A DNA stretch of 64,000 nt from Hymenobacter siberiensis. Its GTDB lineage: Bacteria; Bacteroidota; Bacteroidia; Cytophagales; Hymenobacteraceae. Made by a program: the position numbers and the translations under genes. Below the pieces are notes generated by a model. That model was given only the letters and a program-made list of their open reading frames with translations. It had not been told where the DNA came from and ran no database searches. Below, one piece after another: positions 1 through 64,000 of the stretch (position 1 is its first letter; each line of letters opens with the position of its first letter). The stretch covers positions 1,736,001 through 1,800,000 of the forward strand of contig NZ_JAHLZY020000001.1 of assembly GCF_018967865.2 (NCBI RefSeq), in the 5' to 3' direction.

Positions 1-26
1 GCAATTCTCTCCTTTTTTTGTGGGCG

Positions 27-34
27 TACTTTTG
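27..34 (+). promoter_or_regulatory. possible -7 element upstream of thiL
   Basis: TACTTTTG matches the Bacteroidota -7 consensus TAnnTTTG. The expected TTG at -33 is only TTC (5-7, spacing 19). It lies about 100 bases before thiL, and a 10-bp inverted repeat (41-50 with 93-102) falls between. This is a weak call based on one motif. Confidence 0.25.
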
Positions 35-131
35 TGCGGTAGTTGTCAGCTGCTCGTGGCCGGTTGTCCGGCTGTTTGGCGGGTGGGTTGATGCTGACAA
101 CTGCCCCCGAGCAACTGACCACCAACAACCT

Positions 132-1163
132 ATGTCCGATAACCTCACGCCCCTTTCCGCCATTGGCGAATTTGCCCTTATCCGCCGCCTGCAGGCCAAT
201 ATCACGGCCCGCCAGCCCGGCACCGTGCTCGGCATCGGCGACGACGCGGCCATCATCCGGCCCACCGCCGGCACCGATACCGTGATGACCACCGACCTGC
301 TGGTGGAGGGTATTCACTTCGACCTCTCGTTCAGCCCGTTGCGCCACCTGGGCTACAAGGCCGTGGCCGTGAACGTGTCGGACGTGGCCGCCATGAATGC
401 CCTGCCCACGCAGCTGGTGGTGGCCCTTTCGGCCGGCCCGCGCTTTACCGTGGAGGCCATTGAGGAGCTGTATGCCGGCATGCGCCTGGCCTGCGAGGCC
501 TACAACGTAGACCTGGTGGGCGGCGACACCACCGCCAGCCGGGGCGGTCTCACGCTGGCCATCACGGTACTGGGCGAAGTGGCTACCGGCGAGGCCGTGC
601 GCCGCAGCGGTGGTCAGCCCACCGACCTGCTCTGCGTGACCGGCGACCTGGGCGGCGCTTTTCTGGGCCTGCAGGTACTGGAGCGCGAAAAGCAAGCCTA
701 CCTGGCCGACCCCGAAACCCAGCCCGAGCTGGCCAGCTACGAGTACATCGTGCAGCGCCAGCTGCGCCCCGAGGCCCGCCTCGACATTGTGCACGAGCTG
801 CGCGAGCGCGGCATCCGGCCCACCAGCATGATTGATATTTCGGATGGGTTGGCTTCGGAAGTGCTGCACCTGTGCACGGCCAGCGGCACGGGCGCGCGGG
901 TGTTCACCGAATTCCTGCCCCTGGCCAACCCCACGCTGGAGGCGGCGGCCGAGTTCAACCTCGACCCGCTCACCTGCGCCCTCAATGGCGGCGAGGACTA
1001 CGAGCTGCTGTTCACGGTACCGGTTACGGACCACGAAAAAATCAAGAACCACCCCGATATCACTATCATCGGCCACCTCACGGACAAATCTGACGGGACC
1101 AACCTGGTGACCAAGGCCGGGCAGGCAGTGCCGTTGCAGGCGCAGGGCTGGACTAGTTTTTAA
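132..1163 (+). CDS. thiL: thiamine-monophosphate kinase ThiL
   Basis: ThiL phosphorylates thiamine monophosphate to thiamine diphosphate with ATP, the last step of thiamine cofactor synthesis in the cytoplasm. The 343-residue product is close to the usual length of about 325-350. It starts with the family's IGEFALIRRL segment and has the Mg-ATP motif GIGDDAA at residues 34-40, TTDLLVEGIHF soon after, NVSDVAAMNA near 82, DISDGLAS near 238 and GGEDYELLF near 290, in the order expected for the AIRS/PurM-like fold. An in-frame start at 18 exists, but the ATG at 132 places the conserved IGEF segment at residue 11 and is preferred. A mobile inverted-repeat element begins six bases after the stop. 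Confidence 0.95.
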   Translation: MSDNLTPLSAIGEFALIRRLQANITARQPGTVLGIGDDAAIIRPTAGTDTVMTTDLLVEGIHFDLSFSPLRHLGYKAVAVNVSDVAAMNALPTQLVVALSAGPRFTVEAIEELYAGMRLACEAYNVDLVGGDTTASRGGLTLAITVLGEVATGEAVRRSGGQPTDLLCVTGDLGGAFLGLQVLEREKQAYLADPETQPELASYEYIVQRQLRPEARLDIVHELRERGIRPTSMIDISDGLASEVLHLCTASGTGARVFTEFLPLANPTLEAAAEFNLDPLTCALNGGEDYELLFTVPVTDHEKIKNHPDITIIGHLTDKSDGTNLVTKAGQAVPLQAQGWTSF

Positions 1164-1168
1164 CTAAT

Positions 1169-1257
1169 GAAGCTGTTTAGAAAGTCCCCGAACGGTCATG
1201 CAGCGCGCAGCGCTGCATGACCGTTCGGGGACCTTTTGTGACTTTCTAAACAACTCC
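1169..1257. mobile_element. MITE-like inverted-repeat element, copy 1 (89 bp)
   Basis: The element begins GAAGCTGTTTAGAAAGTC and ends GACTTTCTAAACAACTCC, giving 18-bp terminal inverted repeats with two mismatches. AAT lies directly outside both ends (1166-1168 and 1258-1260), as a 3-bp target duplication would. The interior holds a long palindrome around GGTCATGCAGCGCGCAGC. A longer copy in the opposite orientation, also flanked by AAT/ATT, lies at 37211-37355. It encodes nothing and is probably mobilised in trans; the AAT repeats would suit an IS5-type transposase, which is inference. The 220 bases from 1258 to the next gene hold nothing else I can identify. Confidence 0.8.
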
Positions 1258-1489
1258 AATGCTATGCAGTGGCTTATGTAGCGGCTGTTTCTGATTGCTC
1301 GTTGAAACACCGGGCACAAGAGCTGCCGGCGTAACATCCGTTTTTAAATTTAGATAACGGGTCCGATAATAAACTTTTAGGGCCCGCTATCGTTTAGCCC
1401 GGCAACTGCCCCTTTCGGAACTGGCACACTCCTTGTCAAGCCGACTCTTACGTTCCGAGTAAATCTCTCATTCCCTAATGACTTCGGCC

Positions 1490-2011
1490 ATGAATAAGCT
1501 CCCGTATCTCTTCGCTTTCATTATCCTGCTCACCTCGTTTCATGCTCCGGCTGCCCATGCGCAATGGAGCCCACAGGCCAAAGGTGCCGTTATCGGTGGC
1601 CTGGGCGGGGCTGCTGCCGGAGCCATCATCAACAAGCGCAATCGGGTTGTGGGTGGCGTGGTAGGTGGCGTGGCCGGTGGTGCTATTGGCTACGGTATTG
1701 GTAAGCACATCGACAACAAGCGCAAGCAGCGTGCCGCCGCCGCCGCCCAGCAGCGCGCCGTGGCCGCCCGCGAAGCTAACTATCGCCGCGAGCTGGCCCT
1801 GGCCCGCAACCGCCCGACCGTTACCACTACCCGCACCACGCAAACGGCCCTGGTGCCCGCCAATAGCCTGACGGCTTCCAGCACCATGGTGGGCGGCATG
1901 CAGCCCGCCGCGCAGCCGGCTCCCTCAAACGCCGCTTACCTGCCCAACCCTGCCTACGGCGATGCTTCGCACCCCTATGGCACTTCCGAGTATCGCCGGA
2001 AAAGCTGGTAA
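1490..2011 (+). CDS. glycine-zipper envelope protein
   Basis: This is a small exported protein of unknown function. From the ATG at 1490 (MNKLPYLFAF) it has a signal peptide ending near AHAQ. Two glycine-zipper segments follow, GAVIGGLGGAAAGAII and GGVVGGVAGGAIGYGIG, separated by a KRNRV turn. Next come a Lys/Arg/Ala/Gln-rich helical stretch and a low-complexity Pro/Ala/Tyr tail. Glycine-zipper proteins of this form are outer-membrane or periplasmic and may insert in membranes. An in-frame ATG at 1478 adds four residues and cannot be excluded. It stands alone, with no partner gene next to it. Confidence 0.75.
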   Translation: MNKLPYLFAFIILLTSFHAPAAHAQWSPQAKGAVIGGLGGAAAGAIINKRNRVVGGVVGGVAGGAIGYGIGKHIDNKRKQRAAAAAQQRAVAAREANYRRELALARNRPTVTTTRTTQTALVPANSLTASSTMVGGMQPAAQPAPSNAAYLPNPAYGDASHPYGTSEYRRKSW

Positions 2012-2133
2012 TTGCCACTTCGCATTATTTTGCAACCCCTGGGCGCCCGCGCCCGGGGGTTGATTGTTTCTGACCAGTTGCCGCGGTGGGCACAGCTGCC
2101 CGCCACTATTTCTTTCACCAATTCCCCGGATGT

Positions 2134-2598
2134 ATGAAATCCCTCGTTTGTAGCCTGTTGCTGGCCGCCGCCGCCCTCACTTCTTCCTGTTCGAAAGCGC
2201 CCGCCGACACGGCCAACGTGCAGAACCTGAACCGCGACTTTGTCACGGCCTGGAATAGCCGCGACACGGGTAAAATTACCGGCATGATGGCCGATGACAT
2301 CACCTTTGTGCAGGGCAATGCCCACTGGAAGGGCAAGGATGAAGTAGGCCAGAAATGGGTGAGCGCCACGATTCCGACCATCGCCAACCTGAAAACCAGC
2401 GTGAGCAGCAGCAATACCGACGACAACAGCACCTACGAGGCCGGCACGTTCTCGGTAGATGTGCAGCCCACCGCCCCCGGCGAGCCCGCCGGCTTTGGCG
2501 AAGGCAACTATATTTTCTTCTGGAAAAAAGCCGCCGATAATACCTGGAAGCTGAGCTACGCGCAGCTGGAAGACCTGCCGGTACAGCGCCGCAATTAA
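2134..2598 (+). CDS. SnoaL/DUF4440-like lipoprotein
   Basis: The product is a 154-residue lipoprotein with a signal peptide and a lipobox ending LTSSC (Cys19). The mature part has the NTF2/SnoaL cone-fold pattern: LNRDFVTAWNSRDTGKITGM, then DDITFVQG, WKGKDEVGQKW, a middle strand region, and FFWKKAADNTWKLSYAQ at the end. Members of this superfamily bind or isomerise small molecules or serve as scaffolds, so the exact role is not predictable. An in-frame ATG at 2086 would add 16 residues before the signal peptide and is rejected. Two hairpins follow the gene. Confidence 0.75.
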   Translation: MKSLVCSLLLAAAALTSSCSKAPADTANVQNLNRDFVTAWNSRDTGKITGMMADDITFVQGNAHWKGKDEVGQKWVSATIPTIANLKTSVSSSNTDDNSTYEAGTFSVDVQPTAPGEPAGFGEGNYIFFWKKAADNTWKLSYAQLEDLPVQRRN

Positions 2599-2600
2599 AA

Positions 2601-2628
2601 GTAGCGCGGACTACAAAGTCCGCGCTAC
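2601..2628. repeat. short palindromic repeat, GTAGCGCGGACT family
   Basis: Perfect 12-bp arms (GTAGCGCGGACT) around a 4-base loop start three bases after the stop codon of the preceding gene. The same word forms 24-bp arms at 30993-31083, so this is a dispersed family. Confidence 0.7.
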
Positions 2629-2648
2629 TACGCTACCCACTAAGTGAA

Positions 2649-2706
2649 AGCCCCAACGGGCACCCCAGATGTTCGCCAACGTCTGGGGTGCCCGTTGGGG
2701 CTTTTT
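2649..2706 (+). terminator. rho-independent-type terminator
   Basis: A long perfect stem, AGCCCCAACGGGCACCCCAGA against its complement, encloses a loop of about 12 bases (from 2670) and is followed by TTTTT at 2702-2706. It ends the SnoaL-like gene and separates it from the oxidoreductase. Confidence 0.85.
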
Positions 2707-2827
2707 GGCTTTGATAACAGAAGCAAAAGAATCAATTGCCCGCTTGAAGCGTTATACATCGTCCGCCACGGCCCCTTTGCGGCTTGTAGCTGCTGGCCGG
2801 CGGCCTCTTCCTTCTAATTCTCCGTTC

Positions 2828-3871
2828 ATGACAACTGATTCGTTTGCTCCCCTGGCCTACTCCGTGCTGGATTTGGCCCCTATAAATGCCGGCAGCACGC
2901 CGGCCGATACTTTCCACCACAGCCTGGACCTGGCGCAGCAGGTTGAGAAGCTGGGCTATACCCGATACTGGCTTTCCGAGCATCACAACATGGCGAGCGT
3001 GGCCAGCTCGGCGCCGGTAGTGCTGATTGGCTACATCGCGGGCGGCACCAGCACGTTGCGGGTGGGCTCGGGCGGCATCATGCTGCCCAACCATGCACCG
3101 CTGGTGGTGGCCGAGCAGCTGGGCACGCTGGCCTCGCTCTATCCGGGCCGCATTGATTTGGGGCTGGGCCGCGCGCCTGGTTCCGACCAGGTGACGGCCC
3201 AAGCCATTCGGGGCAGCCGCTTCGGTGGCCCGCAGGATTTCCCCCGCGACATTCAGCAGCTGCAGGCCTATTTCTCGGCCGCCAACAGCACCGCCACCGT
3301 GCGCGCCATTCCGGGCGAGGGGCTGGAGGTGCCCATCTGGATTCTGGGTTCCAGCACTGATAGCGCCTACCTGGCCGCCGCGCTGGGGCTGCCTTATGCG
3401 TTTGCCAGCCACTTTGCGCCGGGCCAGCTATTTGCGGCGCTAGAGATTTACCGTCAGAACTTCCGGCCGTCGGCCGCGCTGGCCGCGCCCTATGTTATTG
3501 CCTGCGTGAACGTGGTGGCCGCCGATACCGATGCCGAGGCGCAGCACCTGGCCACCTCGCTCAAGCAGTTTATGCTGGGCGTCATCAAGGGGCGGCCCGC
3601 GCCGTTGCAACCGCCCGTCGAGTCGATGGCCGGGCTGTGGGAGCCGGCGCAGCAATACACCGTGGAGCAGATGCTGGCCTGTGCCTTCATCGGTAGCAAG
3701 GCCACCGTTGAGCAGGACCTGCAGGCGTTTGTGGACGAGACGCAGGTGAATGAAATCATGGTGGTATCCAACATTTTCAGCCACGAGGCGCGGGTGTATT
3801 CCTATCAGCTGCTGGCGGAGGCGCTGCGGGGGATTCCGCAGCCGCAGAGTGAGCAGCAGCTGGTGGGCTAA
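2828..3871 (+). CDS. LLM class (luciferase-like) flavin-dependent oxidoreductase
   Basis: This is a 347-residue cytoplasmic protein of the bacterial luciferase-like group, which uses reduced flavin (FMNH2 or F420) in a TIM barrel. It has the hallmark start YSVLDLAPINAGSTPADTF, then YTRYWLSEHHNM, LRVGSGGIMLPNHAPLVVAEQ, LYPGRIDLGLGRAPGSD, and IWILGSSTDSAYLAAALGLPYAFASHF. These are typical of the YhbW/LuxAB-like subgroup annotated as LLM class flavin-dependent oxidoreductase. The substrate cannot be read from sequence. The ATG at 2828 puts YSVLDLAP at residue 11 as in the family; the in-frame extension to 2669 would begin inside the upstream terminator. Confidence 0.9.
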   Translation: MTTDSFAPLAYSVLDLAPINAGSTPADTFHHSLDLAQQVEKLGYTRYWLSEHHNMASVASSAPVVLIGYIAGGTSTLRVGSGGIMLPNHAPLVVAEQLGTLASLYPGRIDLGLGRAPGSDQVTAQAIRGSRFGGPQDFPRDIQQLQAYFSAANSTATVRAIPGEGLEVPIWILGSSTDSAYLAAALGLPYAFASHFAPGQLFAALEIYRQNFRPSAALAAPYVIACVNVVAADTDAEAQHLATSLKQFMLGVIKGRPAPLQPPVESMAGLWEPAQQYTVEQMLACAFIGSKATVEQDLQAFVDETQVNEIMVVSNIFSHEARVYSYQLLAEALRGIPQPQSEQQLVG

Positions 3872-3894
3872 AGCCCGCCGGAATATTAAAACCA

Positions 3895-3990
3895 GAACGT
3901 CATGCTGAGCGCAGCCGAAGCATCTCTACCGCAGTAGTAAATAATTACTCTCGCGGTAGAGATGCTTCGGTTGCGCTCAGCATGACGTTC
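3895..3990. repeat. dispersed hairpin repeat, GAACGTCATGCTGAGCGCAG family
   Basis: Inverted arms of 38 bp (3895-3932 and 3953-3990, one mismatch) surround a 20-base loop, with TTTTTTG just after on the plus strand. It lies between the converging oxidoreductase and the gene at 4017-4391 and could terminate both. A closely related perfect hairpin lies at 40453-40568. Confidence 0.85.
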
Positions 3991-4016
3991 TTTTTTGTTC
4001 GACTGCTTGGTTTCGG

Positions 4017-4391
4017 TTAATCCTCCGGGTAGGGCACGAAGACAAACTTCGTGAACTCCTTATCGAGCACGAAGAGGCAGCAGAACTCGTCGGGGTCTTT
4101 GTAATTAGCCTGGAAATAGGCCAAGCCGTCGGGTTCAATGATGCCTTGCTGCATGAAGAGCTCCAGGTAGCTGGCGAAGACGTGCCAGTCCAGGTTCAGG
4201 TCGTCGGCGTTGACGAGGAGGCCGCCGAGGGGCACTTCCTGCTTGGCAAAGACGAAAATGGGGTATTGGCTGAAGTCGCCCTTGCGAATCTGGGAAGAGG
4301 CTTCGAGCAGGGTGTCGCACACGACGACGAAATCCTTGGTGATGGTGCCGAGGTATTTGCCGTTGAGTTCGGGGTCGTTGAAGTAGTCCAT
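4017..4391 (-). CDS. conserved hypothetical protein
   Basis: I do not recognise this protein. From the ATG at 4391 it has 124 residues, acidic, without signal peptide or membrane segment. It is rich in aromatic residues (DYFNDPELNGKYLG at the start, FCCLFVLDKEFTKFVFVPYP at the end), suggesting a small alpha/beta cytoplasmic domain. A GTG at 4403 would overlap the stop of the upstream gene by one base (TAGTG) and suggests translational coupling; either start is possible. It is the last gene of a leftward group with the membrane protein at 4403-4945 and rlmD. Confidence 0.6.
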   Translation of the reverse strand: MDYFNDPELNGKYLGTITKDFVVVCDTLLEASSQIRKGDFSQYPIFVFAKQEVPLGGLLVNADDLNLDWHVFASYLELFMQQGIIEPDGLAYFQANYKDPDEFCCLFVLDKEFTKFVFVPYPED

Positions 4392-4402
4392 AATAGTGGT
4401 CA

Positions 4403-4945
4403 CTAAAGCTTATTCAGTTGCTCATTAATCTTATTCACCAGCAGACTCAATTTCTCGTTATCGCCTCTTCGGAAAAATGGAAATCTGCCTTTGGTACTGC
4501 TAATTTCCACTATAGCCAAATGCACAGTGTTATCTGAAATTAGCTCAATTGCCTCCCGGTTCAATTCAGTCCATTTATTCGAAACGGAGGCTTGAATAAT
4601 CGTTAGATTATTCTGTGAAGTACTACAGTCCAGTTGTTTAAATGTGGTTGTCAACAACTGGTGATTATTGGCTGCGCTCAACCCAGTTTGAATTTGAAAT
4701 AATTTTCGCTCATGGAGCAGGTTATATACTCCATAATAAGAGAGGCAGCTAAGCCCTGCAAAAACCATTATAAACAAGACCTGAGCTGGAGTAAAAGAAT
4801 CGAAGAAGAGAATTGAGCCGCAAGCTATCCAGAGAAGGAAGCAGATAAACACACCTACAAAGCCGCCATACCAATCAACGGACTTAGGTAACATACCTTC
4901 TTGAATTGCTTTAGCAACTTTCTTCTGATTCAGCCACATAATCAT
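4403..4945 (-). CDS. hypothetical membrane protein, AT-rich
   Basis: A 180-residue protein I cannot assign. Two hydrophobic segments (about residues 29-48 and 54-72) are followed by a soluble C-terminal domain with mixed strands. It overlaps the end of rlmD by four bases and abuts the gene at 4017-4391, so the three are probably co-transcribed. Its base composition is clearly more AT-rich than rlmD next to it, with codons such as AAT, ATT and TTA common. That points to a recent arrival or relaxed selection. Confidence 0.6.
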   Translation of the reverse strand: MIMWLNQKKVAKAIQEGMLPKSVDWYGGFVGVFICFLLWIACGSILFFDSFTPAQVLFIMVFAGLSCLSYYGVYNLLHERKLFQIQTGLSAANNHQLLTTTFKQLDCSTSQNNLTIIQASVSNKWTELNREAIELISDNTVHLAIVEISSTKGRFPFFRRGDNEKLSLLVNKINEQLNKL

Positions 4946-6354
4946 TTCAACTCCAGCGCCACCACATTCTCCACATGGTGCGTGTGCGGGAACATATCTA
5001 CCGGCTGCACGCGCGTCACGCGATACGCGGCATCGAGCAGTTCCAAATCGCGGGCCTGGGTGGCGGGGTTGCAGCTGATGTAGACGATGCGAGGGGCGCG
5101 CAGCTCCAGGAGGCGGGCCACCACGTCGGGGTGCATGCCGGCGCGGGGCGGGTCGGTGATGAGGACATCGGGGCGGCCGTGGCGGGCGGTGAAGTCGGCC
5201 GTGAGGATGTCCTTCATGTCGCCGGCATAGAACTCCATGTTGGTGATATTGTTGATTTCGGCGTTGACGTGGGCATCAGCCACGGCCTGCTCCACGTACT
5301 CGACGCCGATGACTTTGCGGGCCTGGTGGGCCACGAAGCTGGCGATGGTGCCGGCCCCCGTGTAGAGGTCGTACACGAGCTCATCGCCTTTGAGGGCGGC
5401 GAAATCGCGGGCTACTTTGTAGAGCTGGTGGGCGCCTTCGGAGTTGGTTTGGTAGAAGGACTTGGGGCCGATGCGGAAGCGCAGGCCTTCCATCTCTTCC
5501 TCGATGTAGGGCTTGCCTTTGTAGGTCACCACTTCCAGGTCGTGGAAAGTTTCGTTGCCCTTGCTGTTGAGGACGTAGTTGAGGGAGGTGATGCTGGGGA
5601 ACTTGGCGTAGAGGGCGTCGAGCAGGGGCTCGATGCTCTCGTGGGGGCGGTAGCACTGCAGAATCACCATGATTTCGCCGGTGCTCTGGGCGGTGCGGAT
5701 GATGAGGTTGCGCAGGTTGCCGGTCTGGCGCACCATGTTGCCGAATTCGAGGCCGTGCTCGCGGCCGTAGTCGCGGATGAAAAGGCGGATTTCGTTGCTG
5801 GGCTCGGCCTGGAGGTGGCAGTGCTGCACGTCGATAATCTTATCGAAGCGGGCGGGGGTGTGGAAGCCCAGCACGTTGCGGTCGAAGGTCTGGGTGTCGT
5901 CGTTGATTTGCTCGGTGGTGAGCCAGCCGTTGTCCGAGAAGGTGTATTCGAGCTTGTTGCGGTAGTAGGTGCGCTGGGGCGAGGAGAGGATAAACGGAAT
6001 CTCGGGCAGCTCAACTTTGCCGATGCGGGTGAGCTGGTCGATGACCTGCTGCTGCTTAAAGTGCAGCTGGGTATCGTAGCCGATGTGCTGCCACTTGCAG
6101 CCCCCGCAGGTGCCGAAGTGCTGGCAAAACGGCGTCACGCGCAGCTCGGAATACTGGTGAAACTTCACCGGCACGGCTTCCAAAAAGGTCTTCTTGGCTT
6201 TGGTGACGTGCAAATCCACGACATCGCCGGGGGCGACCTGCGACACGAAAATGACGAGGTTCTCGACGCGCACCAGGCATTTGCCTTCGGCCACCATGTC
6301 CTGAATGGTGACGTTGCGGAGTAACTCGGGGGCTATTTTTTTGGCTCGGCTCAT
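4942..6354 (-). CDS. rlmD: 23S rRNA (uracil-C5)-methyltransferase RlmD
   Basis: RlmD methylates U1939 of 23S rRNA with S-adenosylmethionine. The 470-residue product has an N-terminal TRAM-like RNA-binding domain (residues about 10-60). It has iron-sulfur ligands in CQHFGTCGGC (Cys77, 83, 86), with a later Cys in VQHCHL. The Rossmann methyltransferase domain shows YDLYTGAGTIASF, then DPPRAGMHPDVV, and the catalytic-Cys motif SCNPATQARDL. The length and motif order fit RlmD/RumA of Bacteroidota; the related TrmA/RlmC enzymes cannot be wholly ruled out. It starts upstream of, and overlaps by four bases, the AT-rich membrane gene. Confidence 0.9.
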   Translation of the reverse strand: MSRAKKIAPELLRNVTIQDMVAEGKCLVRVENLVIFVSQVAPGDVVDLHVTKAKKTFLEAVPVKFHQYSELRVTPFCQHFGTCGGCKWQHIGYDTQLHFKQQQVIDQLTRIGKVELPEIPFILSSPQRTYYRNKLEYTFSDNGWLTTEQINDDTQTFDRNVLGFHTPARFDKIIDVQHCHLQAEPSNEIRLFIRDYGREHGLEFGNMVRQTGNLRNLIIRTAQSTGEIMVILQCYRPHESIEPLLDALYAKFPSITSLNYVLNSKGNETFHDLEVVTYKGKPYIEEEMEGLRFRIGPKSFYQTNSEGAHQLYKVARDFAALKGDELVYDLYTGAGTIASFVAHQARKVIGVEYVEQAVADAHVNAEINNITNMEFYAGDMKDILTADFTARHGRPDVLITDPPRAGMHPDVVARLLELRAPRIVYISCNPATQARDLELLDAAYRVTRVQPVDMFPHTHHVENVVALELK

Positions 6355-6370
6355 AAGGGTGCAAAACTAC

Positions 6371-6597
6371 TGTCTGAACCGCGGATTTATCGGATTGGTC
6401 GGAATTATCGGATTTTGTGGGCGGTATGCAATCCGGAATCGCATACGATGGAAACGAGCTTGCACACCGTGGAAACGAAGTTGCCGTCGCGTTAGCCAAC
6501 AAGAAAGGCCACCCGATTGGGTGGCCTTTCTTGTTGGCTAACGCGACGGAGTACGGCTACAAAATCCGACCAATCCGATAAATCCGCAGTTCAGACA
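6371..6597. repeat. nested long inverted repeats with a 31-bp perfect hairpin
   Basis: The outer arms, 6371-6403 and 6565-6597, are 33 bp with one mismatch; the right arm ends one base before the stop codon of the gene at 6598. The inner hairpin 6484-6549 has 31-bp perfect arms around the loop GATT and contains the stem AAGAAAGGCCACCC. It can serve as a strong terminator for the giant leftward gene before rlmD begins. Confidence 0.85.
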
Positions 6598-9500
6598 TTA
6601 CTTTACCACCTCGAACCAGTTCTTCACGCTCGTGCCGTTGGGCAGGGTGAGGATGTAGAAGTAGTTGCCGGCGGGCGTGTTGTCGTCGCCACCCCAGTTG
6701 TTCTGGTAGTTGGTGGTTTTGTACACCTCGCGGCCCCAGCGGTTGAAGATGGTGAAGGTGTTGCCGGGGTAGAGGCCGATGTTGTCGATGACGAGCACAT
6801 CGTTCTGGCCGTCGCGGTTCGGGGTGATGACGTTGTAGGTCTTCACGGCGTTGGCGAAGCTCACGCTGGTTTCGTTCGAGTTCGAGAGCAGCGGGGTGGC
6901 ATCGGTGCTGGCGGCCACTACCCGGAAGTTCTGGCTGAAGCCCAGACCGGTGGCCGTGCTGTTGGGGGCGTTGTTGGAAACGGTGGCCGTTAGCGTCGAG
7001 CCTGATACCGTTATTGTGGGCATCGGAACCAGCAGTTCCGATGCTCCGGCGTCGGTGCGTCGGTAGATGCGGTACTCCTTCACCGCGAAGCCCACGAAGG
7101 CATTCCAGGTGAGGGCCGTGCTGCCTTGGTCGCGGCCGCCGGCGGTGGCGGTAGCAGTGGCTTGCAGGCGGATGGTCTGGGCCACGCCGGTAGTAGTAAC
7201 CGTGCCGCAACCGTTAGTGAGGCTGAGCTGGTACTCGTAGGAATTAGCGTTGGCATCCACCGCGCTGTTGTCGGTGAAAGTGGTGGCCGAAGCCGCAACC
7301 GTACCCACCGGCGCGAAGCTGCCCGCGCCCGCCACGCGGCGCAGCACCTGCACCGGGTTGGGCGTGTTGGCGCTGTTGAGCGTGCCCAGCGAGATGATGA
7401 CGCGGCTGTTGCTGGCGGCATCTACCGAGGCGTTGCTCAGGGTCAGCGTCGGGCTATCGAAGAGGATGGTGCGGATGGTGGCCGGGCCGGTGCAGGACGC
7501 AGGCGCGGCGCTGATTTCAGCAGCGCTCACCGTGTAGGGTCCGGTGGCGTTGAAGCGCACCGTAACCTGGCTGCTGGTGCCGCCGGCTGTGACGGTGCCG
7601 CCCACTACCGTCCACTGGTAGCTGGCGCCGGCCGTGGGGTTGGCAATGGCGTATTGCTGCGGCGTAGCCACATTACACACGAAGCCCGAGCCCGAAATAG
7701 TGGGCGCGGTGGGCGTAGGAGCCACCGTGAATGGCGTAGTGTACACCGGGCCGGTGCAGCCGGCCGAAGTGGTTTCCTGCACCGTAAGAGTGTAGGTGCC
7801 GGGGGCGGGCAGCGTGGCGAGCACGCGGGTATTGCCGGTGCCGGCCAGGGTAGCGCCCGCCAGCTGGAACACGTAGCTGGAGCCGGTGAAGCCGCCGGGC
7901 AGGCCGAAGGTCACGGGGCCGTTGGTCTGGCACACGCGCACCGGGGCGGTGATGGCCAGGGTGGGGCGGGGCGAGGGGTTGATGAGCACCTTGAGGGTAT
8001 CGGAAGTGCCCAGGCAGCGCACGCCGCTGGCGGGGTTGCTGGTTTCCGTCACCACGATTTTGCCGATGGTGGGCACCGTCACCGGAGTCCAGCTCACGGT
8101 CACCGTGTTCTGTAGGGTGCTCACCTGCGTACCGCCGATGATGGTCCAGGCATAGCTGGAGCCGTTGGCAAAAATGCCGCTCACGTAGCGGTAGGGGCCA
8201 TCGGCCTGGCACACGGCGCGCGGCAGCGGGGCTACGGCCACAATGTCGCCGGGGCCGGTGGGCCGCACCGTTTGCAGGCGTGGGTTGATGATGATGGGCA
8301 GGGTAATGGTGTCGGACGAGCAACCCTGGGCATTCAAGCTGAATACCTTGAGGTAGCCGCCGGTGCTGGCCACGCCCCAGTCCACGGTGATGGCCGAGGT
8401 GCCGTTGCCGCTGGCAATGGTACCGCCGCGAATCAGCCAGGTGAAGGCCGTGCCCACGGGATTAGCTACCGAATAGGCAATGCCTGTAACCGTGGGGCAT
8501 ACCGAGGCCGGCCCCACAATAGCGGAAGGCAGCGGGCGCGGGTTGATGGTCACGACCACGGCACTGGTGCTCACGCAACCATTGGCGGTGGTGGCCGTCA
8601 CGGTGTAGGTGCGGGTGATGGGCGCGGCTGTGGTGTTCGAGGCCGTGAACACGGGCTGGGCGGCAGTGCTGCTGCTCAGGCCCGTAGCCGGGGCCCAGCT
8701 ATAGGTGTAGCCGGTGCGGGCCGGGGTACCCAGGGTAATGGTTTTGAGGTCGCAGACGGCGGCGGCGGGGCCGGCATCGGCTACGGCGGCAGGGTTCACG
8801 GTCACGGTCACGGGGCTGGTGGCCACGCAGCCGTTGGCGGTGGTCGCAGTCAGCGTGAAGATGATGGGATTCGGGGTGGCCGTGGTGTTGGTCAGCGTGA
8901 AGGTGGGATTAGCCACGGTGGTGCTGCTCAGGCCGGTGGCCGGGCTCCAGCTGTAGGTGTAGCCCGCTACCGGGGTCGCGCCCAGCGTAATGGTCGAGCC
9001 CGAGCATACGGCCTGGTTAGCCCCCGCCACTGCCACAGCGGCAGGGTTGATGGTGACAATGACCGTCGCAGCCGCGGTGCAGCCGTTGGCGGTGGTGGCC
9101 GTCAGGGTGTAGGTCTGGGTGATTGGGGCGCCGGTCAGGTTGGGCAGGGTCACGGTCGGGTTCAGCACCGAGGCACTGCTGAGGCCGGTGGCCGGGCTCC
9201 AGGCGTAGGTGGTGCCGGCCACGGCCGCGCCGTTGCCGATGGCCACGGGCACGTTCGAGCAGGTCGCCTTGGCCAGGCCGGCATCGGCCACGGCGGCGGG
9301 GTTGATGGTTACTACCACCGTGTTGGTGGCGGTGCAGCCGTTGGCGGTGGTGGCCGTCAGGGTGTAGGTCTGGGTGATGGGGGCGGCCGTTAGGTTGGGC
9401 AGGGTCACGGTCGGGTTCAGCACCGACGTGCTGCTCAGGCCGGTGGCCGGGCTCCAGGCGTAGGTGGTACCGGCCACGGCCGCGCCGTTGCCAATGGCCA

Positions 9501-12156
9501 CGGGCACGTTCGAGCAGGTCGCCTTGGCCAGGCCGGCATCGGCCACGGCGGCGGGGTTGATGGTTACCACCACGGTGGCAGGGGCCGAGGGACACCCGAG
9601 GGGCGAAGTGGTAATCAGGGTATAAGTCCTCACGATGGGCACGCCCGTCGTGTTAGTGCCCGTTACCGTGGGGTTGGCAATAGTCGGGTCACTCAGGCCA
9701 GTGGTCGGGCTCCAGCTATAGGTAGTGCCGGCCACGGGCGTAGTCGTGCTGCCCAGTGGGGCCGAAACCGTACCCGAGCAGAAGCTAATGGCCGGGCCGG
9801 GAATGGCCACGGCCGCAGGGTTGATGGTGATGATGACCGTCGAAGTCGCGGTGCAGCCCGTACTGTTAGTAGCCGTCACGGTATAGCTCTGGGTGATGGG
9901 CGTGCCGGTCAGGTTGGGCAGCGTCACGGTGGGCTGGGCCACGGTGGCGCTGCTCAGGCCGGTGGCCGGGCTCCAGCTATAGGTGTAGCCGGCCAGCGCG
10001 GCAGTACCAATGGCGGCCGAAGCCACTCCCGAGCAGGTCGTACGGACCGGGCCGGCATCGGCTACGGCGGCGGGGCTCACCGTCACCACCACCGAAGAGG
10101 TGCTGGAGCAGCTCGGGCCGGAGGATACGGTGAGCGTGTAGGTCTGGGTGATGGGGGCGCCGGTCAGGTTGGGCAGCGTCACAGTGGGCTGGGCCACGGT
10201 AGTGCTGCTCAGGCCCAGGGCCGGCGTCCAGGTGTAGGTAAAGCCAGTGACAGCTGCCACGCCCAGCGGCGTAGAAGCCACGTTGGGGCACACGGTGCGG
10301 GCAGGGCCGGCGTTGGCCACGGGCGGAGGCGTCACGGTCACCGTCACGGTAGCCGTGACGGAGCAGGTGCCGTCGGTGCCGGTCACGGTGTAGGTGGTGG
10401 TGGCGGTGGGTATTACCGTAACGGTGGTGCTGGTGGAGCTAATACCGCCACCGGACCACACGTAGGTAAGGCCCGCCAGGCCCGTCACAGTCAGCGTTGT
10501 TGAGGTGCCCAGGCAGATGCTGGGCGCGAGGGCCGTGGCCGTGAGGGCCGGCAGGGGCCGGATGTCCACGGATTTAACCACTGAGTCAGACAGGCAGCCG
10601 TAGGTCGAAATGCCCTTGAGCGAGAGCAGGCCGGTGGTATTGGCGTTGGCCCAGGTTACCTGCACCGCATTGGTGCCCTGGCCGCTCGTGATGGTGCCGC
10701 CCGTGATGCGCCAGCGGTAGGAGGCCGGCACGGGGCCGGCAGCGGTGTAGGTACGCACCGTGGCGGGGTCGCACACCGTGGTGGGGCCGGTAATGGCGTT
10801 GGGGCCGGCAGCGCGGGTCACCGTCACCCGGAAAATATCGGAAGCCAGCTTGCCGCCGCAGCCGTTATCCTTTACGGTCACGCCCAGGTCGTAGGGTGTG
10901 GTGCGGGCCTGGCCGCAGCCGGAGCTGTAGATGAACGTGCCCGATACCGTGCCGGTGCCGGTGGCGGTAGCCGTGCCGGTGAGGTTGCCGGGCTGCACCG
11001 TGCCCGTACTGCCATTAAAGGTGGTGTTGAACGGTCCGCTGCCATCGAGCAGGGCACTGTTCACGGTGAGCACCAGCGGGTGGTTGCCGCTGGCCTGCGT
11101 GGCCGTAATCGGAATGGTCAGCGACTGGCCTTCCTCAATGGTATAGCTGCGGGGAGTGAGGGTAGGGGCCGGCAGCACCGGCGCCGTGGTGGGCGGGCAG
11201 GTCGATACCACCAGCTGCAAGTCTCGTCGAGTGGTGCCAATCAGCACTTCCACGCCGTTGATGGTGCGGTATTCTGCCACATCCACCGCTACTACGTAGA
11301 GGCCGTTGGTGCGGGCCCCATATTTGGCGATGCCCGTACTGGCATTGATGGTCGCAAAGTTGCCCGCGCCCGTCCCAAAGGGGTTGGCCGCGCTGTAAGC
11401 CGGGTAATAGGGTACCGCTTGGGGAAAGGGTGGGAAAGTGCCGCCGGGGGTTGGGAAGCCGTAGGGCGTACCAAAAGAGTACACCAGGCGGTCGCCGTCG
11501 GGGTCAAAGGCATTGTTGAGCGAAATGGTGGTATCGTTCTGGCACACGATGGCCACGGCCGTATCCGAAAATACGGGCGAGCGGTTGTAAATCAGCGGCG
11601 GGGCCATGCTCACGTACAGCGTCAGGGGCACGTTGCCGCCGGTACCCCCGCCGGGGTTGTTCACGTTGGTCAGGGTGTTGTTGCGGGCACCCACCGAGTA
11701 CACGGCGTAGTAGCCATCGAAGGACACCGGCAGGTTCACCGTCTGCACGTATTTGCACAGGTAAAACGGCTGACTGGGGCCGCTCACGGCGCAGCCCTGC
11801 GGCACGGGCGGGGCAATGGGCGGCGGCAGGTTGGCGTTGGTAGCCGTGGGTGAGGTACGGCTGAAAGTATAGTTGGCAATGCGCACCCCGGTGGTGCGAT
11901 TGTATATTTCAATCGGCGCGCTCACCGGGGGAGCCGCGATGCCGTTGGGGTTGGCATTGGTATACAGGCCGTTGCTGTACACCGTCAGGGTTATCTCATA
12001 GCGAAAGGGCGTGGCGGCCGGTCCGGTGGCGTCGAGGTAGCGGTAGCTCATCTCGCCGCCCAATAGGTGCGAGGCCTGCGCCGGGCGCGTGCCCAGCACC
12101 AGCAGCGCCAGGAGTAGCATCGGCCCAAAAAAACGCCGTAGTAAGGTTGTAGGCAT
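6598..12156 (-). CDS. gliding motility-associated (T9SS type B) repeat surface protein
   Basis: This 1852-residue secreted protein begins with a signal peptide (LLRRFFGPMLLLALLVLGTRPAQA) followed by ASHLLGGEMSYRYL, a start common in SprB-like and PKD proteins of gliding Bacteroidota. The first third has Ig/cadherin-like segments. Seven tandem repeats of about 84 residues follow, then more PKD-like domains. It ends with the gliding-motility-associated C-terminal domain: NVITPNRDGQNDVLVIDNI, YPGNTFTIFNRWGREVYKT, and AGNYFYIL. That domain is the T9SS type B export signal, so the protein is displayed or released at the cell surface. Adhesion or motility is the likely role. The neighbouring gene is also T9SS cargo. 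Confidence 0.85.
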   Translation of the reverse strand: MPTTLLRRFFGPMLLLALLVLGTRPAQASHLLGGEMSYRYLDATGPAATPFRYEITLTVYSNGLYTNANPNGIAAPPVSAPIEIYNRTTGVRIANYTFSRTSPTATNANLPPPIAPPVPQGCAVSGPSQPFYLCKYVQTVNLPVSFDGYYAVYSVGARNNTLTNVNNPGGGTGGNVPLTLYVSMAPPLIYNRSPVFSDTAVAIVCQNDTTISLNNAFDPDGDRLVYSFGTPYGFPTPGGTFPPFPQAVPYYPAYSAANPFGTGAGNFATINASTGIAKYGARTNGLYVVAVDVAEYRTINGVEVLIGTTRRDLQLVVSTCPPTTAPVLPAPTLTPRSYTIEEGQSLTIPITATQASGNHPLVLTVNSALLDGSGPFNTTFNGSTGTVQPGNLTGTATATGTGTVSGTFIYSSGCGQARTTPYDLGVTVKDNGCGGKLASDIFRVTVTRAAGPNAITGPTTVCDPATVRTYTAAGPVPASYRWRITGGTITSGQGTNAVQVTWANANTTGLLSLKGISTYGCLSDSVVKSVDIRPLPALTATALAPSICLGTSTTLTVTGLAGLTYVWSGGGISSTSTTVTVIPTATTTYTVTGTDGTCSVTATVTVTVTPPPVANAGPARTVCPNVASTPLGVAAVTGFTYTWTPALGLSSTTVAQPTVTLPNLTGAPITQTYTLTVSSGPSCSSTSSVVVTVSPAAVADAGPVRTTCSGVASAAIGTAALAGYTYSWSPATGLSSATVAQPTVTLPNLTGTPITQSYTVTATNSTGCTATSTVIITINPAAVAIPGPAISFCSGTVSAPLGSTTTPVAGTTYSWSPTTGLSDPTIANPTVTGTNTTGVPIVRTYTLITTSPLGCPSAPATVVVTINPAAVADAGLAKATCSNVPVAIGNGAAVAGTTYAWSPATGLSSTSVLNPTVTLPNLTAAPITQTYTLTATTANGCTATNTVVVTINPAAVADAGLAKATCSNVPVAIGNGAAVAGTTYAWSPATGLSSASVLNPTVTLPNLTGAPITQTYTLTATTANGCTAAATVIVTINPAAVAVAGANQAVCSGSTITLGATPVAGYTYSWSPATGLSSTTVANPTFTLTNTTATPNPIIFTLTATTANGCVATSPVTVTVNPAAVADAGPAAAVCDLKTITLGTPARTGYTYSWAPATGLSSSTAAQPVFTASNTTAAPITRTYTVTATTANGCVSTSAVVVTINPRPLPSAIVGPASVCPTVTGIAYSVANPVGTAFTWLIRGGTIASGNGTSAITVDWGVASTGGYLKVFSLNAQGCSSDTITLPIIINPRLQTVRPTGPGDIVAVAPLPRAVCQADGPYRYVSGIFANGSSYAWTIIGGTQVSTLQNTVTVSWTPVTVPTIGKIVVTETSNPASGVRCLGTSDTLKVLINPSPRPTLAITAPVRVCQTNGPVTFGLPGGFTGSSYVFQLAGATLAGTGNTRVLATLPAPGTYTLTVQETTSAGCTGPVYTTPFTVAPTPTAPTISGSGFVCNVATPQQYAIANPTAGASYQWTVVGGTVTAGGTSSQVTVRFNATGPYTVSAAEISAAPASCTGPATIRTILFDSPTLTLSNASVDAASNSRVIISLGTLNSANTPNPVQVLRRVAGAGSFAPVGTVAASATTFTDNSAVDANANSYEYQLSLTNGCGTVTTTGVAQTIRLQATATATAGGRDQGSTALTWNAFVGFAVKEYRIYRRTDAGASELLVPMPTITVSGSTLTATVSNNAPNSTATGLGFSQNFRVVAASTDATPLLSNSNETSVSFANAVKTYNVITPNRDGQNDVLVIDNIGLYPGNTFTIFNRWGREVYKTTNYQNNWGGDDNTPAGNYFYILTLPNGTSVKNWFEVVK
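8541..10328 (-). repeat. seven tandem ~84-residue coding repeats
   Basis: The repeats run from PPPVANAGPARTVCPN to VTINP. Each has a conserved Cys near the start, a TYSWSPATGLSS core, PTVTLPNLTGAPITQTYT and a second Cys in NGC. Units four and five (roughly 9040-9560) are nearly identical at base level, a sign of recent duplication; the others have diverged. Confidence 0.85.
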
Positions 12157-12182
12157 ACAATAAAATGAAGGGGGGGGAGCTG

Positions 12183-12217
12183 AAAAACTGCCCCGGCCAC
12201 CAGAAGGCGGCCGGGGC
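12183..12217 (-). terminator. terminator of the GEVED/PKD gene
   Basis: Perfect 9-bp arms GCCCCGGCC and GGCCGGGGC (12190-12198 and 12209-12217) are followed on the minus strand by TTTTTC. It lies 50 bases after the stop of the gene at 12267 and before the start of the next leftward gene. Confidence 0.75.
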
Positions 12218-12266
12218 GGCTGGAAATTGAGGGCGGGCCGGGTGTCGGCTCGCCAGAAATTGTCGG

Positions 12267-14537
12267 TTACTCGCGTACCACGCGGCGCAGGGCGGTCTGG
12301 CCTTGCGCGTCGCGCAGGCGCAGCACATACACGCCGGCCGGCAGGGCGCTCAGGTCCAGCTGGGCATCGGCGGCCGGGCCCAGGCGCAGGGCTGTGCGCA
12401 GCACCGTGGTGCCCAGCAGGTTCTGCACCTCGGTGGTGTAGAGGCCGGCGGCGCTGGCATCGGGCAGACGCAGGCTCACCCGCCCGTCAAGGGTAGGGTT
12501 GGGGAAGAGGCTGAGCGTGGGGAGGGCCTGGGCATCGCGGGTGGCCAGGGGCAGTATCCGCAGCTGGTAGTCCTCCACTTCGGCGTTGATGAGATTGGTG
12601 GCGCAGGGGTTGGGCGTGCCGCCGGTGGCGTTGGCCACCACCATCACCCGCATGCGGGGCGTGCTGCCCGCCATGCCGGCGGGCACCGTGAAGGGCGCGG
12701 TGAAGGTGTTGGCGTTAGCCGTGCCATTCACCACCAGCTCGGAGGCATCAAACGTGCCGTTCATGTTCCAGTCTACCCAGGCCGAGGTGCGGTGCTGCGC
12801 GGCCAGGTTGGTGCCCACCGTCAGGCTAAGGGAGTTACCCACGCTGGCCGACAGGGTCAGGCTTGTGTAGTTGGCGTAGCCACCCGTGGCAACGCTGCTG
12901 TTATTGATGAAAGCCGGGGTGGCATTGGCAATGCCTACGGTGGCGATGAAGAACGGACTGGGCATCTGCTGTCCGCCGGGACCGGTGCCCCCCGTGCCGT
13001 TCGACGCGCAATACGTGAGGCAGGGCACCTGAATGGTTACCGCGTTCAGGCGCGTCACGCTGGCCGAGGCGTTTGTATTGGTGGCCGAGAGGGTGATGTT
13101 GTAGGTGCCCGAGGCGGTGTAGGTGTGCGTGGGGTTTTGCAGGGTGCTGGTAGTACCATCGCCGAAGCTCCACAGCCAGGAAATGGGTACGTTGGTGGTG
13201 AGGTCGGTGAACTGAATGGGATTCACGCAGCCGCCAACCACGTAGTTGGTGCTGAAGTTGATGATGGGCGGCAGCGTATTGGGCCGGGCAATGATGGTGT
13301 AGTCTTCTACTTGGCCGCTCACGGGGCTCACGCAGGGACCGGCCGTGTTGCCAATGGCGTCGGCAATCACGCGCAGGCGCAGGGGCTGGTTGAGCACGGT
13401 GCTGGTGGGCAGGGTGAGGGTGGTGGTGGCTCCGGGGCTGGCCGTGTTCAGGCCGGTATAAATCAGCTCGGACGTAGCAAAAACGCCGTTGTTGTCCAGG
13501 TCCAGGTACACCCGGATGTCGTGCGGGTTCACGCCGCCCGTGGTGATAATCATCGGGTTATTCACGCCCACAATCAAATCGGTGCGCTGCGGGCAGGTGA
13601 AGTCCTGGTAGCCGGCGCTGCCGTCGGCCGAGGTATTATCGATGCTGCCCAGCCGGAAGCGGGTGATGCCGTAGTTGGCGAAGTAATTGGTGGTCTGAGG
13701 CGAGCAGCCGGCCGCCAGCGGCACCGAGGCGTTATAAACAATGCTGGTGGCGGCGCTGGTGTTGTTGCCCACGGCGTTGGTAGCGCGCAGGGTCACGGCA
13801 TAGGTGCCGGCCGTGGTGTAGGTGTGCGAGGGGCTTTGTAGGGTGCTGGTGGTGCCGTCGCCAAAGGCCCAGAGCCAGGCGGTGGGCAGGTTCTGGCTGG
13901 CATCGGTGAACTGCACGGTGCCGGAGCAGGTGGTGGTGCCATTGGTGGTGAAGGCCGCCACCGGGGCGCTCACGTTCGACGACAGCCGCACGCTGTAGTC
14001 TTCAACCTGCGAGTACTGGGGCGTGGAGCACGACGTGGGCACGGTGCCCAGCGCGTAGTCCGACGCCACCCGCATGCGCAGGTTGGTGCTGAGTACGGCC
14101 GTGGCGGGCGGCGCAAACGTGCCCGTGTGCAGGATGCTGTTTGGCCCATCAAACACCAGCTCGCTGGTGCCGGTGAAGGCCCCGTCGTTGTTGTAGTCAA
14201 TCCAGACCTTCACGTTCTCGTTCGTGTTCGGGCCGGTGCGCACGCTGATGGTGTAGATCTGGCCCACCGTCAGGGCGGCGTTGAAGGTGCAGCCGTAGTC
14301 GCGGTAGCCGTCGATGTAGTTGCTGGTGGTGTTATTAATGAGGTTGTTCCCAACGGTAACGTTGAGAATACCCATACCGTAGAGGTTGGCCTGGCCGTTG
14401 GTGGCACTGCCCGGCGTGCACACGGCCGCAATGGGGCAGGTGGTTTGGGCGGCGACCTCTGAGCTCACGCCCAGTCCCAGCAAAACAGCAATAAAACCCG
14501 GCGTGAACCGGGACCAGGAACGTAGGTGTGGATGCAT
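12267..14537 (-). CDS. GEVED- and PKD-domain secreted protein with T9SS type A signal
   Basis: A 756-residue exported protein. The signal peptide covers about residues 1-30 (hydrophobic core FIAVLLGLGVSSEVAAQ). Three GEVED-type domains are marked by YSQVEDYSV, SGQVEDYTI and INAEVEDYQL, each preceded by DYNNDG, DLDNNG or DWNMNG metal-loop-like turns. Two PKD domains carry WLWAFGDGTTSTLQSPSHTY and WLWSFGDGTTSTLQNPTHTY. The C-terminus LSLFPNPTLDGRVSLRL to GVYVLRLRDAQG is a type A T9SS sorting domain. The protein is most likely secreted or surface-attached; binding of glycans or other macromolecules is plausible but not shown. A terminator follows it. Confidence 0.85.
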   Translation of the reverse strand: MHPHLRSWSRFTPGFIAVLLGLGVSSEVAAQTTCPIAAVCTPGSATNGQANLYGMGILNVTVGNNLINNTTSNYIDGYRDYGCTFNAALTVGQIYTISVRTGPNTNENVKVWIDYNNDGAFTGTSELVFDGPNSILHTGTFAPPATAVLSTNLRMRVASDYALGTVPTSCSTPQYSQVEDYSVRLSSNVSAPVAAFTTNGTTTCSGTVQFTDASQNLPTAWLWAFGDGTTSTLQSPSHTYTTAGTYAVTLRATNAVGNNTSAATSIVYNASVPLAAGCSPQTTNYFANYGITRFRLGSIDNTSADGSAGYQDFTCPQRTDLIVGVNNPMIITTGGVNPHDIRVYLDLDNNGVFATSELIYTGLNTASPGATTTLTLPTSTVLNQPLRLRVIADAIGNTAGPCVSPVSGQVEDYTIIARPNTLPPIINFSTNYVVGGCVNPIQFTDLTTNVPISWLWSFGDGTTSTLQNPTHTYTASGTYNITLSATNTNASASVTRLNAVTIQVPCLTYCASNGTGGTGPGGQQMPSPFFIATVGIANATPAFINNSSVATGGYANYTSLTLSASVGNSLSLTVGTNLAAQHRTSAWVDWNMNGTFDASELVVNGTANANTFTAPFTVPAGMAGSTPRMRVMVVANATGGTPNPCATNLINAEVEDYQLRILPLATRDAQALPTLSLFPNPTLDGRVSLRLPDASAAGLYTTEVQNLLGTTVLRTALRLGPAADAQLDLSALPAGVYVLRLRDAQGQTALRRVVRE

Positions 14538-14748
14538 GCGGTACTTTGAAATAAAGCAATTGAATTCAACGGATAAATGTAAGCAGAAAGCGGGGATGGC
14601 CTGCCCACAATCGGCCGCTGCCCGCTATGAGTCGCCCACTCAACCCACCGGTTCGCCTACTGCCCACCACCGCCCGCCCGGCAACTACCTGACCAGAACC
14701 CGGGAAACAGGTTTAATCGGGCGGTGCAAAAATCGCACCAGCCACCCG

Positions 14749-14756
14749 TAAATTTG
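14749..14756 (+). promoter_or_regulatory. possible -7 element for the SDR gene
   Basis: TAAATTTG matches TAnnTTTG 55 bases before the SDR start codon. No TTG is found at the expected distance upstream, so the call rests on one half of the promoter. The rest of 14538-14810 shows no gene. Confidence 0.3.
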
Positions 14757-14810
14757 CCAATATTATTTGCCCGTCTTCTCCCGGTCCGACCGGGCCACTC
14801 CTTTTAGTTT

Positions 14811-15620
14811 ATGGCAACTCCTACTGTTCTTATCACCGGCGGCACTTCGGGCATTGGCCGGGCCTGCGCGCTGGCCTTTGGCCGGGCCGGCTACCAGGTG
14901 GCCGTCACCGGCCGCGACGAAGCTAAACTCGCCGATACCGCCGCCGCGCTGGCCGCTGCCGGCGTGGCCCACCTCACCATCCGGGCCGATGTAGGCGACG
15001 AGGCCGCCGCCGAGCGCGCCGTGGCCGAAACCGTGGCCCGCTTCGGCGGCCTCAGCGTGCTGCTCAACAACGCGGGCATCAGCATGCGCGCCCGCTTTCA
15101 GGATGCCGACCTCGAAGTCATCAAGCGCCTGATGCAGACCAACTTCTTCGGCACCGTGTTCACCACCAAGTTTGCCCTGCCGCATTTGCTGGCCAGCAAG
15201 GGCAGCATCGTGGGCATCAGCAGCATTGCGGGCTACCGGGGCCTGCCGGGGCGCACCGGCTACTCGGCCTCCAAATTCGCCATGAACGGCTTCCTCGAAG
15301 CCCTGCGCACCGAATTGCTCGACCAGGGCGTGAACGTGCTCACGGCCGCGCCCGGCTTCACCGCCTCCAATATCCGCCAGACCGCGCTGGCCGCCGACGG
15401 CTCCTCGCAGGGCGAGTCGCCGCGCGACGAAGGCGCTATGATGAGCAGCGAAGCCGTGGCCCAGGAAATCCTCAAAGCCGTGCAGCAGCGCAAGCGCACG
15501 CTGGTGCTCACCGGCCAGGGCAAGCTGGTGGTTTTTCTCAACAAATGGCTGCCCGGTCTGACGGACCGGCTGGTGCTAAGCAGCTTCCAGAAAGAGGAAA
15601 AAGGGGTGGATGTGGGGTGA
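14811..15620 (+). CDS. short-chain dehydrogenase/reductase (SDR)
   Basis: A 269-residue classical SDR, an NAD(P)-dependent oxidoreductase with a Rossmann fold. The cofactor motif TGGTSGIG is at residues 9-16, LLNNAGIS near 84, the catalytic Ser in GISSIAGYRG, and YSASK with Tyr151 and Lys155. The PGFTASNI segment follows the active site as usual. The substrate is unknown. The gene stands alone; an IS4-family element is inserted 28 bases after its stop codon, so the original downstream context has been altered. Confidence 0.9.
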   Translation: MATPTVLITGGTSGIGRACALAFGRAGYQVAVTGRDEAKLADTAAALAAAGVAHLTIRADVGDEAAAERAVAETVARFGGLSVLLNNAGISMRARFQDADLEVIKRLMQTNFFGTVFTTKFALPHLLASKGSIVGISSIAGYRGLPGRTGYSASKFAMNGFLEALRTELLDQGVNVLTAAPGFTASNIRQTALAADGSSQGESPRDEGAMMSSEAVAQEILKAVQQRKRTLVLTGQGKLVVFLNKWLPGLTDRLVLSSFQKEEKGVDVG

Positions 15621-15637
15621 TTTGAGTTAAGAGTTAA

Positions 15638-15648
15638 AGCTTAGGAGT
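15638..15648. repeat. target-site duplication of IS copy 1, left
   Basis: AGCTTAGGAGT (11 bp) directly abuts the left inverted repeat. The identical 11 bp abut the right end at 16848-16858. This length is usual for IS4-family elements. Confidence 0.8.
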
Positions 15649-16847
15649 ACTCTACCCTACTATTTTTAGTAGTTGATTTCGAGCAAGTTGTCTCGTAGTG
15701 CAGTTTAGCAGCGTTTCAACCAGGCGGGCCAACGGGTCATCGGGCCGGGTTAGCGGACGGGTGAGTTGGCGGAGGAGGTTGAGGCCGTGACGAGCCAGGC
15801 TCGCGGCCCGGTAGCCGTGCTTCTTGCGGGCAATGGGGTGGCGGCCGCCGTGGGCGGCTGCGCCCACGCCCAGGCAGAAGGCGTAGGCCAGGCTGACGAG
15901 GGCCACGAGTTTGCGCAGCTTTTGCAAGCAGCGCAAGTGGGTGGCTTCCAGGCTGAAACCCCGGCCTTTCAGGTTTTGGAAGCACTGCTCAATCGTCCAC
16001 CGCTTGGCGTAGAGTTGCTCGAGGTGGTTCAGACCGGCCGTGGCAAACAGGTAGACGAACTCGCCCGCCGCCACGGCCTTGACCCAGGCCTGTCCCCAGA
16101 CCCCGTCGACCTGCACGTGGGCGAAGCGGCGCACCTGCCCCGGCACCAGGCCCAGGTCGGCCACGGCCTGCCGGCGGCCGTCGGCGTGGGTCAGGCCGTG
16201 GTGCTTGGGCACGCGCATGACAAAATTCAGTCCGTTGTCTTTGAGCCACTTGAACCACGCATGGCCGACAAATTCCCGGTCGCCTACGACCAGGCCGATG
16301 CGGTCTTTCCCCAGCAAAGCCACGCACTTTTCGAGCACCGCGATGCGGTCGGCGGCGTTGGAGTTGCCGCTGCGGTTGTCGAGCAGCTGCCAGTAGAGCG
16401 GCACGTGGACCTCGCCCGTGCCGACGGTGACGAGCAGCACGTTGACCTGGCACTGGCCGAAGTCCCACTCCGTGCGGTCCAGGCACAAACGCAGCTTGCC
16501 CTGCGCAGGCAATAAACTAAGCAAAAGCCTGGCCACCAGCATGTAATTGAGGTCGACTTCGCGGAAAAAGTCCTGAATGCGCGTTTCGTTCGAGGCGGGC
16601 TTAGCGGCGTCGTTGAGGTGCTGGGCCACTTCGCCAAATTGCACGTTGCGGCTCTTTATCAGGCCAATAATGAACTGGCCCACAAACTTTTGGCGAGATA
16701 AGTGGCCCACAAACGGGGCCTGTTGCAAAAGCGTCGTAATTTTAGCGGCGAAGTGTTGCTTCACGGGGCAGAACGGGTTTTTGGTGGTTGGAACCCCAAA
16801 GGTCGGGCTGCCCCGTTTTTATGCCCTAAAATTTAGTAGGGTAGAGT
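15649..16847 (-). mobile_element. IS4-family insertion sequence, copy 1 (1199 bp)
   Basis: The ends are inverted repeats starting ACTCTACCCTACTA. The element carries one transposase gene and is flanked by an 11-bp target duplication. A second, slightly diverged copy of the same 1199-bp length begins 12 bases to the right in the opposite orientation. The stop codon of the transposase lies inside the left terminal repeat. Confidence 0.9.
15652..16764 (-). CDS. IS4-family transposase
   Basis: A 370-residue DDE transposase catalysing cut-and-paste movement of its IS. The catalytic residues are visible: Asp96 in CLDRTEWDF, Asp162 in VVGDREFVG, and Glu259 in the IS4 signature Y(2)R(3)E(6)K, here Tyr252, Arg255, Glu259 and Lys266 (YAKRWTIEQCFQNLK). 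Start is GTG. The reading frame is intact and full length for the family, so the copy could be active. It shares most residues with the transposase at 16942-18054 but differs at scattered positions (for example NYMLVAR against NYVLVAK), so the two are not a very recent duplication. Confidence 0.9.
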   Translation of the reverse strand: MKQHFAAKITTLLQQAPFVGHLSRQKFVGQFIIGLIKSRNVQFGEVAQHLNDAAKPASNETRIQDFFREVDLNYMLVARLLLSLLPAQGKLRLCLDRTEWDFGQCQVNVLLVTVGTGEVHVPLYWQLLDNRSGNSNAADRIAVLEKCVALLGKDRIGLVVGDREFVGHAWFKWLKDNGLNFVMRVPKHHGLTHADGRRQAVADLGLVPGQVRRFAHVQVDGVWGQAWVKAVAAGEFVYLFATAGLNHLEQLYAKRWTIEQCFQNLKGRGFSLEATHLRCLQKLRKLVALVSLAYAFCLGVGAAAHGGRHPIARKKHGYRAASLARHGLNLLRQLTRPLTRPDDPLARLVETLLNCTTRQLARNQLLKIVG

Positions 16848-16858
16848 AGCTTAGGAGT
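16848..16858. repeat. target-site duplication of IS copy 1, right
   Basis: AGCTTAGGAGT is identical to 15638-15648. It is the only sequence between the two IS copies, and so also forms the left flank of copy 2. Confidence 0.8.
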
Positions 16859-18057
16859 ACTCTACCTACTATTTTTCAGGTACAAAAACGGGGCAGCCCG
16901 ACCTTTGGGGTTCTGACACCACCAAAAATCCGTTCTGCCCCGTGAAGCAACACTTCGCCGCTAAAATTACGACGCTTTTGCAACAGGCCCCGTTTGTGGG
17001 CCACTTGTCCCGCCAAAAGTTTGTGGGCCAGTTCATTATTGGCCTGATAAAGAGCCGCAACGTGCAATTTGGCGAAGTGGCCCAGCACCTGAACGACGCG
17101 GCCAAGCCCGCCTCGAACGAAACGCGCATTCAGGACTTTTTCCGCGAAGTAGACCTCAATTACGTACTGGTGGCCAAGCTTTTACTGAGTTTGTTGCCTG
17201 CGCAGGGCAAGCTGCGCTTATGCCTCGACCGCACGGAGTGGGACTTCGGCCAGTGCCAGGTGAACATCCTGCTCGTCACCGTCGGCACGGGCGAGGTCCA
17301 CGTGCCCCTTTATTGGCACCTACTCGACAACCGCAGCGGCAACTCCAACGCCGCCGACCGCATCGCCGTGCTCGAAAAATGCGTGGCCTTGCTGGGGAAA
17401 GACCGCATCGGCCTGGTCGTGGGCGACCGGGAATTTGTCGGCCATGCGTGGTTCAAGTGGCTAAAAGACAACGGGCTTAATTTTGTCATGCGCCTGCCCA
17501 AGCACCACTGCCTGACCCACGCCGACGGCCGGCGGCAGGCCGTGGCCGACCTGGGCCTGGTGCCGGGGCAGGTGCGCCGCTTCGCTCACCTGCAGGTCGA
17601 CGGGGTTTGGGGGCAGGTCTGGGTCAAGGCCGTGGCGGCGGACGCGTTTGTCTTCCTGTTTGCCACGGCCGGCCTGAACCACCTCGCGCAACTCTACGCC
17701 AAGCGCTGGACGATTGAGCAATGCTTTCAAAATCTGAAAGGGCGGGGCTTTAACCTGGAAGCCACCCACTTGCGCTGTTTCCAAAAGCTGCGCAAGCTCG
17801 TGGCCCTGGTCAGCCTGGCCTACGCGTTTTGTCTGGGCGTGGGCGCGGCCGCCCACGGCGGCCGCCAGCCCATTGCCCGCAAAAACCACGGCTACCGGGC
17901 CGCCAGCCTGAGCCGCCACGGCCTCAACCTGCTCCGCCAACTCGCCCGCCCGCTGACCCTGCCCGAGGACCCATTGGCCCGCTTGGTTGAAACGCTACTG
18001 AACTGGATTACGAGGCAACTTGCTAAAAATCAATTACTAAAAATAGTAGGGTAGAGT
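16859..18057 (+). mobile_element. IS4-family insertion sequence, copy 2 (1199 bp)
   Basis: Same length and same terminal repeats as copy 1, in the opposite orientation. Its left repeat has one C fewer (CTACCTACTA). The left flank is AGCTTAGGAGT but the right flank is ACAAACGTACA, so no target duplication is left. This implies a rearrangement on the right side after insertion, or assembly by recombination. Confidence 0.88.
16942..18054 (+). CDS. IS4-family transposase
   Basis: A 370-residue transposase that is a close relative of the one at 15652-16764, with the same DDE residues (LCLDRTEWDF, VVGDREFVG, YAKRWTIEQCFQNLK) and GTG start. The two genes are divergent, with their start codons 178 bases apart. 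Its TAG stop lies in the right terminal repeat, as in copy 1. It is intact and probably functional. Confidence 0.9.
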   Translation: MKQHFAAKITTLLQQAPFVGHLSRQKFVGQFIIGLIKSRNVQFGEVAQHLNDAAKPASNETRIQDFFREVDLNYVLVAKLLLSLLPAQGKLRLCLDRTEWDFGQCQVNILLVTVGTGEVHVPLYWHLLDNRSGNSNAADRIAVLEKCVALLGKDRIGLVVGDREFVGHAWFKWLKDNGLNFVMRLPKHHCLTHADGRRQAVADLGLVPGQVRRFAHLQVDGVWGQVWVKAVAADAFVFLFATAGLNHLAQLYAKRWTIEQCFQNLKGRGFNLEATHLRCFQKLRKLVALVSLAYAFCLGVGAAAHGGRQPIARKNHGYRAASLSRHGLNLLRQLARPLTLPEDPLARLVETLLNWITRQLAKNQLLKIVG

Positions 18058-18168
18058 ACAAACGTACAATAAAATCATAGTATGTTGCAAGCATTTGTAA
18101 TAATAGCTACTTTTACTGCCGCGCCGCCGTTGGTGGTGGGCGCGGTTTTCTTTTTTATTCCCCCTCAC

Positions 18169-21100
18169 ATGAAGAACAGTTTACTTACTTCGCTACTGGC
18201 GGCCTGCGGGCTGCTGGCCCCGCTGGCCTTGCCGCTGACGGCGCAGGGCCAGACCCTTACCGTGACGGCGCGAAGCCCGGCCCGCAACGCGCGGGCAGCG
18301 GCGCTCACCACGCCGGTGAGCGTGACGTTTTCGGCCAACCTCAATCCGGCGACGACAGGTAATATTAAGGTGTTTTCGCAGCAGTACCGGGGGCAGCGCA
18401 CGGCCTCGGTGAGCACCAGCGGGGCCACGGCCACGCTCGCGCCGACGGTGCCGACCACGGGCTCGCAGGTAGCGGGCTTCAAGCCGGGCGAAACGCTGTT
18501 CGTGACCGTGCCGGCCACCGTGCAAAGCACGGGCGGCGCGGCGGCCGTCCGGCAGGTCTACCAGTTCACGGCCGCCACCGGCGGCACCGGGAGGGGCAAC
18601 TTCCTGGCCCCGGCCACCAACGCCAACCCCACTGTGGGCAACGGTCCTTACAGCGTAGCGGTGGGGGACGTGGACGGCGACGGCGACCTGGACCTGCTCA
18701 CGGCCAACTTGATTAGCGGCACGGTGAGCGTGCGGCTCAACGACGGGACGGGCAACTTCATTGGCGGCTCCGACCCCGCCGTGGGTGCCAATCCCGGTAG
18801 CGTGGCGGTGGGGGACGTGGACGGCGACGGCGACCTGGACCTGCTCACGGCCAACTCCGGCAGCAACACGGTGAGCGTGCGGCTCAACGACGGGACGGGC
18901 AACTTCATTGGCGGCTCCGACCCCGCCGTGGGCGCCAATCCCCAGAGGGTGGCGGTGGGGGACGTGGACGGCGACGGCGACCTGGACCTGCTCGCGGCTG
19001 CCGGCAGCAACACGGTGAGCGTGCGGCTCAACGACGGGACGGGCAACTTCACTGGCGGCTCCGACCCCACCGTGGGCACCGATCCTACCAGCGTGGCGGT
19101 GGGAGACGTGGACGGCGACGGCGACCTGGACCTGCTCACGGCCAACCAGGGCAGCAACACGGTGAGCGTGCGGCTCAACGACGGGACGGGCAACTTCACG
19201 GCCCCGGCCACCAACCCCAACCCCGCCGTGGGCACCACTCCCAAGAGCGTGGCGGTGGGGGACGTGGACGGCGACGGCGACCTGGACCTGCTCGCGGCCA
19301 ACTTTGACGACAACACGGTGAGCGTGCGGCTCAACGACGGGACGGGCCACTTCACGGCCCCGGCCACCAATGCCAACCTCGCCGTGGGCAACGGTCCTAT
19401 CAGCGTGGCGGTGGGCGACGTGGACGGCGACGGCGACCTGGACCTGCTCACGGCCATCCAAAGCGACAACACGGTGAGCGTGCAGCTCAACGACGGGGCG
19501 GGCAACTTCACGGCCCCGGCCACCAACCCCAACCCCACCGTGGGCGACACTCCTTCCAGCGTGGCGGTGGGGGACGTGGACGGCGACGGCGACCTGGACC
19601 TGCTCACGGCCAATTACTACGACAACACGGCGAGCGTGCGGCTCAACGGCGGGACGGGGCTTGCTATTGCGAGCTTCACGCCCACGAGCGGACCGACGGG
19701 CACGACCATCAGCCTGACGGGCACCGGCCTGACGGGGGCCACGGCCATCACCTTCAGCGGTACCAGCGGCAACGTGGTGACCACGGGCTTCTCCGTGGCT
19801 AGCAGCACGAGCATCACCGGCGTAGTGGTGCCCAGCGGGGCCGTGACGGGCACTTTGACCGTGACCACGCCCGGCGGCACCAGCGCCGCCAGCAGCCAGA
19901 CGTTCACCGTGACGGTTGCGCCGACCATCAGCAGCGCGGCCGACAACCCCGTGGCCCGCGGCGGCCTGGTCACGCTCAATGGCACCGGCCTGGCCGGGGC
20001 CACCGGCGTCACGTTTGCCCGCAGCGGCTTCTCTCCCATTACGCTCACCAGCTTCAGCAGCAACACGGCCACGGCCCTGGCCTTCGCCCTGCCCCTGGCC
20101 GCGCCCAACACCAACGGTGCGTACAACGTGACCGTGACCAATGCCAACGGCACCAGCGCCGCCTTCTCCCTGAGCCTGACCGACAACGTCACCTGGAACG
20201 GCAGCGCCGGCACCGCCTGGGCCACGGCCACCAACTGGAGCCCGCCCGCCGTGCCCAACACCTACCTCAACACCACCGTCGTTGCCGCCGCTGCCCAGCC
20301 CACCGTGACCGGCACCCAGCTGGTGCAGAACGTGACCGTGCAGGCCGGGGCCAGCCTCACACTGGCCGCCACCACGGCCCCCACCACCCAGCTCACGCTG
20401 GGTACCAGCGCCTTTAACAACGGCAGCCTGGTCTTAGCCACCGGCAGCACCCTCACCCAAGGAGCGGGCAGCGAGCTCTACATCACGCAGAATATGACCA
20501 ACAACGGGGCGACGTTCGTCCTTGATGCGACCAGCGAAATCGGCTTCGGCGGGCCCAGCCACGTGCTCAACGGCACGGCCGGCGTCACGTTCCAGACCCT
20601 GACCGTGGGCGAGCAGGGCAGCTACGATTACCTGAGCATAGAGGTCCCCGTGCAGGTGCGCCGCAAGCTGGGCGTGTACAACAACTCCACGACCGCCCTG
20701 GGCGCGGGCGGCAGCCTCACGCTGCTGAGCAACGCCACGGGTACGGCTCTGGTGGAAAACGGCACCGGCAGCACGGTAACCGGCACCGTCACGGTGCAGC
20801 GCTACATCGACCCGACCACCAATGCCGGCCCCGGCTACCGCCATTACAGCGCCCCGGTGAGCAACACCACCGTGGCCGACCTGGCCACCACGACCGGCTT
20901 TACGCCCACGCTCACCACGTCCTACAACGCCTCGGCCACGCCGGGCACCACCACGCCCTTCCCCACCGTGTTCGGCTACGACCAGAGCCGCGTGAGCCTG
21001 GCCAACAGCTCCGCCCCGTTTGACCGCGGCTTCGTGGTGCCCGCCGCCCTGACCACGCCCTTGGCCGTGGGCAAGGGCTACGCCGTGAACATCGCCGGCG

Positions 21101-22185
21101 ACCAGCTCGTCGACTTCGTGGGCACGCTCACCAACGGCGACCAGCCACCCCTGGTCCTGAGCCGCGTGGCCGGCAACTCCGCCGCCGGCTGGCAATTGGT
21201 GGGCAACCCCTACCCCGCCCCACTCAACTACGCGCTGGTGGAAGGCGTGGACCGCGCCAATCTGGACGCGGCCATTTACGTCTATGGCAGCACCAGCCAG
21301 TACGTAGGCACCTACCGCAGCTACGTCAACGGCATGGGCGGTAACCCCGTGCTGCCGGTGGCCCAGGGCTTCTTCGTCCGCGTGAGCGACAGCCAGACCA
21401 GCGGCGCGCTCACCTTCCGCAACAGCCAGCGCCTGACGGCCCCGGACGCCACCGCCTTCCAGCGCGGCGCCGCCGACGCCCGCCCGCTGGTGCAGCTCGA
21501 GCTGCGCGGCAGCACCGGCACCCTCGCCGATGCGCTCTACGCCTACGCCGAAACCGGGGCCACCCCGGCCTTCGATAGCCAGTTCGACGCCGCCAAGCTG
21601 GCCAACACCACGGGCCTGAACCTGAGCAGCACCGCTACCAGCGGCGAGGCGCTCTCGATTGACGCCCGGCCGGCCTTCACCGCCGCCACCGTGCTGCCCC
21701 TGGCCCTGGGCGTGCCCGCCGCCGGCACCTACTCCTTCACCGCCGTGGCGCTGAACAACATCCCCGCGGCCCTGGATGCTTTCCTGAGCGACGCGCAAAC
21801 GGGCCAGACCGTGAACTTGCGCCTGCAGCCGGCCTACGCCTTTAGCGTGAGCCCCACGCAGGCCGCTGTACTCATCAGCGGCCGCTTCACGCTGCACTTT
21901 GCCGCCCGCGCCGCGCTGGCCACCGCACCGGCCCTGAGTGCCGCGCAGGTGGCGTTGTACCCCAACCCGGCCCACGACCGATTTACGGTGCTCGTGCCAA
22001 CCGTGGCCGGGGCCACGCAAGTACACGTCACCCTGCTCAACGTCTTGGGCCAGGTTATGCGTACGCAAGCGGCCGCAAGCGGCACCGCCTTCGCGGTGGA
22101 AACGGCCGGCCTGGCCACCGGCGTGTACACCTTGCGCATGCAGGTGGGCACCGCCACCCTGACCAAGCGCGTGGTCCTGCAATAA
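18169..22185 (+). CDS. VCBS/FG-GAP and IPT/TIG-domain T9SS surface protein
   Basis: A 1338-residue secreted protein. The signal peptide is MKNSLLTSLLAACGLLAPLA. An Ig-like (Big_5-type) domain follows (PARNARAAALTTPVSVTFSA). Then come seven VCBS/FG-GAP repeats with the calcium-loop motif DVDGDGDLDLL, two IPT/TIG-like domains (FTPTSGPTGTTISLTGTGL and a following SSAADNPVARGGLVTLNG unit), a beta-helix-like middle region (NWSPPAVPNTYLNT), and a T9SS type A sorting domain (VALYPNPAHDRFTVLVP to GVYTLRM). It is probably a calcium-stabilised surface adhesin or matrix protein. An upstream ATG at 18082 would precede the signal peptide and is rejected. The gene lies between IS elements. Confidence 0.85.
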   Translation: MKNSLLTSLLAACGLLAPLALPLTAQGQTLTVTARSPARNARAAALTTPVSVTFSANLNPATTGNIKVFSQQYRGQRTASVSTSGATATLAPTVPTTGSQVAGFKPGETLFVTVPATVQSTGGAAAVRQVYQFTAATGGTGRGNFLAPATNANPTVGNGPYSVAVGDVDGDGDLDLLTANLISGTVSVRLNDGTGNFIGGSDPAVGANPGSVAVGDVDGDGDLDLLTANSGSNTVSVRLNDGTGNFIGGSDPAVGANPQRVAVGDVDGDGDLDLLAAAGSNTVSVRLNDGTGNFTGGSDPTVGTDPTSVAVGDVDGDGDLDLLTANQGSNTVSVRLNDGTGNFTAPATNPNPAVGTTPKSVAVGDVDGDGDLDLLAANFDDNTVSVRLNDGTGHFTAPATNANLAVGNGPISVAVGDVDGDGDLDLLTAIQSDNTVSVQLNDGAGNFTAPATNPNPTVGDTPSSVAVGDVDGDGDLDLLTANYYDNTASVRLNGGTGLAIASFTPTSGPTGTTISLTGTGLTGATAITFSGTSGNVVTTGFSVASSTSITGVVVPSGAVTGTLTVTTPGGTSAASSQTFTVTVAPTISSAADNPVARGGLVTLNGTGLAGATGVTFARSGFSPITLTSFSSNTATALAFALPLAAPNTNGAYNVTVTNANGTSAAFSLSLTDNVTWNGSAGTAWATATNWSPPAVPNTYLNTTVVAAAAQPTVTGTQLVQNVTVQAGASLTLAATTAPTTQLTLGTSAFNNGSLVLATGSTLTQGAGSELYITQNMTNNGATFVLDATSEIGFGGPSHVLNGTAGVTFQTLTVGEQGSYDYLSIEVPVQVRRKLGVYNNSTTALGAGGSLTLLSNATGTALVENGTGSTVTGTVTVQRYIDPTTNAGPGYRHYSAPVSNTTVADLATTTGFTPTLTTSYNASATPGTTTPFPTVFGYDQSRVSLANSSAPFDRGFVVPAALTTPLAVGKGYAVNIAGDQLVDFVGTLTNGDQPPLVLSRVAGNSAAGWQLVGNPYPAPLNYALVEGVDRANLDAAIYVYGSTSQYVGTYRSYVNGMGGNPVLPVAQGFFVRVSDSQTSGALTFRNSQRLTAPDATAFQRGAADARPLVQLELRGSTGTLADALYAYAETGATPAFDSQFDAAKLANTTGLNLSSTATSGEALSIDARPAFTAATVLPLALGVPAAGTYSFTAVALNNIPAALDAFLSDAQTGQTVNLRLQPAYAFSVSPTQAAVLISGRFTLHFAARAALATAPALSAAQVALYPNPAHDRFTVLVPTVAGATQVHVTLLNVLGQVMRTQAAASGTAFAVETAGLATGVYTLRMQVGTATLTKRVVLQ
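18652..19660 (+). repeat. seven near-identical VCBS coding repeats
   Basis: Seven units of about 138-156 bp each encode SVAVGDVDGDGDLDLLTAN plus NTVSVRLNDGTGNF. At base level the core of each unit is almost invariant, for example GACGTGGACGGCGACGGCGA in every unit. This indicates recent expansion or continuing homogenisation and makes copy-number change likely. Confidence 0.9.
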
Positions 22186-22190
22186 TTCCG

Positions 22191-22218
22191 GGGGCCGGCT
22201 CCCGCGGGGGCCGGCCCC
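22191..22218 (+). terminator. possible terminator hairpin after the adhesin gene
   Basis: Perfect 9-bp GC arms, GGGGCCGGC and GCCGGCCCC, around a 10-base loop, just after the stop. Only CTT follows, so it may attenuate rather than end transcription into the next gene. Confidence 0.45.
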
Positions 22219-22242
22219 TTCACCAACTCATCCCCCCGTTTT

Positions 22243-22464
22243 ATGAAAAAGCTCTTTTCCCCGACCCGCTTGCTGCGGCTCGCCTTGCCGGCCCTGATGG
22301 TCCTGACGGCCCTGCAAGCCCGCGCCCAACCCAGTTCGGGTGGCCCCGTGCCCACGTCTACGTCTGCGCCCACGGGCGTGCCCCTCGATGGCGGGGCCTC
22401 GCTGCTGCTGGTCGGCGGCGTGGGCTACGCCCTGCGCAAGCTCCGCCAGCGCCGCCAGCGCTAG
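22243..22464 (+). CDS. PID-CTERM-like small sorted protein
   Basis: A 73-residue protein with an N-terminal signal peptide (MKKLFSPTRLLRLALPALMV to ARAQ), a short Ser/Pro/Thr-rich mature region, and a C-terminal tripartite signal. The signal is VPLD at residues 47-50, a hydrophobic helix GGASLLLVGGVGYAL, and a basic tail RKLRQRRQR. This matches the PID-CTERM class of protein-sorting signals in Bacteroidota, thought to be processed by an exosortase-like enzyme; I recall the class from annotation and cannot search it. It lies 57 bases after the T9SS adhesin gene and may be co-transcribed. No exosortase gene is seen in this window. Confidence 0.7.
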   Translation: MKKLFSPTRLLRLALPALMVLTALQARAQPSSGGPVPTSTSAPTGVPLDGGASLLLVGGVGYALRKLRQRRQR

Positions 22465-22565
22465 CGGCCGAAGTGGCCCCCGGTGGGAGATTCCGCCGCA
22501 GATACTGCGGGCTGCCGCCGCGCCAAGCAAGCCCCGCGGGAGGCCCTTGTCCTTACCCAAAACTC

Positions 22566-22597
22566 AAAAAGCGCCGGCCGACAGGTCGGCGCTTTTT
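22566..22597. terminator. subterminal hairpin, left end of the Tn5-like IS
   Basis: The stem AAAAAGCGCCGGCC pairs with GGTCGGCGCTTTTTT, one mismatch. It has the form of a bidirectional terminator and lies between the terminal repeat and the transposase stop codon. Confidence 0.7.
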
Positions 22598-22603
22598 TGT
22601 CTG

Positions 22604-24064
22604 TTATTCGTCAAGTAGTTGCGCCGCCATGTTCACGCCCTCCACGAGCAGGCGCAGGCTCCGGCGGCCGAGCCAGAGGGTTTGCCAACCGGGTGGGCCG
22701 TCCCCTTTGCGGCCCAGGTGCCCACCCAGCGCGGCCAAGGCCAGGTAGACGGCGCGCACCGTGTCCAGGGAGCGGCGGCTTTGGTGGCGCAGCACCCGCA
22801 ACTCGGTGGCCGTCAGGCCGGCCGCCTGGGCCGGCAAGTCCGGTTCGAGCCGGCTTTTCTCGCGTAAATCCACCAGGGCCAGGGCCAATACGCTCAGCAG
22901 GGCCACGGCGGCGAAGAGGCGGGCCGCCGTTTGCAGCTGCAGCTTTTTGGCTCCCAGCCCCGTTTTCAGGGCCTTGTGAAAGTCCTCAATGAGCCAGCGG
23001 CTGGCGTACTGCCGGGCGCAGACCAGGGCCTGGGCGAAGTCGGTGACGGGCTGGTCGCAGAGCAGCAGCCACTCCAGGCCGGGTCCCGGGGCATCCGGCC
23101 CCTGTTCTTCCCAGACCCGCACCAGGCCGACGGGCACGGGCGCTCCCTTTCCCGTGGCCCCGCCCGGCCGCTGCGGGGCCCGCAGGGCCAGGGCCGGGCT
23201 GAAACTTACCTGCAACACCACCGCACGTGCCGGCTGGCGGGGCCGCCCGCGCAGGGCCAGGGAAAACGTGCCGGCGCTGGGCTGCGCCCGCGCCTGCTCG
23301 AAGAGGCGGCCGGCGGCCGTTTTGTCCGCCCCGGCCACCAGGGCCCGGTTTTGGGCGGCCCGCACCACGAAGCCCAGCCCCTGGGCCTGGCACTGCTGCA
23401 AGTGCTCGTAGATGTCGGCCCCGCGGTCGGCCACCACCACCCAGCGCGTACCGGCCGGTGGGCACCCGACGGCCCGCAGGCTCTGGGCCCACAGGGCTGA
23501 CTCGCGGGGCCGCCCCTGGCGGGGGCGGGAGCCGCCGTGGGGGTGGGCCTTCTCGGCGTCGGGCACGGGTTGGCGCACGTGAAACTGCTGGTCGAGCAGG
23601 CCCAGCAGCGGCAGGGCCGGCCGTTTGGCCGCCGGGTCGGGGTCGGTGGCGGGCCAGGCGGCGGCCACCAGCGAGTGCAGCAGCACGCCCTGGCTATAGG
23701 CTTTGCCCGGCCCCACCGGCCCGAGGCCCGCCCGGCGCTCGGCCGCTTCGGGCCAGCTCAGCTCGGTCGTATCCTCGACCAGCAGGTAGGTGCCGGGCGC
23801 CTGCAGTTGCTGGCCCACGTGTTGGCGGTGAGGGGCTTGCAGCGCGTCCGGGGTCGTCTGCGCGTGGCCCAGCAACTGGTAGGCGGCTTTGCCGGCGTAG
23901 GCCTGCCCCTGGCTCAGGCGCGGAATCGTCGCTCCCGGCTCCCGCGCCCAGCCGGCCGCCAGCGTCACCACGCGTCGGTTGCGGCGCACGTCGCCCAGTC
24001 CTACCCCACTAAAGTGCGTGTGCGCCCACTGCGGTGCGTTCCCAAAGTCCGTCGAAATACTCAT
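22604..24064 (-). CDS. IS4-family (Tn5-like) transposase
   Basis: A 486-residue transposase. The N-terminal part (FGNAPQWAHTHFSGVGLGD, RVVTLAAGWAREPGATIP) resembles the DNA-binding domain of Tn5/IS50 transposases. The catalytic residues are Asp in LLVEDTTELSW, Asp in VVVADRGADIYEH, and Glu in YASRWLIEDFHKALK, which fits the Y(2)R(3)E(6)K signature. The frame is intact. The sequence is very rich in Ala, Arg, Pro and Gly, reflecting higher GC than most neighbours, which may reflect its source. Unrelated in sequence to the two 1199-bp IS copies nearby. Confidence 0.9.
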   Translation of the reverse strand: MSISTDFGNAPQWAHTHFSGVGLGDVRRNRRVVTLAAGWAREPGATIPRLSQGQAYAGKAAYQLLGHAQTTPDALQAPHRQHVGQQLQAPGTYLLVEDTTELSWPEAAERRAGLGPVGPGKAYSQGVLLHSLVAAAWPATDPDPAAKRPALPLLGLLDQQFHVRQPVPDAEKAHPHGGSRPRQGRPRESALWAQSLRAVGCPPAGTRWVVVADRGADIYEHLQQCQAQGLGFVVRAAQNRALVAGADKTAAGRLFEQARAQPSAGTFSLALRGRPRQPARAVVLQVSFSPALALRAPQRPGGATGKGAPVPVGLVRVWEEQGPDAPGPGLEWLLLCDQPVTDFAQALVCARQYASRWLIEDFHKALKTGLGAKKLQLQTAARLFAAVALLSVLALALVDLREKSRLEPDLPAQAAGLTATELRVLRHQSRRSLDTVRAVYLALAALGGHLGRKGDGPPGWQTLWLGRRSLRLLVEGVNMAAQLLDE

Positions 24065-24088
24065 GCGCGCAAGCTACCCGCTAAGCGC

Positions 24089-24121
24089 AAAAAAAGCGCC
24101 GGCCTACCGGCCGGCGCTTTG
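24089..24121. terminator. subterminal hairpin, right end of the Tn5-like IS
   Basis: Perfect stem AAAGCGCCGGCC with GGCCGGCGCTTT around TACC, preceded by further A residues. With the hairpin at the other end it brackets the transposase gene and would shield it from outside transcription. Confidence 0.65.
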
Positions 24122-24178
24122 CAAAAGTTTTGGGTAAGGACAAGGAATCCTGGCGGGCTTTTTCAACTCTTAACTCCT

Positions 24179-25834
24179 TTATAGTGATGCCTTCTGCGCC
24201 AGCTTCACGGCTTCGTACATATCCACCACGCCGCCGGTTACGGACAGCGTCGAGAAATCGACCTGCTTCTCGCCGCCGGGCGTCTGCACTTTGGTGTGGT
24301 GCACCTGGGCCGACTGCATGATGATGCGCTTCAAATCGACCGCCGTGAGCTTGGGGAAGTATGATTTCAGGACTGCTGCCACGCCGGCCGTGACGGGCGA
24401 GGCCATGCTGGTGCCGCTTTCGTTGCCGTAGGTGCTGCCGGGCAGCGTGCTGTAGATGCCCACGCCGGGCGCGAACACATCAACGCCCTTTTTGCTGTAG
24501 TTCGAGAAATCGGCGGTCAGGTTCACGTTGTCCTTCGGGCCGGATGCGCCCACCGTGAGCAGGTTCGGGATGGTGGTGTTGTTCAGGTAGAACGAGGCCG
24601 GGTAGTTGTCGGCCACGTCGAGGTTGTGGTTTTCGTTGCCGGCGGCGTGCACCAGCAGCACGCCTTTCTGAGCAGCGTATTTATAGGCCGCTTCCACGGC
24701 GGGGCGCTGGGGCGAGAATTCCTTGCCGAAGCTCATGTTGATAATCTGCGCGCCGTTGTCTACGGCGTAGCGGATGGCGTTGGCAATGTCCTTGTCGCGC
24801 TCATCGCCGTCGGGCACGGCCCGCACCATCATGATGCGCACCGGGTCGGGGGCGAGGCCCATGATGCCGAGGTTGTTGGTGCGCACCGCCGCGATAATGC
24901 CCGAAACGTGGGTACCGTGCATGGGGTCGGGGCCGTGGAGGTCGTTGTTGCCGTAGAAGCGCTGACTCATGTCCTCGGGGTCGTCCTTGATGATGTCGGC
25001 CCGGGGATTAAAGCTCAGGTTCAGCGAATTGTCCAGCATGCTGCGCTCCTGCTTCATGCCCTCGTTCAGTTCCTTGAGCAGGGCATCGGCATCGGCGGCC
25101 CCGGTCTGGCGCATCATGTCGAGCATGCCGGCCACGGCGCGTTTCAGGTTGGGGTCGCTGGTGTTGGCATTTTTGAGGGCGGTGGTGTCGAGCTTGTCGG
25201 TGCCCAGCGCCTGCTTCATGTTGGTCACCATCATGGTGAGAGGCCCCGACATTTCTTCGACCTGCTTGCTGCGCTCGGTTTCCTCCTTGAGGCGGGCCGA
25301 ATACGCTTTCTCGGCCTTCTGATAGAGCGCGTAAGTAGCCTTGTCGGCCGGCTTCACGGTCTTGGCCGTGATGCCCTTGAAGCGCTTGCGGCCGGCGGCC
25401 ACAATGCGCGTCATCTCCAGGGTTTCGGCGTTCACGTTGCGGCCGTCGGCCCCGCCGAGGAAGTTCCAGCCGTGCACGTCGTCGATGTAGCCGTTCTTAT
25501 CGTCGTCGATGCCGTTGCCGGGAATTTCACCCCGGTTCACCCACAGCACGGGCTTGAGGTCGACGTGGGCCGTGTCAATCCCGGAGTCAATGACGGCCAC
25601 GATAACGGGCGTTGGAATCAGGTTTTTCAGAATTTCGGCGTAGGCGCGGGTGGCCCCCACGCCGGGCACGTTGTCGAGCTGCGGGTCTTTGAGGTACCAC
25701 TGGGCGGCGCTCATATCGCCGGTGGGGGTGGCGGGAGTGGGGGAGGGTGCATTCACCGCCTGGGCCTGGACCAAGGCGGGCAGCGCCAATAAGGCCAGCG
25801 AAAGCGACCAGCGGCGGAAGGGAAGAATCGTCAT
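24179..25834 (-). CDS. S8 family (subtilisin-like) serine protease
   Basis: A 551-residue secreted subtilase with signal peptide MTILPFRRWSLSLALLALPA to VQAQ. The triad is Asp83 in VIDSGIDTAH, His309 in MHGTHVSG, and Ser476 in SGTSMASPVTAG; the oxyanion Asn is in HAAGNENH. The Asp-His distance of 226 residues is much larger than in simple subtilisins: an insertion of roughly 150 residues, largely charged and helical (AEKAYSARLKEETERSKQ), sits between them. That pattern occurs in Bacteroidota cell-envelope subtilases. No T9SS domain is seen, so it is probably periplasmic. The start at 25834 gives a proper signal peptide; the longer in-frame reading to 26065 is rejected. Confidence 0.9.
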   Translation of the reverse strand: MTILPFRRWSLSLALLALPALVQAQAVNAPSPTPATPTGDMSAAQWYLKDPQLDNVPGVGATRAYAEILKNLIPTPVIVAVIDSGIDTAHVDLKPVLWVNRGEIPGNGIDDDKNGYIDDVHGWNFLGGADGRNVNAETLEMTRIVAAGRKRFKGITAKTVKPADKATYALYQKAEKAYSARLKEETERSKQVEEMSGPLTMMVTNMKQALGTDKLDTTALKNANTSDPNLKRAVAGMLDMMRQTGAADADALLKELNEGMKQERSMLDNSLNLSFNPRADIIKDDPEDMSQRFYGNNDLHGPDPMHGTHVSGIIAAVRTNNLGIMGLAPDPVRIMMVRAVPDGDERDKDIANAIRYAVDNGAQIINMSFGKEFSPQRPAVEAAYKYAAQKGVLLVHAAGNENHNLDVADNYPASFYLNNTTIPNLLTVGASGPKDNVNLTADFSNYSKKGVDVFAPGVGIYSTLPGSTYGNESGTSMASPVTAGVAAVLKSYFPKLTAVDLKRIIMQSAQVHHTKVQTPGGEKQVDFSTLSVTGGVVDMYEAVKLAQKASL

Positions 25835-25946
25835 AAACAAAGGAAGTGGCCGCAAGTGGGCAGCCGGTGTGGGTGATAAACCGATTTTCACACAAATGAA
25901 GTTCAGCCGCGCCAAAGACGCACCCGTCCGGCCCGATGTTGCGCCG

Positions 25947-26345
25947 CTAGGCGACCGGCGCGGGCGTGGGCAGCCCCACCACCACCAGCAACAGGGCATC
26001 TTCGGCGGCGCGGGTGAGGTGCCAGTAGCGCCAGAGGCTGCGGTATTCCCATGTGAGCAGGTCAAATTCGCCGAGGCGCACGGCCACGCGGGCGGCGGCC
26101 CGGGCGGGCAGTCCGGATGCTTCGGCCAGCTCGGCGGTGGTGCGCTCGGGGTGCTGCATCAGGGCCAGCAGCATCAGGCTTTGGCGCAGACGGCCGCGCT
26201 TGTCGCGCACTTTATAGGTCTTCAGCAGCCAGTTTTCGAGGCGGGCCTGCACGGCGGCGGGCTCCTGGCTGAGTGGGGGCGGTGGCGGCGGGTTGTCGCG
26301 CTCGGCCACGCGGCGGGCAAAGGCGGCGGGTAGGGTTTCGGGCAT
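25947..26345 (-). CDS. small winged-helix-like putative DNA-binding protein
   Basis: A 132-residue soluble protein from ATG at 26345 (MPETLPAAFARRVAERD); an in-frame ATG at 26372 is possible. After a Pro-rich run (PPPPPPLSQEP) there is a helical region LENWLLKTYKVRDKRGRLRQ, followed by LMLLALMQHPERTTAELAEASGLPARAAARVAVRLGEFDLLTWEY. This has the rhythm of a winged helix: helix, turn-helix with TTAELAEASGL, recognition helix, and a strand-like wing. I do not recognise a named family. The 21-bp repeat array begins immediately upstream of its start, which makes an operator relation plausible but unproven. Confidence 0.6.
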   Translation of the reverse strand: MPETLPAAFARRVAERDNPPPPPPLSQEPAAVQARLENWLLKTYKVRDKRGRLRQSLMLLALMQHPERTTAELAEASGLPARAAARVAVRLGEFDLLTWEYRSLWRYWHLTRAAEDALLLVVVGLPTPAPVA

Positions 26346-26371
26346 AGCGTATTGATGGAAATGTAAATCCA

Positions 26372-26623
26372 CGGGCTAATTTAATTCAATTTCAGGCTAA
26401 GTAATTGCAACACCTGGCTAATTAACTACATAAACCGGCTAATTAGTTAAAATACCTGGCTAATTAATCGCAGAATCTGGCTGAATAACTACTAAACCAA
26501 GCTGATTAATTGCAATGCCTGGCTAACTAGCCGCAATATCTGGTTAACTAGCCAAAATGTCTGGCTAATTAACTACAATGTTTGGCTAACTAACCACAAC
26601 ACCTGGCTAAATAACTGCTCCCG
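26372..26623. repeat. 12-unit non-coding array with exact 21-bp period
   Basis: Twelve degenerate units share the core GGCTAAnTAA. The core starts at 26374, 26395, 26416, 26437, 26458, 26479, 26500, 26521, 26542, 26563, 26584 and 26605, every step exactly 21 bp (two helical turns). The rough consensus is CTGGCTAATTAACTACAATAC. Some units contain a dyad such as GGCTAACTAGCC. Units differ at many positions, yet spacing never slips. Every reading frame is closed by stops somewhere in the array, so it is not a coding repeat. It is strongly AT-rich against its surroundings and lies between the divergent genes at 25947-26345 and 26840-29491. Confidence 0.9.
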
Positions 26624-26644
26624 TACTGTTGCGCGACCGTGCGC

Positions 26645-26791
26645 CCCGTTGCTGGCGCGCGTCTGCGACACGTGCCGACCGGCCCCGAGCCTCTGGCTCG
26701 GGTAAGGGGTTACGTATGGCAGCGTCTTCATTGCCCGAGCCACAGGCTCACCGCCAGTCAGCACGTGTCGCAGACGTGCGCCAGCAACGGG
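26645..26791. repeat. long inverted-repeat element with inner hairpins
   Basis: Arms of 31 bp, 26645-26675 and 26761-26791, begin CCCGTTGCTGGCGC and have one mismatch. Inside are a local hairpin CCGAGCCTCTGGCTCGG (26685-26701) and a related half-site CCCGAGCCACAGGCTCA. It lies between the 21-bp array and the PIG-L gene. It is probably another dispersed element, although no second copy is in the window. Confidence 0.75.
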
Positions 26792-26839
26792 AGGGCCGGC
26801 GGCTGGTAACTTCACGCCCTCAACCCCGGTTTCCCGCGC

Positions 26840-29491
26840 ATGTTCCGACTCCTCCGCCCCATTGCCGTCCTCACGGCATTCCTCACTCTTCATTCCTCAT
26901 TCTTCATTGAGACGAAGGCCCAAACGCCGAAGTCCTACACTTCCTCCGAAATCCTGCTGGGTCTCAAGAAGCTCAACGTCCTCGGTTCGGTGATGTACAT
27001 CGCCGCCCACCCCGACGACGAAAATACCCGCCTCATCGCCTACATGGCCAACGAGCGCCTGCTCGAAACCAGCTACCTGAGCGCCACCCGCGGCGACGGC
27101 GGCCAGAACCTCATCGGCCCCGAGCTGCGCGAGGGCCTCGGCGTGATTCGCACGCAGGAGCTGCTCGCGGCCCGGCGGCTCGACGGCGGCCGGCAGTTCT
27201 TCACCCGCGCCAACGACTTCGGCTTCTCCAAAACCTCCGACGAAACCTTTCGCATCTGGGACAAGGAGCAGGTGCTCGCCGACATGGTGTGGGTCATCCG
27301 CCAGCGCCGGCCCGATGTGCTCATCACCCGCTTTCCGCCCGATGCCCGCGCCGGCCACGGCCACCACCAGGCCAGCGCCATCCTCGCTGCCGAAGCCTTC
27401 GACGCCGCCGGCGACCCCAAGCGCTTCCCCGAACAGCTCCAGTACGTGCAAGCCTGGCAGCCCAAGCGCCTGCTTTGGAACACCGGCAGCTTCTTCGTGA
27501 AGCCCGGCGACAACATGGACGGCTACCTCCGGCTCGATGCCGGCGGCTACAACCCCCTGCTGGGCCAGAGCTACGGCGAAATCGCGGCCCGCAGCCGCTC
27601 CAACCACCGCAGCCAGGGCTTCGGCTCGGCCGCCCAGCGGGGCGAGGCGCTGGAGTATTTCCAGCTGGTGAAAGGCGCGCCGGCCACCAAAGACCTGTTC
27701 GAAGGCGTGGACCAGAGCTGGAACCGGGTGCCCGGCGGCGCGGCCGTGGGCAAGCTCATCGAGGAGGTGATTCGCAAGTATGACCCGAGCAACCCCAGCG
27801 CGAGTGTAGCGGGGCTACTGAAGGTGCGGGCAGCACTTGCAACAAAGCCAATTTCTTGGAGCGGCAATGCTCCAGACTTGTCCTTCTGGAAAACGGAAAA
27901 AACACAACAGGTAGAAAGTCTGATTAAAAACTGTCTTGGATTGGGGTTAGAAGCTACTGCAACGCAAGTTTCTGTTGCTGAAGGTCACGCCTTTCAAGGG
28001 GGACAATCTTTTCAGGTGAACCTAGAGGTAATAAACAAGTCTCATGTCCCGGTTACCGTTACCAGCATTCATGGACTAGGTTTTACGTATGATAGTGCGC
28101 TTGTTCTACCGTTCAATAAACTAATTAGCATTAAGAGAAAGGGTGAAGCAGGCTTTTCTGGTAAGGAGACACAACCATACTGGTTGCAGATTCCGGGTTC
28201 TATTGGTATGTATTCGGTGCCAGAATCGCTAAGTTTTCCTTTTAGCGAAGGTGCAGCTGTGTTAATGGCTCAATCGAAAGCTGGTGTCAGCCAGTTACCA
28301 GCCGACGAGCCTACCGGAAGTTTTGGCTACATGCTTTGGCGACAATCCTTAATAGGAATGCCTGAAAATCCGCCGGCAGGTGGTGTTTGTTTCATAGTAC
28401 AAGTAAATGGGAGTAGGTTATTCTATTCCGTCCCCGTCCAATACAAGCACACCGACCCCGTGCTGGGCGAACTCTACCAGCCGCTGGCCGTGGTGCCGCC
28501 CGTGCTAGTGAACCTGCCGCCCGCCCGTTCCTACGTCTTCGCCGATGCCCAGCCCAAGACCGTGCCCGTCACGCTGCGGGCCGGGCGCGCCGGGGTGAGC
28601 GGCAGTCTGGCCCTGGCCCTGCCCGCCGGCTGGAAGTGCGAGCCCGCCACCGTCCCTTTCGCCCTCGCCGCCAAAGACGAGGAGCTGACCGTGAACTTCC
28701 AGGTGCAGCCCCTGGCCGGGGCAGCGCCCGGCCGCGCCGAGCTGCGGGCATCTGCCACCGTGGCCGGCCAGGCCTACGCCCGCGGCATCCAGAAGATTGA
28801 GTACCCGCACATCCCCACGCAGTTCCTCTTCCCCGAGGCCGTGGCCCCGCTGGTGAAGCTCGACCTGAAGCGGCGCGGCCAGAACGTGGCCTACCTCATG
28901 GGTGCCGGCGACGAAGTGCCCGACGCCCTGCGCCAAATCGGCTACACCGTCACCCTGCTCAAGCCCGAGGAAATCAGCGCCGCTCGCCTCAAGGAGTTCG
29001 ATGCGCTGGTGGTCGGCATCCGCGCCTACAACACCGTCGAGGCCCTGAAAACCAAGCAGCCCGACATCCTCAAATACATCGAACAGGGCGGCAACGTGGT
29101 GGTGCAGTACGTGGTCGACCGCGGCACGGTGCTGCCCGAAATCGGCCCCTATCCCATGACACTTTCCCGCGACCGGGTCACGGTGGAAGACGCCCCCGTG
29201 ACGCTCTCGAAGCACCCGCTGCTGGCCGCCCCCAACAAAATCACCGAGCAGGATTTCAAAGGCTGGGTGCAGGAGCAGGGCCTCTACTACCCCTCGAAGT
29301 GGGACCCGAAATACCAGACCGTGATTTCCAGCAGCGACCCCGGCGAGGCGGCCAAGGAAAGCGCCATTCTGGTCACGGACTACGGCAAGGGCCACTACAT
29401 CTACACGGGCCTGTCGCTGTTCCGGGAGCTGCCGGCGGGCGTGCCGGGGGCGTACCGGCTGATTACGAACATGATTTCGTACGGGAAGTAG
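26840..29491 (+). CDS. PIG-L family deacetylase
   Basis: An 883-residue secreted protein. The signal peptide is about residues 1-28 (FRLLRPIAVLTAFLTLHSSF). The N-terminal LmbE/PIG-L catalytic domain has AHPDDE at 56-61, ATRGDGGQN near 83, and HGHHQAS near 176. These bind zinc and hydrolyse N-acetylglucosamine-type amides. The middle and C-terminal parts are beta-rich and end in a ThuA/GATase-like region (DALVVGIRAYNT, VVVQYVVDRG, HYIYTGLSLFRELP). Bases 27840-28440 are clearly AT-richer than both flanks, as if the middle third had been replaced. The sugar substrate is unknown. The start at 26840 gives a good signal peptide. Confidence 0.85.
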   Translation: MFRLLRPIAVLTAFLTLHSSFFIETKAQTPKSYTSSEILLGLKKLNVLGSVMYIAAHPDDENTRLIAYMANERLLETSYLSATRGDGGQNLIGPELREGLGVIRTQELLAARRLDGGRQFFTRANDFGFSKTSDETFRIWDKEQVLADMVWVIRQRRPDVLITRFPPDARAGHGHHQASAILAAEAFDAAGDPKRFPEQLQYVQAWQPKRLLWNTGSFFVKPGDNMDGYLRLDAGGYNPLLGQSYGEIAARSRSNHRSQGFGSAAQRGEALEYFQLVKGAPATKDLFEGVDQSWNRVPGGAAVGKLIEEVIRKYDPSNPSASVAGLLKVRAALATKPISWSGNAPDLSFWKTEKTQQVESLIKNCLGLGLEATATQVSVAEGHAFQGGQSFQVNLEVINKSHVPVTVTSIHGLGFTYDSALVLPFNKLISIKRKGEAGFSGKETQPYWLQIPGSIGMYSVPESLSFPFSEGAAVLMAQSKAGVSQLPADEPTGSFGYMLWRQSLIGMPENPPAGGVCFIVQVNGSRLFYSVPVQYKHTDPVLGELYQPLAVVPPVLVNLPPARSYVFADAQPKTVPVTLRAGRAGVSGSLALALPAGWKCEPATVPFALAAKDEELTVNFQVQPLAGAAPGRAELRASATVAGQAYARGIQKIEYPHIPTQFLFPEAVAPLVKLDLKRRGQNVAYLMGAGDEVPDALRQIGYTVTLLKPEEISAARLKEFDALVVGIRAYNTVEALKTKQPDILKYIEQGGNVVVQYVVDRGTVLPEIGPYPMTLSRDRVTVEDAPVTLSKHPLLAAPNKITEQDFKGWVQEQGLYYPSKWDPKYQTVISSSDPGEAAKESAILVTDYGKGHYIYTGLSLFRELPAGVPGAYRLITNMISYGK

Positions 29492-29495
29492 CGCA

Positions 29496-29600
29496 GTAGA
29501 GACGCATATTTGCGTCTCGTCGTTGAACGAGCGGAACTGCGCCGACAACCCACAGACTTAACAACATCAGCAACGACGAGACGCAAGTATGCGTCTCTAC
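29496..29600. repeat. dispersed inverted repeat, GTAGAGACGCAT family
   Basis: Arms of 29 bp (29496-29524 and 29572-29600, one mismatch) start five bases after the PIG-L stop and end 13 bases before the GTG of the aspartate kinase gene. The arms themselves contain GACGCATATTTGCGTC, a smaller palindrome. A related, more diverged copy lies at 31731-31817. Confidence 0.85.
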
Positions 29601-29613
29601 ATGCAACACACCC

Positions 29614-30990
29614 GTGCTCACAGTAGAAAAAATCGGCGGCACCTCGATGACCGCCTTCGCCGACGTCCTCGACAACATCATCTTCCACGGCCGCGAGGGC
29701 GCGAAGCTGTACAACCGCATTTTCGTGGTGTCAGCCTACGCCAACGTCACCAACTGGCTGCTCGAAAACAAGAAAACCGGCGCTCCCGGCGTGTATCACC
29801 ACATCACCCAGGGCCAGGAGTTTAGCCGGCCGCTGCAGGACGTGGCTGCCCAGCTCAAAGAGCTGAACCAGCAGTACGAGCCGCTGGGTCTCGATTTGGC
29901 TGTGGCCGATGCCTTCATCCAGCAGCGCATCGACCAGGCCCAGACCTATCTCGAAAGCCTGGTGAACGTGCTGGCCTCCGGCTACGTCAACAGCGTGAAT
30001 ATCCTGCAGGCCGCGCGTGAAATCCTAGCCTCGATAGGGGAGGCCCACTCGGCTTTCAACTCCGTGAATATCCTGCAAAACCGGGGCGTGCACGCCACCC
30101 TGGTCGACCTCAGCGGCTTCGACGACGCCCAGCCGCTGACCATTGACGAGCGCATCCGGCAGGCGTTTACGGACATTGATTTTCCGCGCACCATCAGCAT
30201 TGCCACCGGCTACACCAAGGGTACCGAGGGCATTATGCGCGAGTTTGACCGGGGTTATTCGGAAGTCACCTTCAGCAAGATTGCCGTGGCCGTGCGGCCC
30301 CAGGAGGCCATTATTCACAAGGAATACCACCTGAGCTCCGCCGACCCTAACCTGGTGGGCGTGGACCAGTGCCACCCCATCGGCTTTACCAACTACGACG
30401 TGGCCGACCAGCTCGCCGACGTGGGCATGGAGGCTATTCACCCCAAAGCCTCGAAGCCGCTGGAGATAAACGCCATCGACCTGCGCATCAAAAATACCTT
30501 CGAGCCCGAGCATCCCGGCACCCTCATCACCCGCGACTACATCTCGCCCACCAAGCGCATCGAAGTCATCACGGGCACCGAGAAAGTCGTCATAATCGAC
30601 ATTCACGACCCGCTGATGGTGGGCGCGGCCGGCTTCGACCTGCACCTGATGCAGGTGTTTTTCAACCTCGGGGTGAGCTACATCTTCAAGGCCACCAGTG
30701 CCAATAGCATTTCGCTGCTCATCTGGGAAAAGGACCTCAAGCCGCAGCTCGTGGCCGCCCTGGAAGCCAAGTACGAGAACGTGACCGTCCAGCCGGCCGC
30801 CCTGGTCTGCCTCATCGGCTCCAATATTGATGAGCCCGGCCTGCTGGCCCGCGCCGCCGGGGCCCTGGCCGATGCGGGCATCAACATCCGTAGCGCCGGC
30901 TTTGCGCTGCGCAAGGTCAATATCCAGTTCATCGTGGGCCGCGAGGATTACAAAACGGCCATCATCGCCCTGAATCGGGCGCTGGGGTAG
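29614..30990 (+). CDS. aspartate kinase
   Basis: A 458-residue aspartokinase catalysing ATP-dependent phosphorylation of aspartate, the entry to lysine, threonine and methionine synthesis. The start VEKIGGTSM corresponds to the KFGGTS nucleotide motif. The kinase core includes GYTKGTEGIM in place of the usual GF.G.., FSKIAVAVRPQEAIIHKEYH, and MEAIHPKASKPLEIN, where the family has LHP.A. Two ACT domains follow, the second with CLIGSNIDEPGLLARAAGAL, probably for feedback control. This is the divergent Bacteroidota form with the KIGGTSM start. The GTG at 29614 is the only suitable start; there is no in-frame ATG before the motif. A hairpin repeat lies directly upstream. Confidence 0.88.
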   Translation: MLTVEKIGGTSMTAFADVLDNIIFHGREGAKLYNRIFVVSAYANVTNWLLENKKTGAPGVYHHITQGQEFSRPLQDVAAQLKELNQQYEPLGLDLAVADAFIQQRIDQAQTYLESLVNVLASGYVNSVNILQAAREILASIGEAHSAFNSVNILQNRGVHATLVDLSGFDDAQPLTIDERIRQAFTDIDFPRTISIATGYTKGTEGIMREFDRGYSEVTFSKIAVAVRPQEAIIHKEYHLSSADPNLVGVDQCHPIGFTNYDVADQLADVGMEAIHPKASKPLEINAIDLRIKNTFEPEHPGTLITRDYISPTKRIEVITGTEKVVIIDIHDPLMVGAAGFDLHLMQVFFNLGVSYIFKATSANSISLLIWEKDLKPQLVAALEAKYENVTVQPAALVCLIGSNIDEPGLLARAAGALADAGINIRSAGFALRKVNIQFIVGREDYKTAIIALNRALG

Positions 30991-30992
30991 CA

Positions 30993-31083
30993 GTAGCGCG
31001 GACTTTTAGTCCGCGAGTAACAAGCCGTGAAAAATTGTTCCTGCCACGCCCGTTTGGATTCGCGGACTAAAAGTCCGCGCTAC
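30993..31083. repeat. dispersed inverted repeat, GTAGCGCGGACT family
   Basis: Perfect 24-bp arms (30993-31016 and 31060-31083) start two bases after the aspartate kinase stop codon and end five bases before the start of the next gene. The same word forms the short hairpin at 2601-2628. Confidence 0.85.
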
Positions 31084-31088
31084 GACTT

Positions 31089-31730
31089 ATGACCTTCCGC
31101 CAGTTCCTCGCTTTCACGGCTCTCACGCTACCCGCCTGCGCCCTGCTGATAGTGTTCGGCGACCAGCCGCTGGCCCGGTTCATTCACGGGCATTTCGGCG
31201 GCGCGGCCCCGTTTTTCGCCACCCTCACGGCCACCGCCGATAAAATCCACGATGCGCTGATGATGCATGTTGTGGGCCTGCCCATCATCTTCCTGGCGTT
31301 GGGGCTGGCCTTCGCAGTGGGCCGCTATGGGCTGAAAAGACGCGGGGCCACTATCTTTCTCATCCTGTTGCTCACCCACGAGTTCAGCATGGTGCTGGCC
31401 AACGTGCTGAAGGGCACAGTGCACCGCCTGCGGCCCGAAGTGCTGTTTGGCACGGGCTACGCGGGCACGGGTCTGTGGGCCACCGGCCCGCACAATGACT
31501 CGTTCCCTTCTACGCACACTGCTACTTATTTCAGCCTGTTTTGGCCGCTGGCGGTGGCTTTTCCGAAGTATCGGGGGCCGCTGCTGGTGCTGCCGGGCCT
31601 CATTGCGCTGGGCCGGCTGGTGCTGGGCGCGCACTACCTCAGCGACGTGTGGTTTTCCATCTGGCTGGTGGTGGCGCTCACGTTTTTGTTCGGCCTGCTG
31701 GATAGTCCGCGTAAAACAGCTGTGATATAA
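31089..31730 (+). CDS. PAP2-family membrane phosphatase
   Basis: A 213-residue integral membrane protein with about five or six helices. The three phosphatase motifs of the PAP2 family are present as KGTVHRLRP, PSTHTAT (the usual PSGH with Thr for Gly) and GRLVLGAHYLSDV (usual SR.....H...D with Gly for Ser). The catalytic His pair and Asp are therefore kept. Such enzymes remove phosphate from lipid phosphates such as phosphatidate or undecaprenyl pyrophosphate at the outer face of the inner membrane. Substrate cannot be told from sequence. Hairpin repeats bound it on both sides. Confidence 0.85.
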   Translation: MTFRQFLAFTALTLPACALLIVFGDQPLARFIHGHFGGAAPFFATLTATADKIHDALMMHVVGLPIIFLALGLAFAVGRYGLKRRGATIFLILLLTHEFSMVLANVLKGTVHRLRPEVLFGTGYAGTGLWATGPHNDSFPSTHTATYFSLFWPLAVAFPKYRGPLLVLPGLIALGRLVLGAHYLSDVWFSIWLVVALTFLFGLLDSPRKTAVI

Positions 31731-31817
31731 CGACGCATTCTTGCGTTTCGGCGTTGAACGGCCTGCAAAGGGATAGCCAGATGATTCCGTCCAACGACAA
31801 GACGCAAGGATGCGTCG
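31731..31817. repeat. diverged inverted repeat, GACGCA family
   Basis: Arms of about 31 bases (from CGACGCATTCTTGCG on the left, ending GCAAGGATGCGTCG on the right) with several mismatches. The left arm shares GACGCAT, TGCGT and CGTTGAACG with the repeat at 29496-29600. It starts directly after the PAP2 stop codon. Confidence 0.7.
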
Positions 31818-31880
31818 CTACAACCTGCCAACTCCATTCCCGTTCAGCCCCAATCGGCGCGTGCCGGCCCTCGTTTTTGC

Positions 31881-32771
31881 ATGAATAAAATTCGCGTACT
31901 CTCCGCTGCTTCCCTGGCGCTTTTCCTGATAGCAATGCTGGCGGCCTGCACCGCCACTAAACCCGTAGCCAACCCCAAGCTGGTGGTGCTGGGCCACGCC
32001 GGCTCCGGTTTCTACACACCCATCAGCCCGTTCAATTTCCGGCCGCCGAGCAGCTGGCGCGGCATCCGGCGCGCCCTGCTGCGCGGGGCCGACGGCGTGG
32101 AAATCGACCTGCAAATGAGCCGCGATAGCGTGGTAATGCTCTACCACGACCAGCATTTGCAGGACGGCAGCACCGGCACCGGCTGCGTGAGCGAGCGCAC
32201 GGCCGCCGAAATCACTCAGTTGCGCTACAAAGGCGGCTTTCCCTACGACCTCATTCAGAAGGAACGGCCCATCACCTTCGATACCCTGCTGGCCCGCCTC
32301 AACCGCCGGCCCACGTTCCCCTTCATCCACCTCGATTTGCACGAGGACGACCAGTGCCTGCCCCCCGGCCGCCAGCACGAGCAGGTGCCGCTGCTGGTGC
32401 GCCAGATTGCCCGCACCCTCGCCCGCAACCACACACCGCTGGATAAAGTCCTGTTCATCACCCAGGAAGGTGCTACCGTGCGACTGGCCCGCGCTGCCAT
32501 GCCGGGCGTCCGCATCGGCCTCGAAATTGCTTCCGACGAATTTGCCTTCGGCCTGAAAGTGGCTAAAACGGAAAAGGTGCACACCGTGGTGCTCGATGCC
32601 GACCGTGTAACGCCCGAGCAAAGTGCCCAGGCTCACGCCGCCGGCCTGAAAGTGGTGGTGTTCGGCGGCCGCTCACCCAAAGACCTGCGCCGCGTACTGA
32701 AAACCCAGCCCGATGAGATTGAGGTAGATAACGTGAAGCGCCTGCTGATAATGCAGGGTCGGGGCCAGTAG
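31881..32771 (+). CDS. glycerophosphodiester phosphodiesterase-like lipoprotein
   Basis: A 296-residue lipoprotein: signal peptide and lipobox MLAAC (Cys23). The GDPD TIM-barrel motifs are LGHAGSG near residue 38 (usual HRG, here His-Ala-Gly), GADGVEIDLQMSRDSVVMLYHD with the metal-binding Glu and Asp, and a late EVDNVKR strand. Glycerophosphodiester phosphodiesterases release sn-glycerol 3-phosphate from deacylated phospholipids. The HAG variant and a shortened C-terminal half make this a diverged member, so activity is probable rather than certain. It would be membrane-anchored in the envelope. Confidence 0.8.
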   Translation: MNKIRVLSAASLALFLIAMLAACTATKPVANPKLVVLGHAGSGFYTPISPFNFRPPSSWRGIRRALLRGADGVEIDLQMSRDSVVMLYHDQHLQDGSTGTGCVSERTAAEITQLRYKGGFPYDLIQKERPITFDTLLARLNRRPTFPFIHLDLHEDDQCLPPGRQHEQVPLLVRQIARTLARNHTPLDKVLFITQEGATVRLARAAMPGVRIGLEIASDEFAFGLKVAKTEKVHTVVLDADRVTPEQSAQAHAAGLKVVVFGGRSPKDLRRVLKTQPDEIEVDNVKRLLIMQGRGQ

Positions 32772-32886
32772 CAGGGGAGCGTTGCAGAAGGCCGGCCATC
32801 AACCTGAAAAATGCGCGGGTTAAAGCTGTGTATTTGAGTGAGGCTTCTACCTTTACCGGCGTACTCCCACTCAAATCCTGCACTGC

Positions 32887-34827
32887 ATGAAATCAACTCT
32901 TCTATTTGCCCTGATGCTTGGCGCGACGGCGGCCATCCCGGCGCTTGCCCAGCAGCCCGGCCCCGCGTACCCGGTATGGTCCGAGGTCGAAAAGGCCCGC
33001 TATGCTACTGTGATGGCCGATACGGCCTATATTCAGCAGCACTACAAAAAGACGGAGCACCAGGTGGCCATGCGCGATGGCGTGAAGCTCTATACCATCG
33101 TGTACGCGCCCAGCGATGCCGACAAGGTGCGCTACCCCGTCATGCTCAACCGCACGCCCTACGCCATCGGGCCCTACAAGTCGGCTAGCATGAAAAAGAG
33201 CTTGGGGCCGAGCAGCGAGATGATGCACGAGGGCTACGTCTTTGTGTATCAGGACGTGCGCGGGCGCTACATGAGCGAAGGCACCTTCGTGGATGTGCGC
33301 CCCGAAAAGGAAGTGCACAAGGGCAAAACCGACATTGACGAGGGCACCGACACCTTCGACACCATCGAGTGGCTGCTCAAGAACAAGCAGGCGCCCAAAA
33401 GCAACGGCCGCGTGGGCCAGTGGGGCATCAGCTACCCCGGCTACTACACTGCCACCGGCCTGCTGGCCCGGCACCCGGCCCTGAAAGCCGCCTCGCCCCA
33501 GGCCCCCATCGCCGACTGGTTCTGGGACGATTTCCACCACAACGGCGCGTTCTTTCTGCCCCACGCGTTCAACTTCCTGGCCAGTTTCGGCCTGCCCCGG
33601 CCCGAGCCCACGCCCACCGGCAACCCCGGCTTCCAGCACGGCACCCCCGATGGCTACGACTTCTTCATGAAGATGGGCCCGCTGAAAAACGCCGATGCCC
33701 GCTACTACAAGGGCCAGGTCGCGTTCTGGAACGAGATGATGCAGCACCCGAATTACGACGAGTACTGGCAGGCCCGCGACCTGCGGCCGCACCTCAAAAA
33801 CCTGCAAAAAGGCACCGCCGTGCTCACCGTGGGCGGCTTCAACGATGCCGAGGACCTGTTCGGCGCGCTCAATATCTACAAGAGCATTGAGAAGCAAAAC
33901 CCGGGCATGCGCAACGGCCTTGTGATGGGCCCCTGGGTGCACGGCGGCTGGGCGCGCGGCTCGGGCGAGATAGTGGGTAATGTGGCCTACGGGGCTGCGC
34001 CGTCCATCTATTATCAGCAGAACATCGAAGCCCCGTTCTTCAAATCCTACCTGAAGGATGGCCAGACGGCCAACCTGCCCGAAGCCACCGTGTTCGAAAG
34101 CGGCACCAACCAGTGGCGCACCTTCGATGCCTGGCCGCCCCGGCAGACGCAGGAAAAAACGCTCTACTTCCAGCCGGGCGGCAAAATCGGTTTTGAGCAG
34201 CCCGCCGCCGGCTCCGAGTTCGACCAGTTCCTGAGCGACCCGGCCCACCCCGTGCCCTTCACCGAAGCTACCAACGTGGGCATGACCCGCGAGTACATGA
34301 CCGACGACCAGCGCTTCGCCAGCCGCCGCCCCGACGTGCTCACCTACCAGACCGATGTACTCACCGCGCCGCTCACCTTGGCCGGCCCCATCCAGGCGCT
34401 GCTACAAGTGGCCACCACCGGCTCCGATGCCGACTGGGTCGTGAAAATCATCGACGTGTACCCCGACAACACCCCCGACAACCCGCGCCTGAACCCCAAC
34501 GTGCACCTCGGCGGCTACCAGCAAATGGTGCGCTCCGAAGTAATGCGCGGCCGCTTCCGCAACAGCTTCAGTAAGCCCGAGCCCTTCACGCCCGGCCAGG
34601 TCACCGCCGTGCCCTTCACCGTGCAGGACCTCATGCACACTTTCCAGCCCGGCCACCGGCTGATGGTGCAGGTGCAAAGCACCTGGTTTCCGCTCGTCGA
34701 CCGCAACCCGCAGAAATACATCGATAATATCTACAACGCTGAAGAAGCTGATTTCCAGGTTGCCACGCACCAGTTGTACCACTCGCCCGCCCACGCCTCG
34801 CAGCTGGTGGTGAAGGTGCTGCCCTAG
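32887..34827 (+). CDS. CocE/NonD-family serine hydrolase
   Basis: A 646-residue secreted alpha/beta hydrolase with signal peptide MKSTLLFALMLGATAAIPALAQ. The N-terminal X-Pro dipeptidyl-peptidase-like domain has the nucleophile Ser182 in GISYPG. The upstream segments HQVAMRDGVKLYTIVYAP and VFVYQDVRGRYMSEG are characteristic of the CocE/alpha-amino-acid ester hydrolase group, as is the jelly-roll C-terminal domain (LTAPLTLAGPIQALLQVATTG, PGHRLMVQVQSTWFP). Members cleave acyl esters or beta-lactam-type amides with an alpha-amino group; a periplasmic peptidase-like role is equally possible. Length is normal. Confidence 0.9.
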   Translation: MKSTLLFALMLGATAAIPALAQQPGPAYPVWSEVEKARYATVMADTAYIQQHYKKTEHQVAMRDGVKLYTIVYAPSDADKVRYPVMLNRTPYAIGPYKSASMKKSLGPSSEMMHEGYVFVYQDVRGRYMSEGTFVDVRPEKEVHKGKTDIDEGTDTFDTIEWLLKNKQAPKSNGRVGQWGISYPGYYTATGLLARHPALKAASPQAPIADWFWDDFHHNGAFFLPHAFNFLASFGLPRPEPTPTGNPGFQHGTPDGYDFFMKMGPLKNADARYYKGQVAFWNEMMQHPNYDEYWQARDLRPHLKNLQKGTAVLTVGGFNDAEDLFGALNIYKSIEKQNPGMRNGLVMGPWVHGGWARGSGEIVGNVAYGAAPSIYYQQNIEAPFFKSYLKDGQTANLPEATVFESGTNQWRTFDAWPPRQTQEKTLYFQPGGKIGFEQPAAGSEFDQFLSDPAHPVPFTEATNVGMTREYMTDDQRFASRRPDVLTYQTDVLTAPLTLAGPIQALLQVATTGSDADWVVKIIDVYPDNTPDNPRLNPNVHLGGYQQMVRSEVMRGRFRNSFSKPEPFTPGQVTAVPFTVQDLMHTFQPGHRLMVQVQSTWFPLVDRNPQKYIDNIYNAEEADFQVATHQLYHSPAHASQLVVKVLP

Positions 34828-34887
34828 CGGTACAACGGCCCGAGTCCCTCACGAAGCCAGCACGCGCCGCCAGGGGAGGAGGCAATA

Positions 34888-34995
34888 CATTGCGCCGGTC
34901 AGACCGCCTAGGGCGGTCAGACCGGTTGAAGTGGGCACGATATCGCAACAACGACAACCGGTCAGACTGCCTAGGGCGGTCAGACCGGCGCAATG
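34888..34995. repeat. nested inverted repeat, CATTGCGCCGGTCAGACC
   Basis: Arms of 40 bp (34888-34927 and 34956-34995) pair with one mismatch. Each arm is itself nearly palindromic (GGTCAGACCGCC TAGG GCGGTCAGACC), so the DNA can fold either as one long hairpin or as two separate ones. It follows the hydrolase gene. Confidence 0.85.
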
Positions 34996-35008
34996 ACCCC
35001 AGGTTTGG

Positions 35009-35043
35009 AAAAGCCCGATTCCGCATGGAATCGGGCTTTTTGC
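35009..35043 (+). terminator. rho-independent-type terminator
   Basis: Stem AAAAGCCCGATTCC with GGAATCGGGCTTTTT around a short loop, preceded by A and followed by T residues. It ends the CocE-family gene. Confidence 0.85.
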
Positions 35044-35099
35044 CTTCTATGTAAGCAGGCTACACCCTGCTTTGGGGGAGAAATGAAAGACTTGCACGA

Positions 35100-35224
35100 A
35101 ATCAGCGCTATTGCATAGGCGAAACTCTATGAATTTCAACGATTTGATTTTCAATAATATATAATAATAAATATTTAATGATTATATTAACATAGTAAAT
35201 CAATTTAACCTAACCCCAACTGCT
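35100..35224 (+). promoter_or_regulatory. AT-rich upstream region of the second SDR gene
   Basis: About 125 bases are very AT-rich (for example AATAATATATAATAATAAAT) in an otherwise GC-rich setting and lead directly to the SDR start codon. No full TTG/TAnnTTTG pair stands out, so it is marked only as a likely promoter region. Confidence 0.4.
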
Positions 35225-36016
35225 ATGAACGACCAAACCGCCCTGATTACCGGTGCCTCAAGTGGCATCGGTTTCGAACTGGCCCGTTGTTTTGCCCGCG
35301 ACGATTATCGGGTAGTGCTCGTAGCCCGCCACCTCGCTGAGCTCAAAGAAGCGGCCCGACTGCTGCACCAGGAGTTTGAAGAAGTTGAAATTGTGCTGCT
35401 GCCCTTCGACCTCAGCCACCCCGAAACGCCCGCCCAGCTCTACGCCGAAACCACGGCGCGTGGCCTGCAAATTGACGCGCTGGTTAACGACGCCGGCTTT
35501 GGCGAAACCGGCTACTTCACCGATACCGACCTGACCACCGAGCTCGCCATCATTCAGGTAAACGCGGCGGCCCTCGTGCAGCTTACCAAGCTCTACCTGC
35601 GCGATATGGTGGCCCGCAACGACGGGCGGATTTTGCAGGTCGGCTCGCTGGCTTCCTTCACGCCCAGTCCGTACCAGGCCGTGTATGCCGCCACCAAGGC
35701 CTTTGTGCTCAGCTTCACCGAAGCGGTGCAGCACGAGCTTAAGCAGCAGAAATCGGCCGTGACCATGACCGTGCTCTGCCCGCCCCCCACCGATACCAAC
35801 TTCTTCCAGGTTGCGCACGCCGAAAACACCCGCGCTGCCAACCACACCGTATCGGCACGCACCGTGGCCGAAGAGGGCTACGACGCTTTAATGGAAGGCG
35901 ACGCTCGCAGCCTGCCCACCATGAGCGCCAAAGTCAACTTCTTCACCAGCCTCGTGCTTCCCGATTCCATGCTGGCTACCATCATGAACAACCAGCTGCA
36001 TGCGGCGGAGAAATAG
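35225..36016 (+). CDS. short-chain dehydrogenase/reductase (SDR)
   Basis: A 263-residue classical SDR of the DltE/YqjQ-like kind. The NAD(P) motif ITGASSGIG is at residues 8-16; the usual NNAG is NDAG here (LVNDAGFGETG); the active-site Ser is in VGSLASFTP, and YAATK carries Tyr154 and Lys158. The second half has the CPPPTDTNF segment. Substrate unknown. It is distinct from the SDR at 14811-15620 (low similarity outside motifs) and is a single-gene unit with its own AT-rich leader and terminator. Confidence 0.9.
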   Translation: MNDQTALITGASSGIGFELARCFARDDYRVVLVARHLAELKEAARLLHQEFEEVEIVLLPFDLSHPETPAQLYAETTARGLQIDALVNDAGFGETGYFTDTDLTTELAIIQVNAAALVQLTKLYLRDMVARNDGRILQVGSLASFTPSPYQAVYAATKAFVLSFTEAVQHELKQQKSAVTMTVLCPPPTDTNFFQVAHAENTRAANHTVSARTVAEEGYDALMEGDARSLPTMSAKVNFFTSLVLPDSMLATIMNNQLHAAEK

Positions 36017-36023
36017 AAAAAAA

Positions 36024-36053
36024 GAAGGCCGCAGCACCAGTGCTGCGGCCTTC
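36024..36053 (+). terminator. terminator between SDR and DUF2911 genes
   Basis: Perfect 14-bp stem GAAGGCCGCAGCAC around CA. A runs on the left and TTCC on the right make it more effective leftward, where it would also serve the converging DUF2911 gene. A 20-base palindrome GCAACTTTCGCGAAAGTTGC lies close by at 36080-36099. Confidence 0.7.
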
Positions 36054-36132
36054 CATGGCTCGCTGATAGTCGGGTGGCTGCAACTTTCGCGAAAGTTGCT
36101 CCCTTGCCCTAATCAGGGTGCGGAGGGGATGC

Positions 36133-37017
36133 TTACTTACCCATTTTCTTCGCCTCTGCCATCAAATCCTCATTCATCTTCACGTACTCGCCGTTGGGCG
36201 GCGTGGCGGCCAGCGCGGCTTTCTTCGAAGCCTCAGCGGCTTTCGTAGCGCCGGCGTAGTCCTTCATTTTCAGGTGAATTTTGGCTTCCGTGTTCAGGTT
36301 CCAGAACTTGGTGGGCTCGGCGGCGTTGGCTTTTTCCATCCAGGTCAGGGCCTGCTTCAGGTCCTTGTTGTTTTCGTAGTAGTACACGGCAGCGGCGGCG
36401 AGGTCCGTCGAGGCGGGGTTGTCGTTTTTAGTGACTTTCTCCTCAATCTGGGCCATCACTTTGCTTTCTACGTCGGCCATTACCTTGAACTTGGCCCCGG
36501 TCATTTCCCACTCCATAGCCACGTTGGTAGTGGCGGGGGTGAGGTCGGTGAAGTTGATGGTGAACGTTTCAACCTTGCTGCCCAGCTTGTAGGGCTTGAT
36601 GGTGAAGCGGGCCACATCCTGGTCGTCCTTAAAGCCGTCCACGTCGGCGCCCAGCTTGGTGTTTTTGTTGAGCACCACCATCCATTCGGTCTTGTTCGGG
36701 ATGGTGTAGATGCCGTATTCGCCGGCCGCCACCTTCTTGCCCTCAATCGTCACATCATCCGAGAACTTGATGCTGGTAGTGGCATTTGCGCCCGTGCGCC
36801 AGCGCTTGCCAAACAGCACCACTGTGCCGAAAATTTGCCGAGCCTTCACGCCCGGCCGCGAGTAGGTGATGGTGATATCCGTGAGGCCCACGCGCTGCGA
36901 AACGGTGCTTTGGGGGCTGGCAGCGGGCGTCTTGATTTGGGCGTAGGCGGCCGGGGCGGCCAGCAGGGTAGCAGCCGCTGCAACAGCGACGGAGAAACTT
37001 GCGAAGTGCTTGCTCAT
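36133..37017 (-). CDS. DUF2911-domain exported protein
   Basis: A 294-residue protein with signal peptide MSKHFASFSVAVAAAATLLA to AYAQ. The DUF2911 domain covers about residues 30-165: VSQRVGLTDITITYSRPGVKAR, LFGKRWRTGANATTSIKFSDD, and AAGEYGIYTIPNKTEWMVVLNKN. The C-terminal 110 residues are helical and TPR-like (AAAAVYYYENNKDLKQALTW, NTEAKIHLKMKDYAGATKAA). Function is unknown; the protein is common in Bacteroidota and probably periplasmic. The start at 37017 gives the signal peptide; the longer frame to 37170 overlaps the broken toxin gene and is rejected. Confidence 0.85.
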   Translation of the reverse strand: MSKHFASFSVAVAAAATLLAAPAAYAQIKTPAASPQSTVSQRVGLTDITITYSRPGVKARQIFGTVVLFGKRWRTGANATTSIKFSDDVTIEGKKVAAGEYGIYTIPNKTEWMVVLNKNTKLGADVDGFKDDQDVARFTIKPYKLGSKVETFTINFTDLTPATTNVAMEWEMTGAKFKVMADVESKVMAQIEEKVTKNDNPASTDLAAAAVYYYENNKDLKQALTWMEKANAAEPTKFWNLNTEAKIHLKMKDYAGATKAAEASKKAALAATPPNGEYVKMNEDLMAEAKKMGK

Positions 37018-37066
37018 CAGTAAGGAGAGAGTGAGGGAGAGTTGTTGAAGGGCTAAAAATACGAAA

Positions 37067-37085
37067 CCCGCGCTTGGGGCGCGGG
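37067..37085. terminator. weak hairpin upstream of the DUF2911 gene
   Basis: Perfect 7-bp arms CCCGCGC and GCGCGGG around TTGGG. On the minus strand TTTCG follows, so it could end transcription from the toxin-antitoxin locus. The same CCCGCGCTTGGGG word forms the centre of the long palindrome at 37818-37932. Confidence 0.45.
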
Positions 37086-37111
37086 CTTTGGGGGATTCGC
37101 AACCTGCATTA

Positions 37112-37586
37112 TTACGTAGCCCTGATAATAATTGGCCCCGGCGGCAGGTTGCCCGCTGCCAGCAGCACATTAATTTGAGCAGAGAGCTTCGTTAGTTCGG
37201 CGTAGGTATTGGAGTTGTTTAGAAAGTCACAAAAGGTACTCAAACGGTCATGCAGAGCGCAGCATCTTGCTCGCCTCGTTGAACGGGCCTGACGATGCGA
37301 GCAAGATGCTTCGCTGCGCGCTGCATGACCGTTCGGGGACTTTCTAAACAGCTTCATTGATAGGCGCATTCAATAAACCTTATTCGGATTGATTAGGGAT
37401 TTTCGCGGGCGGGTGCAGGTTTTTATCAAACGTCAGCAGGGCATGGAAACCATCGGCCAGCATCAGTTCCAGCAGTTCGCCATCCTTGGTGCCATTCCAC
37501 TGTTTCTACCACACTGTATATACTTCATGGGTGTGAAAATCCGACTTCAGGCGCTTCGGTAGGTTTTCATCAAGCAGCAGCCGCAT
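37112..37586 (-). pseudogene. DUF5615 PIN-like toxin, interrupted by a MITE and a nonsense codon
   Basis: Translation from the ATG at 37586 gives MRLLLDENLPKRLKSDFHTHEVYTVW, then an in-frame TAG, then KQWNGTKDGELLELMLADGF and HALLTFDKNL. This is the DUF5615 (PIN-like RNase) pattern. The 145-bp MITE at 37211-37355 splits the rest: LNAPIN lies before it and NTYAELTKLSAQINVLLAAG to the stop at 37112 after it, with AAT (the Asn codon) repeated on both sides. Removing the element and one AAT restores LNAPINTYAELTKL. The start overlaps the end of the DUF433 gene by 17 bases, as in a coupled antitoxin-toxin pair. Confidence 0.88.
37211..37355. mobile_element. MITE-like inverted-repeat element, copy 2 (145 bp)
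   Basis: The ends are GGAGTTGTTTAGAAAGTC and GACTTTCTAAACAGCTTC, the same 18-bp terminal repeats as at 1169-1257 but in reverse orientation. ATT flanks both ends (37208-37210 and 37356-37358). The centre is longer than in copy 1 and forms a GCATCTTGCTCGC hairpin. It sits inside the DUF5615 toxin gene, which proves insertion into coding DNA. Confidence 0.9.
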
Positions 37587-37809
37587 ATAGTTGGGCTACA
37601 TTGGCGGAGGTAAGCAATTTGGTTGCGGTTTCGAGCAGCGCAATGGCCTGCGCTTTGGAAACACTCGGAAAGTCATCCAGAAACTCGTCCAGCGAAACGC
37701 CCGCCTCCAAATGGTCAAACAGCGTTTCGATGGGCACGCGGGTACCGGCAAAAACGGGCTGACCGCCGAGGATTTCGGGGTCAATGGTGATGATGGCGTG
37801 AAGGTCCAT
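37570..37809 (-). CDS. DUF433 family antitoxin
   Basis: A 79-residue protein of the DUF433 family: ITIDPEILGGQPVFAGTRVPIETLFDHLEAG, then VSLDEFLDDFPSVSKAQAIALLE. DUF433 proteins are helix-turn-helix antitoxins paired with PIN-like DUF5615 toxins; they bind their own promoter and neutralise the toxin. Here the toxin gene directly downstream is destroyed, so this copy is an orphan. It may persist as a repressor or as a relic. The frame is intact. Confidence 0.88.
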   Translation of the reverse strand: MDLHAIITIDPEILGGQPVFAGTRVPIETLFDHLEAGVSLDEFLDDFPSVSKAQAIALLETATKLLTSANVAQLYAAAA

Positions 37810-37817
37810 TGGAGAAT

Positions 37818-37932
37818 GTGCAAGAGCTTAAAATGAAGCAATAGCCATTCTTCCATGCCACGAAACCCGCGCTTGGGGCACGGGTTTCGTGGCATGGAAG
37901 AATGGCTATTGCTTCATTTTAAGCTCTTGCAC
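37818..37932. repeat. 52-bp perfect palindrome duplicating a gene end
   Basis: The arms 37818-37869 and 37881-37932 are perfectly complementary over 52 bp around an 11-base loop. The right arm contains the last eight codons and stop of the leftward Coa1-like gene (VQELKMKQ then TAG); the left arm therefore carries an inverted copy of that gene end. The centre has CCCGCGCTTGGGG. It also serves as a potential terminator for the Coa1-like gene, and lies directly upstream of the DUF433 start. Confidence 0.92.
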
Positions 37933-38478
37933 CATCCAGTTTCCATCTTGCTTAATTAGCCTCGACTCAGCGTCGAAATTGCCTTTTGCGCCAATAATTG
38001 TGAAGAATAATTCGGCGCTTCCATCATCATTATGCATTCTAATATTTCCGCCAATTAAAGGAGAATAATACTTTATTCTTCCAGTATTTGAAAGGATACT
38101 ACTGTTTGTTTCACAGTATTGTTGGGTTGCTATAAATGCATCTGAATTGCCAAAAATGCCAAACCCTAAGAATGAAATTCCTATCCAGAAAAGGGTAATA
38201 AGAGTCCAGAATTGTAGTAAATGACTAAATAGGAAACCTATCCCAAAGAATGGGTTTTTCGTCATGCCGCTGATAACCATACTAATAGTGTGCCCTATTC
38301 TGGGGTAATGTCCTCTGGTTTTATAATAATGCAGGACCCAACCAAATATTCCGACAACTATCAGAATAGGTGCAATAACTAGTCCAACGGTGGAGTAGGG
38401 TTGTAAGCCTGATTCTTCACAAAAAAATGAAGCGTACCAGAAAAAGCAACCAAAAGCAATGAGCCACTTATGTTTCAA
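37906..38478 (-). CDS. Coa1-like membrane protein, AT-rich
   Basis: A 190-residue membrane protein. Hydrophobic segments lie near residues 5-20, 28-50, 66-85 and 87-110. The C-terminal soluble region has QQYCETNSSILSNTGRIKYY, GGNIRMHNDDGSAELFFTII and GAKGNFDAESRLIKQDGNW. This pattern resembles the Coa1 (cytochrome oxidase assembly factor 1-like) domain found in small Bacteroidota proteins, but the match is from memory and moderate. The gene is strongly AT-rich against its neighbours, suggesting recent acquisition. Its last codons lie in the arm of a long palindrome. Confidence 0.6.
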   Translation of the reverse strand: MKHKWLIAFGCFFWYASFFCEESGLQPYSTVGLVIAPILIVVGIFGWVLHYYKTRGHYPRIGHTISMVISGMTKNPFFGIGFLFSHLLQFWTLITLFWIGISFLGFGIFGNSDAFIATQQYCETNSSILSNTGRIKYYSPLIGGNIRMHNDDGSAELFFTIIGAKGNFDAESRLIKQDGNWMVQELKMKQ

Positions 38479-38516
38479 GAGCTTTACTATTAAATTCTCA
38501 ATAGCAATGAAAAACC

Positions 38517-40361
38517 CTACGTCAGCTCAAACTGCAGGCGCAGCAGGTTCGCATACAGCCCGCCTTCGCGCTCGCTCAACTCCTCGTGGGTGCCGGCCTC
38601 TACGATTCGGCCACCGTCAATCACCAGGATTTTATCAACCTTCCGGATGGTGGAGAGGCGGTGGGCGATGATGAGGCTGGTGCGGTGCTCCATTAGCTCA
38701 TCGAGGGCGCCCTGCACCAGCTTTTCGCTTTCGCTGTCGAGGGAGGAGGTGGCTTCGTCCAGGATGAGGATGGCAGGGTTTTTCAGGATGGCGCGGGCAA
38801 TGGCCACGCGCTGGCGCTGCCCGCCCGAAAGCTTGATGCCGCGGTCGCCCACCATCGTATCGAGCGCCTCGGGGAAGGCTTGGATGAACTGCCAGGCGTT
38901 GGCCCGCTGGGCCGATTCAATGATTTCGGCATCACTCGCGCCGGGCTTGCCGTAGGCGATGTTCTCGCGGATGGTGCCACCGAAGAGCAGTGTTTCCTGC
39001 GGCACAATGCCGATGTGGCGGCGCAGGCTGGTGAGGTCGTAGTCCTGCACGTCGTGGCCGTCCACGATGATGCGGCCGCCGCTGAGCGGGTAAAACTGCA
39101 TCAGCAGGCCCGCAATGGTGCTTTTGCCCGCGCCGCTGGGGCCTACGAGGGCAATTTTCTCGCCCGCCGCGATGTGGAAGTTGATGTCCTTGAGCACCGC
39201 GATATCGGGCCGGGTGGGGTAGCGGAAAGCTACGTGCTCGTAGCGAATATCGCCCTGAATGCGGGCCGGCACCAGCCCCCGGGCCGGCTCAATGTGGGTG
39301 GGCTCGGGCGTTTCATCCAGAATTTCGAGGATGCGCTCCGATGCGCCCAGCGTACTCTGCACCTTGCCGTACATCTCGCCCAGACCGGCGATGGACGCGC
39401 CGATGAAGGCTGTGTAAAGCAGAAACGTAAGTAGCTGGCTTACTTCAAGATGGTCAGGGCCGGGGTTGTACACCAGCGTGGCAGCGCGCCACAGAATGAG
39501 GATGATGCCGCCGGTGAGGCCAATGATGACGAACGACACGAAGCCACCCCGGAACAGATTGCTGCGCAGCGCCGCCGCCACCACGCGGTCGAGCGCCGAG
39601 CCGTAGCGCTGGGCCTCAAACTGCTCGTTGGTAAAGGCTTTCACCGAGTTGATGGCCTGCAGGGTTTCCTCCACAATGGTGTTGGTGGTGGCCAGCTCCT
39701 GCTGCGTATTGCGGGCCAGCGTGCGGATTTTGCGCCCAAACAGCCCCGCCGCCAGGATGATGGGCGGAAACGTGAGCAACATGAACAGCGAGAGCTTCAC
39801 CGACACCACCATGATGGCCGTGATACCAATAACGAGCGTAAAAATCTGGCGGAACAGCTCGGCGAGCGTCAGCGAAAACGTGTCCTGAATCTGGCCTACA
39901 TCGGAAGTAATGCGCGAGGTGATGGCGCCCACGCGGTTCTGCTCGAAGAAGGGGATGGGCAGCTGCACGAATTTGGCGTAGAGCGCTTTGCGGATGTCGC
40001 GCACCGTGAACTCGCTCACCTGCGTGAAGAACCAGATGCGCCCAAATGAGAAAAAGCCCTGAAATACGATAATCGCAAACAGCAGCATGGCAATCCGGTC
40101 GATGCCCAGCTCGATGCCATTGGGCAGGATAACGGGCTTGTGGTTGGCTGCGTCGATGAGCTTGCCGGCCAGAAACGGAAACGCCATGAAGGTGCTGCTG
40201 CTGAGCAGCAACATCATCAGGCCCACGGAGAACAGGCCCTTATAAGGCAGCACGTAGCGGAAAATCCGCAGGCTGCGCTTGAGTGATTCCTTGTTTACTT
40301 TCGGTTTGGGCAAGTCGGCGGTTGCGTCGTTGCCGCTGGTGTTGAGTCCACTACGGGCCAT
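38517..40361 (-). CDS. ABC exporter, fused permease and ATPase (MsbA-like)
   Basis: A 614-residue half-transporter. The N-terminal type I ABC exporter domain has six membrane helices (about residues 35-340), and the ATPase domain carries Walker A GPSGAGKST near 406, the signature LSGGQRQR near 509, Walker B ILILDEATSSLDS near 530, and the H-loop IIAHRLST. Two subunits would pair to export a lipid, peptide or drug across the inner membrane. Similarity is to the MsbA/multidrug group; lipid A core flipping is possible. Single-gene unit; a dispersed hairpin lies upstream. Confidence 0.92.
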   Translation of the reverse strand: MARSGLNTSGNDATADLPKPKVNKESLKRSLRIFRYVLPYKGLFSVGLMMLLLSSSTFMAFPFLAGKLIDAANHKPVILPNGIELGIDRIAMLLFAIIVFQGFFSFGRIWFFTQVSEFTVRDIRKALYAKFVQLPIPFFEQNRVGAITSRITSDVGQIQDTFSLTLAELFRQIFTLVIGITAIMVVSVKLSLFMLLTFPPIILAAGLFGRKIRTLARNTQQELATTNTIVEETLQAINSVKAFTNEQFEAQRYGSALDRVVAAALRSNLFRGGFVSFVIIGLTGGIILILWRAATLVYNPGPDHLEVSQLLTFLLYTAFIGASIAGLGEMYGKVQSTLGASERILEILDETPEPTHIEPARGLVPARIQGDIRYEHVAFRYPTRPDIAVLKDINFHIAAGEKIALVGPSGAGKSTIAGLLMQFYPLSGGRIIVDGHDVQDYDLTSLRRHIGIVPQETLLFGGTIRENIAYGKPGASDAEIIESAQRANAWQFIQAFPEALDTMVGDRGIKLSGGQRQRVAIARAILKNPAILILDEATSSLDSESEKLVQGALDELMEHRTSLIIAHRLSTIRKVDKILVIDGGRIVEAGTHEELSEREGGLYANLLRLQFELT

Positions 40362-40452
40362 CGGGTCTTATCTAATTCTGCTAATTATAACGCGGCAATT
40401 TCGGTCGCCGGGCATGAGGCGCGGGTGAAGCGCCCCTTGAAAGTCACGCTAG

Positions 40453-40568
40453 AACGTCATGCCGAGCGCAGCCGAGGCATCTCGCGTGCCATCACTAATC
40501 AATAACGCTTTCACGATTGAATTACTTCCTCACGCGAGATGCCTCGGCTGCGCTCGGCATGACGTTCA
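40453..40568. repeat. dispersed hairpin repeat, GAACGTCATGCCGAGCGCAG family
   Basis: Perfect 37-bp arms (40453-40489 and 40532-40568) around a 42-base AT-richer loop. The arm sequence is closely related to that at 3895-3990 (GAACGTCATGC.GAGCGCAGCCGA.GCATCTC). It lies between the start of the ABC exporter and the end of the TonB-domain gene. Confidence 0.88.
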
Positions 40569-40573
40569 TTTAC

Positions 40574-41068
40574 TTATTGACGTTTTCCGTGCACCGGTTG
40601 GCGCTTCACCTGCTCCACGTGCATCATGCCGGCCGCGCCGAAGGGCACGGGCAACTGCACCAGCACCGGCAGCGGGCGGCTGCGCCGCATGGCCGGCTGC
40701 CAGCCCGCCAGCAGGCTCACCACGCGCAGGGCTTCGGCGTCGCACTCGGGCGATAGCGACTGGGCTACTACGGGGTTGCTGGTGGTGCCATCCTCATTCA
40801 CCGTGGCATTCACTAGTACTTTGCCGGTGATACCGGCGGCTTTAGCCGCAGCGGGGTAGTTGATGTGTTCGAGGAAAAACAGGCCCATGGCCTGCTCGCC
40901 GCCTGGGTACACCGGGGCGCGGTCGGGCCGGTTGGCGGCGGGGTTGCGCTGCACCTGCATGTTGCCGGGCTTCAATATGATGGTCTGGCCGGTGGCCGGC
41001 GCGGCGGGCGTTTGGGCGTGGGCGGTGAAGGTGGCCAGCAGCGCGAGGGGAACAAATAAAGTCTTCAT
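40574..41068 (-). CDS. TonB C-terminal domain protein
   Basis: A 164-residue exported protein with signal peptide MKTLFVPLALLATFTAHAQ, followed by a short linker and a TonB C-terminal domain: YPGGEQAMGLFFLEHINYPAAA, GITGKVLVNATVNEDGTTSN and DAEALRVVSLLAGWQPA. It lacks the N-terminal membrane anchor of an energy-transducing TonB and so is a free periplasmic form, common in Bacteroidota. The role is unknown; it may interact with outer-membrane receptors or ligands. The ATG at 41068 gives the signal peptide; the longer frame to 41140 is rejected. Confidence 0.85.
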   Translation of the reverse strand: MKTLFVPLALLATFTAHAQTPAAPATGQTIILKPGNMQVQRNPAANRPDRAPVYPGGEQAMGLFFLEHINYPAAAKAAGITGKVLVNATVNEDGTTSNPVVAQSLSPECDAEALRVVSLLAGWQPAMRRSRPLPVLVQLPVPFGAAGMMHVEQVKRQPVHGKRQ

Positions 41069-41164
41069 GAGCGACGAAATGCAAAGACGGGGCCGGATGC
41101 GCGTGGGCGCGGCCCGCCGGTTGGGCGATAGACGAATCAACCCCCGGAATACCTCAACCCCGGA

Positions 41165-42670
41165 TTACGCCGTCAGGTTCGCGGCTTGGGGTACGGTATC
41201 GCCAGGGCGCGAAATCAGCAGCAGGCCGATGTACACCAGCGCGCCGTTCAGCAGCAGGATTTCGAAGCCGAACTTATAGCCATTCAGCCACTCCACGGAG
41301 TGCGACACGATGAGCAGTGTGAGCAGTACGGCCGCCGTGCAGGTAGGCAGCACCAGGCGGTCGCGCAGCTGCCGCCCGGTGAGAATGCCGAAGGCGAACA
41401 GGCCTAAAAGTGGCCCGTAGGTGAAGCCGGCGGCTTTATACACCGCATCAATCAGGCTCTGCTCATTGAGGACGCGGAAGATGAGGATGATGACGATGAG
41501 CACCACCGACCAGCCCAGGTGCGTGAGCTGGCGCAGGCGCGTCTGCCGGGCTTCGGGGTACTGCTGAATATTCAGAAAGTCGACGCAGAACGAGGTGGTG
41601 AGAGCCGTCAGGGCCGAATCGGCCGAGGCGTAGGTAACGGCAATGATGCCCAGGATGAAGATGATGCCCGCCGTGAGCGAGAACTGTGTGGTAGCCAGGA
41701 AAGGGAAAACCTTGTCGGTATCGAGGGTGCCTCTGAGGTTGAGGAGCTGGGGCAGCTCGGCCAGCTTGAGGCCGCGAGCGGCGGCGTATTGGTACATGAG
41801 CACGCCCAGCGTGAGGAACAGGATGTTGACTCCCACGATGACCGGCGTGAACCAGAACAGGTTCTTCTGGGCCTCGCCGAGGTTGCGGCAGCTCAGGTTT
41901 TTCTGCATTAGGTCTTGGTCGAGGCCGGTCATCACAATAGTGATGAACATGCCCGAGGCGAACTGCTTCCAGAAGAATTTATCGTCCCGAAAATCAGCGA
42001 AATAGACCTGCGACATGGAGCTTTCGCGCACCGACGTGACCAATTGCTTGAAGGAATAATTCAGCGCATCCGACATGAAGTAGATGCTCAGGGCCACGCA
42101 GCTCAGCATGGCCAGGGTCTGGAAGGTATCGGTCCAGAGAATGGTTTTCAGCCCGCCCTTGAAGGTGTAGAGGTAGATGAACAGGATGCTGACCACCACG
42201 GTCACGGCAAAAGGCACGCCCATCGCATCAAATACCGCTAATTGCAGCACGCCCGCCACCAGGTACAGCCGCAGGGCCGAGCCTAGTGAGCGCGAAATCA
42301 AAAAGTACAGCGCCCCCGTCTTATAGCTCCAGTAGCCAAAGCGCTGCTCCAGATACGAATAGATGCTCACCAGCCGCAGCCGGTAGTAGAGCGGCAGCAG
42401 CACCGTGCCGATAACGACATAGCCCGCCACAAAGCCCAGGGCAACAGCTAGGTAGCTCCAGCTTTTGCCATACACGTTGCCCGGCACTGAGATGAAGGTG
42501 ACGCCCGACAGCGAGGTGCCAATCATGGCAAATGCCACCATGTACCACGGCGCGTTGCGGTTGGCCACGAAAAAGCTTTCGCTGGTGGCACCCCGCGACG
42601 TGAGCATGGCAATGACGATGAGGACGAGGAAGTAGCCCGCAACCAGGCTCAGAACTAAAGTTGGCGACAT
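41165..42670 (-). CDS. sodium:solute symporter (SSS family)
   Basis: A 501-residue membrane protein with about 13 helices. The family features are RGATSESFFVANRNAPWYMVA after helix 1, MIGTSLSGVTFISVPG, the GLDQDLMQKNLSCRN loop (SSS signature region), and YASADSALTALTTSFCVDF, where Ser/Thr residues bind sodium. It imports a small solute by sodium symport; sugar, amino acid, proline or sialic acid cannot be told apart. The short neighbouring genes give no pathway clue. Confidence 0.9.
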   Translation of the reverse strand: MSPTLVLSLVAGYFLVLIVIAMLTSRGATSESFFVANRNAPWYMVAFAMIGTSLSGVTFISVPGNVYGKSWSYLAVALGFVAGYVVIGTVLLPLYYRLRLVSIYSYLEQRFGYWSYKTGALYFLISRSLGSALRLYLVAGVLQLAVFDAMGVPFAVTVVVSILFIYLYTFKGGLKTILWTDTFQTLAMLSCVALSIYFMSDALNYSFKQLVTSVRESSMSQVYFADFRDDKFFWKQFASGMFITIVMTGLDQDLMQKNLSCRNLGEAQKNLFWFTPVIVGVNILFLTLGVLMYQYAAARGLKLAELPQLLNLRGTLDTDKVFPFLATTQFSLTAGIIFILGIIAVTYASADSALTALTTSFCVDFLNIQQYPEARQTRLRQLTHLGWSVVLIVIILIFRVLNEQSLIDAVYKAAGFTYGPLLGLFAFGILTGRQLRDRLVLPTCTAAVLLTLLIVSHSVEWLNGYKFGFEILLLNGALVYIGLLLISRPGDTVPQAANLTA

Positions 42671-42674
42671 TCAG

Positions 42675-42802
42675 AAGGGTTGAGTGTTGAATGTTGAGTG
42701 TTGATTGAGCTTGCTAAATTCCTCTCAATCCGAAATCAGGGTCAAAGCTACCCCGCAACGAAGCATTCCTCATTCAACCCTCAACATTCAACCCTCAAAA
42801 CT
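42675..42802. repeat. word-repeat inverted element, GTTGAGTGTTGAATGTTGAG
   Basis: On the left, GGGTTGAGTGTTGAATGTTG and GAGTGTTGATTGAG repeat the words GTTGA and GTTGAGT. On the right, CATTCAACCCTCAACATTCA and ACCCTCAAAA are the complement. The two halves can pair. It fills the gap between the symporter start and the MBL gene. Confidence 0.7.
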
Positions 42803-42805
42803 TCC

Positions 42806-43819
42806 CTATTCCCAGTCCGGCCAGCGCAGTACTTTGCCCACGGCGGGGGCGTGCAGCTCGCCGCGCAGCATGCCGCCGGCCGCCACTTCCCGTAGTTGGC
42901 GCAGGGGTTCGGAGGCCGGCTCGTCGGCTAGGGCGAAGGTGCCGTAGTGCATGGGCACGACGTGGCCGGCGCGCAGCACGTTGGCAGCTTTGGCGGCTTC
43001 GTGGGGGTTGACGTGGCTTTTGGCCATCATGTAAGCCGGCTTGTAGGCTCCGATGGGCATCATGGCAATGTCAATGGGGCCGAAGCGGGCTTCGATTTGT
43101 TCGAAATGGTCGGCGTAAGACGTATCGCCGGCGAAATAGATGAGCCGGTCCTGCACCCGAATCATAAAGCTCCCCCAGAGCACGCGGTTCACATCGGCCA
43201 GGCCCCGGCGGTGCCAGTGGGAGGCCGGCAGGTAGGTGATTTCGAGCGGCGCGGCCGGGCCCAGGTCGTACTGCTGCCACCAGCCAGCCTCCTGCACCGG
43301 CAGGCCCGGCACCATGCCGTGCAGTAGTGGGGCCATGCGCAGCGAGGAGAGCACCTGCATCTGCGGGTTCTGGACCGCCAGCAGCTTAATGGATTTCTCG
43401 TCGAGATGGTCGCGGTGGCCGTGCGAGAGCAGCAGGTAGTCGATGCTGCGCATGGCCTCGGGCGGGCAGGGCAGGGCATGGCGCGGCCGCAGCCCAACCG
43501 ACGAAAACAACATGGGGTCGAAGAGCAGCGACACGCCCGCCACCCGCAGCAGAAAGCATGAGTGCCCCAGCCACACCAGCATGTCCTCCGTCGAGGAGAA
43601 CGCCGCCGCGCAGTCCACCACTTCCGGGGCCCAGGTGTCGCGCTTCTTTGCCTCTTTTTGGGGGTTGGTTGAGAGCTGCCACCTCAGCAGATTAGCAAAG
43701 CTGGGCTCAAACAATTCCTCGCCGTTGGCGAATTCGTTGCCAAATAGCTTGTTGCCGGGGTAGCCGGGCCGCACGGTGGGCAGGGCCTCGTTGCGGAGAT
43801 AAGAAATGCGTTGGGCCAT
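42806..43819 (-). CDS. MBL-fold metallo-hydrolase (NAPE-PLD/UlaG-like)
   Basis: A 337-residue enzyme with the metallo-beta-lactamase fold. Motifs: LGHSCFLLRVAGVSLLFDPM, the zinc motif HGHRDHLD, LPASHWHRRG, YFAGDTSYAD, MPIGAYKP and PMHYGTFALADEP. The order and the WLGHSC start match NAPE-hydrolysing phospholipase D and UlaG-like lactonases; a soluble phosphodiesterase or lactonase acting on lipid-like substrates is likely. The start at 43819 (MAQRISYLRNEALP) excludes 110 in-frame codons derived from repeat sequence upstream. No signal peptide. Confidence 0.88.
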   Translation of the reverse strand: MAQRISYLRNEALPTVRPGYPGNKLFGNEFANGEELFEPSFANLLRWQLSTNPQKEAKKRDTWAPEVVDCAAAFSSTEDMLVWLGHSCFLLRVAGVSLLFDPMLFSSVGLRPRHALPCPPEAMRSIDYLLLSHGHRDHLDEKSIKLLAVQNPQMQVLSSLRMAPLLHGMVPGLPVQEAGWWQQYDLGPAAPLEITYLPASHWHRRGLADVNRVLWGSFMIRVQDRLIYFAGDTSYADHFEQIEARFGPIDIAMMPIGAYKPAYMMAKSHVNPHEAAKAANVLRAGHVVPMHYGTFALADEPASEPLRQLREVAAGGMLRGELHAPAVGKVLRWPDWE

Positions 43820-43896
43820 GAGGCGAGAATCGGAGAAGCTTGAGGAGCCAAAGAAACGGGTAGAAGGCCCAAGTGTTTTGTGGTGATAGTGGGACG

Positions 43897-44050
43897 GTAG
43901 CCCCGGCGGGGCGACATATCGGTAGTAAACGGCATAAACAGAACAACAAAGCCCCGGCGGGGCGACATTCGGTGAACGAGTGTCGCCCCGCCGGGGCTTT
44001 GTTATAATAGAACCAGATATTGCTACCGACCTGTGCCCCACCGGGGCTGT
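43897..44050. repeat. nested GCCCCGGCGGGGCGACA palindromes
   Basis: The inner hairpin 43945-44003 has perfect 23-bp arms (AACAAAGCCCCGGCGGGGCG then ACA). An outer, imperfect pair is formed by AGCCCCGGCGGGGCGACA near 43897 and TGCCCCACCGGGGCTGT near 44034, which also share CGGTAG with CTACCG. Three copies of the word CCCCGGCGGGG or its complement lie in 150 bp. It separates the MBL gene from the Ppx/GppA-like gene. Confidence 0.8.
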
Positions 44051-44063
44051 TTCGCTGCCGCCG

Positions 44064-45074
44064 CTACTTCGGCAGCGTGAGCAGGTAGCCAATCGTGAAG
44101 TTAGCGTCCCAGTCGAACACGAACTGCTGACACCCGGTGGCCTCAGCAATTGACTTATAGATGTTCAGGCCGGCTTTCGACTTGGCGTTGTCGAGTTGGT
44201 AGGCGCTGGGCGCGTCGAGCACGGTGTAGCGCTCCTTGCCTTTACGCACCTTTTTGGCCATCTCAAACGGTACCCCGCCGATGATGAAGCAGGTGGCCCG
44301 CAAATCGGCCGGAACCTGGGTGGCTTTCTGCTTTACTTCGGCCGCTACGGCAGCATCAGCGGTTCCTTTTTCGAAGTATTTGGCCCCGTAAGTTTCCACC
44401 GAGCGGGGCTGGTTGCCGTCAAGCCACGAAATCTTGGTGTTGCCCGAGCCGATGTCGGCCACGAAGGCGCGGTCGGAAAAAGAAGCCGGCAGCACCGAGC
44501 GCAGGCCCAGCACGCCTTCCTTCTCCGGCGTCACGGTGTTCACCACGTAGCCCAGGCCCTTCAGCACCTTCACAATTTTGCCCGTGCCTTCGGCCTTTAG
44601 CGCGCCCGAGCTCACCACGAAATGAATGTCGCGTCCGCCCACGCCGAAGTCCAGCATCTGGGCAATGTAGGCCTTAAGCCCCCGGCGAATGTCATCGTCG
44701 GTGGCCATGTTTTCCATTACCAGGCTGTTGCCAAAATCGGCTTTCTCCAGCTTCCAGGTGCGGTTCTGGTCGATGCGGACGATGAAGGAGTTGAAGCCGC
44801 TGGCCCCCAGTTCCACCACGCCCTTCAGTTTGCCATCAACGGGCGCGGGGGCTTCGTAAGCAAAGGCCGGGCGAGTGCCGGTGCCCGTAGCAGACGTTTC
44901 GGAAGAGCCCGCAGGGGCATTCGAGCGGCTGGTGGTATCGGCAACGGGGTCGATGGCCGAGCGGCCCGATTGGGCCAGCTCCGGATTGGTGGCCGTGAAG
45001 CGGCGAATGCCGAAGTACAGGCCGATGAGGATGATGGCCGCGATAATGGCCTTGCTGGCGAAGGTGAGCCGCAT
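44064..45074 (-). CDS. membrane-anchored Ppx/GppA-fold (ASKHA) protein
   Basis: A 336-residue protein with an N-terminal membrane helix (residues 8-23), a Ser/Thr/Ala/Pro linker and one ASKHA domain. The phosphate-1 site is GVVELGASGFNSF (86-98); DIHFVVSSGALK corresponds to the Ppx ATSA-R region; VTPEKEGVLGL (181-191) aligns with the Ppx SGEEEA catalytic loop; the phosphate-2 site is DIGSGNTK (207-214); FIIGG follows near 268. This order is that of exopolyphosphatase/pppGpp phosphatases. The domain may face the periplasm, as its paralogue at 56867-58105 has a cleavable signal peptide. The gene follows two coiled-coil genes in a leftward unit. Confidence 0.7.
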   Translation of the reverse strand: MRLTFASKAIIAAIILIGLYFGIRRFTATNPELAQSGRSAIDPVADTTSRSNAPAGSSETSATGTGTRPAFAYEAPAPVDGKLKGVVELGASGFNSFIVRIDQNRTWKLEKADFGNSLVMENMATDDDIRRGLKAYIAQMLDFGVGGRDIHFVVSSGALKAEGTGKIVKVLKGLGYVVNTVTPEKEGVLGLRSVLPASFSDRAFVADIGSGNTKISWLDGNQPRSVETYGAKYFEKGTADAAVAAEVKQKATQVPADLRATCFIIGGVPFEMAKKVRKGKERYTVLDAPSAYQLDNAKSKAGLNIYKSIAEATGCQQFVFDWDANFTIGYLLTLPK

Positions 45075-45170
45075 GGTGAGGGCAGTTAAGGTGATGAAAA
45101 GGGGGAGAGTCTGGGGTGGTTTTATCGAGGTAATGTTACGCGGCGGGAATTTGGAAGCAGCGCAAAGCAG

Positions 45171-45253
45171 GGTTGTCATTCCGCCGCAGGAGGAATCTGA
45201 TATTATTCGTCCAATGGGTGTACTCAGATTCCTCCTGCGGCGGAATGACAACC
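45171..45253. repeat. dispersed hairpin repeat, GGTTGTCATTCCGCCGCAGG
   Basis: Perfect 30-bp arms (45171-45200 and 45224-45253) around a 23-base loop. The right arm ends one base before the stop codon of the coiled-coil gene at 45255. It may act as an attenuator between that gene and the Ppx/GppA-like gene. Confidence 0.88.
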
Positions 45254-45254
45254 G

Positions 45255-46250
45255 CTAATCCAGCAGCTTGCCATAAGCGTCATCAGTGGCCTGTCGGGTG
45301 GTGGCGGCGCTCATGGGTACGGGCGGCTCATTGTTCATAATGGCGCTGAACTCGCCCTTCTGGTACTGGTCGAGCAGGTGCTGGCCCTTCTCGCTCATCA
45401 CCCCGTTTTGGATGTCCATCTCCTTCACGAACTCCTGCGAGTAGCGCATGGCCTGCTTAATCTGACCCAGCTGCTGGGCCATGTCCTCGGCCACGCGGTC
45501 GGTGGCCAGGTCGAAGAAGTACTTCTTGTCGGGGTCGCCGCGCAGGATGTTCATGGCGGCGCGCATGCCCGAGCTGGTGCGTTTCACCAGGGCGTACTCA
45601 TCCTTCAAGAGGTTGACTTTGAATTTGGAGTTGTCAATCTGGCGCAGGGCAGCTTTCAGAATCTGGCGCATTACCAGGCTCACGTTGGCCGTGGTGGTGG
45701 CCATGGGCTGCAGGCGGCGGTTGTAGTCCTCCAACTGGGCGGCACGACTGGCGTAGGAATCGGCCGAGTCTTTTTCGCCCTGGCGCTGGGCCGAGGCGGC
45801 CAGAGCCAGGTACTCTTTCATCTGAACGGTATTGGTCATTATCTTGCGCTTCACCAGCTCGTTGGCCCCTTCAATGTGGCCCACTTCGGCGTCCATGTTG
45901 CGGGCTTCCTTCTCGGTGTTCGAGATGTAGTCCTCCATGATGCCGATGGGGTTGGTGTTGACGAAAATGCTGGCTGCCGTCCGGAAAATACGCTGCCCCA
46001 TGTACCATAGCCCGGTCTGAATCCGCTTGTTCGTCGCCAGCAGAAACAGCACGAACAGCACGCCCAGCCCAACCCCCAGCTTCACGGTATCAAAAACGAT
46101 GTCAATCAGAAAAGGCAGGATTTTGCCCCAGTAATAAATGCCGGCCCCCACCAGCGCGGCCATGAAGACCCAGGCGGCAGTTTTCTCAGGTTTTTGCCAG
46201 GAGGGCAGGCCATCGGCCGGCGAGGGCGGGCCCAGTAACGGAGTGTTCAT
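45255..46250 (-). CDS. membrane-anchored PspA-like coiled-coil protein
   Basis: I do not recognise a named family. The 331-residue protein has two close hydrophobic segments (about residues 24-45 and 50-72), then a long helical region with IMEDYISNTEKEARNMDAEV, LALAASAQRQGEKDSADSYA and RAAQLEDYNRRLQ. That stretch resembles the PspA/IM30 pattern, in which a helix with A..A...G..D.A is followed by an L-rich coiled coil. The C-terminal tail is flexible and acidic. It is predicted to sit in the inner membrane with its coiled coil in the cytoplasm. It stands between a soluble coiled-coil gene and the Ppx/GppA-like gene, all leftward, suggesting a common complex. Confidence 0.6.
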   Translation of the reverse strand: MNTPLLGPPSPADGLPSWQKPEKTAAWVFMAALVGAGIYYWGKILPFLIDIVFDTVKLGVGLGVLFVLFLLATNKRIQTGLWYMGQRIFRTAASIFVNTNPIGIMEDYISNTEKEARNMDAEVGHIEGANELVKRKIMTNTVQMKEYLALAASAQRQGEKDSADSYASRAAQLEDYNRRLQPMATTTANVSLVMRQILKAALRQIDNSKFKVNLLKDEYALVKRTSSGMRAAMNILRGDPDKKYFFDLATDRVAEDMAQQLGQIKQAMRYSQEFVKEMDIQNGVMSEKGQHLLDQYQKGEFSAIMNNEPPVPMSAATTRQATDDAYGKLLD

Positions 46251-46349
46251 CAGCAGAAAAAAGAAAGAGATGGAAATTTTCGCCTAAGCTTTCGCTTGTC
46301 CATACATACGCATCGTTGGTAAGTATAAGCGGAAGCTTGTGCAACGAGA

Positions 46350-47036
46350 CTACTTTGCGCCGTTCAGAAACGTTTCAGCAGCCTTGTGATGGGTCTGCAA
46401 TTCTGCCATCGCGGCCGCATTGGCCAGCTCGTAGGAGGCCAGCGCGCTCTGGGTTTTCTGGCGCTCCTCGCCCAGATGCTGCTGCGTTTGCAGCAGCTGT
46501 TGCTGCTTGGCCTGCAGCTGGCGGGTGAGCTCGGCCAGGTCTTCGGCCAGCTTTTTTTCCTGCACCATGAGCAGCGCCACCGGGCCCGGTGCGGCCCCCG
46601 GGGCTGCGCCTTCTCCCATCTTTTCGCGGTGGCGGGCCAGCACTTTCGCGCGGTCATCAGCCAGGGTTTGCTCAAACTGGGTGGCCGAGGCCAGCAGCGC
46701 TGGCACGGTGCCGCCATTCACGGCCGAGAAGGCGTTGAAGGCCGTTTGGTAGAGCATGGGGCCATTCAGGCCGGCGGCGGCCATACTCTTTACCATTTTC
46801 ATGTAGGCGGCGAAGTCCTTGCCATCGCCGGATAGCAGGCCGGTGATGTGGTCGAGGTGGCGCTGCTCAGCCTGGCCGGGAGCCGGGGCGGCAGGGGGCG
46901 TTGTATTGGACGTAGCGGGAGTAGCTGCCGGCGGGGCAGTGGCCCCGTACTGCGGGGTGGGCGGAGTCGGTGCGCCTGCCTCGGGCTCAATAAAAAAGTC
47001 CTTGGCAGCGTGGGCGAGCTTATCGAAAATTGCCAT
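46350..47036 (-). CDS. soluble coiled-coil protein
   Basis: Unknown family. The 228-residue protein has a short N-terminal helix (MAIFDKLAHAAKDFFIEPE), a Pro/Ala/Thr linker, and a globular helical domain with RHLDHITGLLSGDGKDFAAY. The C-terminal coiled coil (residues about 140-215) includes KKLAEDLAELTRQLQAKQQQ and LLQTQQHLGEERQK. No signal or membrane segment. It is the first gene of the leftward three-gene unit with the membrane coiled-coil protein, 99 bases away, so a physical partnership is likely. The bidirectional hairpin upstream separates it from the M61 gene. Confidence 0.6.
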   Translation of the reverse strand: MAIFDKLAHAAKDFFIEPEAGAPTPPTPQYGATAPPAATPATSNTTPPAAPAPGQAEQRHLDHITGLLSGDGKDFAAYMKMVKSMAAAGLNGPMLYQTAFNAFSAVNGGTVPALLASATQFEQTLADDRAKVLARHREKMGEGAAPGAAPGPVALLMVQEKKLAEDLAELTRQLQAKQQQLLQTQQHLGEERQKTQSALASYELANAAAMAELQTHHKAAETFLNGAK

Positions 47037-47169
47037 GACGAAACGGAAAAGGGAATGATGGAAAGGGCCGGGCTGATGCGCTGGTACCGCCGGAACGGCA
47101 TAAAAACGGCCACCAACCGTCCAAAGGTAAAGATATTAGCCAATCAGCCGCCCGCGACCACCACGCAGC

Positions 47170-47225
47170 AAAAAGCCCCGGCGACCCGGGCCGCGCTACG
47201 CGACTCCGGCCCGCCGGGGCTTTTT
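47170..47225 (-). terminator. terminator of the M61 protease gene
   Basis: Perfect 14-bp arms AAAAAGCCCCGGCG and CGCCGGGGCTTTTT, with a GC-rich 28-base interior, 16 bases after the stop of the gene at 47241. A and T runs on each side allow termination in both directions. Confidence 0.8.
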
Positions 47226-47240
47226 CCTTATTGGTTGGGC

Positions 47241-49319
47241 TTAGTTGGAGGCCTGGCTGGCCAGCCACGCTTCGCGGAGGACTTTTTGTGCGGGCGAATA
47301 CACCATTTTGTCCACCGATTCTGCGGGTTTCACCTGCACGTTGGGGTCTTCAGACAGGATGAGCTGGGTGGTGCGCTCCACGCCGCCCCGGGTTTTCACC
47401 TTCACAAATACCACGTCGCTGGGCGAGTGCTTGTGCAGCACGCCGTCGAGGTCGCCGGAACTCTTAATGGTCTGGCCATCAAGCACCATTAGCTGGTCGC
47501 CCCGGTCAATGCCGGCCTTGTACAGGCCCGAGCCAATCTGGGTATTGTAGGCCACTAGGCAGCGGCCTTCTTCGTCAAACTCTACCTGGCTGGGCAGGGC
47601 CGCGCCCAGGGCGCGGGTCGGAATCACGGCTAGGCCAGCCACCAGCAGGTTCTCGCTGAAGCGTGGCTGCTCGCGGCCGTACACGTACTGCCGGAAGAAG
47701 CGGTCGGCAAACACGGTGTCCTTGCTCACCTCGCCCAGCACGCGCTGCAGGTCGCGGGTCGTGTAGGGGTTGGTGGGGGCGTAGCCCGCCTGCTTTTTAC
47801 CGTACTGCTGCCACATGGCCTGCATAAACTTGTCGAGCGAGGAGCGGTGGTGCTGGCGCAGCTGCAAATCGAGCACCAGCGCAATGCCCGCGCCCTGGTC
47901 GTAATACGACAAGTTGGTGTTTACCAGGTTCATCGGGGCGCCGGTGCCGGCCCCATCGGTGTAGGCGGCTTGGCGGCTCATGTCGATGGCCGAGGCGTAG
48001 CGGGCACCGGGGCTGTTCTGGCGCAGGTTCACCCAGCGGCTGATGTCGTCGTAAAACTCCTCGTCCTCAATCAGCTTGGCGCGGCGCAGGGCCAGGCGGC
48101 CGTAGTACTGCGTGAAGCCTTCGGCAAACCAGAGGTTGTCACTCATGTTTACACGCTGGAAATCAAAGGGCTCCAGGTCTTTTGGGCGTAGGCGCTCCAC
48201 GTTCCAGGCGTGGAAGAACTCGTGGGCCACGGTACCCAGGTTTTTGGTTGCGTCCTCGTCCTTCAGCGTGCGGGGGCTGGTTACGGAAGTGGAGTTGCGG
48301 TGTTCCATGCCGTCGCCGGAAGCCTGGCTCAGGTAGTCGGCCACGAAGGTGTAGCGGGCAAAGTCAAACGTGGGCAGCTCGCCAAAAATGGCCTTCTCCT
48401 CCTTCACCACCTTCTGGATTTTCTTGGCATAGGCATCAATTTCCGATACCGGACCCATATACAGCGTCGCCAGCTCAATGGTCTGGTCGCCCTCCTGCCA
48501 CGACAGCACCTGCTGGGCACCCAACGACACCGGGCTATCCATCATGTACTGCATGTTGGGGGCGGTGTACACGGCCTTATCACTGCCCTGGCGCAGCTGC
48601 GAGGCCACTTTCCAGGTAGCGGGCAGGTCAAACTTGATTTCGGTGGCGCGGCCTTCCAGGTCGGTGGCGTAACATAGGGCCGCCGGTAGGTTGAGGTGGG
48701 CGTGCTGCTGGTCGATGCCCACGTTGGTACCATCCGTCTGGTCGCCGTACAGCGTGTAGCTGAAAATCACGGTGCCGTCGGCGGCGGGCATCACGTCCCA
48801 GCCGTAGGGGTCGGGGCGATTCAGCGGCAGGGGATGGTTGCTGCCATCGGTAGCCACCACGTAATACACGTTTTTGGCAAAATCATGAATCGAATAGCGG
48901 CCGGGCGAGCTGCGGGCCATGCGTACGTGCAGCGGTCCGCCGCCGGGCAGCCCCGAAAACGTCGCCGTCACCTTCGCCTCGTGGTGCACCGCGTTGGGAA
49001 ACGCCATGGTGTAGCGCACGGCCGGGCCCGTATCGGCCTTGGCCTGAACCGGGGCGGGGGGCGCCGTCACGATGGGGGCCGCCGCCGGGGCCACTGGCGT
49101 AGCACTTATCGGGGCGGGCTTGGGGGCCGCAGGTTTGGCAGGTACTGGTTTGGCGGGTGCTGGTTTAAGAAGAACAGCTTTGGCTGGCGCGGGCTTGGCT
49201 AAGGCGGGCTTAGCTACGGCCGGAGCGGCCTTGGCCGGCACAGGTTTTACCTGCGCCAGCACCGGAAAAGCGCCCAGCCCTAAAGAAAATAAAATAGCGG
49301 TTGTGGCGGTGTGTTTCAT
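47241..49319 (-). CDS. M61 family metallopeptidase with PDZ domain
   Basis: A 692-residue secreted protease. The signal peptide (MKHTATTAILFSLGLGAFPV to LAQ) is followed by a roughly 60-residue Ala/Lys/Pro tether (repeats such as AKPAPAKPVPAKPA). The M61 (glycyl aminopeptidase-like) N-terminal beta domain and catalytic domain follow: the substrate motif GMEHRNST, the zinc site HEFFHAWNVERLRP near residue 364, and the downstream Glu in WFAEGFTQYYG. A C-terminal PDZ domain has the GSGLYKAGIDRGDQLMVLDG core. It is likely to act in the periplasm. The start at 49319 gives the signal peptide; the longer frame to 49457 is rejected. Confidence 0.9.
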   Translation of the reverse strand: MKHTATTAILFSLGLGAFPVLAQVKPVPAKAAPAVAKPALAKPAPAKAVLLKPAPAKPVPAKPAAPKPAPISATPVAPAAAPIVTAPPAPVQAKADTGPAVRYTMAFPNAVHHEAKVTATFSGLPGGGPLHVRMARSSPGRYSIHDFAKNVYYVVATDGSNHPLPLNRPDPYGWDVMPAADGTVIFSYTLYGDQTDGTNVGIDQQHAHLNLPAALCYATDLEGRATEIKFDLPATWKVASQLRQGSDKAVYTAPNMQYMMDSPVSLGAQQVLSWQEGDQTIELATLYMGPVSEIDAYAKKIQKVVKEEKAIFGELPTFDFARYTFVADYLSQASGDGMEHRNSTSVTSPRTLKDEDATKNLGTVAHEFFHAWNVERLRPKDLEPFDFQRVNMSDNLWFAEGFTQYYGRLALRRAKLIEDEEFYDDISRWVNLRQNSPGARYASAIDMSRQAAYTDGAGTGAPMNLVNTNLSYYDQGAGIALVLDLQLRQHHRSSLDKFMQAMWQQYGKKQAGYAPTNPYTTRDLQRVLGEVSKDTVFADRFFRQYVYGREQPRFSENLLVAGLAVIPTRALGAALPSQVEFDEEGRCLVAYNTQIGSGLYKAGIDRGDQLMVLDGQTIKSSGDLDGVLHKHSPSDVVFVKVKTRGGVERTTQLILSEDPNVQVKPAESVDKMVYSPAQKVLREAWLASQASN

Positions 49320-49482
49320 GGGCAGAAATAATAAGGAAACAAGTAATGCAATAGAAAGTCGCGAACGATGTGGAATACAAAGTTGCAGAAAATTTACAAT
49401 AAAATAAGGGTATTCATTGCAAAAAACGGTCTCGGTAATGATAAAGTCATGTTTCAACTATGTGAAACAGTGTTAGTAAATA

Positions 49483-50184
49483 TCAAGGTTGGGCCGTAGC
49501 CGGGTTTTCCCTAAAAACCAGGGCTTCTATCGCTCCGCCAAAAAAAAGCTGCGGGTGTCCGGCCACTAGCCCCAACCGGCCTAGGGCCGTGCGCAGGTCG
49601 GGCATCTCCTGAGCGCGCAGCCCGGTCGTGAGCCAGAAAAACGTGTACATCGATTGGAGCAGCCAGTGCCGCCAGCCGCGCCGCGCCGGCCGGAAGTCTG
49701 CCACCAGCCACGGGGCTCCGGGGCCTTGGGCAGCGCGCAGTTGCGCCACGGCCGCCTCAAGGTCGGCCAGGGGCACGCAGTCCAGCACGAAAAAGGTGAT
49801 GATGGCCCCAAACCGCTCGGCCGGTTGCAGGGCCGCCTGGGTGCCGTGCCGGAACTCAACCCGGCCCACCGCCTGCGGATGCTCGCGCACCAGCCGGGCG
49901 CGGGCGCGGGCCAGCATCCGGGGCGATGCTTCCAGGTACAGCACCGTGGCCGCCGGTGCCCGCCGCAGTACTTCGCCCAGTACCCAGCCCGTGCCCCCGC
50001 CCAATATGAGAACGTGCGGAGCCCCACCCGGCAGGCCGCGCAGGGCCGCCCGCTGGGCCGCCTGCTGCGAAGTCCCGAACACCAGAGCGGCCAGCGCATC
50101 ATAAAACCAGGCGGCCCGGTCGAAGCCAACCAACTTTTCGGGGGCAATGAGGGCTGAAAAAGGGGCTGTGGGGGGTGAAGCCAT
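49483..50184 (-). CDS. class I SAM-dependent methyltransferase
   Basis: A 233-residue soluble enzyme. The SAM-binding motif is HVLILGGGTGWVLGEVL, followed by the acidic residue in VLYLEASPRML, the post-II region AIITFFVLDCVPL, and PWLVADFRPARR. This is the Rossmann class I fold; the substrate is not evident. It is preceded by FDRAAWFYDALAALVFG, which resembles UbiE/Coq5-like quinone methyltransferases but is too weak for a name. The start at 50184 (MASPPTAP) is chosen; a longer frame reaches 50268. Confidence 0.85.
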   Translation of the reverse strand: MASPPTAPFSALIAPEKLVGFDRAAWFYDALAALVFGTSQQAAQRAALRGLPGGAPHVLILGGGTGWVLGEVLRRAPAATVLYLEASPRMLARARARLVREHPQAVGRVEFRHGTQAALQPAERFGAIITFFVLDCVPLADLEAAVAQLRAAQGPGAPWLVADFRPARRGWRHWLLQSMYTFFWLTTGLRAQEMPDLRTALGRLGLVAGHPQLFFGGAIEALVFRENPATAQP

Positions 50185-50290
50185 CCGAAAATAACAGGTG
50201 CAGGAAAATAAATTAGGCCGGCAAGTAACTGAAAAACAATTGCCGGTACCATTTGGCACCCCTGCCAAAAGGAAAAAAACGGCCTATATG

Positions 50291-50322
50291 TTGCGTGGCG
50301 GCAAATCGGCACTGTATCTTTG
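50291..50322 (+). promoter_or_regulatory. Bacteroidota-type promoter of tRNA-Leu
   Basis: TTG at 50291-50293 and TATCTTTG at 50315-50322 are separated by 21 bases, matching the TTG-N17-23-TAnnTTTG consensus. Transcription would start about 45 bases before the tRNA. Confidence 0.7.
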
Positions 50323-50375
50323 CAGCATCAAAAGGCCACCATCCTTCTAGGATGAGCGGTTTTTTAGCCCAGCTT

Positions 50376-50457
50376 GCGCTTGTGGCGAAATTGGTAGACG
50401 CGCTGTCTTCAGGCGGCAGTTCCGCAAGGTGTGGGAGTTCGAGTCTCCCCGAGCGCA
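50376..50457 (+). tRNA. tRNA-Leu (anticodon CAG)
   Basis: The 82-base sequence folds as a class II tRNA. The acceptor stem is GCGCTTG with CGAGCGC (one G-U), discriminator A. The D arm contains TTGGTAGAC. The anticodon stem CTGTC/GGCAG encloses the loop TTCAGGC, with anticodon CAG. A variable arm follows, and the T arm reads GGGAGTTCGAGTCTCCC. The CCA end is not encoded (ACG follows). It reads CUG codons, the main Leu codon of this GC-rich genome. The mature sequence is followed at once by a terminator. Confidence 0.95.
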
Positions 50458-50463
50458 CGTGTT

Positions 50464-50494
50464 AAAAAGCCAGCCCCACCGGGCTGGCTTTTTT
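50464..50494 (+). terminator. terminator after tRNA-Leu
   Basis: The stem AAAAAGCCAGCCC with GGGCTGGCTTTTTT and a T run starts seven bases after the tRNA. Confidence 0.9.
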
Positions 50495-50551
50495 ATTTCC
50501 CGTATCTGGAAGCAGCTGCCGGCTTTTCTGTTATCAGCCTTTTTGCCCGCT

Positions 50552-51244
50552 ATGAATCGGTTGACCTCCCGCTTGCTGGCCCTGGTTGGCTTGCTCACCG
50601 TCGAAGTGCTGTTTGGCCTAGTGCTGTTCATCGTGGCATTCGCGGTGTTCTTTTACCTGGCGCGGGTGGTGTTCGTGCATCATTCGGTGGCGCTCGACAA
50701 CTGGGCTTCGGGCATCGTGGATGGCTGGCGGCTAGCCCACCCGGGCCTGACCGGGCCGGTGCGGATGGTCACGTTTTTCGCGGCGCTGCCGTTTCTGCTG
50801 CCGGCCAGCATTATCGCGCCGCTGCTCATCCGCCGGGCCGGCCACCCGCGCGGGGCCTTGGAAATGCTGCTGGCCATGGCCGGCAGCGTGCTGCTCAACC
50901 AGCTGCTTAAGCTATACTTCAACCGCCCCCGCCCTTCCAATGCCCTGCTGCACACATTCGGTCTGAGCTTTCCTAGCGGCCACGCCATGCTGGGCTTCAC
51001 GTTCTACGGGTGCCTGGCGTGGCTGCTGGCACGGCATTTCAAGCGGCCGGGGTGGGTGGTCCCGCTGCTGCTGTGGGCGGGGCTCATTGGTCTCACGCGG
51101 GTGTATCTGCACGCGCACTACGCCACCGATGTGCTGGCGGGCTTCGCGGGCGGCGTGGCGTGGCTGGTGGCTTTCCGGGTCGGCCTAAAGCTGTTCTGGC
51201 GCGAGGAAGCGGCGGTGATGCAGCAGGAAAGAGCATCGTCCTGA
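50552..51244 (+). CDS. PAP2-family membrane phosphatase
   Basis: A 230-residue integral membrane protein with six predicted helices. All three PAP2 signature motifs are complete: KLYFNRPRP, PSGHAM, and TRVYLHAHYATDV (usual SR.....H...D with Thr for Ser). It is a lipid phosphate phosphatase; undecaprenyl pyrophosphate or phosphatidylglycerophosphate are typical substrates. It differs from the PAP2 protein at 31089-31730, whose motif 2 is PSTH. The start at 50552 (MNRLTSRLL) follows the tRNA terminator; the longer frame runs through the tRNA and is rejected. Confidence 0.88.
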   Translation: MNRLTSRLLALVGLLTVEVLFGLVLFIVAFAVFFYLARVVFVHHSVALDNWASGIVDGWRLAHPGLTGPVRMVTFFAALPFLLPASIIAPLLIRRAGHPRGALEMLLAMAGSVLLNQLLKLYFNRPRPSNALLHTFGLSFPSGHAMLGFTFYGCLAWLLARHFKRPGWVVPLLLWAGLIGLTRVYLHAHYATDVLAGFAGGVAWLVAFRVGLKLFWREEAAVMQQERASS

Positions 51245-51281
51245 TGCACTTTTGCTTAGCCCGATGGCGTTGGACGCCGTG

Positions 51282-53654
51282 TTATTCTACCAGCCGCACC
51301 CGCACCCGCAGGGCCAGCAGGCCTTTCACGCCCTGCAGCTCTTCCAGCTCCAGCTCCTCCACCTCGGGCTCCAGCATGCCCCGGTCCTGGAGGTAGTCGA
51401 TGTACTCGTAGTATTCCATGGCCTCCCGGGTCTGGGCGTACACTAGGGCCAGGGTGCCGGGCTGGGTCAGGCGCTCGCCGGTGCCCATCACGGTGGCTTT
51501 GTCAATTCGCTTTTTGATGATTTCGTAGCGAATGTTGTAGGCTCCGTCCACGTCGAACTGCCGCTCATCCTGCCGGAACCGGATGCTCAGCGACTGCCCG
51601 TGAATGAGGATAAGCTGCGTCGTTTCCAGCGGTACGGGCAGGGTTGCTTTCAGCACATGGGTGCGGCGCGTGATTTCTACCATCGTCAGCAGCTGCCACA
51701 GGCGCAGGTTTTTCAGGAATACCAGGTCGAACGGCTTGTCCTGCACCAGCGTGCTGCCCACGTAAATGTTGAACTCCACGCCATCGGTCTTGTTGCGCTG
51801 GAAGTAGTGCGGGAACATCAGCTGCGCCTTATCTTCCTCTTCATCAAGGTAGTCGCTCACGGCATCGTTGAGCGTCGTCACACTGATTTCGAAGTCCTGG
51901 CGGCGCTTGTAAAGAATGCCCAGCTTGGGGTCGATGTTGTTCCAGTAGCTGGTGATGATGGGACGCAGCTCGGGCGTGTGCGTGGCCAGGTACTCGAACA
52001 GCGGCTCCACTTCGCGCTTCAGCGAATCGTAAATGTTGGCCTCGTCGCCGGTGAGCATGCCCTCGCGCAGGCGCTTCAGGTTTTTGGTGACGTAAAATTT
52101 CAGCTCGTCCAGAATGGGCAGCTGCTGGCATTCAGAGGCCTTATTCAACACCTTGTTGGCCAGGGTAAGGTGCTCGATGAGGTCGCCCTGAATGGCCTCG
52201 TTGCGCACCGTGCTGCTGCCCCGAATGTCGCAGGAGCCGTGCAGCGGGTACACGTCCTCAAACACGATGGCTTCCATCTCGGCCGTGCGGTTGCCGGCAT
52301 CCAGCTGGGTGAGCAGGTTGCGGGCCGCATCGGCAAAGCGCCACTCCATGGTGGGGTGAATGGCCGTGAATTTCTGCTGAATCACGGCTTGAATGCGGGA
52401 TTGCAGGTCCTCGGCGTTGCGCTTCACGGCCACTGCAAACAGCGGCACAAACTGCGCCACCTTGTCCATATCAAACTCATCGAGGCCGTTCACATCGGGC
52501 GTGCCCAGCTCCAGCAGGCCCACCGTGTCGGTGCCATAAGGCAGCAGGGCCAGAATGGCCGACTTAATGCCCAGGGTGATGATTTGCTGGCGCAGGTCCT
52601 TCGGAATGTCCGAATTGGCTACGTCTTTGAGCACCAGCGGCTCGCGCTCGCGCAGCAGGCGCTCATAAATCTGGCGGAAGCTGCTGTTGGCCGACTGATT
52701 CTGCACCTGTTTGGCGAGAAAGCTGTGGTTGATTTTGCGTCCAAAATCCACAAAAGCCCGCTTCTTCTCATCGTAAGCCGCAATGCCCAGCTGCAGAGCC
52801 GGCATCGCAAACAGCACCCGCAGCTTCTCCTGAATCTGCTCGAAGCGGGCCGGGTTTTGCAGCACGTCGCGCTCCAGCAGGTCATACTTCAGCTCCGACA
52901 GAATTTCCTGGTCGGTCACATCCACCAGCTGCAACAGGTTGAATCCTTCCAGCTCGAAGTTCTCGGCCGGCAGCAGCTCGTGCCAAACCTCCGGCCGTTG
53001 GCGGTTATGCACCAGGAATTCAATTTGCTCGGGCGTGAGCGCGGGCAGCTCGCCTACCACCCGCACCGTCACAAAATCGGAGTTGAAATCGACCCCGTAG
53101 TGCCGGTACAGTCCAACTTTGTAATCGGGCACGGTGAACACAATGGTACCCAGCGCCGGCATTTCGGCTCCATACAGGCGGTGCAGTATCAGGTGGTAGG
53201 CCATCAGGCCCATCTGCCGCTCCATGGTTGGCATGTCGATGTTGAGCGGCTGCTTCACGGTGCGGTCCTTGTTTAGCAGCACCTCCTCAAACAGGAGCGT
53301 AGAGTAGAAGCTGTGCCGTTGGAAGGGGGCCACCACCCCGCTGATGTCGGTAGCGAACGAGGCCGGTGGAAAAATGGCCAGCATCAGCGTTTCCACCAGG
53401 TCGCAGTTGCACTCCAGCACCGAATAATCGGTGAGCAGTCCTCGGCACCACGCGGCCTGGGCCACCTGTTCGCCAATGGTGCGGGCCAGCAGCGCCACGC
53501 CGGCATTGCTGGCGCTTTCGCGCGCATGCCAGTAGGCAATCAGTGGCTCGAGGCTGAGCGTAGACCGAAACGGGAAAGCAGAAGAAGCAGGGGCGGCCGG
53601 CTGGGGTGCAACGGGCACCGCCGGAGCCACCGTGAGAGTAGGTTCAACAGCCAT
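51282..53654 (-). CDS. GAF-domain-containing protein
   Basis: A 790-residue cytoplasmic protein without signal or membrane segment. A region near residues 300-450 (REREPLVLKDVANSDIPKDL, IKSAILALLPYGTDTVGLLE, VAVKRNAEDLQSRIQAVIQQ) has the GAF-domain pattern: alpha/beta with a G.LE strand. The surrounding sequence, mostly helical (LNKASECQQLPILDELKFYV, DFEISVTTLNDAVSDYLDEE), I do not recognise. Such long GAF-like proteins occur across Bacteroidota without known function; a sensory or scaffold role is only a guess. The start at 53654 (MAVEPTLTVAP) is chosen over 53699. Confidence 0.7.
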   Translation of the reverse strand: MAVEPTLTVAPAVPVAPQPAAPASSAFPFRSTLSLEPLIAYWHARESASNAGVALLARTIGEQVAQAAWCRGLLTDYSVLECNCDLVETLMLAIFPPASFATDISGVVAPFQRHSFYSTLLFEEVLLNKDRTVKQPLNIDMPTMERQMGLMAYHLILHRLYGAEMPALGTIVFTVPDYKVGLYRHYGVDFNSDFVTVRVVGELPALTPEQIEFLVHNRQRPEVWHELLPAENFELEGFNLLQLVDVTDQEILSELKYDLLERDVLQNPARFEQIQEKLRVLFAMPALQLGIAAYDEKKRAFVDFGRKINHSFLAKQVQNQSANSSFRQIYERLLREREPLVLKDVANSDIPKDLRQQIITLGIKSAILALLPYGTDTVGLLELGTPDVNGLDEFDMDKVAQFVPLFAVAVKRNAEDLQSRIQAVIQQKFTAIHPTMEWRFADAARNLLTQLDAGNRTAEMEAIVFEDVYPLHGSCDIRGSSTVRNEAIQGDLIEHLTLANKVLNKASECQQLPILDELKFYVTKNLKRLREGMLTGDEANIYDSLKREVEPLFEYLATHTPELRPIITSYWNNIDPKLGILYKRRQDFEISVTTLNDAVSDYLDEEEDKAQLMFPHYFQRNKTDGVEFNIYVGSTLVQDKPFDLVFLKNLRLWQLLTMVEITRRTHVLKATLPVPLETTQLILIHGQSLSIRFRQDERQFDVDGAYNIRYEIIKKRIDKATVMGTGERLTQPGTLALVYAQTREAMEYYEYIDYLQDRGMLEPEVEELELEELQGVKGLLALRVRVRLVE

Positions 53655-53728
53655 AGAAACGAAAACAGGAATGCCCGGCCAAACGTTGCAGCCCGACAAT
53701 AGCTATACGCAAGCCAGTGCCAGGCGGG

Positions 53729-54307
53729 CTACTTGGTGATGATAAAGACGGGTTTGTCTTTGAGATTGGTTGTCTCGGCTGTAGCGATGCCGGCCGTGCT
53801 GTCCTTGCGCGTGGTGATGACCTTCTGCGTATTGGTGTAGCAGGTGCAGCAGCCGTTGCCATCCAGGTTTCCCTTCAGCGACACCTTATCGATAACTACC
53901 GCGAAGACCGGGCGTTTCTTGCGCGGGACCGGCAGCGCCGGGTAGTAGCGCACGTAATACTGGTACTGGTCGAGCTTGGCGGTGCTGACCTGGGAAAACG
54001 GTGTAGTATTGTTGATAACAATCGTGTCGTAAGCCTGGGCTGCGGAGCGAATCAGGGTCGCGGTTTCGGGCTTGGTGCCCGGGTTGGTGCCGCTGGCCGG
54101 AATGATTACCAACGGATAGCGCTGAATCACAATGCTATCCAGGTCGGTATTCGTGGGGAAGTCTTTGCTTGAAAAAACCAGCTTGATGGCATCGGCCTGG
54201 GATTCGCCCGGGCAGTCGCACACATTATTGGCGCAGCAGCCGGGCAGCAGCAGCCCAAGGCCCAACAACAGAATGGCAGAAAACCGGAAAGACAGGAGGT
54301 GGGTCAT
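53729..54307 (-). CDS. hypothetical lipoprotein
   Basis: A 192-residue protein with a signal peptide and lipobox LLLPGC (Cys24), followed by a Cys-rich start (CCANNVCDCPGE). The mature part is beta-rich with KLVFSSKDFPTNTDLDSIVI, PLVIIPASG and RPVFAVVIDKVSLKGN, and another Cys pair in GNGCCTCYTN. No named family. It lies between the GAF-like gene and the lipoprotein at 54420 but is separated from the latter by a terminator. Confidence 0.65.
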   Translation of the reverse strand: MTHLLSFRFSAILLLGLGLLLPGCCANNVCDCPGESQADAIKLVFSSKDFPTNTDLDSIVIQRYPLVIIPASGTNPGTKPETATLIRSAAQAYDTIVINNTTPFSQVSTAKLDQYQYYVRYYPALPVPRKKRPVFAVVIDKVSLKGNLDGNGCCTCYTNTQKVITTRKDSTAGIATAETTNLKDKPVFIITK

Positions 54308-54322
54308 GGCAAGCCCAAAGAT

Positions 54323-54379
54323 AAGGCCCGTAGCGCCCATCTGCCCGGAACCGGGAAGGAGGGGCACTACGGGCCTTTT
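54323..54379. terminator. bidirectional-looking hairpin between two lipoprotein genes
   Basis: Arms of 16 bases (AAGGCCCGTAGCGCCC, one mismatch) with TTTTAT on the plus side and TTATCTTT on the minus side. It would end transcription of the gene at 54420-55079 before the next lipoprotein gene. Confidence 0.7.
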
Positions 54380-54419
54380 ATAGTAGTCAGAATAGGGGGA
54401 AGCTTGCGGTAGTCCGGGG

Positions 54420-55079
54420 TTAGCGGCTGCCCGTTACCACCGACGAGGCCGGTAGGGTGGGGTTTTCTACGGTGCCGCCGGCCATCAGCAGGGGGCGCAG
54501 GCGGGTGGTGGCGGTGTCGAGCTGGGGCCGAATCTTGGCCATGGCACCGCGCAGGGCGATAACATCGGCCAGGCGGGGCGCGGCCGTCTGCGAATAACCG
54601 TGGTACATGGCCACTTTCACCTCCGAAGTGCCCGTGCCGAGGTACGAGCCCAGCAGGTTGCCGGCTGCGTCGCTTACCTGCACTTCGGCTTGCAGCGTGG
54701 TCTTATACCATTCCAGGGGCACGCCCACTATGGCGGGAATCATAAATGTGAGCACCTGCAGGCCCTGCACGGCACGGCCGGTGCGCAGGGTGCGTACCTT
54801 CTTCACGATGAGCTTGGCGTAGCCGTACGTGGCCGAGTCGGTGGGCTCGGTCAGGTTTATGCGGCACTCCTGCTGAAATAATTTCAGTGGGTCCTCCGGC
54901 AGCGCGCCGTCGTTCATGGCCAACGGGCCCTGGTCGGCCAGGATTTCCAGCGGGGGCAGGCGCTTGGAAATGGCGGCCGACGGCGTGCCTTTCATCATGC
55001 TCTTGACCGATACACAAGCCGGAGCGAGCAGTAGCATCGGCGAAAGTGCCAGCAATGCGAGGGGACTAGCAATTTTCAT
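54420..55079 (-). CDS. hypothetical lipoprotein
   Basis: A 219-residue protein with signal peptide and lipobox LLAPAC (Cys22). The mature part has LPPLEILADQGPLAMND, then a region reminiscent of small outer-membrane lipoprotein families (TYGYAKLIVKKVRTLRTGRA, LEWYKTTLQAEVQVSDAAGN), and an Ala/Arg-rich end. It is not recognised as a named family. The start at 55079 gives a proper lipoprotein signal; the longer frame to 55154 adds an AT-rich leader. The 219 bases after its start to the next gene hold only AT-rich DNA and a short hairpin. Confidence 0.65.
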   Translation of the reverse strand: MKIASPLALLALSPMLLLAPACVSVKSMMKGTPSAAISKRLPPLEILADQGPLAMNDGALPEDPLKLFQQECRINLTEPTDSATYGYAKLIVKKVRTLRTGRAVQGLQVLTFMIPAIVGVPLEWYKTTLQAEVQVSDAAGNLLGSYLGTGTSEVKVAMYHGYSQTAAPRLADVIALRGAMAKIRPQLDTATTRLRPLLMAGGTVENPTLPASSVVTGSR

Positions 55080-55298
55080 AGGAGTAAGGCAGAAATTTGT
55101 ATAGTAAAAACCAAATATTAAAACCAAAAAATGCCTTTTTAAAATCGGTAGCACTAACCTGCAGAGGATAGGTGTAAAATTAGATGATTTACATCAACCT
55201 GTTGGCATGTACTCGGTAAAAAGCCTGAAAAAGCCCCTAAATAGTAGAGGATTAACCGGCCAAGCTAACCATTGAGCTTGGCTGTTATTGAAAAAGTT

Positions 55299-56708
55299 TT
55301 ATTGTGTGATAGCCGTAGGGTCGGGGCCCTGGTAGTCGTCCACAAACTCGCCTTCCCAACGGGCCACGACGGCTGATGCCAAACAGTTGCCGAGCACGTT
55401 GACGGCCGTGCGGGCCATATCCATCAGGGCATCAATGCCCAGGATGATGAACACCGGCCAGGCCGGCAGGTTGAACGACGCCACCGTGGCCAGCAAAATT
55501 ACCAGCGAGGCGCGGGGCACGCCTGCCACGCCCTTGCTGGTGAGCATCAGCGTGAACACCATGAGCAATTGCTGGCCAAAGGTGAGGGGGATGCCTGCCG
55601 CCTGCGCCACAAATACGGCGGCCAATGAAAGGTACAGCGTGGTGCCGTCGAGGTTAAAAGAATAGCCGGTGGGCATCACGAAGGCGACGATGCGCCGCGG
55701 CACCCCGATGCTTTCCATGGCTTCCATGGCGCGCGGCAGCGCCGCTTCCGACGAGGTGGTGGCGAAGGCAATGCTAACCGGCTCGGCCACGGCCGCAATG
55801 AAGCGACGCAGCGGCAGGCGCGCCAGCAGCGCCACCGGCAGCAGCACCAGCAGCACGAAGGCAATGAGCGCCCCATAAAGAGTGAGCAGTAGCTGCAAGG
55901 CATTGAGCAGCGGGGCAAAGCCCATTTTGCCCACCGTGTAGGCCAGGGCTCCGCCCACGCCCAGCGGCGCGAAATACATCACCACATTGGTGAACTTGAA
56001 CATGACTTCCGACAGGCTTTCGCAGACTTCCAGCATCACGCGGCGCGGGCGCTCCGGCGTCATGGCCAGCCCGATGGCGAACAGAATAGCGAAAATAACG
56101 ACCTGCAGGACCTGGCCCTCGGCTACCGATTTGGCAATGTTTTCGGGGAAGATGTGCAGGATGATGTCGGCGGCGGTTTGGGGGCCGGCCACGGCCAGGG
56201 TTTTGGCTTCATCGGAGGTGTTGGCGGCGCGGGCAGCGGCCAGCACATTGGCATCCAGCCGGCCGGCGTGGGTGAAGTTGATGGCCGCCAGGCCGATGAA
56301 CAGCGCAAACGTGGTCACAACTTCAAAGTAAACCAGCGCTTTGAGGCCCATGCGGCCCACCTGCTTGAGGTCGGCGTGGCCGGCGATGCCTACGACCAGC
56401 GTAGCAAATACCAGCGGCGCGATGATGGTTTTCACCAGGCGCAGGAAGGCGTCGCTCAGTACTTTAAGGCTGATGGCTACGGCGGGTGCATCGTGGCCCA
56501 GCTCAATGCCGACCAGCATGCTCACCACAATCCAAAGGGTGAGGGAGCGGCGGGGGGCCACCGCGGCGGCAATGGTCAGCAGGGCCAGCCAGCGGGCGGC
56601 CACGGGCACAGCGGGCGGCAGGACCAGCATTTGGTTGGCGACGAGCACGGTGAGCACACCAGCCAGCAGCACCATAATAGCAACGAGGAGTAAACGGGAT
56701 TTTGCCAT
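55299..56708 (-). CDS. dicarboxylate/amino acid:cation symporter (DAACS)
   Basis: A 469-residue membrane protein with eight membrane helices and two re-entrant loops as in GltPh. Motifs: the Ser-rich hairpin TTSSEAALPRAMEAM, MPTGYSFNLDGTTLYL with the NMDGT-like sodium site (here NLDGTT), GVAGVPRASLVIL, and IDALMDMARTAVNVLGNCLA with Asp and Arg residues that bind the substrate. It imports C4-dicarboxylates, glutamate or aspartate with sodium or protons. The start at 56708 (MAKSRLLLV) is preferred. A terminator of the downstream leftward neighbour lies upstream of it. Confidence 0.92.
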   Translation of the reverse strand: MAKSRLLLVAIMVLLAGVLTVLVANQMLVLPPAVPVAARWLALLTIAAAVAPRRSLTLWIVVSMLVGIELGHDAPAVAISLKVLSDAFLRLVKTIIAPLVFATLVVGIAGHADLKQVGRMGLKALVYFEVVTTFALFIGLAAINFTHAGRLDANVLAAARAANTSDEAKTLAVAGPQTAADIILHIFPENIAKSVAEGQVLQVVIFAILFAIGLAMTPERPRRVMLEVCESLSEVMFKFTNVVMYFAPLGVGGALAYTVGKMGFAPLLNALQLLLTLYGALIAFVLLVLLPVALLARLPLRRFIAAVAEPVSIAFATTSSEAALPRAMEAMESIGVPRRIVAFVMPTGYSFNLDGTTLYLSLAAVFVAQAAGIPLTFGQQLLMVFTLMLTSKGVAGVPRASLVILLATVASFNLPAWPVFIILGIDALMDMARTAVNVLGNCLASAVVARWEGEFVDDYQGPDPTAITQ

Positions 56709-56807
56709 GCAACTAAAAAAGGCCGTGAATACGGAATGAGGCATCAAAGAACGGCATTATCCCGCCAGCAAGCCCGGTGCTCCGGAAAACGCGTTCGGGG
56801 CCGGCCA

Positions 56808-56841
56808 TAAAAAAACGCCCCGTACCAATGGGCACGAGGCG
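56808..56841 (-). terminator. terminator of the secreted Ppx/GppA-like gene
   Basis: The stem CGCCTCGTGCC with GGTACGGGGCG (two G-U pairs) is followed on the minus strand by TTTTTTT. It starts 25 bases after the stop codon at 56867. Confidence 0.8.
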
Positions 56842-56866
56842 GCAGAGGCAGGTAGCCGCCGATGGA

Positions 56867-58105
56867 CTAGGGCAGCGAAAGCAGGTAGCCGATAGTGAAA
56901 TTGGCATCGTAGCCGAACACGAACTGCTGGCAGCCAGTAGCCGCCGCCACGGCCTGGTAGATGTTGAGGCCAGACTTGATTTTGGCCCCCGAAAGCTGCG
57001 GATAAGCATCAGCAGCTTTCAGTACGGTGTAGGGCTCCTGGCCCTGGCGTACGGCTTTAGCCAACTCGTAGGGTATGCCTCCGATAACGAAGCAGGTGCT
57101 GCGCAACTTGCCCGGCACCTTTGCCGCTTTGGCCTTCACATCGGCGATTACGGTGGCATCGGGCACGTCTTTTTCGTAGTATTTCGAGCCGTAGGTGTCT
57201 TCTACGTGGGGCTGGCCGTCTGCCAGCCACGCAATTTTGCTGTTGGCCGAGCCCATGTCGAGCATAAAGGCCTTATCGGCAAAAGGCATCGGGAGGGCTG
57301 CTTTGAGGCCCAGGGTACCTTCGCGCTCTGGCGTCACGGTGTTCACCACGTACTTGAGCGACTCCAGCGACTTCACAATGCGGCGCGTCACGTCCGACAT
57401 AGCTGCGCCGGAGCTCACCATGAAGTGAATATCGCGCCCGGCTACTCCAAAATCGAGCATTTTGCCGATGTAGCTTTTCAGGCCGTTGCGCACATCTTCC
57501 TCCGTGGCCATGTTTTCCATCACCAGGCTGTTGCCGAACTCTGATTTTTCGAGTTTCCAGTTGTGCTGGTTATCGGCCCGAACAATAAACAGGTTGAAGC
57601 CACTGGCTCCGAGCTCTACCACGCCTTTCAGCTTGCCATCAACGGGCGCAGTGGGGCGGTAGGTGAAAGTCGGCGTAGCTGCCGGGGCCACGGTGGGCAC
57701 CGGGGCCGAAACCGGGGCTGGCGCGGCGGCTGCCGGTGCGGCCGAGGCCGAAAGGGTAGCAGGTGCCGGAACTGCGGCAACTTCTGGTTGCGGAGCCGCG
57801 TTTTTCCGAATAAACTCGCCGTTCAGGCTTAGCATATCGCCTTCCTTGAGCTTCACGCGGTTGCCGTTGGTAAGCACGATGGAGCGCGAGAGATGTTCGA
57901 TCCGAATTCCGTTCGGCAGCGTTACATCTTTATCCAGTGTCTTTGCTTTGTCGCCGGTTTGCACCACTATGGTGCTGTTCTTTACCGCAAACCACGGAAT
58001 GACACTGACGGCTTTGGTTGTTTGGGCTTGTACCGGGGCGTGCTGAAATGGCGAAGTAACCAGCAGGGTACCAAGGAAAAGGGAGGTGATTAACGTTTTT
58101 TGCAT
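56867..58105 (-). CDS. secreted Ppx/GppA-fold protein with DUF6799-like domain
   Basis: A 412-residue paralogue of the protein at 44064-45074. A signal peptide (MQKTLITSLFLGTLLVTSPF to VQAQ) replaces the membrane anchor. A DUF6799-like pair of beta repeats follows (IVVQTGDKAKTLDKDVTLPN, IVLTNGNRVKLKEGDMLSLN; residues about 42-100), then an Ala/Pro linker and the ASKHA domain: GVVELGASGFNLF (161-173), VTPEREGTLGL (257-267) and LDMGSANSK (282-290). Export of an ASKHA domain, normally an ATP- or polyphosphate-dependent cytoplasmic fold, is unusual; polyphosphate, not ATP, might be the ligand. Expressed leftward as a single gene. Confidence 0.7.
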   Translation of the reverse strand: MQKTLITSLFLGTLLVTSPFQHAPVQAQTTKAVSVIPWFAVKNSTIVVQTGDKAKTLDKDVTLPNGIRIEHLSRSIVLTNGNRVKLKEGDMLSLNGEFIRKNAAPQPEVAAVPAPATLSASAAPAAAAPAPVSAPVPTVAPAATPTFTYRPTAPVDGKLKGVVELGASGFNLFIVRADNQHNWKLEKSEFGNSLVMENMATEEDVRNGLKSYIGKMLDFGVAGRDIHFMVSSGAAMSDVTRRIVKSLESLKYVVNTVTPEREGTLGLKAALPMPFADKAFMLDMGSANSKIAWLADGQPHVEDTYGSKYYEKDVPDATVIADVKAKAAKVPGKLRSTCFVIGGIPYELAKAVRQGQEPYTVLKAADAYPQLSGAKIKSGLNIYQAVAAATGCQQFVFGYDANFTIGYLLSLP

Positions 58106-58313
58106 GAAAAAGATGATGAGTAGAGGTAGAACATAATTGCGAAGAATTATGACGTGACAAAGCTCGGCTTATTTCCCATTTATCCCACTGTTTTTAGCCC
58201 AATGGCCTTAGAATCACGTTGAATTGTCATAATTATTCAGTCGGTCCTTATATGCTCGAATCATTCTGCCTGCTTTTATAGCCGGCTTATCCGGGCATTC
58301 CGTTATTTTATTC

Positions 58314-59318
58314 ATGCCAAACTGGACTCTCACCCCGTACCTGCTTCCGCTTCGCTACGTGTGGAAAATATCCCGCAACGCCTCGGCCACTAAAATCAAT
58401 CTGGTGTTGCGCGTAGCCGGGCACGGTCAGCACGGAACCGGCGAGGCCGCGCCCAATATGCGCTACGGCGAGTCGCTCGAGCTGCTTCGGTAGCAGTTTA
58501 ATGAGCTGTTGGGTAATGGGTTATCCGAAACAAATACGCTGCCGGAGCTGGATGCGCTACTGGCCACGCATCCCGTGGCCCATGCCCTGAGCTTTGCCCT
58601 TGAAGCCGCCCTCGTGCGGTGGCTGGCCGCCTGCGCCGGGCAGCCGGTGTGGCAATGGCTGGGCGTGCTGCCCCCTGCCGCCGCTGTGCCCACGGCTTTT
58701 TCCCTGCCCATTATGGCGCCGGGCGCGGTGGCGGACTTTCTGCGCGAGCAGGATGCTGCCCGCTTTCAGCTCTTGAAAATCAAGGTAAACCAAGCCGAAG
58801 GACTCGACCTATTGCGCGAAGTATCGCGTGCCCTGCCCGGCCACGCCCTGCTGGTGGATGGCAACGAAGCCTGGCCCGATGCCGACAGCGTGCTACGGTT
58901 TCTGGAAGAAACGGCCGCAGTGCCCGGCCTGCACCTGAAACTGCTGGAGCAGCCCCTGCCCGCCGCCCTGGCCGATGACTACCGCTACCTGCGCCCCCGC
59001 AGCAGCGTGCCGCTCATCGCCGATGAATCGGTGACCGACGCGGCCGATTTTGCCGAAATCACCCAGCAGTTCCACGGCGTGAATGTGAAGCTGATGAAAG
59101 CCGGCGGCTTCCGGCGGGGCATCGACCTGCTGCACCGTACCCGCGCCCATGGCTTGCTGCCCATGCTGGGCTGCATGGTCGAAACCAGCGTGGGCATCGC
59201 GGCCGCCCTCGAAATCAGCGCCCTGGCCGATGTGCTGGACCTCGATGGCTTTCTCATTATCAAGGACGAGCCGTTTGGCCTGGTGCAGGAACAGGCGGGG
59301 CTGTTGCGGCGAGTGTAG
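58314..59318 (+). pseudogene. dipeptide epimerase (enolase superfamily) with in-frame TAG
   Basis: The ATG at 58314 gives MPNWTLTPYLLPLRYVWKIS and continues in frame to LLR, where TAG at 58491-58493 (codon 60) interrupts, then QFNELLGNGLSETNTLPEL follows in the same frame. The rest is intact: LLKIKVN (KxK catalytic Lys), VDGNEAW, LLEQPLP, LIADES (the metal ligands Asp, Glu, Asp) and NVKLMKAGG (second catalytic Lys). It is most like L-Ala-D/L-Glu epimerase. One nonsense codon and no frameshift suggest a recent loss, readthrough, or a base-call error. Without its first 60 residues the capping domain would be incomplete. Confidence 0.8.
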
Positions 59319-59341
59319 CTGGCACTGCTCATGAACCCAAA

Positions 59342-59390
59342 AGCCCCAGCAAGGCGGCACTCATCAACCGAGTGCCGCCTTGCTGGGGCT
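59342..59390 (-). terminator. terminator of the DUF6799-like gene
   Basis: Perfect 20-bp arms (AGCCCCAGCAAGGCGGCACT, 59342-59361 and 59371-59390) around a 9-base loop, followed on the minus strand by TTTTGGG. It lies 16 bases after the stop of the gene at 59407. Confidence 0.8.
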
Positions 59391-59406
59391 ATTCCGCCGC
59401 TTGGGG

Positions 59407-59982
59407 CTATTTCGGAGCGTTTAGCTGCGCGTCGAGCTGCGTGAGCTGGTCGTCGATGGCTTTGGTGTTGGGCAGCGTGGTTTGGCCCTGGCTGAGCGCC
59501 CGTATTTTCTGGTTGAGCAGCTCAACCTTTTTAGTGAGCAGCGATACCTGCATGGCGGGGTCGGAGAAGCCGGGGCCGTGCTGCACGTAGGTATCGTACT
59601 TGGTGCCGGGGGGCGTGGTGGTGGGCGTGCCTTCGCCCCGGGCGGCGGCGGCGCTGGCCGGCGTGGCGAATACTACGCCCCCGTCGGGCCTCACGTAGTC
59701 GCCTTCCTGCAGGGTGATTTTTTTGCCCTTGGGGCTTATTTTGTCAGCGGGCATCTCTACGATGCCGTTTTTGTAGTTGATTTTCACACCGCCGAGCAGC
59801 TTCACGTTTTGGGTGAGGGGCATGGTTTGAGTGCCCTCGCGGCGCACTACTTCGCCGTTGGTCATCACAAACTGGGTGCGGCTGGTGGTTTGCACCGGAA
59901 AGCCACCGGCCTGGGCTGCGGCCAGGCGTGGAGCGCTGGTCAGGCAGCCGGCGGCGAATACGAGCAGGAAGAAACGAGTCAT
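59407..59982 (-). CDS. DUF6799-like secreted protein
   Basis: A 191-residue exported protein with signal peptide MTRFFLLVFAAGCLTSAPRL to AAAQ. A DUF6799-like double beta repeat follows (FVMTNGEVVRREGTQTMPLT, then GVKINYKNGIVEMP and ITLQEGDYVRPDGGVV), then a linker and a C-terminal coiled-coil region (SLLTKKVELLNQKIRALSQG). The same domain occurs in the secreted Ppx/GppA-like protein at 56867-58105. The family name is from memory. Function unknown. It is divergent from the MarR gene, with a shared upstream region that holds a palindrome. Confidence 0.65.
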   Translation of the reverse strand: MTRFFLLVFAAGCLTSAPRLAAAQAGGFPVQTTSRTQFVMTNGEVVRREGTQTMPLTQNVKLLGGVKINYKNGIVEMPADKISPKGKKITLQEGDYVRPDGGVVFATPASAAAARGEGTPTTTPPGTKYDTYVQHGPGFSDPAMQVSLLTKKVELLNQKIRALSQGQTTLPNTKAIDDQLTQLDAQLNAPK

Positions 59983-60087
59983 GGTAATAAAGAAAATGGT
60001 GAATGTGCGGGGATACGGATTTTAAGCCCCGGCGGTAGGGCGGAAGGGGAGGAGCACAGCTTTTTTCTAAAATACCGAGGAACAATG

Positions 60088-60118
60088 TTGTGACATTAAA
60101 TGTATGTACATATATTTG
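60088..60118 (+). promoter_or_regulatory. marR promoter with overlapping palindromic operator
   Basis: TTG at 60088-60090 and TATATTTG at 60111-60118, spaced 20 bases, match the Bacteroidota promoter consensus. The 10-bp perfect palindrome TATGTACATA at 60103-60112 lies in the spacer and overlaps the -7 element. This would suit autoregulation by the MarR-type protein encoded 35 bases downstream; the operator role is inference. Confidence 0.65.
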
Positions 60119-60152
60119 TATCCGATTCCACTACCTGCCATCTATGCCTGCT

Positions 60153-60608
60153 ATGCGCATCGAAGACGAAATCAAACAGCCCATTTTCCGCAACGAGTAC
60201 CAGAAAGCCCATATCAACCTGATATACACGGCTGGCTGGTTGCAGTTGCGCCAGGCAGCAGCCTTCAAACCGTTCGGCCTCACCTCGCCGCAGTTCAATA
60301 TTCTGCGCATTTTGCGCGGGCAGCACCCGCTGCCGGCCACCGTGGCCCTGCTCATCGACCGAATGCTGGACAAAACCAGCAACGCCTCGCGCATCGTGGA
60401 CCGCCTCGAAGAGAAAAAGCTGGTGACCCGCACCGTGTGCCCGGCCAATCGCCGGGCCGTTGATATCCGGATTACCAAGGCTGGCCTGGAATTACTCGAT
60501 AGCATTGAGGAAACCGGCATTCTGGACTCTAACGAAAACGCCCCGCTGAACGAGGACGAGATGCGCCAGCTGAACGACCTGCTCGATAAAATGCGAACGG
60601 TGGAATAA
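60153..60608 (+). CDS. MarR-family transcriptional regulator
   Basis: A 151-residue winged-helix regulator. The N-terminal helix IEDEIKQPIFRNEYQKAHIN aids dimerisation; LTSPQFNILRILRGQHPLPA, LIDRMLDKTSNASRIVDRLE and EKKLVTRTVCPANRRAVDIR form the wHTH with its beta wing; the final helix ends in NDLLDKMRTVE. MarR proteins repress by binding palindromes and are released by small ligands. The start at 60153 (MRIEDEI) fits relatives; an ATG at 60144 is nine bases earlier. It is followed by yceI, a pairing common in Bacteroidota. Confidence 0.9.
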   Translation: MRIEDEIKQPIFRNEYQKAHINLIYTAGWLQLRQAAAFKPFGLTSPQFNILRILRGQHPLPATVALLIDRMLDKTSNASRIVDRLEEKKLVTRTVCPANRRAVDIRITKAGLELLDSIEETGILDSNENAPLNEDEMRQLNDLLDKMRTVE

Positions 60609-60675
60609 GCCATTTTCAATCTCTGCTGTTGCCCAGGTTCCGGCACGCTTTTTCGTTGCAGCCGGGCCATACCGC

Positions 60676-60703
60676 TTGTTTCAAACTATACTTCTTACCT
60701 TTT
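60676..60703 (+). promoter_or_regulatory. possible promoter of the YceI gene
   Basis: TTG at 60676-60678 and TACCTTTT at 60696-60703 (seven of eight bases of TAnnTTTG) are spaced 17 bases, 18 bases before the start codon. This suggests YceI can be expressed independently of marR. Confidence 0.4.
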
Positions 60704-60721
60704 TTCCAATACTTGCTTAAG

Positions 60722-61360
60722 ATGAAAAAAATCCTCTTGCCCGCCCTGTTTGCCATTGCCACCATTGGTGCAACTTTCGCTGCTTCGGCTCCTAAAGTGG
60801 CTACCGTGGCAGCTCCTGCCCCCGCCTACAAGCTGCAGCCGCAGCTGAGCACTCTGGGCTGGGAAGGCAAAGCCGTAACCCACGGCCACAACGGCACTAT
60901 GCAATTTTCCGACGGCGAATTGCTCGTGAAGGGCAACTCCATCGTGGGCGGTACCGTGACCGTGAACATGAAAACCATGGTGGCCACCGACATCAAAGAT
61001 GCCGAAAGCCAGGGCAAATTTGTGGGCCACATGAGCAGCGACGATTTCTTCGGCGTGGAGAAATTCCCCACCTCGACCTTCAAAATCGTCAGCGTAACGC
61101 CCATCAAAGGTGCCGCCGCCAATGCCGATAACGCGACCATCGCCGGCGACCTGACCATTAAGGGCGTGACGCAGCGCATCAGCTTCCCGGCTAAAGCCGG
61201 CGTGAAAGACGGTGTGGCCGCCGCTACCGGCAAAGTAACCATCGACCGTACCAAGTTTGGCCTGAAATACGGCTCGAAGTCGTTCTTCGACAGCATTGGC
61301 GACAAAGCCATCTACGACACGTTCGACTTGACTTTCAACGTCATCGCCAAGAAAGCCTAA
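60722..61360 (+). CDS. YceI-family lipid-binding-like protein
   Basis: A 212-residue exported lipocalin-like beta-barrel protein. The signal peptide is MKKILLPALFAIATIGATFA. YceI motifs: LGWEGKAVTHGHNGTMQF near residues 45-62, GGTVTVNMKTM, SDDFFGVEKFPTSTF, ATIAGDLTIKGVTQRISF, and IDRTKFGLKYGSKSFFD. YceI proteins bind isoprenoid chains in the periplasm and often respond to acid or osmotic stress. It lies 113 bases after the MarR gene and may be its target. Confidence 0.92.
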   Translation: MKKILLPALFAIATIGATFAASAPKVATVAAPAPAYKLQPQLSTLGWEGKAVTHGHNGTMQFSDGELLVKGNSIVGGTVTVNMKTMVATDIKDAESQGKFVGHMSSDDFFGVEKFPTSTFKIVSVTPIKGAAANADNATIAGDLTIKGVTQRISFPAKAGVKDGVAAATGKVTIDRTKFGLKYGSKSFFDSIGDKAIYDTFDLTFNVIAKKA

Positions 61361-61373
61361 CTGCGGTTTTCAA

Positions 61374-61426
61374 CCCGAATAAATAAAAAAGCCCGCCGAT
61401 TCGGCGGGCTTTTTTATTTATTCGGG
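61374..61426. terminator. bidirectional terminator including a gene end
   Basis: Arms of 26 bp (CCCGAATAAATAAAAAAGCC and on) pair around a single central T. Both sides have A/T runs next to a GC stem GCCCGCCGA. The right arm includes the last codons and stop of the leftward gene at 61418. It ends both converging genes. Confidence 0.9.
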
Positions 61427-61975
61427 GATTTCAAATTTTCGGGGCAGGTTGAATTTTAGGTTGTGGCTCTTTTTGCGGCGGTGTAGCTCGCTCAGCACAT
61501 CGTCTAATTCTGATTGGTATTCGACCCACAGGTCCTCGTGCAAGCTTTTGAGGACGAGGGCGGGCAGGCGGGCAGCCAGGCGCGCGGTGGCGTTGTAAAA
61601 GCCGTCCCACACGCTGTCGAACTGGCCCGAGTAATTATCGATGCACTGCCGCAGAATGTAGAGCAGCAGGTCGATTTCGAGCTGCTTATTTTTGGTGATG
61701 CGGCGGGCGCGGGCGGCTTCCTGCACGCCGGCGCGCACGGCCTTCACGAGGCTGCGGTTGAGTAGGCGGCCGGTCACAGCCACGGTAAACAGCTCGTGGA
61801 TGCGGTCGGCGGTTTCTTCCTGAATCTGGTCCAGGGTTATATCGGCCAGCAGCTCGAAGCGGAAGGTTTCGTAGAGCTCGGCGTCGCGGCGCACGGCGCG
61901 GAGCAGGAGGGCTTCCTTTTCGGGTTCGGAGAGGCGTTTGAGGGCTTTTTTGAAATCGGCGGAGGGAACGGGCAT
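61418..61975 (-). CDS. conserved hypothetical protein
   Basis: A 185-residue, mainly helical, highly charged soluble protein. It starts VPSADFKKALKRLSEPEKEA, has RRDAELYETFRFELLAD and GVQEAARARRITKNKQLEID in the middle, and a C-terminal LHRRKKSHNLKFNLPRKFE. No named family is recognised; no signal peptide. Its single-gene unit is convergent with yceI and divergent from clpS. Possibly a nucleic-acid or protein interaction factor, but that is only from charge. Confidence 0.65.
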   Translation of the reverse strand: MPVPSADFKKALKRLSEPEKEALLLRAVRRDAELYETFRFELLADITLDQIQEETADRIHELFTVAVTGRLLNRSLVKAVRAGVQEAARARRITKNKQLEIDLLLYILRQCIDNYSGQFDSVWDGFYNATARLAARLPALVLKSLHEDLWVEYQSELDDVLSELHRRKKSHNLKFNLPRKFEIPE

Positions 61976-62127
61976 GAGGGGCGGGGGCTAGGAGCAAAGT
62001 TCGCGCTACTCGTTCGCATAATGGCGGGGTAAGGTTTGCGTATTTGCCAGGATTTCACGAAACGAAACGGGCGGGTTTGGGGTTATCAGGAGCTGCCTCA
62101 CACGGGCTTTCTGCGTAAATTTGCCTT

Positions 62128-62409
62128 ATGAATACCCGTCCGCAAACCGACTACGATGAAGAGGTTCTACTGCTCGAAGAAGAAGCCGAGCTGCGCAACC
62201 TCGTCGTGTACAACGATGAAATTAACACTTTCGACCACGTCATTAAAACCCTGATGGACGTGTGTGGCCACCAGCCCGAGCAAGCCGAGCAATGTACCCT
62301 GCTCATCCACTACAAGGGAAAGTGCGCCGTCAAAATGGGTACTTACGAGGAGTTGGAGCCCCTTTGCACCGCCATTCACGACCGCGGCATTGCCGCCGAT
62401 GTTATTTGA
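62128..62409 (+). CDS. clpS: ATP-dependent Clp protease adaptor ClpS
   Basis: A 93-residue adaptor that hands N-degron substrates to ClpAP. After an acidic N-terminal tail (DYDEEVLLLEEEAELRN) is the ClpS core LVVYNDEINTFDHVIKTLMD, where the NDE motif and following residues line the N-end pocket, then LLIHYKGKCAVKMGTYEELE and IHDRGIAADV. All core features are present. The short upstream region contains TAAATTTG (62116-62123), a possible -7 element just before the start, which would give a very short leader. Confidence 0.93.
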   Translation: MNTRPQTDYDEEVLLLEEEAELRNLVVYNDEINTFDHVIKTLMDVCGHQPEQAEQCTLLIHYKGKCAVKMGTYEELEPLCTAIHDRGIAADVI

Positions 62410-62499
62410 TGTGGAAATGTGCTGATGTGAGAATGTGCTGAATTATACGATTAGCACACCTTTCATTTTGCATATTTTCACATCAGCACATTTTCACAT
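62409..62499. repeat. word-repeat inverted element, ATGTGCTGATGTGA
   Basis: Left arm ATGTGGAAATGTGCTGATGT then GA (62409-62430), right arm TCACATCAGCACATTTTCAC then AT (62478-62499), with one mismatch. The loop carries another GAATGTGCTGA copy of the word. It fills the gap between clpS and recR; its first base is the last base of the clpS stop codon. Confidence 0.8.
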
Positions 62500-62506
62500 T
62501 TTTTGA

Positions 62507-63121
62507 ATGGAATTTCCCTCCAAACTGATTGAAAACGCCGTGGGCGAGCTGTCGCGCCTGCCCGGCATCGGCCGCAAAACGGCCCTGCGGCTGGCCCTGC
62601 ACCTGCTGAAAGCCGAAATGGACACCACTGCCAGCCTAGCCGAGGCGTTGGCCAAGATGCGGTTTGAAATTACCTACTGCAAAACCTGCCACAGCATTTC
62701 CGACGCCGAAGAATGCGGCATTTGCGCCAACAAGCTGCGCGACCACAGCCTCGTCTGCGTAGTGTCGGACGTGCGCGACGTTATTGCCATCGAAAACACG
62801 GGCCAGTACAAGGGCGTGTACCACGTGCTGGGCGGCGTTATTTCGCCCATTGAAGGCATCGGGCCTTCCGATTTGCACATTGACTCGCTGGTGGAGCGGG
62901 CGGCGGGTGAAGACTCGGAAGTGCGCGAGGTTATTCTTGCCATCTCGCCCACCATGGAGGGCGACACCACGGCCTTCTACCTATCGCGCCGCCTGCGCGA
63001 TTTGCCCAACGTGCACATCAGCACTATTGCCCGGGGTATTCCGATGGGCGGCGAGCTGGAATACGCCGACGAAATCACCCTCGGCCGCAGCATCGTGGAC
63101 CGCCTGCGGCAGGCCCGGTAG
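62507..63121 (+). CDS. recR: recombination protein RecR
   Basis: A 204-residue protein of recombinational repair that loads RecA at gaps with RecF and RecO. The N-terminal helix-hairpin-helix is LSRLPGIGRKTALRLALHLL. The zinc finger with four Cys is YCKTCHSISDAEECGIC. The Toprim domain follows with VCVVSDVRDVIAIE, and the Walker-like C-terminal part carries ARGIPMGGELEYADEITLGR. Length is typical. It is likely a single-gene unit between two word-repeat elements. Confidence 0.95.
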   Translation: MEFPSKLIENAVGELSRLPGIGRKTALRLALHLLKAEMDTTASLAEALAKMRFEITYCKTCHSISDAEECGICANKLRDHSLVCVVSDVRDVIAIENTGQYKGVYHVLGGVISPIEGIGPSDLHIDSLVERAAGEDSEVREVILAISPTMEGDTTAFYLSRRLRDLPNVHISTIARGIPMGGELEYADEITLGRSIVDRLRQAR

Positions 63122-63122
63122 T

Positions 63123-63230
63123 TTTTTAGCTGTTAGCCATTAGCTGTTAGCTTTGTCGGCACTTCCCGAGGAGCCGCTCGGTCGCCACAAAAAAGCTAAC
63201 AGCTAACAGCTGATGGCTAACAGCTAAAAA
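63123..63230. repeat. word-repeat inverted element, TTAGCTGTTAGC
   Basis: The left part, TTTTTAGCTGTTAGCCATTA then GCTGTTAGCTTT (63123-63154), pairs with AAAGCTAACAGCTAACAGCT then GATGGCTAACAGCTAAAAA (63192-63230), the right part having one extra AACAGCT unit. It ends directly before the TTG start of the glycosyltransferase gene. Confidence 0.8.
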
Positions 63231-64000
63231 TTGAAGCTCTCCGTCGTCATTGTCAATTATAACGTCTGCTATTTCCTGGAGCAGGCGCTGCTTTCGGTGC
63301 GGCGGGCCGTGGAGAAGCTGGGGCAGCCGGTAGAAGTTTTCGTGGTCGATAATAACTCGGCCGACGGCTCGGTGGCCATGGTGCGGGCGCGGTTCCCGGA
63401 GGTTGTGCTCATTGCCAACCGCGACAACCCTGGCTTCTCGAAAGGCAACAACCAGGCCCTGCGCCGCGCCACCGGCCAGTACCAGCTGCTGCTGAACCCC
63501 GATACCGTGGTGGAGGAAGACACCTTCCGCGCTTGCTGCGACTTCATGGACGCGCACCCCGACTGCGGCGGCCTCGGCATAAAAATGCTGGATGGCCAGG
63601 GCAAATTTCTGCCCGAAAGCAAGCGCGCCCTGCCCACGCCGGCCGTGGCGTTCTATAAGATGTTCGGGCTGGCGGGCGTATTTCCGAAGTCGCGCACTTT
63701 CGGGCGCTACCATCTGGGCTTCCTCGACAAGGACGAAACCCACGAGATTGAGGTGCTGAGCGGTGCCTTCATGCTGCTGCGCAAGGCCGCGCTGGACCAG
63801 GTGGGCCTGCTCGACGAAGACTATTTCATGTACGGCGAGGACATCGACCTCTCGTACCGCCTCACCCAGGGCGGCTGGAAAAACTATTATTTTCCCGGCA
63901 CCCGCATCATTCACTACAAGGGCGAAAGCACGAAGCGCACCAGCGTGAACTACGTGTTTGTGTTTTACCGGGCGATGGTGATTTTTGCTCAGAAACACTT
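63231..64000 (+). CDS. family 2 glycosyltransferase, 3' end outside the window
   Basis: A GT2 enzyme, at least 256 residues, cut by the window edge. The start LKLSVVIVNYNVCYFLEQAL is the standard GT-A opening, followed by VVDNNSADGS, FSKGNNQALRRATGQYQLLL, NPDTVVEEDT, and MYGEDIDLSYRLTQGGWKNY with the acidic catalytic-base region. It most resembles rhamnosyltransferase-like enzymes of cell-surface polysaccharide synthesis. The only suitable start is TTG at 63231, right after a hairpin repeat. No downstream context is visible. Confidence 0.9.
   Translation, partial: MKLSVVIVNYNVCYFLEQALLSVRRAVEKLGQPVEVFVVDNNSADGSVAMVRARFPEVVLIANRDNPGFSKGNNQALRRATGQYQLLLNPDTVVEEDTFRACCDFMDAHPDCGGLGIKMLDGQGKFLPESKRALPTPAVAFYKMFGLAGVFPKSRTFGRYHLGFLDKDETHEIEVLSGAFMLLRKAALDQVGLLDEDYFMYGEDIDLSYRLTQGGWKNYYFPGTRIIHYKGESTKRTSVNYVFVFYRAMVIFAQKH

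Follow-up and report, generated by a model that had tools for sequence, protein, structure and literature searches.

A phased 21-bp repeat array upstream of a small winged-helix gene points to a family of self-addressed DNA-protein scaffolds in Hymenobacter

TubR is described as a small winged-helix protein that represses its own operon and forms a filament on direct repeats lying upstream, and omega of pSM19035 as both repressor and partition protein, bound to parS sites with 9, 7 and 10 iterons that overlap promoters (PMC5016525). AspA of the pNOB8 AspA-ParBA system, another winged-helix protein, binds upstream of the gene that encodes it, nucleating on one 23-bp palindrome and spreading over more than 200 bp (PMC5120986). 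We analysed a stretch of 64,000 nucleotides from Hymenobacter siberiensis (hereafter the window, to which all coordinates refer unless another genome is named), in which an array of 21-bp units lies upstream of a gene for a 132-aa winged-helix protein.

The nearest working parallel to this locus is TubR-tubC, which likewise pairs a small winged-helix protein with a direct-repeat array upstream of its gene. Unlike TubR-tubC, the Hymenobacter module is chromosomal, occurs in several non-overlapping copies per genome and has had its motif replaced at one and the same locus. AspA, a winged-helix protein and a structural match, is similar in that its site precedes the gene encoding it, and differs in nucleating on a single palindrome, where the Hymenobacter module has many written-out sites. 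The omega/parS system is plasmid-borne and built on heptads, whereas a winged helix and 21-bp units are found here; omega is a ribbon-helix-helix protein. The module belongs to neither the TubR-tubC nor the AspA system because the motor and partner genes are missing: no TubZ or other motor gene is common to the loci (the neighbours in the window are a PIG-L and an S8 gene), the tubulin-family matches, one each in genomes G000, G061 and G105, lie at no module, and the loci, whose downstream neighbours are unrelated (S8 in the window), share no parB/parA pair. The plasmid or phage carriage of TubZRC was not found either, the module lying on a 4.64-Mb contig and having no plasmid, phage or viral match. 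Nor did we find an iteron-controlled replicon, with a Rep on an autonomous replicon, but one winged-helix protein of 132 aa, encoded on the main contig and with no plasmid match. With MarR/ArsR regulators the protein shares, according to its model, the fold; it differs in that the 132-aa query falls below the Pfam MarR cut-off and in having long arrays instead of short operators. Typical MarR/ArsR operators consist of one or two palindromes.

The array in the window occupies 26374..26625 on the minus strand, which is that of the gene downstream of it, and was delimited by sequence, self-identity and a leave-one-unit-out score. Its twelve units follow one another at 21-bp steps without a slip (starts 26374, 26395 ... 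26605), exactly as the first-pass annotation had claimed, and their consensus in the direction of the gene is roughly GtagTTAaTTAGCCaGntaTT. Self-identity at lag 21 was 0.66 over 252 bp, the maximum of the window, and was 0.65-0.66 at lags 42 and 63. The leave-one-unit-out score was 238 bits against -15 or less for three shuffles, and the G+C content was 38% against 62% for the window. While the spacing is exact, the GGCTAA core said to recur twelve times is intact in 9 of the 12 units (the 6th reads GGCTGA, the 7th AGCTGA and the 9th GGTTAA), and the similarity of the 12th unit fades past about 26618. The only exact occurrence of GGCTAACTAGCC is at 26521; copies with a single mismatch lie at 26542 and 26584. 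Genome-wide, there are six exact GGCTAA-N15-GGCTAA pairs, all inside this array. Four stretches with z of at least 7 (7.1 to 10.1) at 21 or 42 bp were present in 400 kb of DNA sampled from the same genome, some of them matching a real array in strength, and all four read as repeated protein codons, with coding status judged by eye.

Between the array and the start codon lies a gap of 28 bp (26346..26373, minus strand), one base more than the roughly 27 first counted, and a promoter or leader is expected in this gap or in the proximal units. The earlier statement that all reading frames across the array are closed is nearly right, but a minus-strand ORF of 106 aa (26573-26893) reaches into its distal end. 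The array is identical in H. siberiensis PAMC 29290, the one close strain compared, so no turnover of units was observable between close strains. A palindromic dispersed repeat with 61-nt arms of 87% complementarity (26645..26791, no strand assigned) adjoins the far end of the array, and we do not count it as belonging to the module; stretches resembling it occur at several further places in the genome. Other repeats in the window are short-unit tandem repeats in facing, terminator-like pairs at 63126-63227 (TTAGCTG / AGCTAAC, with similar AGCTAAC repeats elsewhere in the genome) and at 42679-42798 (GTTGAGT / TCAACCC), and about seven copies of a 156-bp repeat with DVDGDGDLDLL-type units in a 1367-aa ORF (18082-22185).

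The 132-aa protein is encoded at 25947..26345 on the minus strand (stop codon included) and was characterised from its ORF, its homologues, an AlphaFold model and fold matches. The model (mean pLDDT 87.1) shows an N-terminal helix and a proline-rich stretch followed by a winged-helix (wHTH) core, within which residues 81-93 (26067..26105, minus strand) form the predicted recognition helix, judging by the secondary structure of the model and by analogy with MarR/ArsR folds. Structure matches were mostly to MarR/ArsR regulators; AspA and TubR were two of many matches with comparable Z. A profile search of solved structures returned ArsR-type chains (E 1e-5). No Pfam model reached its cut-off with the query (PF12802 scored 16.9 of 27 bits and PF10098, another family, 19.1 of 34.6 bits); weak similarity to Pfam MarR_2 was found in 7 of 22 family members, and automatic annotation labels some members "MarR family". 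We rejected an anti-phage system, as PADLOC returned weak matches only, each in at most 4 of the 22 members.

A search with the single sequence gave matches in 8 of 59 genomes, its own included. With a profile made from an alignment of 22 family members (A1) and run against 120 Hymenobacter genomes, matches at E≤1e-3 were obtained in 37 genomes and a strong family match (best E below 1e-15) in 27; the remaining matches look like generic winged-helix genes or fragments. G061, with eight match rows of which seven are strong, has the highest strong copy number per genome; G105 has six strong rows, and G025 and G089 have six rows each, which include fragments or weak matches. A sample of 390 genomes from the order yielded one strong match (G412, E 6e-40), in another genus of the same family, and a 42-bp periodic array lies upstream of that gene as well. 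All organism-bearing names among the 120 matches listed of 174 database proteins were Hymenobacter. The clades of the protein tree largely match fixed loci, members being found at about seven loci besides PIG-L, and searches of plasmid, phage and viral-contig collections with the family gave zero matches; we therefore rejected a mobile module, with the caveat that the PIG-L and MutS2 loci each house more than one protein clade.

For the upstream analysis we took 67 family places, 66 of them with at least 250 bp upstream, and left out L046 (contig end), four duplicate retrievals of a locus, and L096, L123, L124 and L125, which are fragments or generic genes; this gave 58 loci; L122, whose gene is in two pieces, was kept. 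A search upstream of the homologues, as the first-pass annotation had proposed, found a strong 21-bp array (score of at least 60, the best of three shuffles never exceeding 13) in 49 of the 58 loci. Six more have weaker, displaced, 41-bp, 42-bp or 43-bp arrays: a clear 43-bp period in L107 (z 10.1) and a weaker one in its relative L102 (z 5.7), a 41-bp period in L104 (z 5.7), a 42-bp array in L100 (z 7.2), a weak 21-bp array in L106 (score 56), and in L087 a weak array (score 48) that appears, by eye, to be pushed upstream by a palindrome. The loci L092, L093 and L095, which form one clade, have at best a degenerate array with drifting phase (L092 and L093 judged by eye; L095 with only 279 bp of upstream sequence). 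In plain autocorrelation, 40 of the 58 loci reached z≥7, all at period 21, 42 or 43, against 12 of 3000 control windows from the same loci, at periods 21, 41, 42 or 43. We take these 12 windows to derive from a short-unit repeat in L121, the sole 21/42-bp stretch at z≥7 outside the arrays of these loci. Since z≥5 is not specific (52 of 58 loci vs 809 of 3000 control windows), we relied on z≥7 and on the leave-one-out score. The distance from the array end to the most upstream ATG had a median of 57 bp and ranged from -38 to 160 (47 loci). The Bacteroidetes-type -7 element, TAnnTTTG, occurred only 7 times in the 47 upstream regions of 120 bp, and the promoter was therefore not located.

In the window the array lies in a gap framed by a PIG-L domain gene (26840..29491, plus strand) and, downstream of the small gene, a Subtilase (S8) gene (24179..25834, minus strand), both assigned by Pfam. 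PIG-L is present in 118 of the 120 genomes, with or without the module, and 30 PIG-L loci were fetched, the small gene being found in 6 and not detected in 24. In five of the six gene-bearing loci the array is no more than 700 bp away from the start of PIG-L (z 9.2-12.3); that of the sixth, L141, is more distant and was recorded separately as L039 (z 7.4). No 21/42-bp array was found within 700 bp of PIG-L at the 24 loci without a detectable gene, where 21 or 42 bp was never the best period above z 5.2; one of them reached z 7.3 at period 18. Array and gene were jointly present or jointly absent throughout the 30 PIG-L loci examined. On the question raised beforehand, whether arrays occur without the gene, these 24 loci show none, but G036 holds two array-like stretches with no adjoining family gene (locus L126, on C117). 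The first (about 2430-2820 of L126) has a TTAGCC unit resembling that of the window, and the second (about 7800-8010) lies just past the stop codon of a long gene; they might be remnants or trans targets, and the second might be a protein repeat in an overlapping frame. A gene fragment lies near PIG-L in G079 (L099), with no array seen at that PIG-L locus (L150).

Ten gene-less S8/PIG-L gaps were inspected, some with other ORFs and some with little; by eye, the gap of L148 (G077) has an ORF resembling a REP-associated tyrosine transposase. In the window, a 486-aa ORF at 22604-24064 is transposase-like by eye, and the stretch before 24145 has no counterpart at the locus in H. siberiensis PAMC 29290. 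The middle block of PIG-L (27836-28427) is unalignable with the same strain between flanks of about 98% identity, which looks like allelic replacement, and many genus-wide PIG-L matches break near residues 462-504.

The other loci have different neighbours, which by protein sequence we take to be MutS2, PurM, nicotinate phosphoribosyltransferase, bestrophin-like, FUSC-like, phytanoyl-CoA dioxygenase, WG-repeat and MMPL-like transporter proteins. No neighbour class common to all loci was found, and because the neighbours differ the small gene is the only gene common to the arrays; PIG-L as a common target was rejected on the same ground. An array that serves as a control region for its divergent neighbour (PIG-L in the window) or for a regulon of isolated sites would fit the divergence of PIG-L at this locus and of the upstream neighbour at 24 of 44 loci, and the gene-less stretches in G036 could be its trans targets. 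Such a shared operator is nevertheless quite improbable in our view. The upstream neighbour reads towards the array, in the direction of the module, at 20 of the 44 loci (orientation by a GC3 heuristic, most PIG-L loci left out), so that the divergence of PIG-L, correctly described at the window locus, is incidental; the neighbours are unrelated between loci, and PIG-L is found in 118 of 120 genomes irrespective of the module. The own genome has no other close site in a scan that recovers just 4 of the 12 known sites, which leaves room for weak distant targets.

Units hardly ever fall out of phase in the arrays scored. Motif hits fell in phase 524 times and out of phase twice (53 array calls, 49 distinct; motif trained on in-phase units). 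When one random base was inserted in mid-array as a power test, out-of-phase hits appeared in 32 of the 49 arrays, and the same procedure on the real arrays gave one in 1 of 49. The mean identity between units was 0.55, which means that the units are not fresh duplicates. At even steps up to eight, unit identity was 0.61, 0.59, 0.58 and 0.58, and at odd steps 0.53, 0.52, 0.51 and 0.52; a unit resembles its immediate neighbour less than the next unit but one, and identity drops little with distance, which indicates that two units alternating in a 42-bp order are frequent in the family. A dyad within single units, noticed in the window, is not general: self-complementarity within 21 bp reached p<0.05 in 4 of 49 motifs, which is near chance. 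Within 42 bp it was found in 11 of 49, above chance, indicating a minority of loci with inverted-looking neighbouring units, for example L049. The 21-bp spacing holds in 49 of 58 loci but is not absolute, given the 41- and 43-bp double units, which are still near four helical turns.

This is the pattern that a protein-set face-of-helix constraint would leave, and the counts of 524 against 2 support the earlier proposal that exact spacing combined with degenerate sequence reflects selection on helical phase. Very probably, to judge from these sequence comparisons, the protein reads its own array and the helical phase is selected. A neutral minisatellite that expanded by slippage and stands beside the gene through descent would also be tandem, intergenic and variable in unit number (5-14 per array); we give it practically no weight, in view of the near absence of out-of-phase units despite a mean unit identity of 0.55, of adjacent units that are not the most alike, of a 42-bp order extending to eight units, and of a period that is kept while the sequence is replaced. 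Curvature was rejected as the primary feature, since phased A-tracts are no obvious common denominator: the arrays average 44% G+C, with L048, L064 and L118 at 57-61%, and every harmonic of 21 that was tested shows elevated WW-dinucleotide power (4.3-fold at 10.5, 3.2 at 21, 3.0 at 5.25 and 2.9 at 7).

We also considered that the array acts as RNA, in the form of a structured leader or small RNAs, and not as DNA. The gene-sense strand of the own array folds better than its shuffles (z -3.3), and z fell below -2 for the sense strand of 11 of the 49 arrays and for the antisense strand of 13, above chance. The mean z over the 49 arrays, however, was near nil (-0.63 sense, -0.74 antisense) and did not favour the gene strand, most arrays had no excess fold, the antisense strand of the own array gave z -1.7, and a step of two helical turns has no obvious meaning for RNA. 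With no overall fold trend over the 49 arrays, an RNA function was rejected as very improbable.

The unit sequence itself differs between loci under this geometry. A unit with TTAGCC and AG is found in L038, L058, L080, L061 and L043; other units are TTCCTGAcAAGtC (L040, L060), TTTGACGG (L042), CTAnnAGGTCAG (L105) and TTTAGgCCGtGTA (L084). Apart from L043, which lies elsewhere, all of these loci (L038, L058, L080, L061, L040, L060, L042, L105, L084) occupy the same PIG-L/S8 gap. When orthologous loci were compared, as had been suggested, the spacing was kept while the unit sequence was replaced, even in this one gap. Motif similarity increases with protein identity, from a mean of 0.29 below 30% identity (204 pairs) to 0.68 at 75-90% (18 pairs) and 0.85 above 90% (2 pairs). 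Mantel tests of motif against protein gave r 0.32 with the predicted recognition helix and r 0.34 with the remaining residues, both at p=0.002, which is the floor of 500 permutations, and the partial correlations were 0.19 for the helix and 0.23 for the remainder; the idea that the recognition helix alone sets the motif is thus unsupported. All of the 39 most similar motif pairs have the same orientation relative to the gene, showing that polarity is kept. Each of the seven motifs of G061 reached 0.76-0.94 of the maximum score on its own array, from which it had been trained, whereas foreign arrays gave no more than 0.29. At equal protein identity, motif similarity within genomes is not clearly below that between genomes; the non-overlap of motifs may therefore simply track divergence, and we rejected orthogonality as the result of within-genome selection.

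The comparative tests, all at the level of sequence, are in favour of the array belonging to the neighbouring protein, and the central idea of a phase-selected binding array of a small DNA-binding protein encoded next to it is supported. From what the sequences establish, namely the presence and phase of the array, its link with the gene, the co-divergence of protein and motif and the non-overlap of motifs within one genome, the following mechanism can be proposed. A MarR/ArsR-like winged-helix protein would recognise one site per 21-bp unit, in line with the co-occurrence, co-divergence and shared presence or absence of gene and array. Because the sites are two helical turns apart and of fixed polarity, the molecules would be aligned along a single face of the DNA, in head-to-tail order where sites are co-oriented and alternating at the minority of loci with inverted-looking neighbouring units. 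Cooperative assembly over about ten sites would give a nucleoprotein filament, and as this filament would end beside the start of its own gene, its first output would be control of its own transcription, in the simplest form a tight, switch-like autoregulation suggested by the position. We consider it probable that the protein assembles along the array and controls its own promoter, gene and array forming one module.

Several observations stand against this explanation. MarR/ArsR dimers usually bind palindromes and the units here are mostly non-palindromic, the predicted recognition helix is no better a guide to the motif than the remaining residues are, G036 has array-like stretches without the gene, and the arrays of the L092/L093/L095 clade are degenerate at best. 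An autoregulatory operator, moreover, rarely needs about ten sites. A centromere-like or nucleoid-anchoring array, on which a filament would mark or tether a chromosomal site, as TubR does on tubC and AspA on its site, with autoregulation secondary, is in our view an unlikely alternative to the autoregulatory module that we prefer.

Taken together, the analysis points to a previously undescribed family of self-addressed DNA-protein scaffolds in Hymenobacter, and a literature search, judged from its search results alone, returned no description of such arrays in this genus. More speculatively, and with some doubt, these modules may represent a new class of chromosomal element, a gene plus a phased address array in up to seven non-overlapping copies at fixed housekeeping loci, whose product would be the filament itself, as an anchor or a self-locking switch, and not a regulon. 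Protein and array would then switch their word jointly while the two-turn geometry stays nearly fixed, and the fast turnover of the word may signal conflict or pressure against cross-talk, as with centromeres and phage immunity repressors. The family offers about fifty natural protein/array pairs with nearly constant geometry and free sequence, a data set usable for the recognition code of winged-helix proteins and for the concerted change of a word at ten sites, and pairs that do not overlap within one genome would be useful as multi-site tags. It also raises a clear question, namely why selection should favour a one-gene module that has no constant partner other than its own array.
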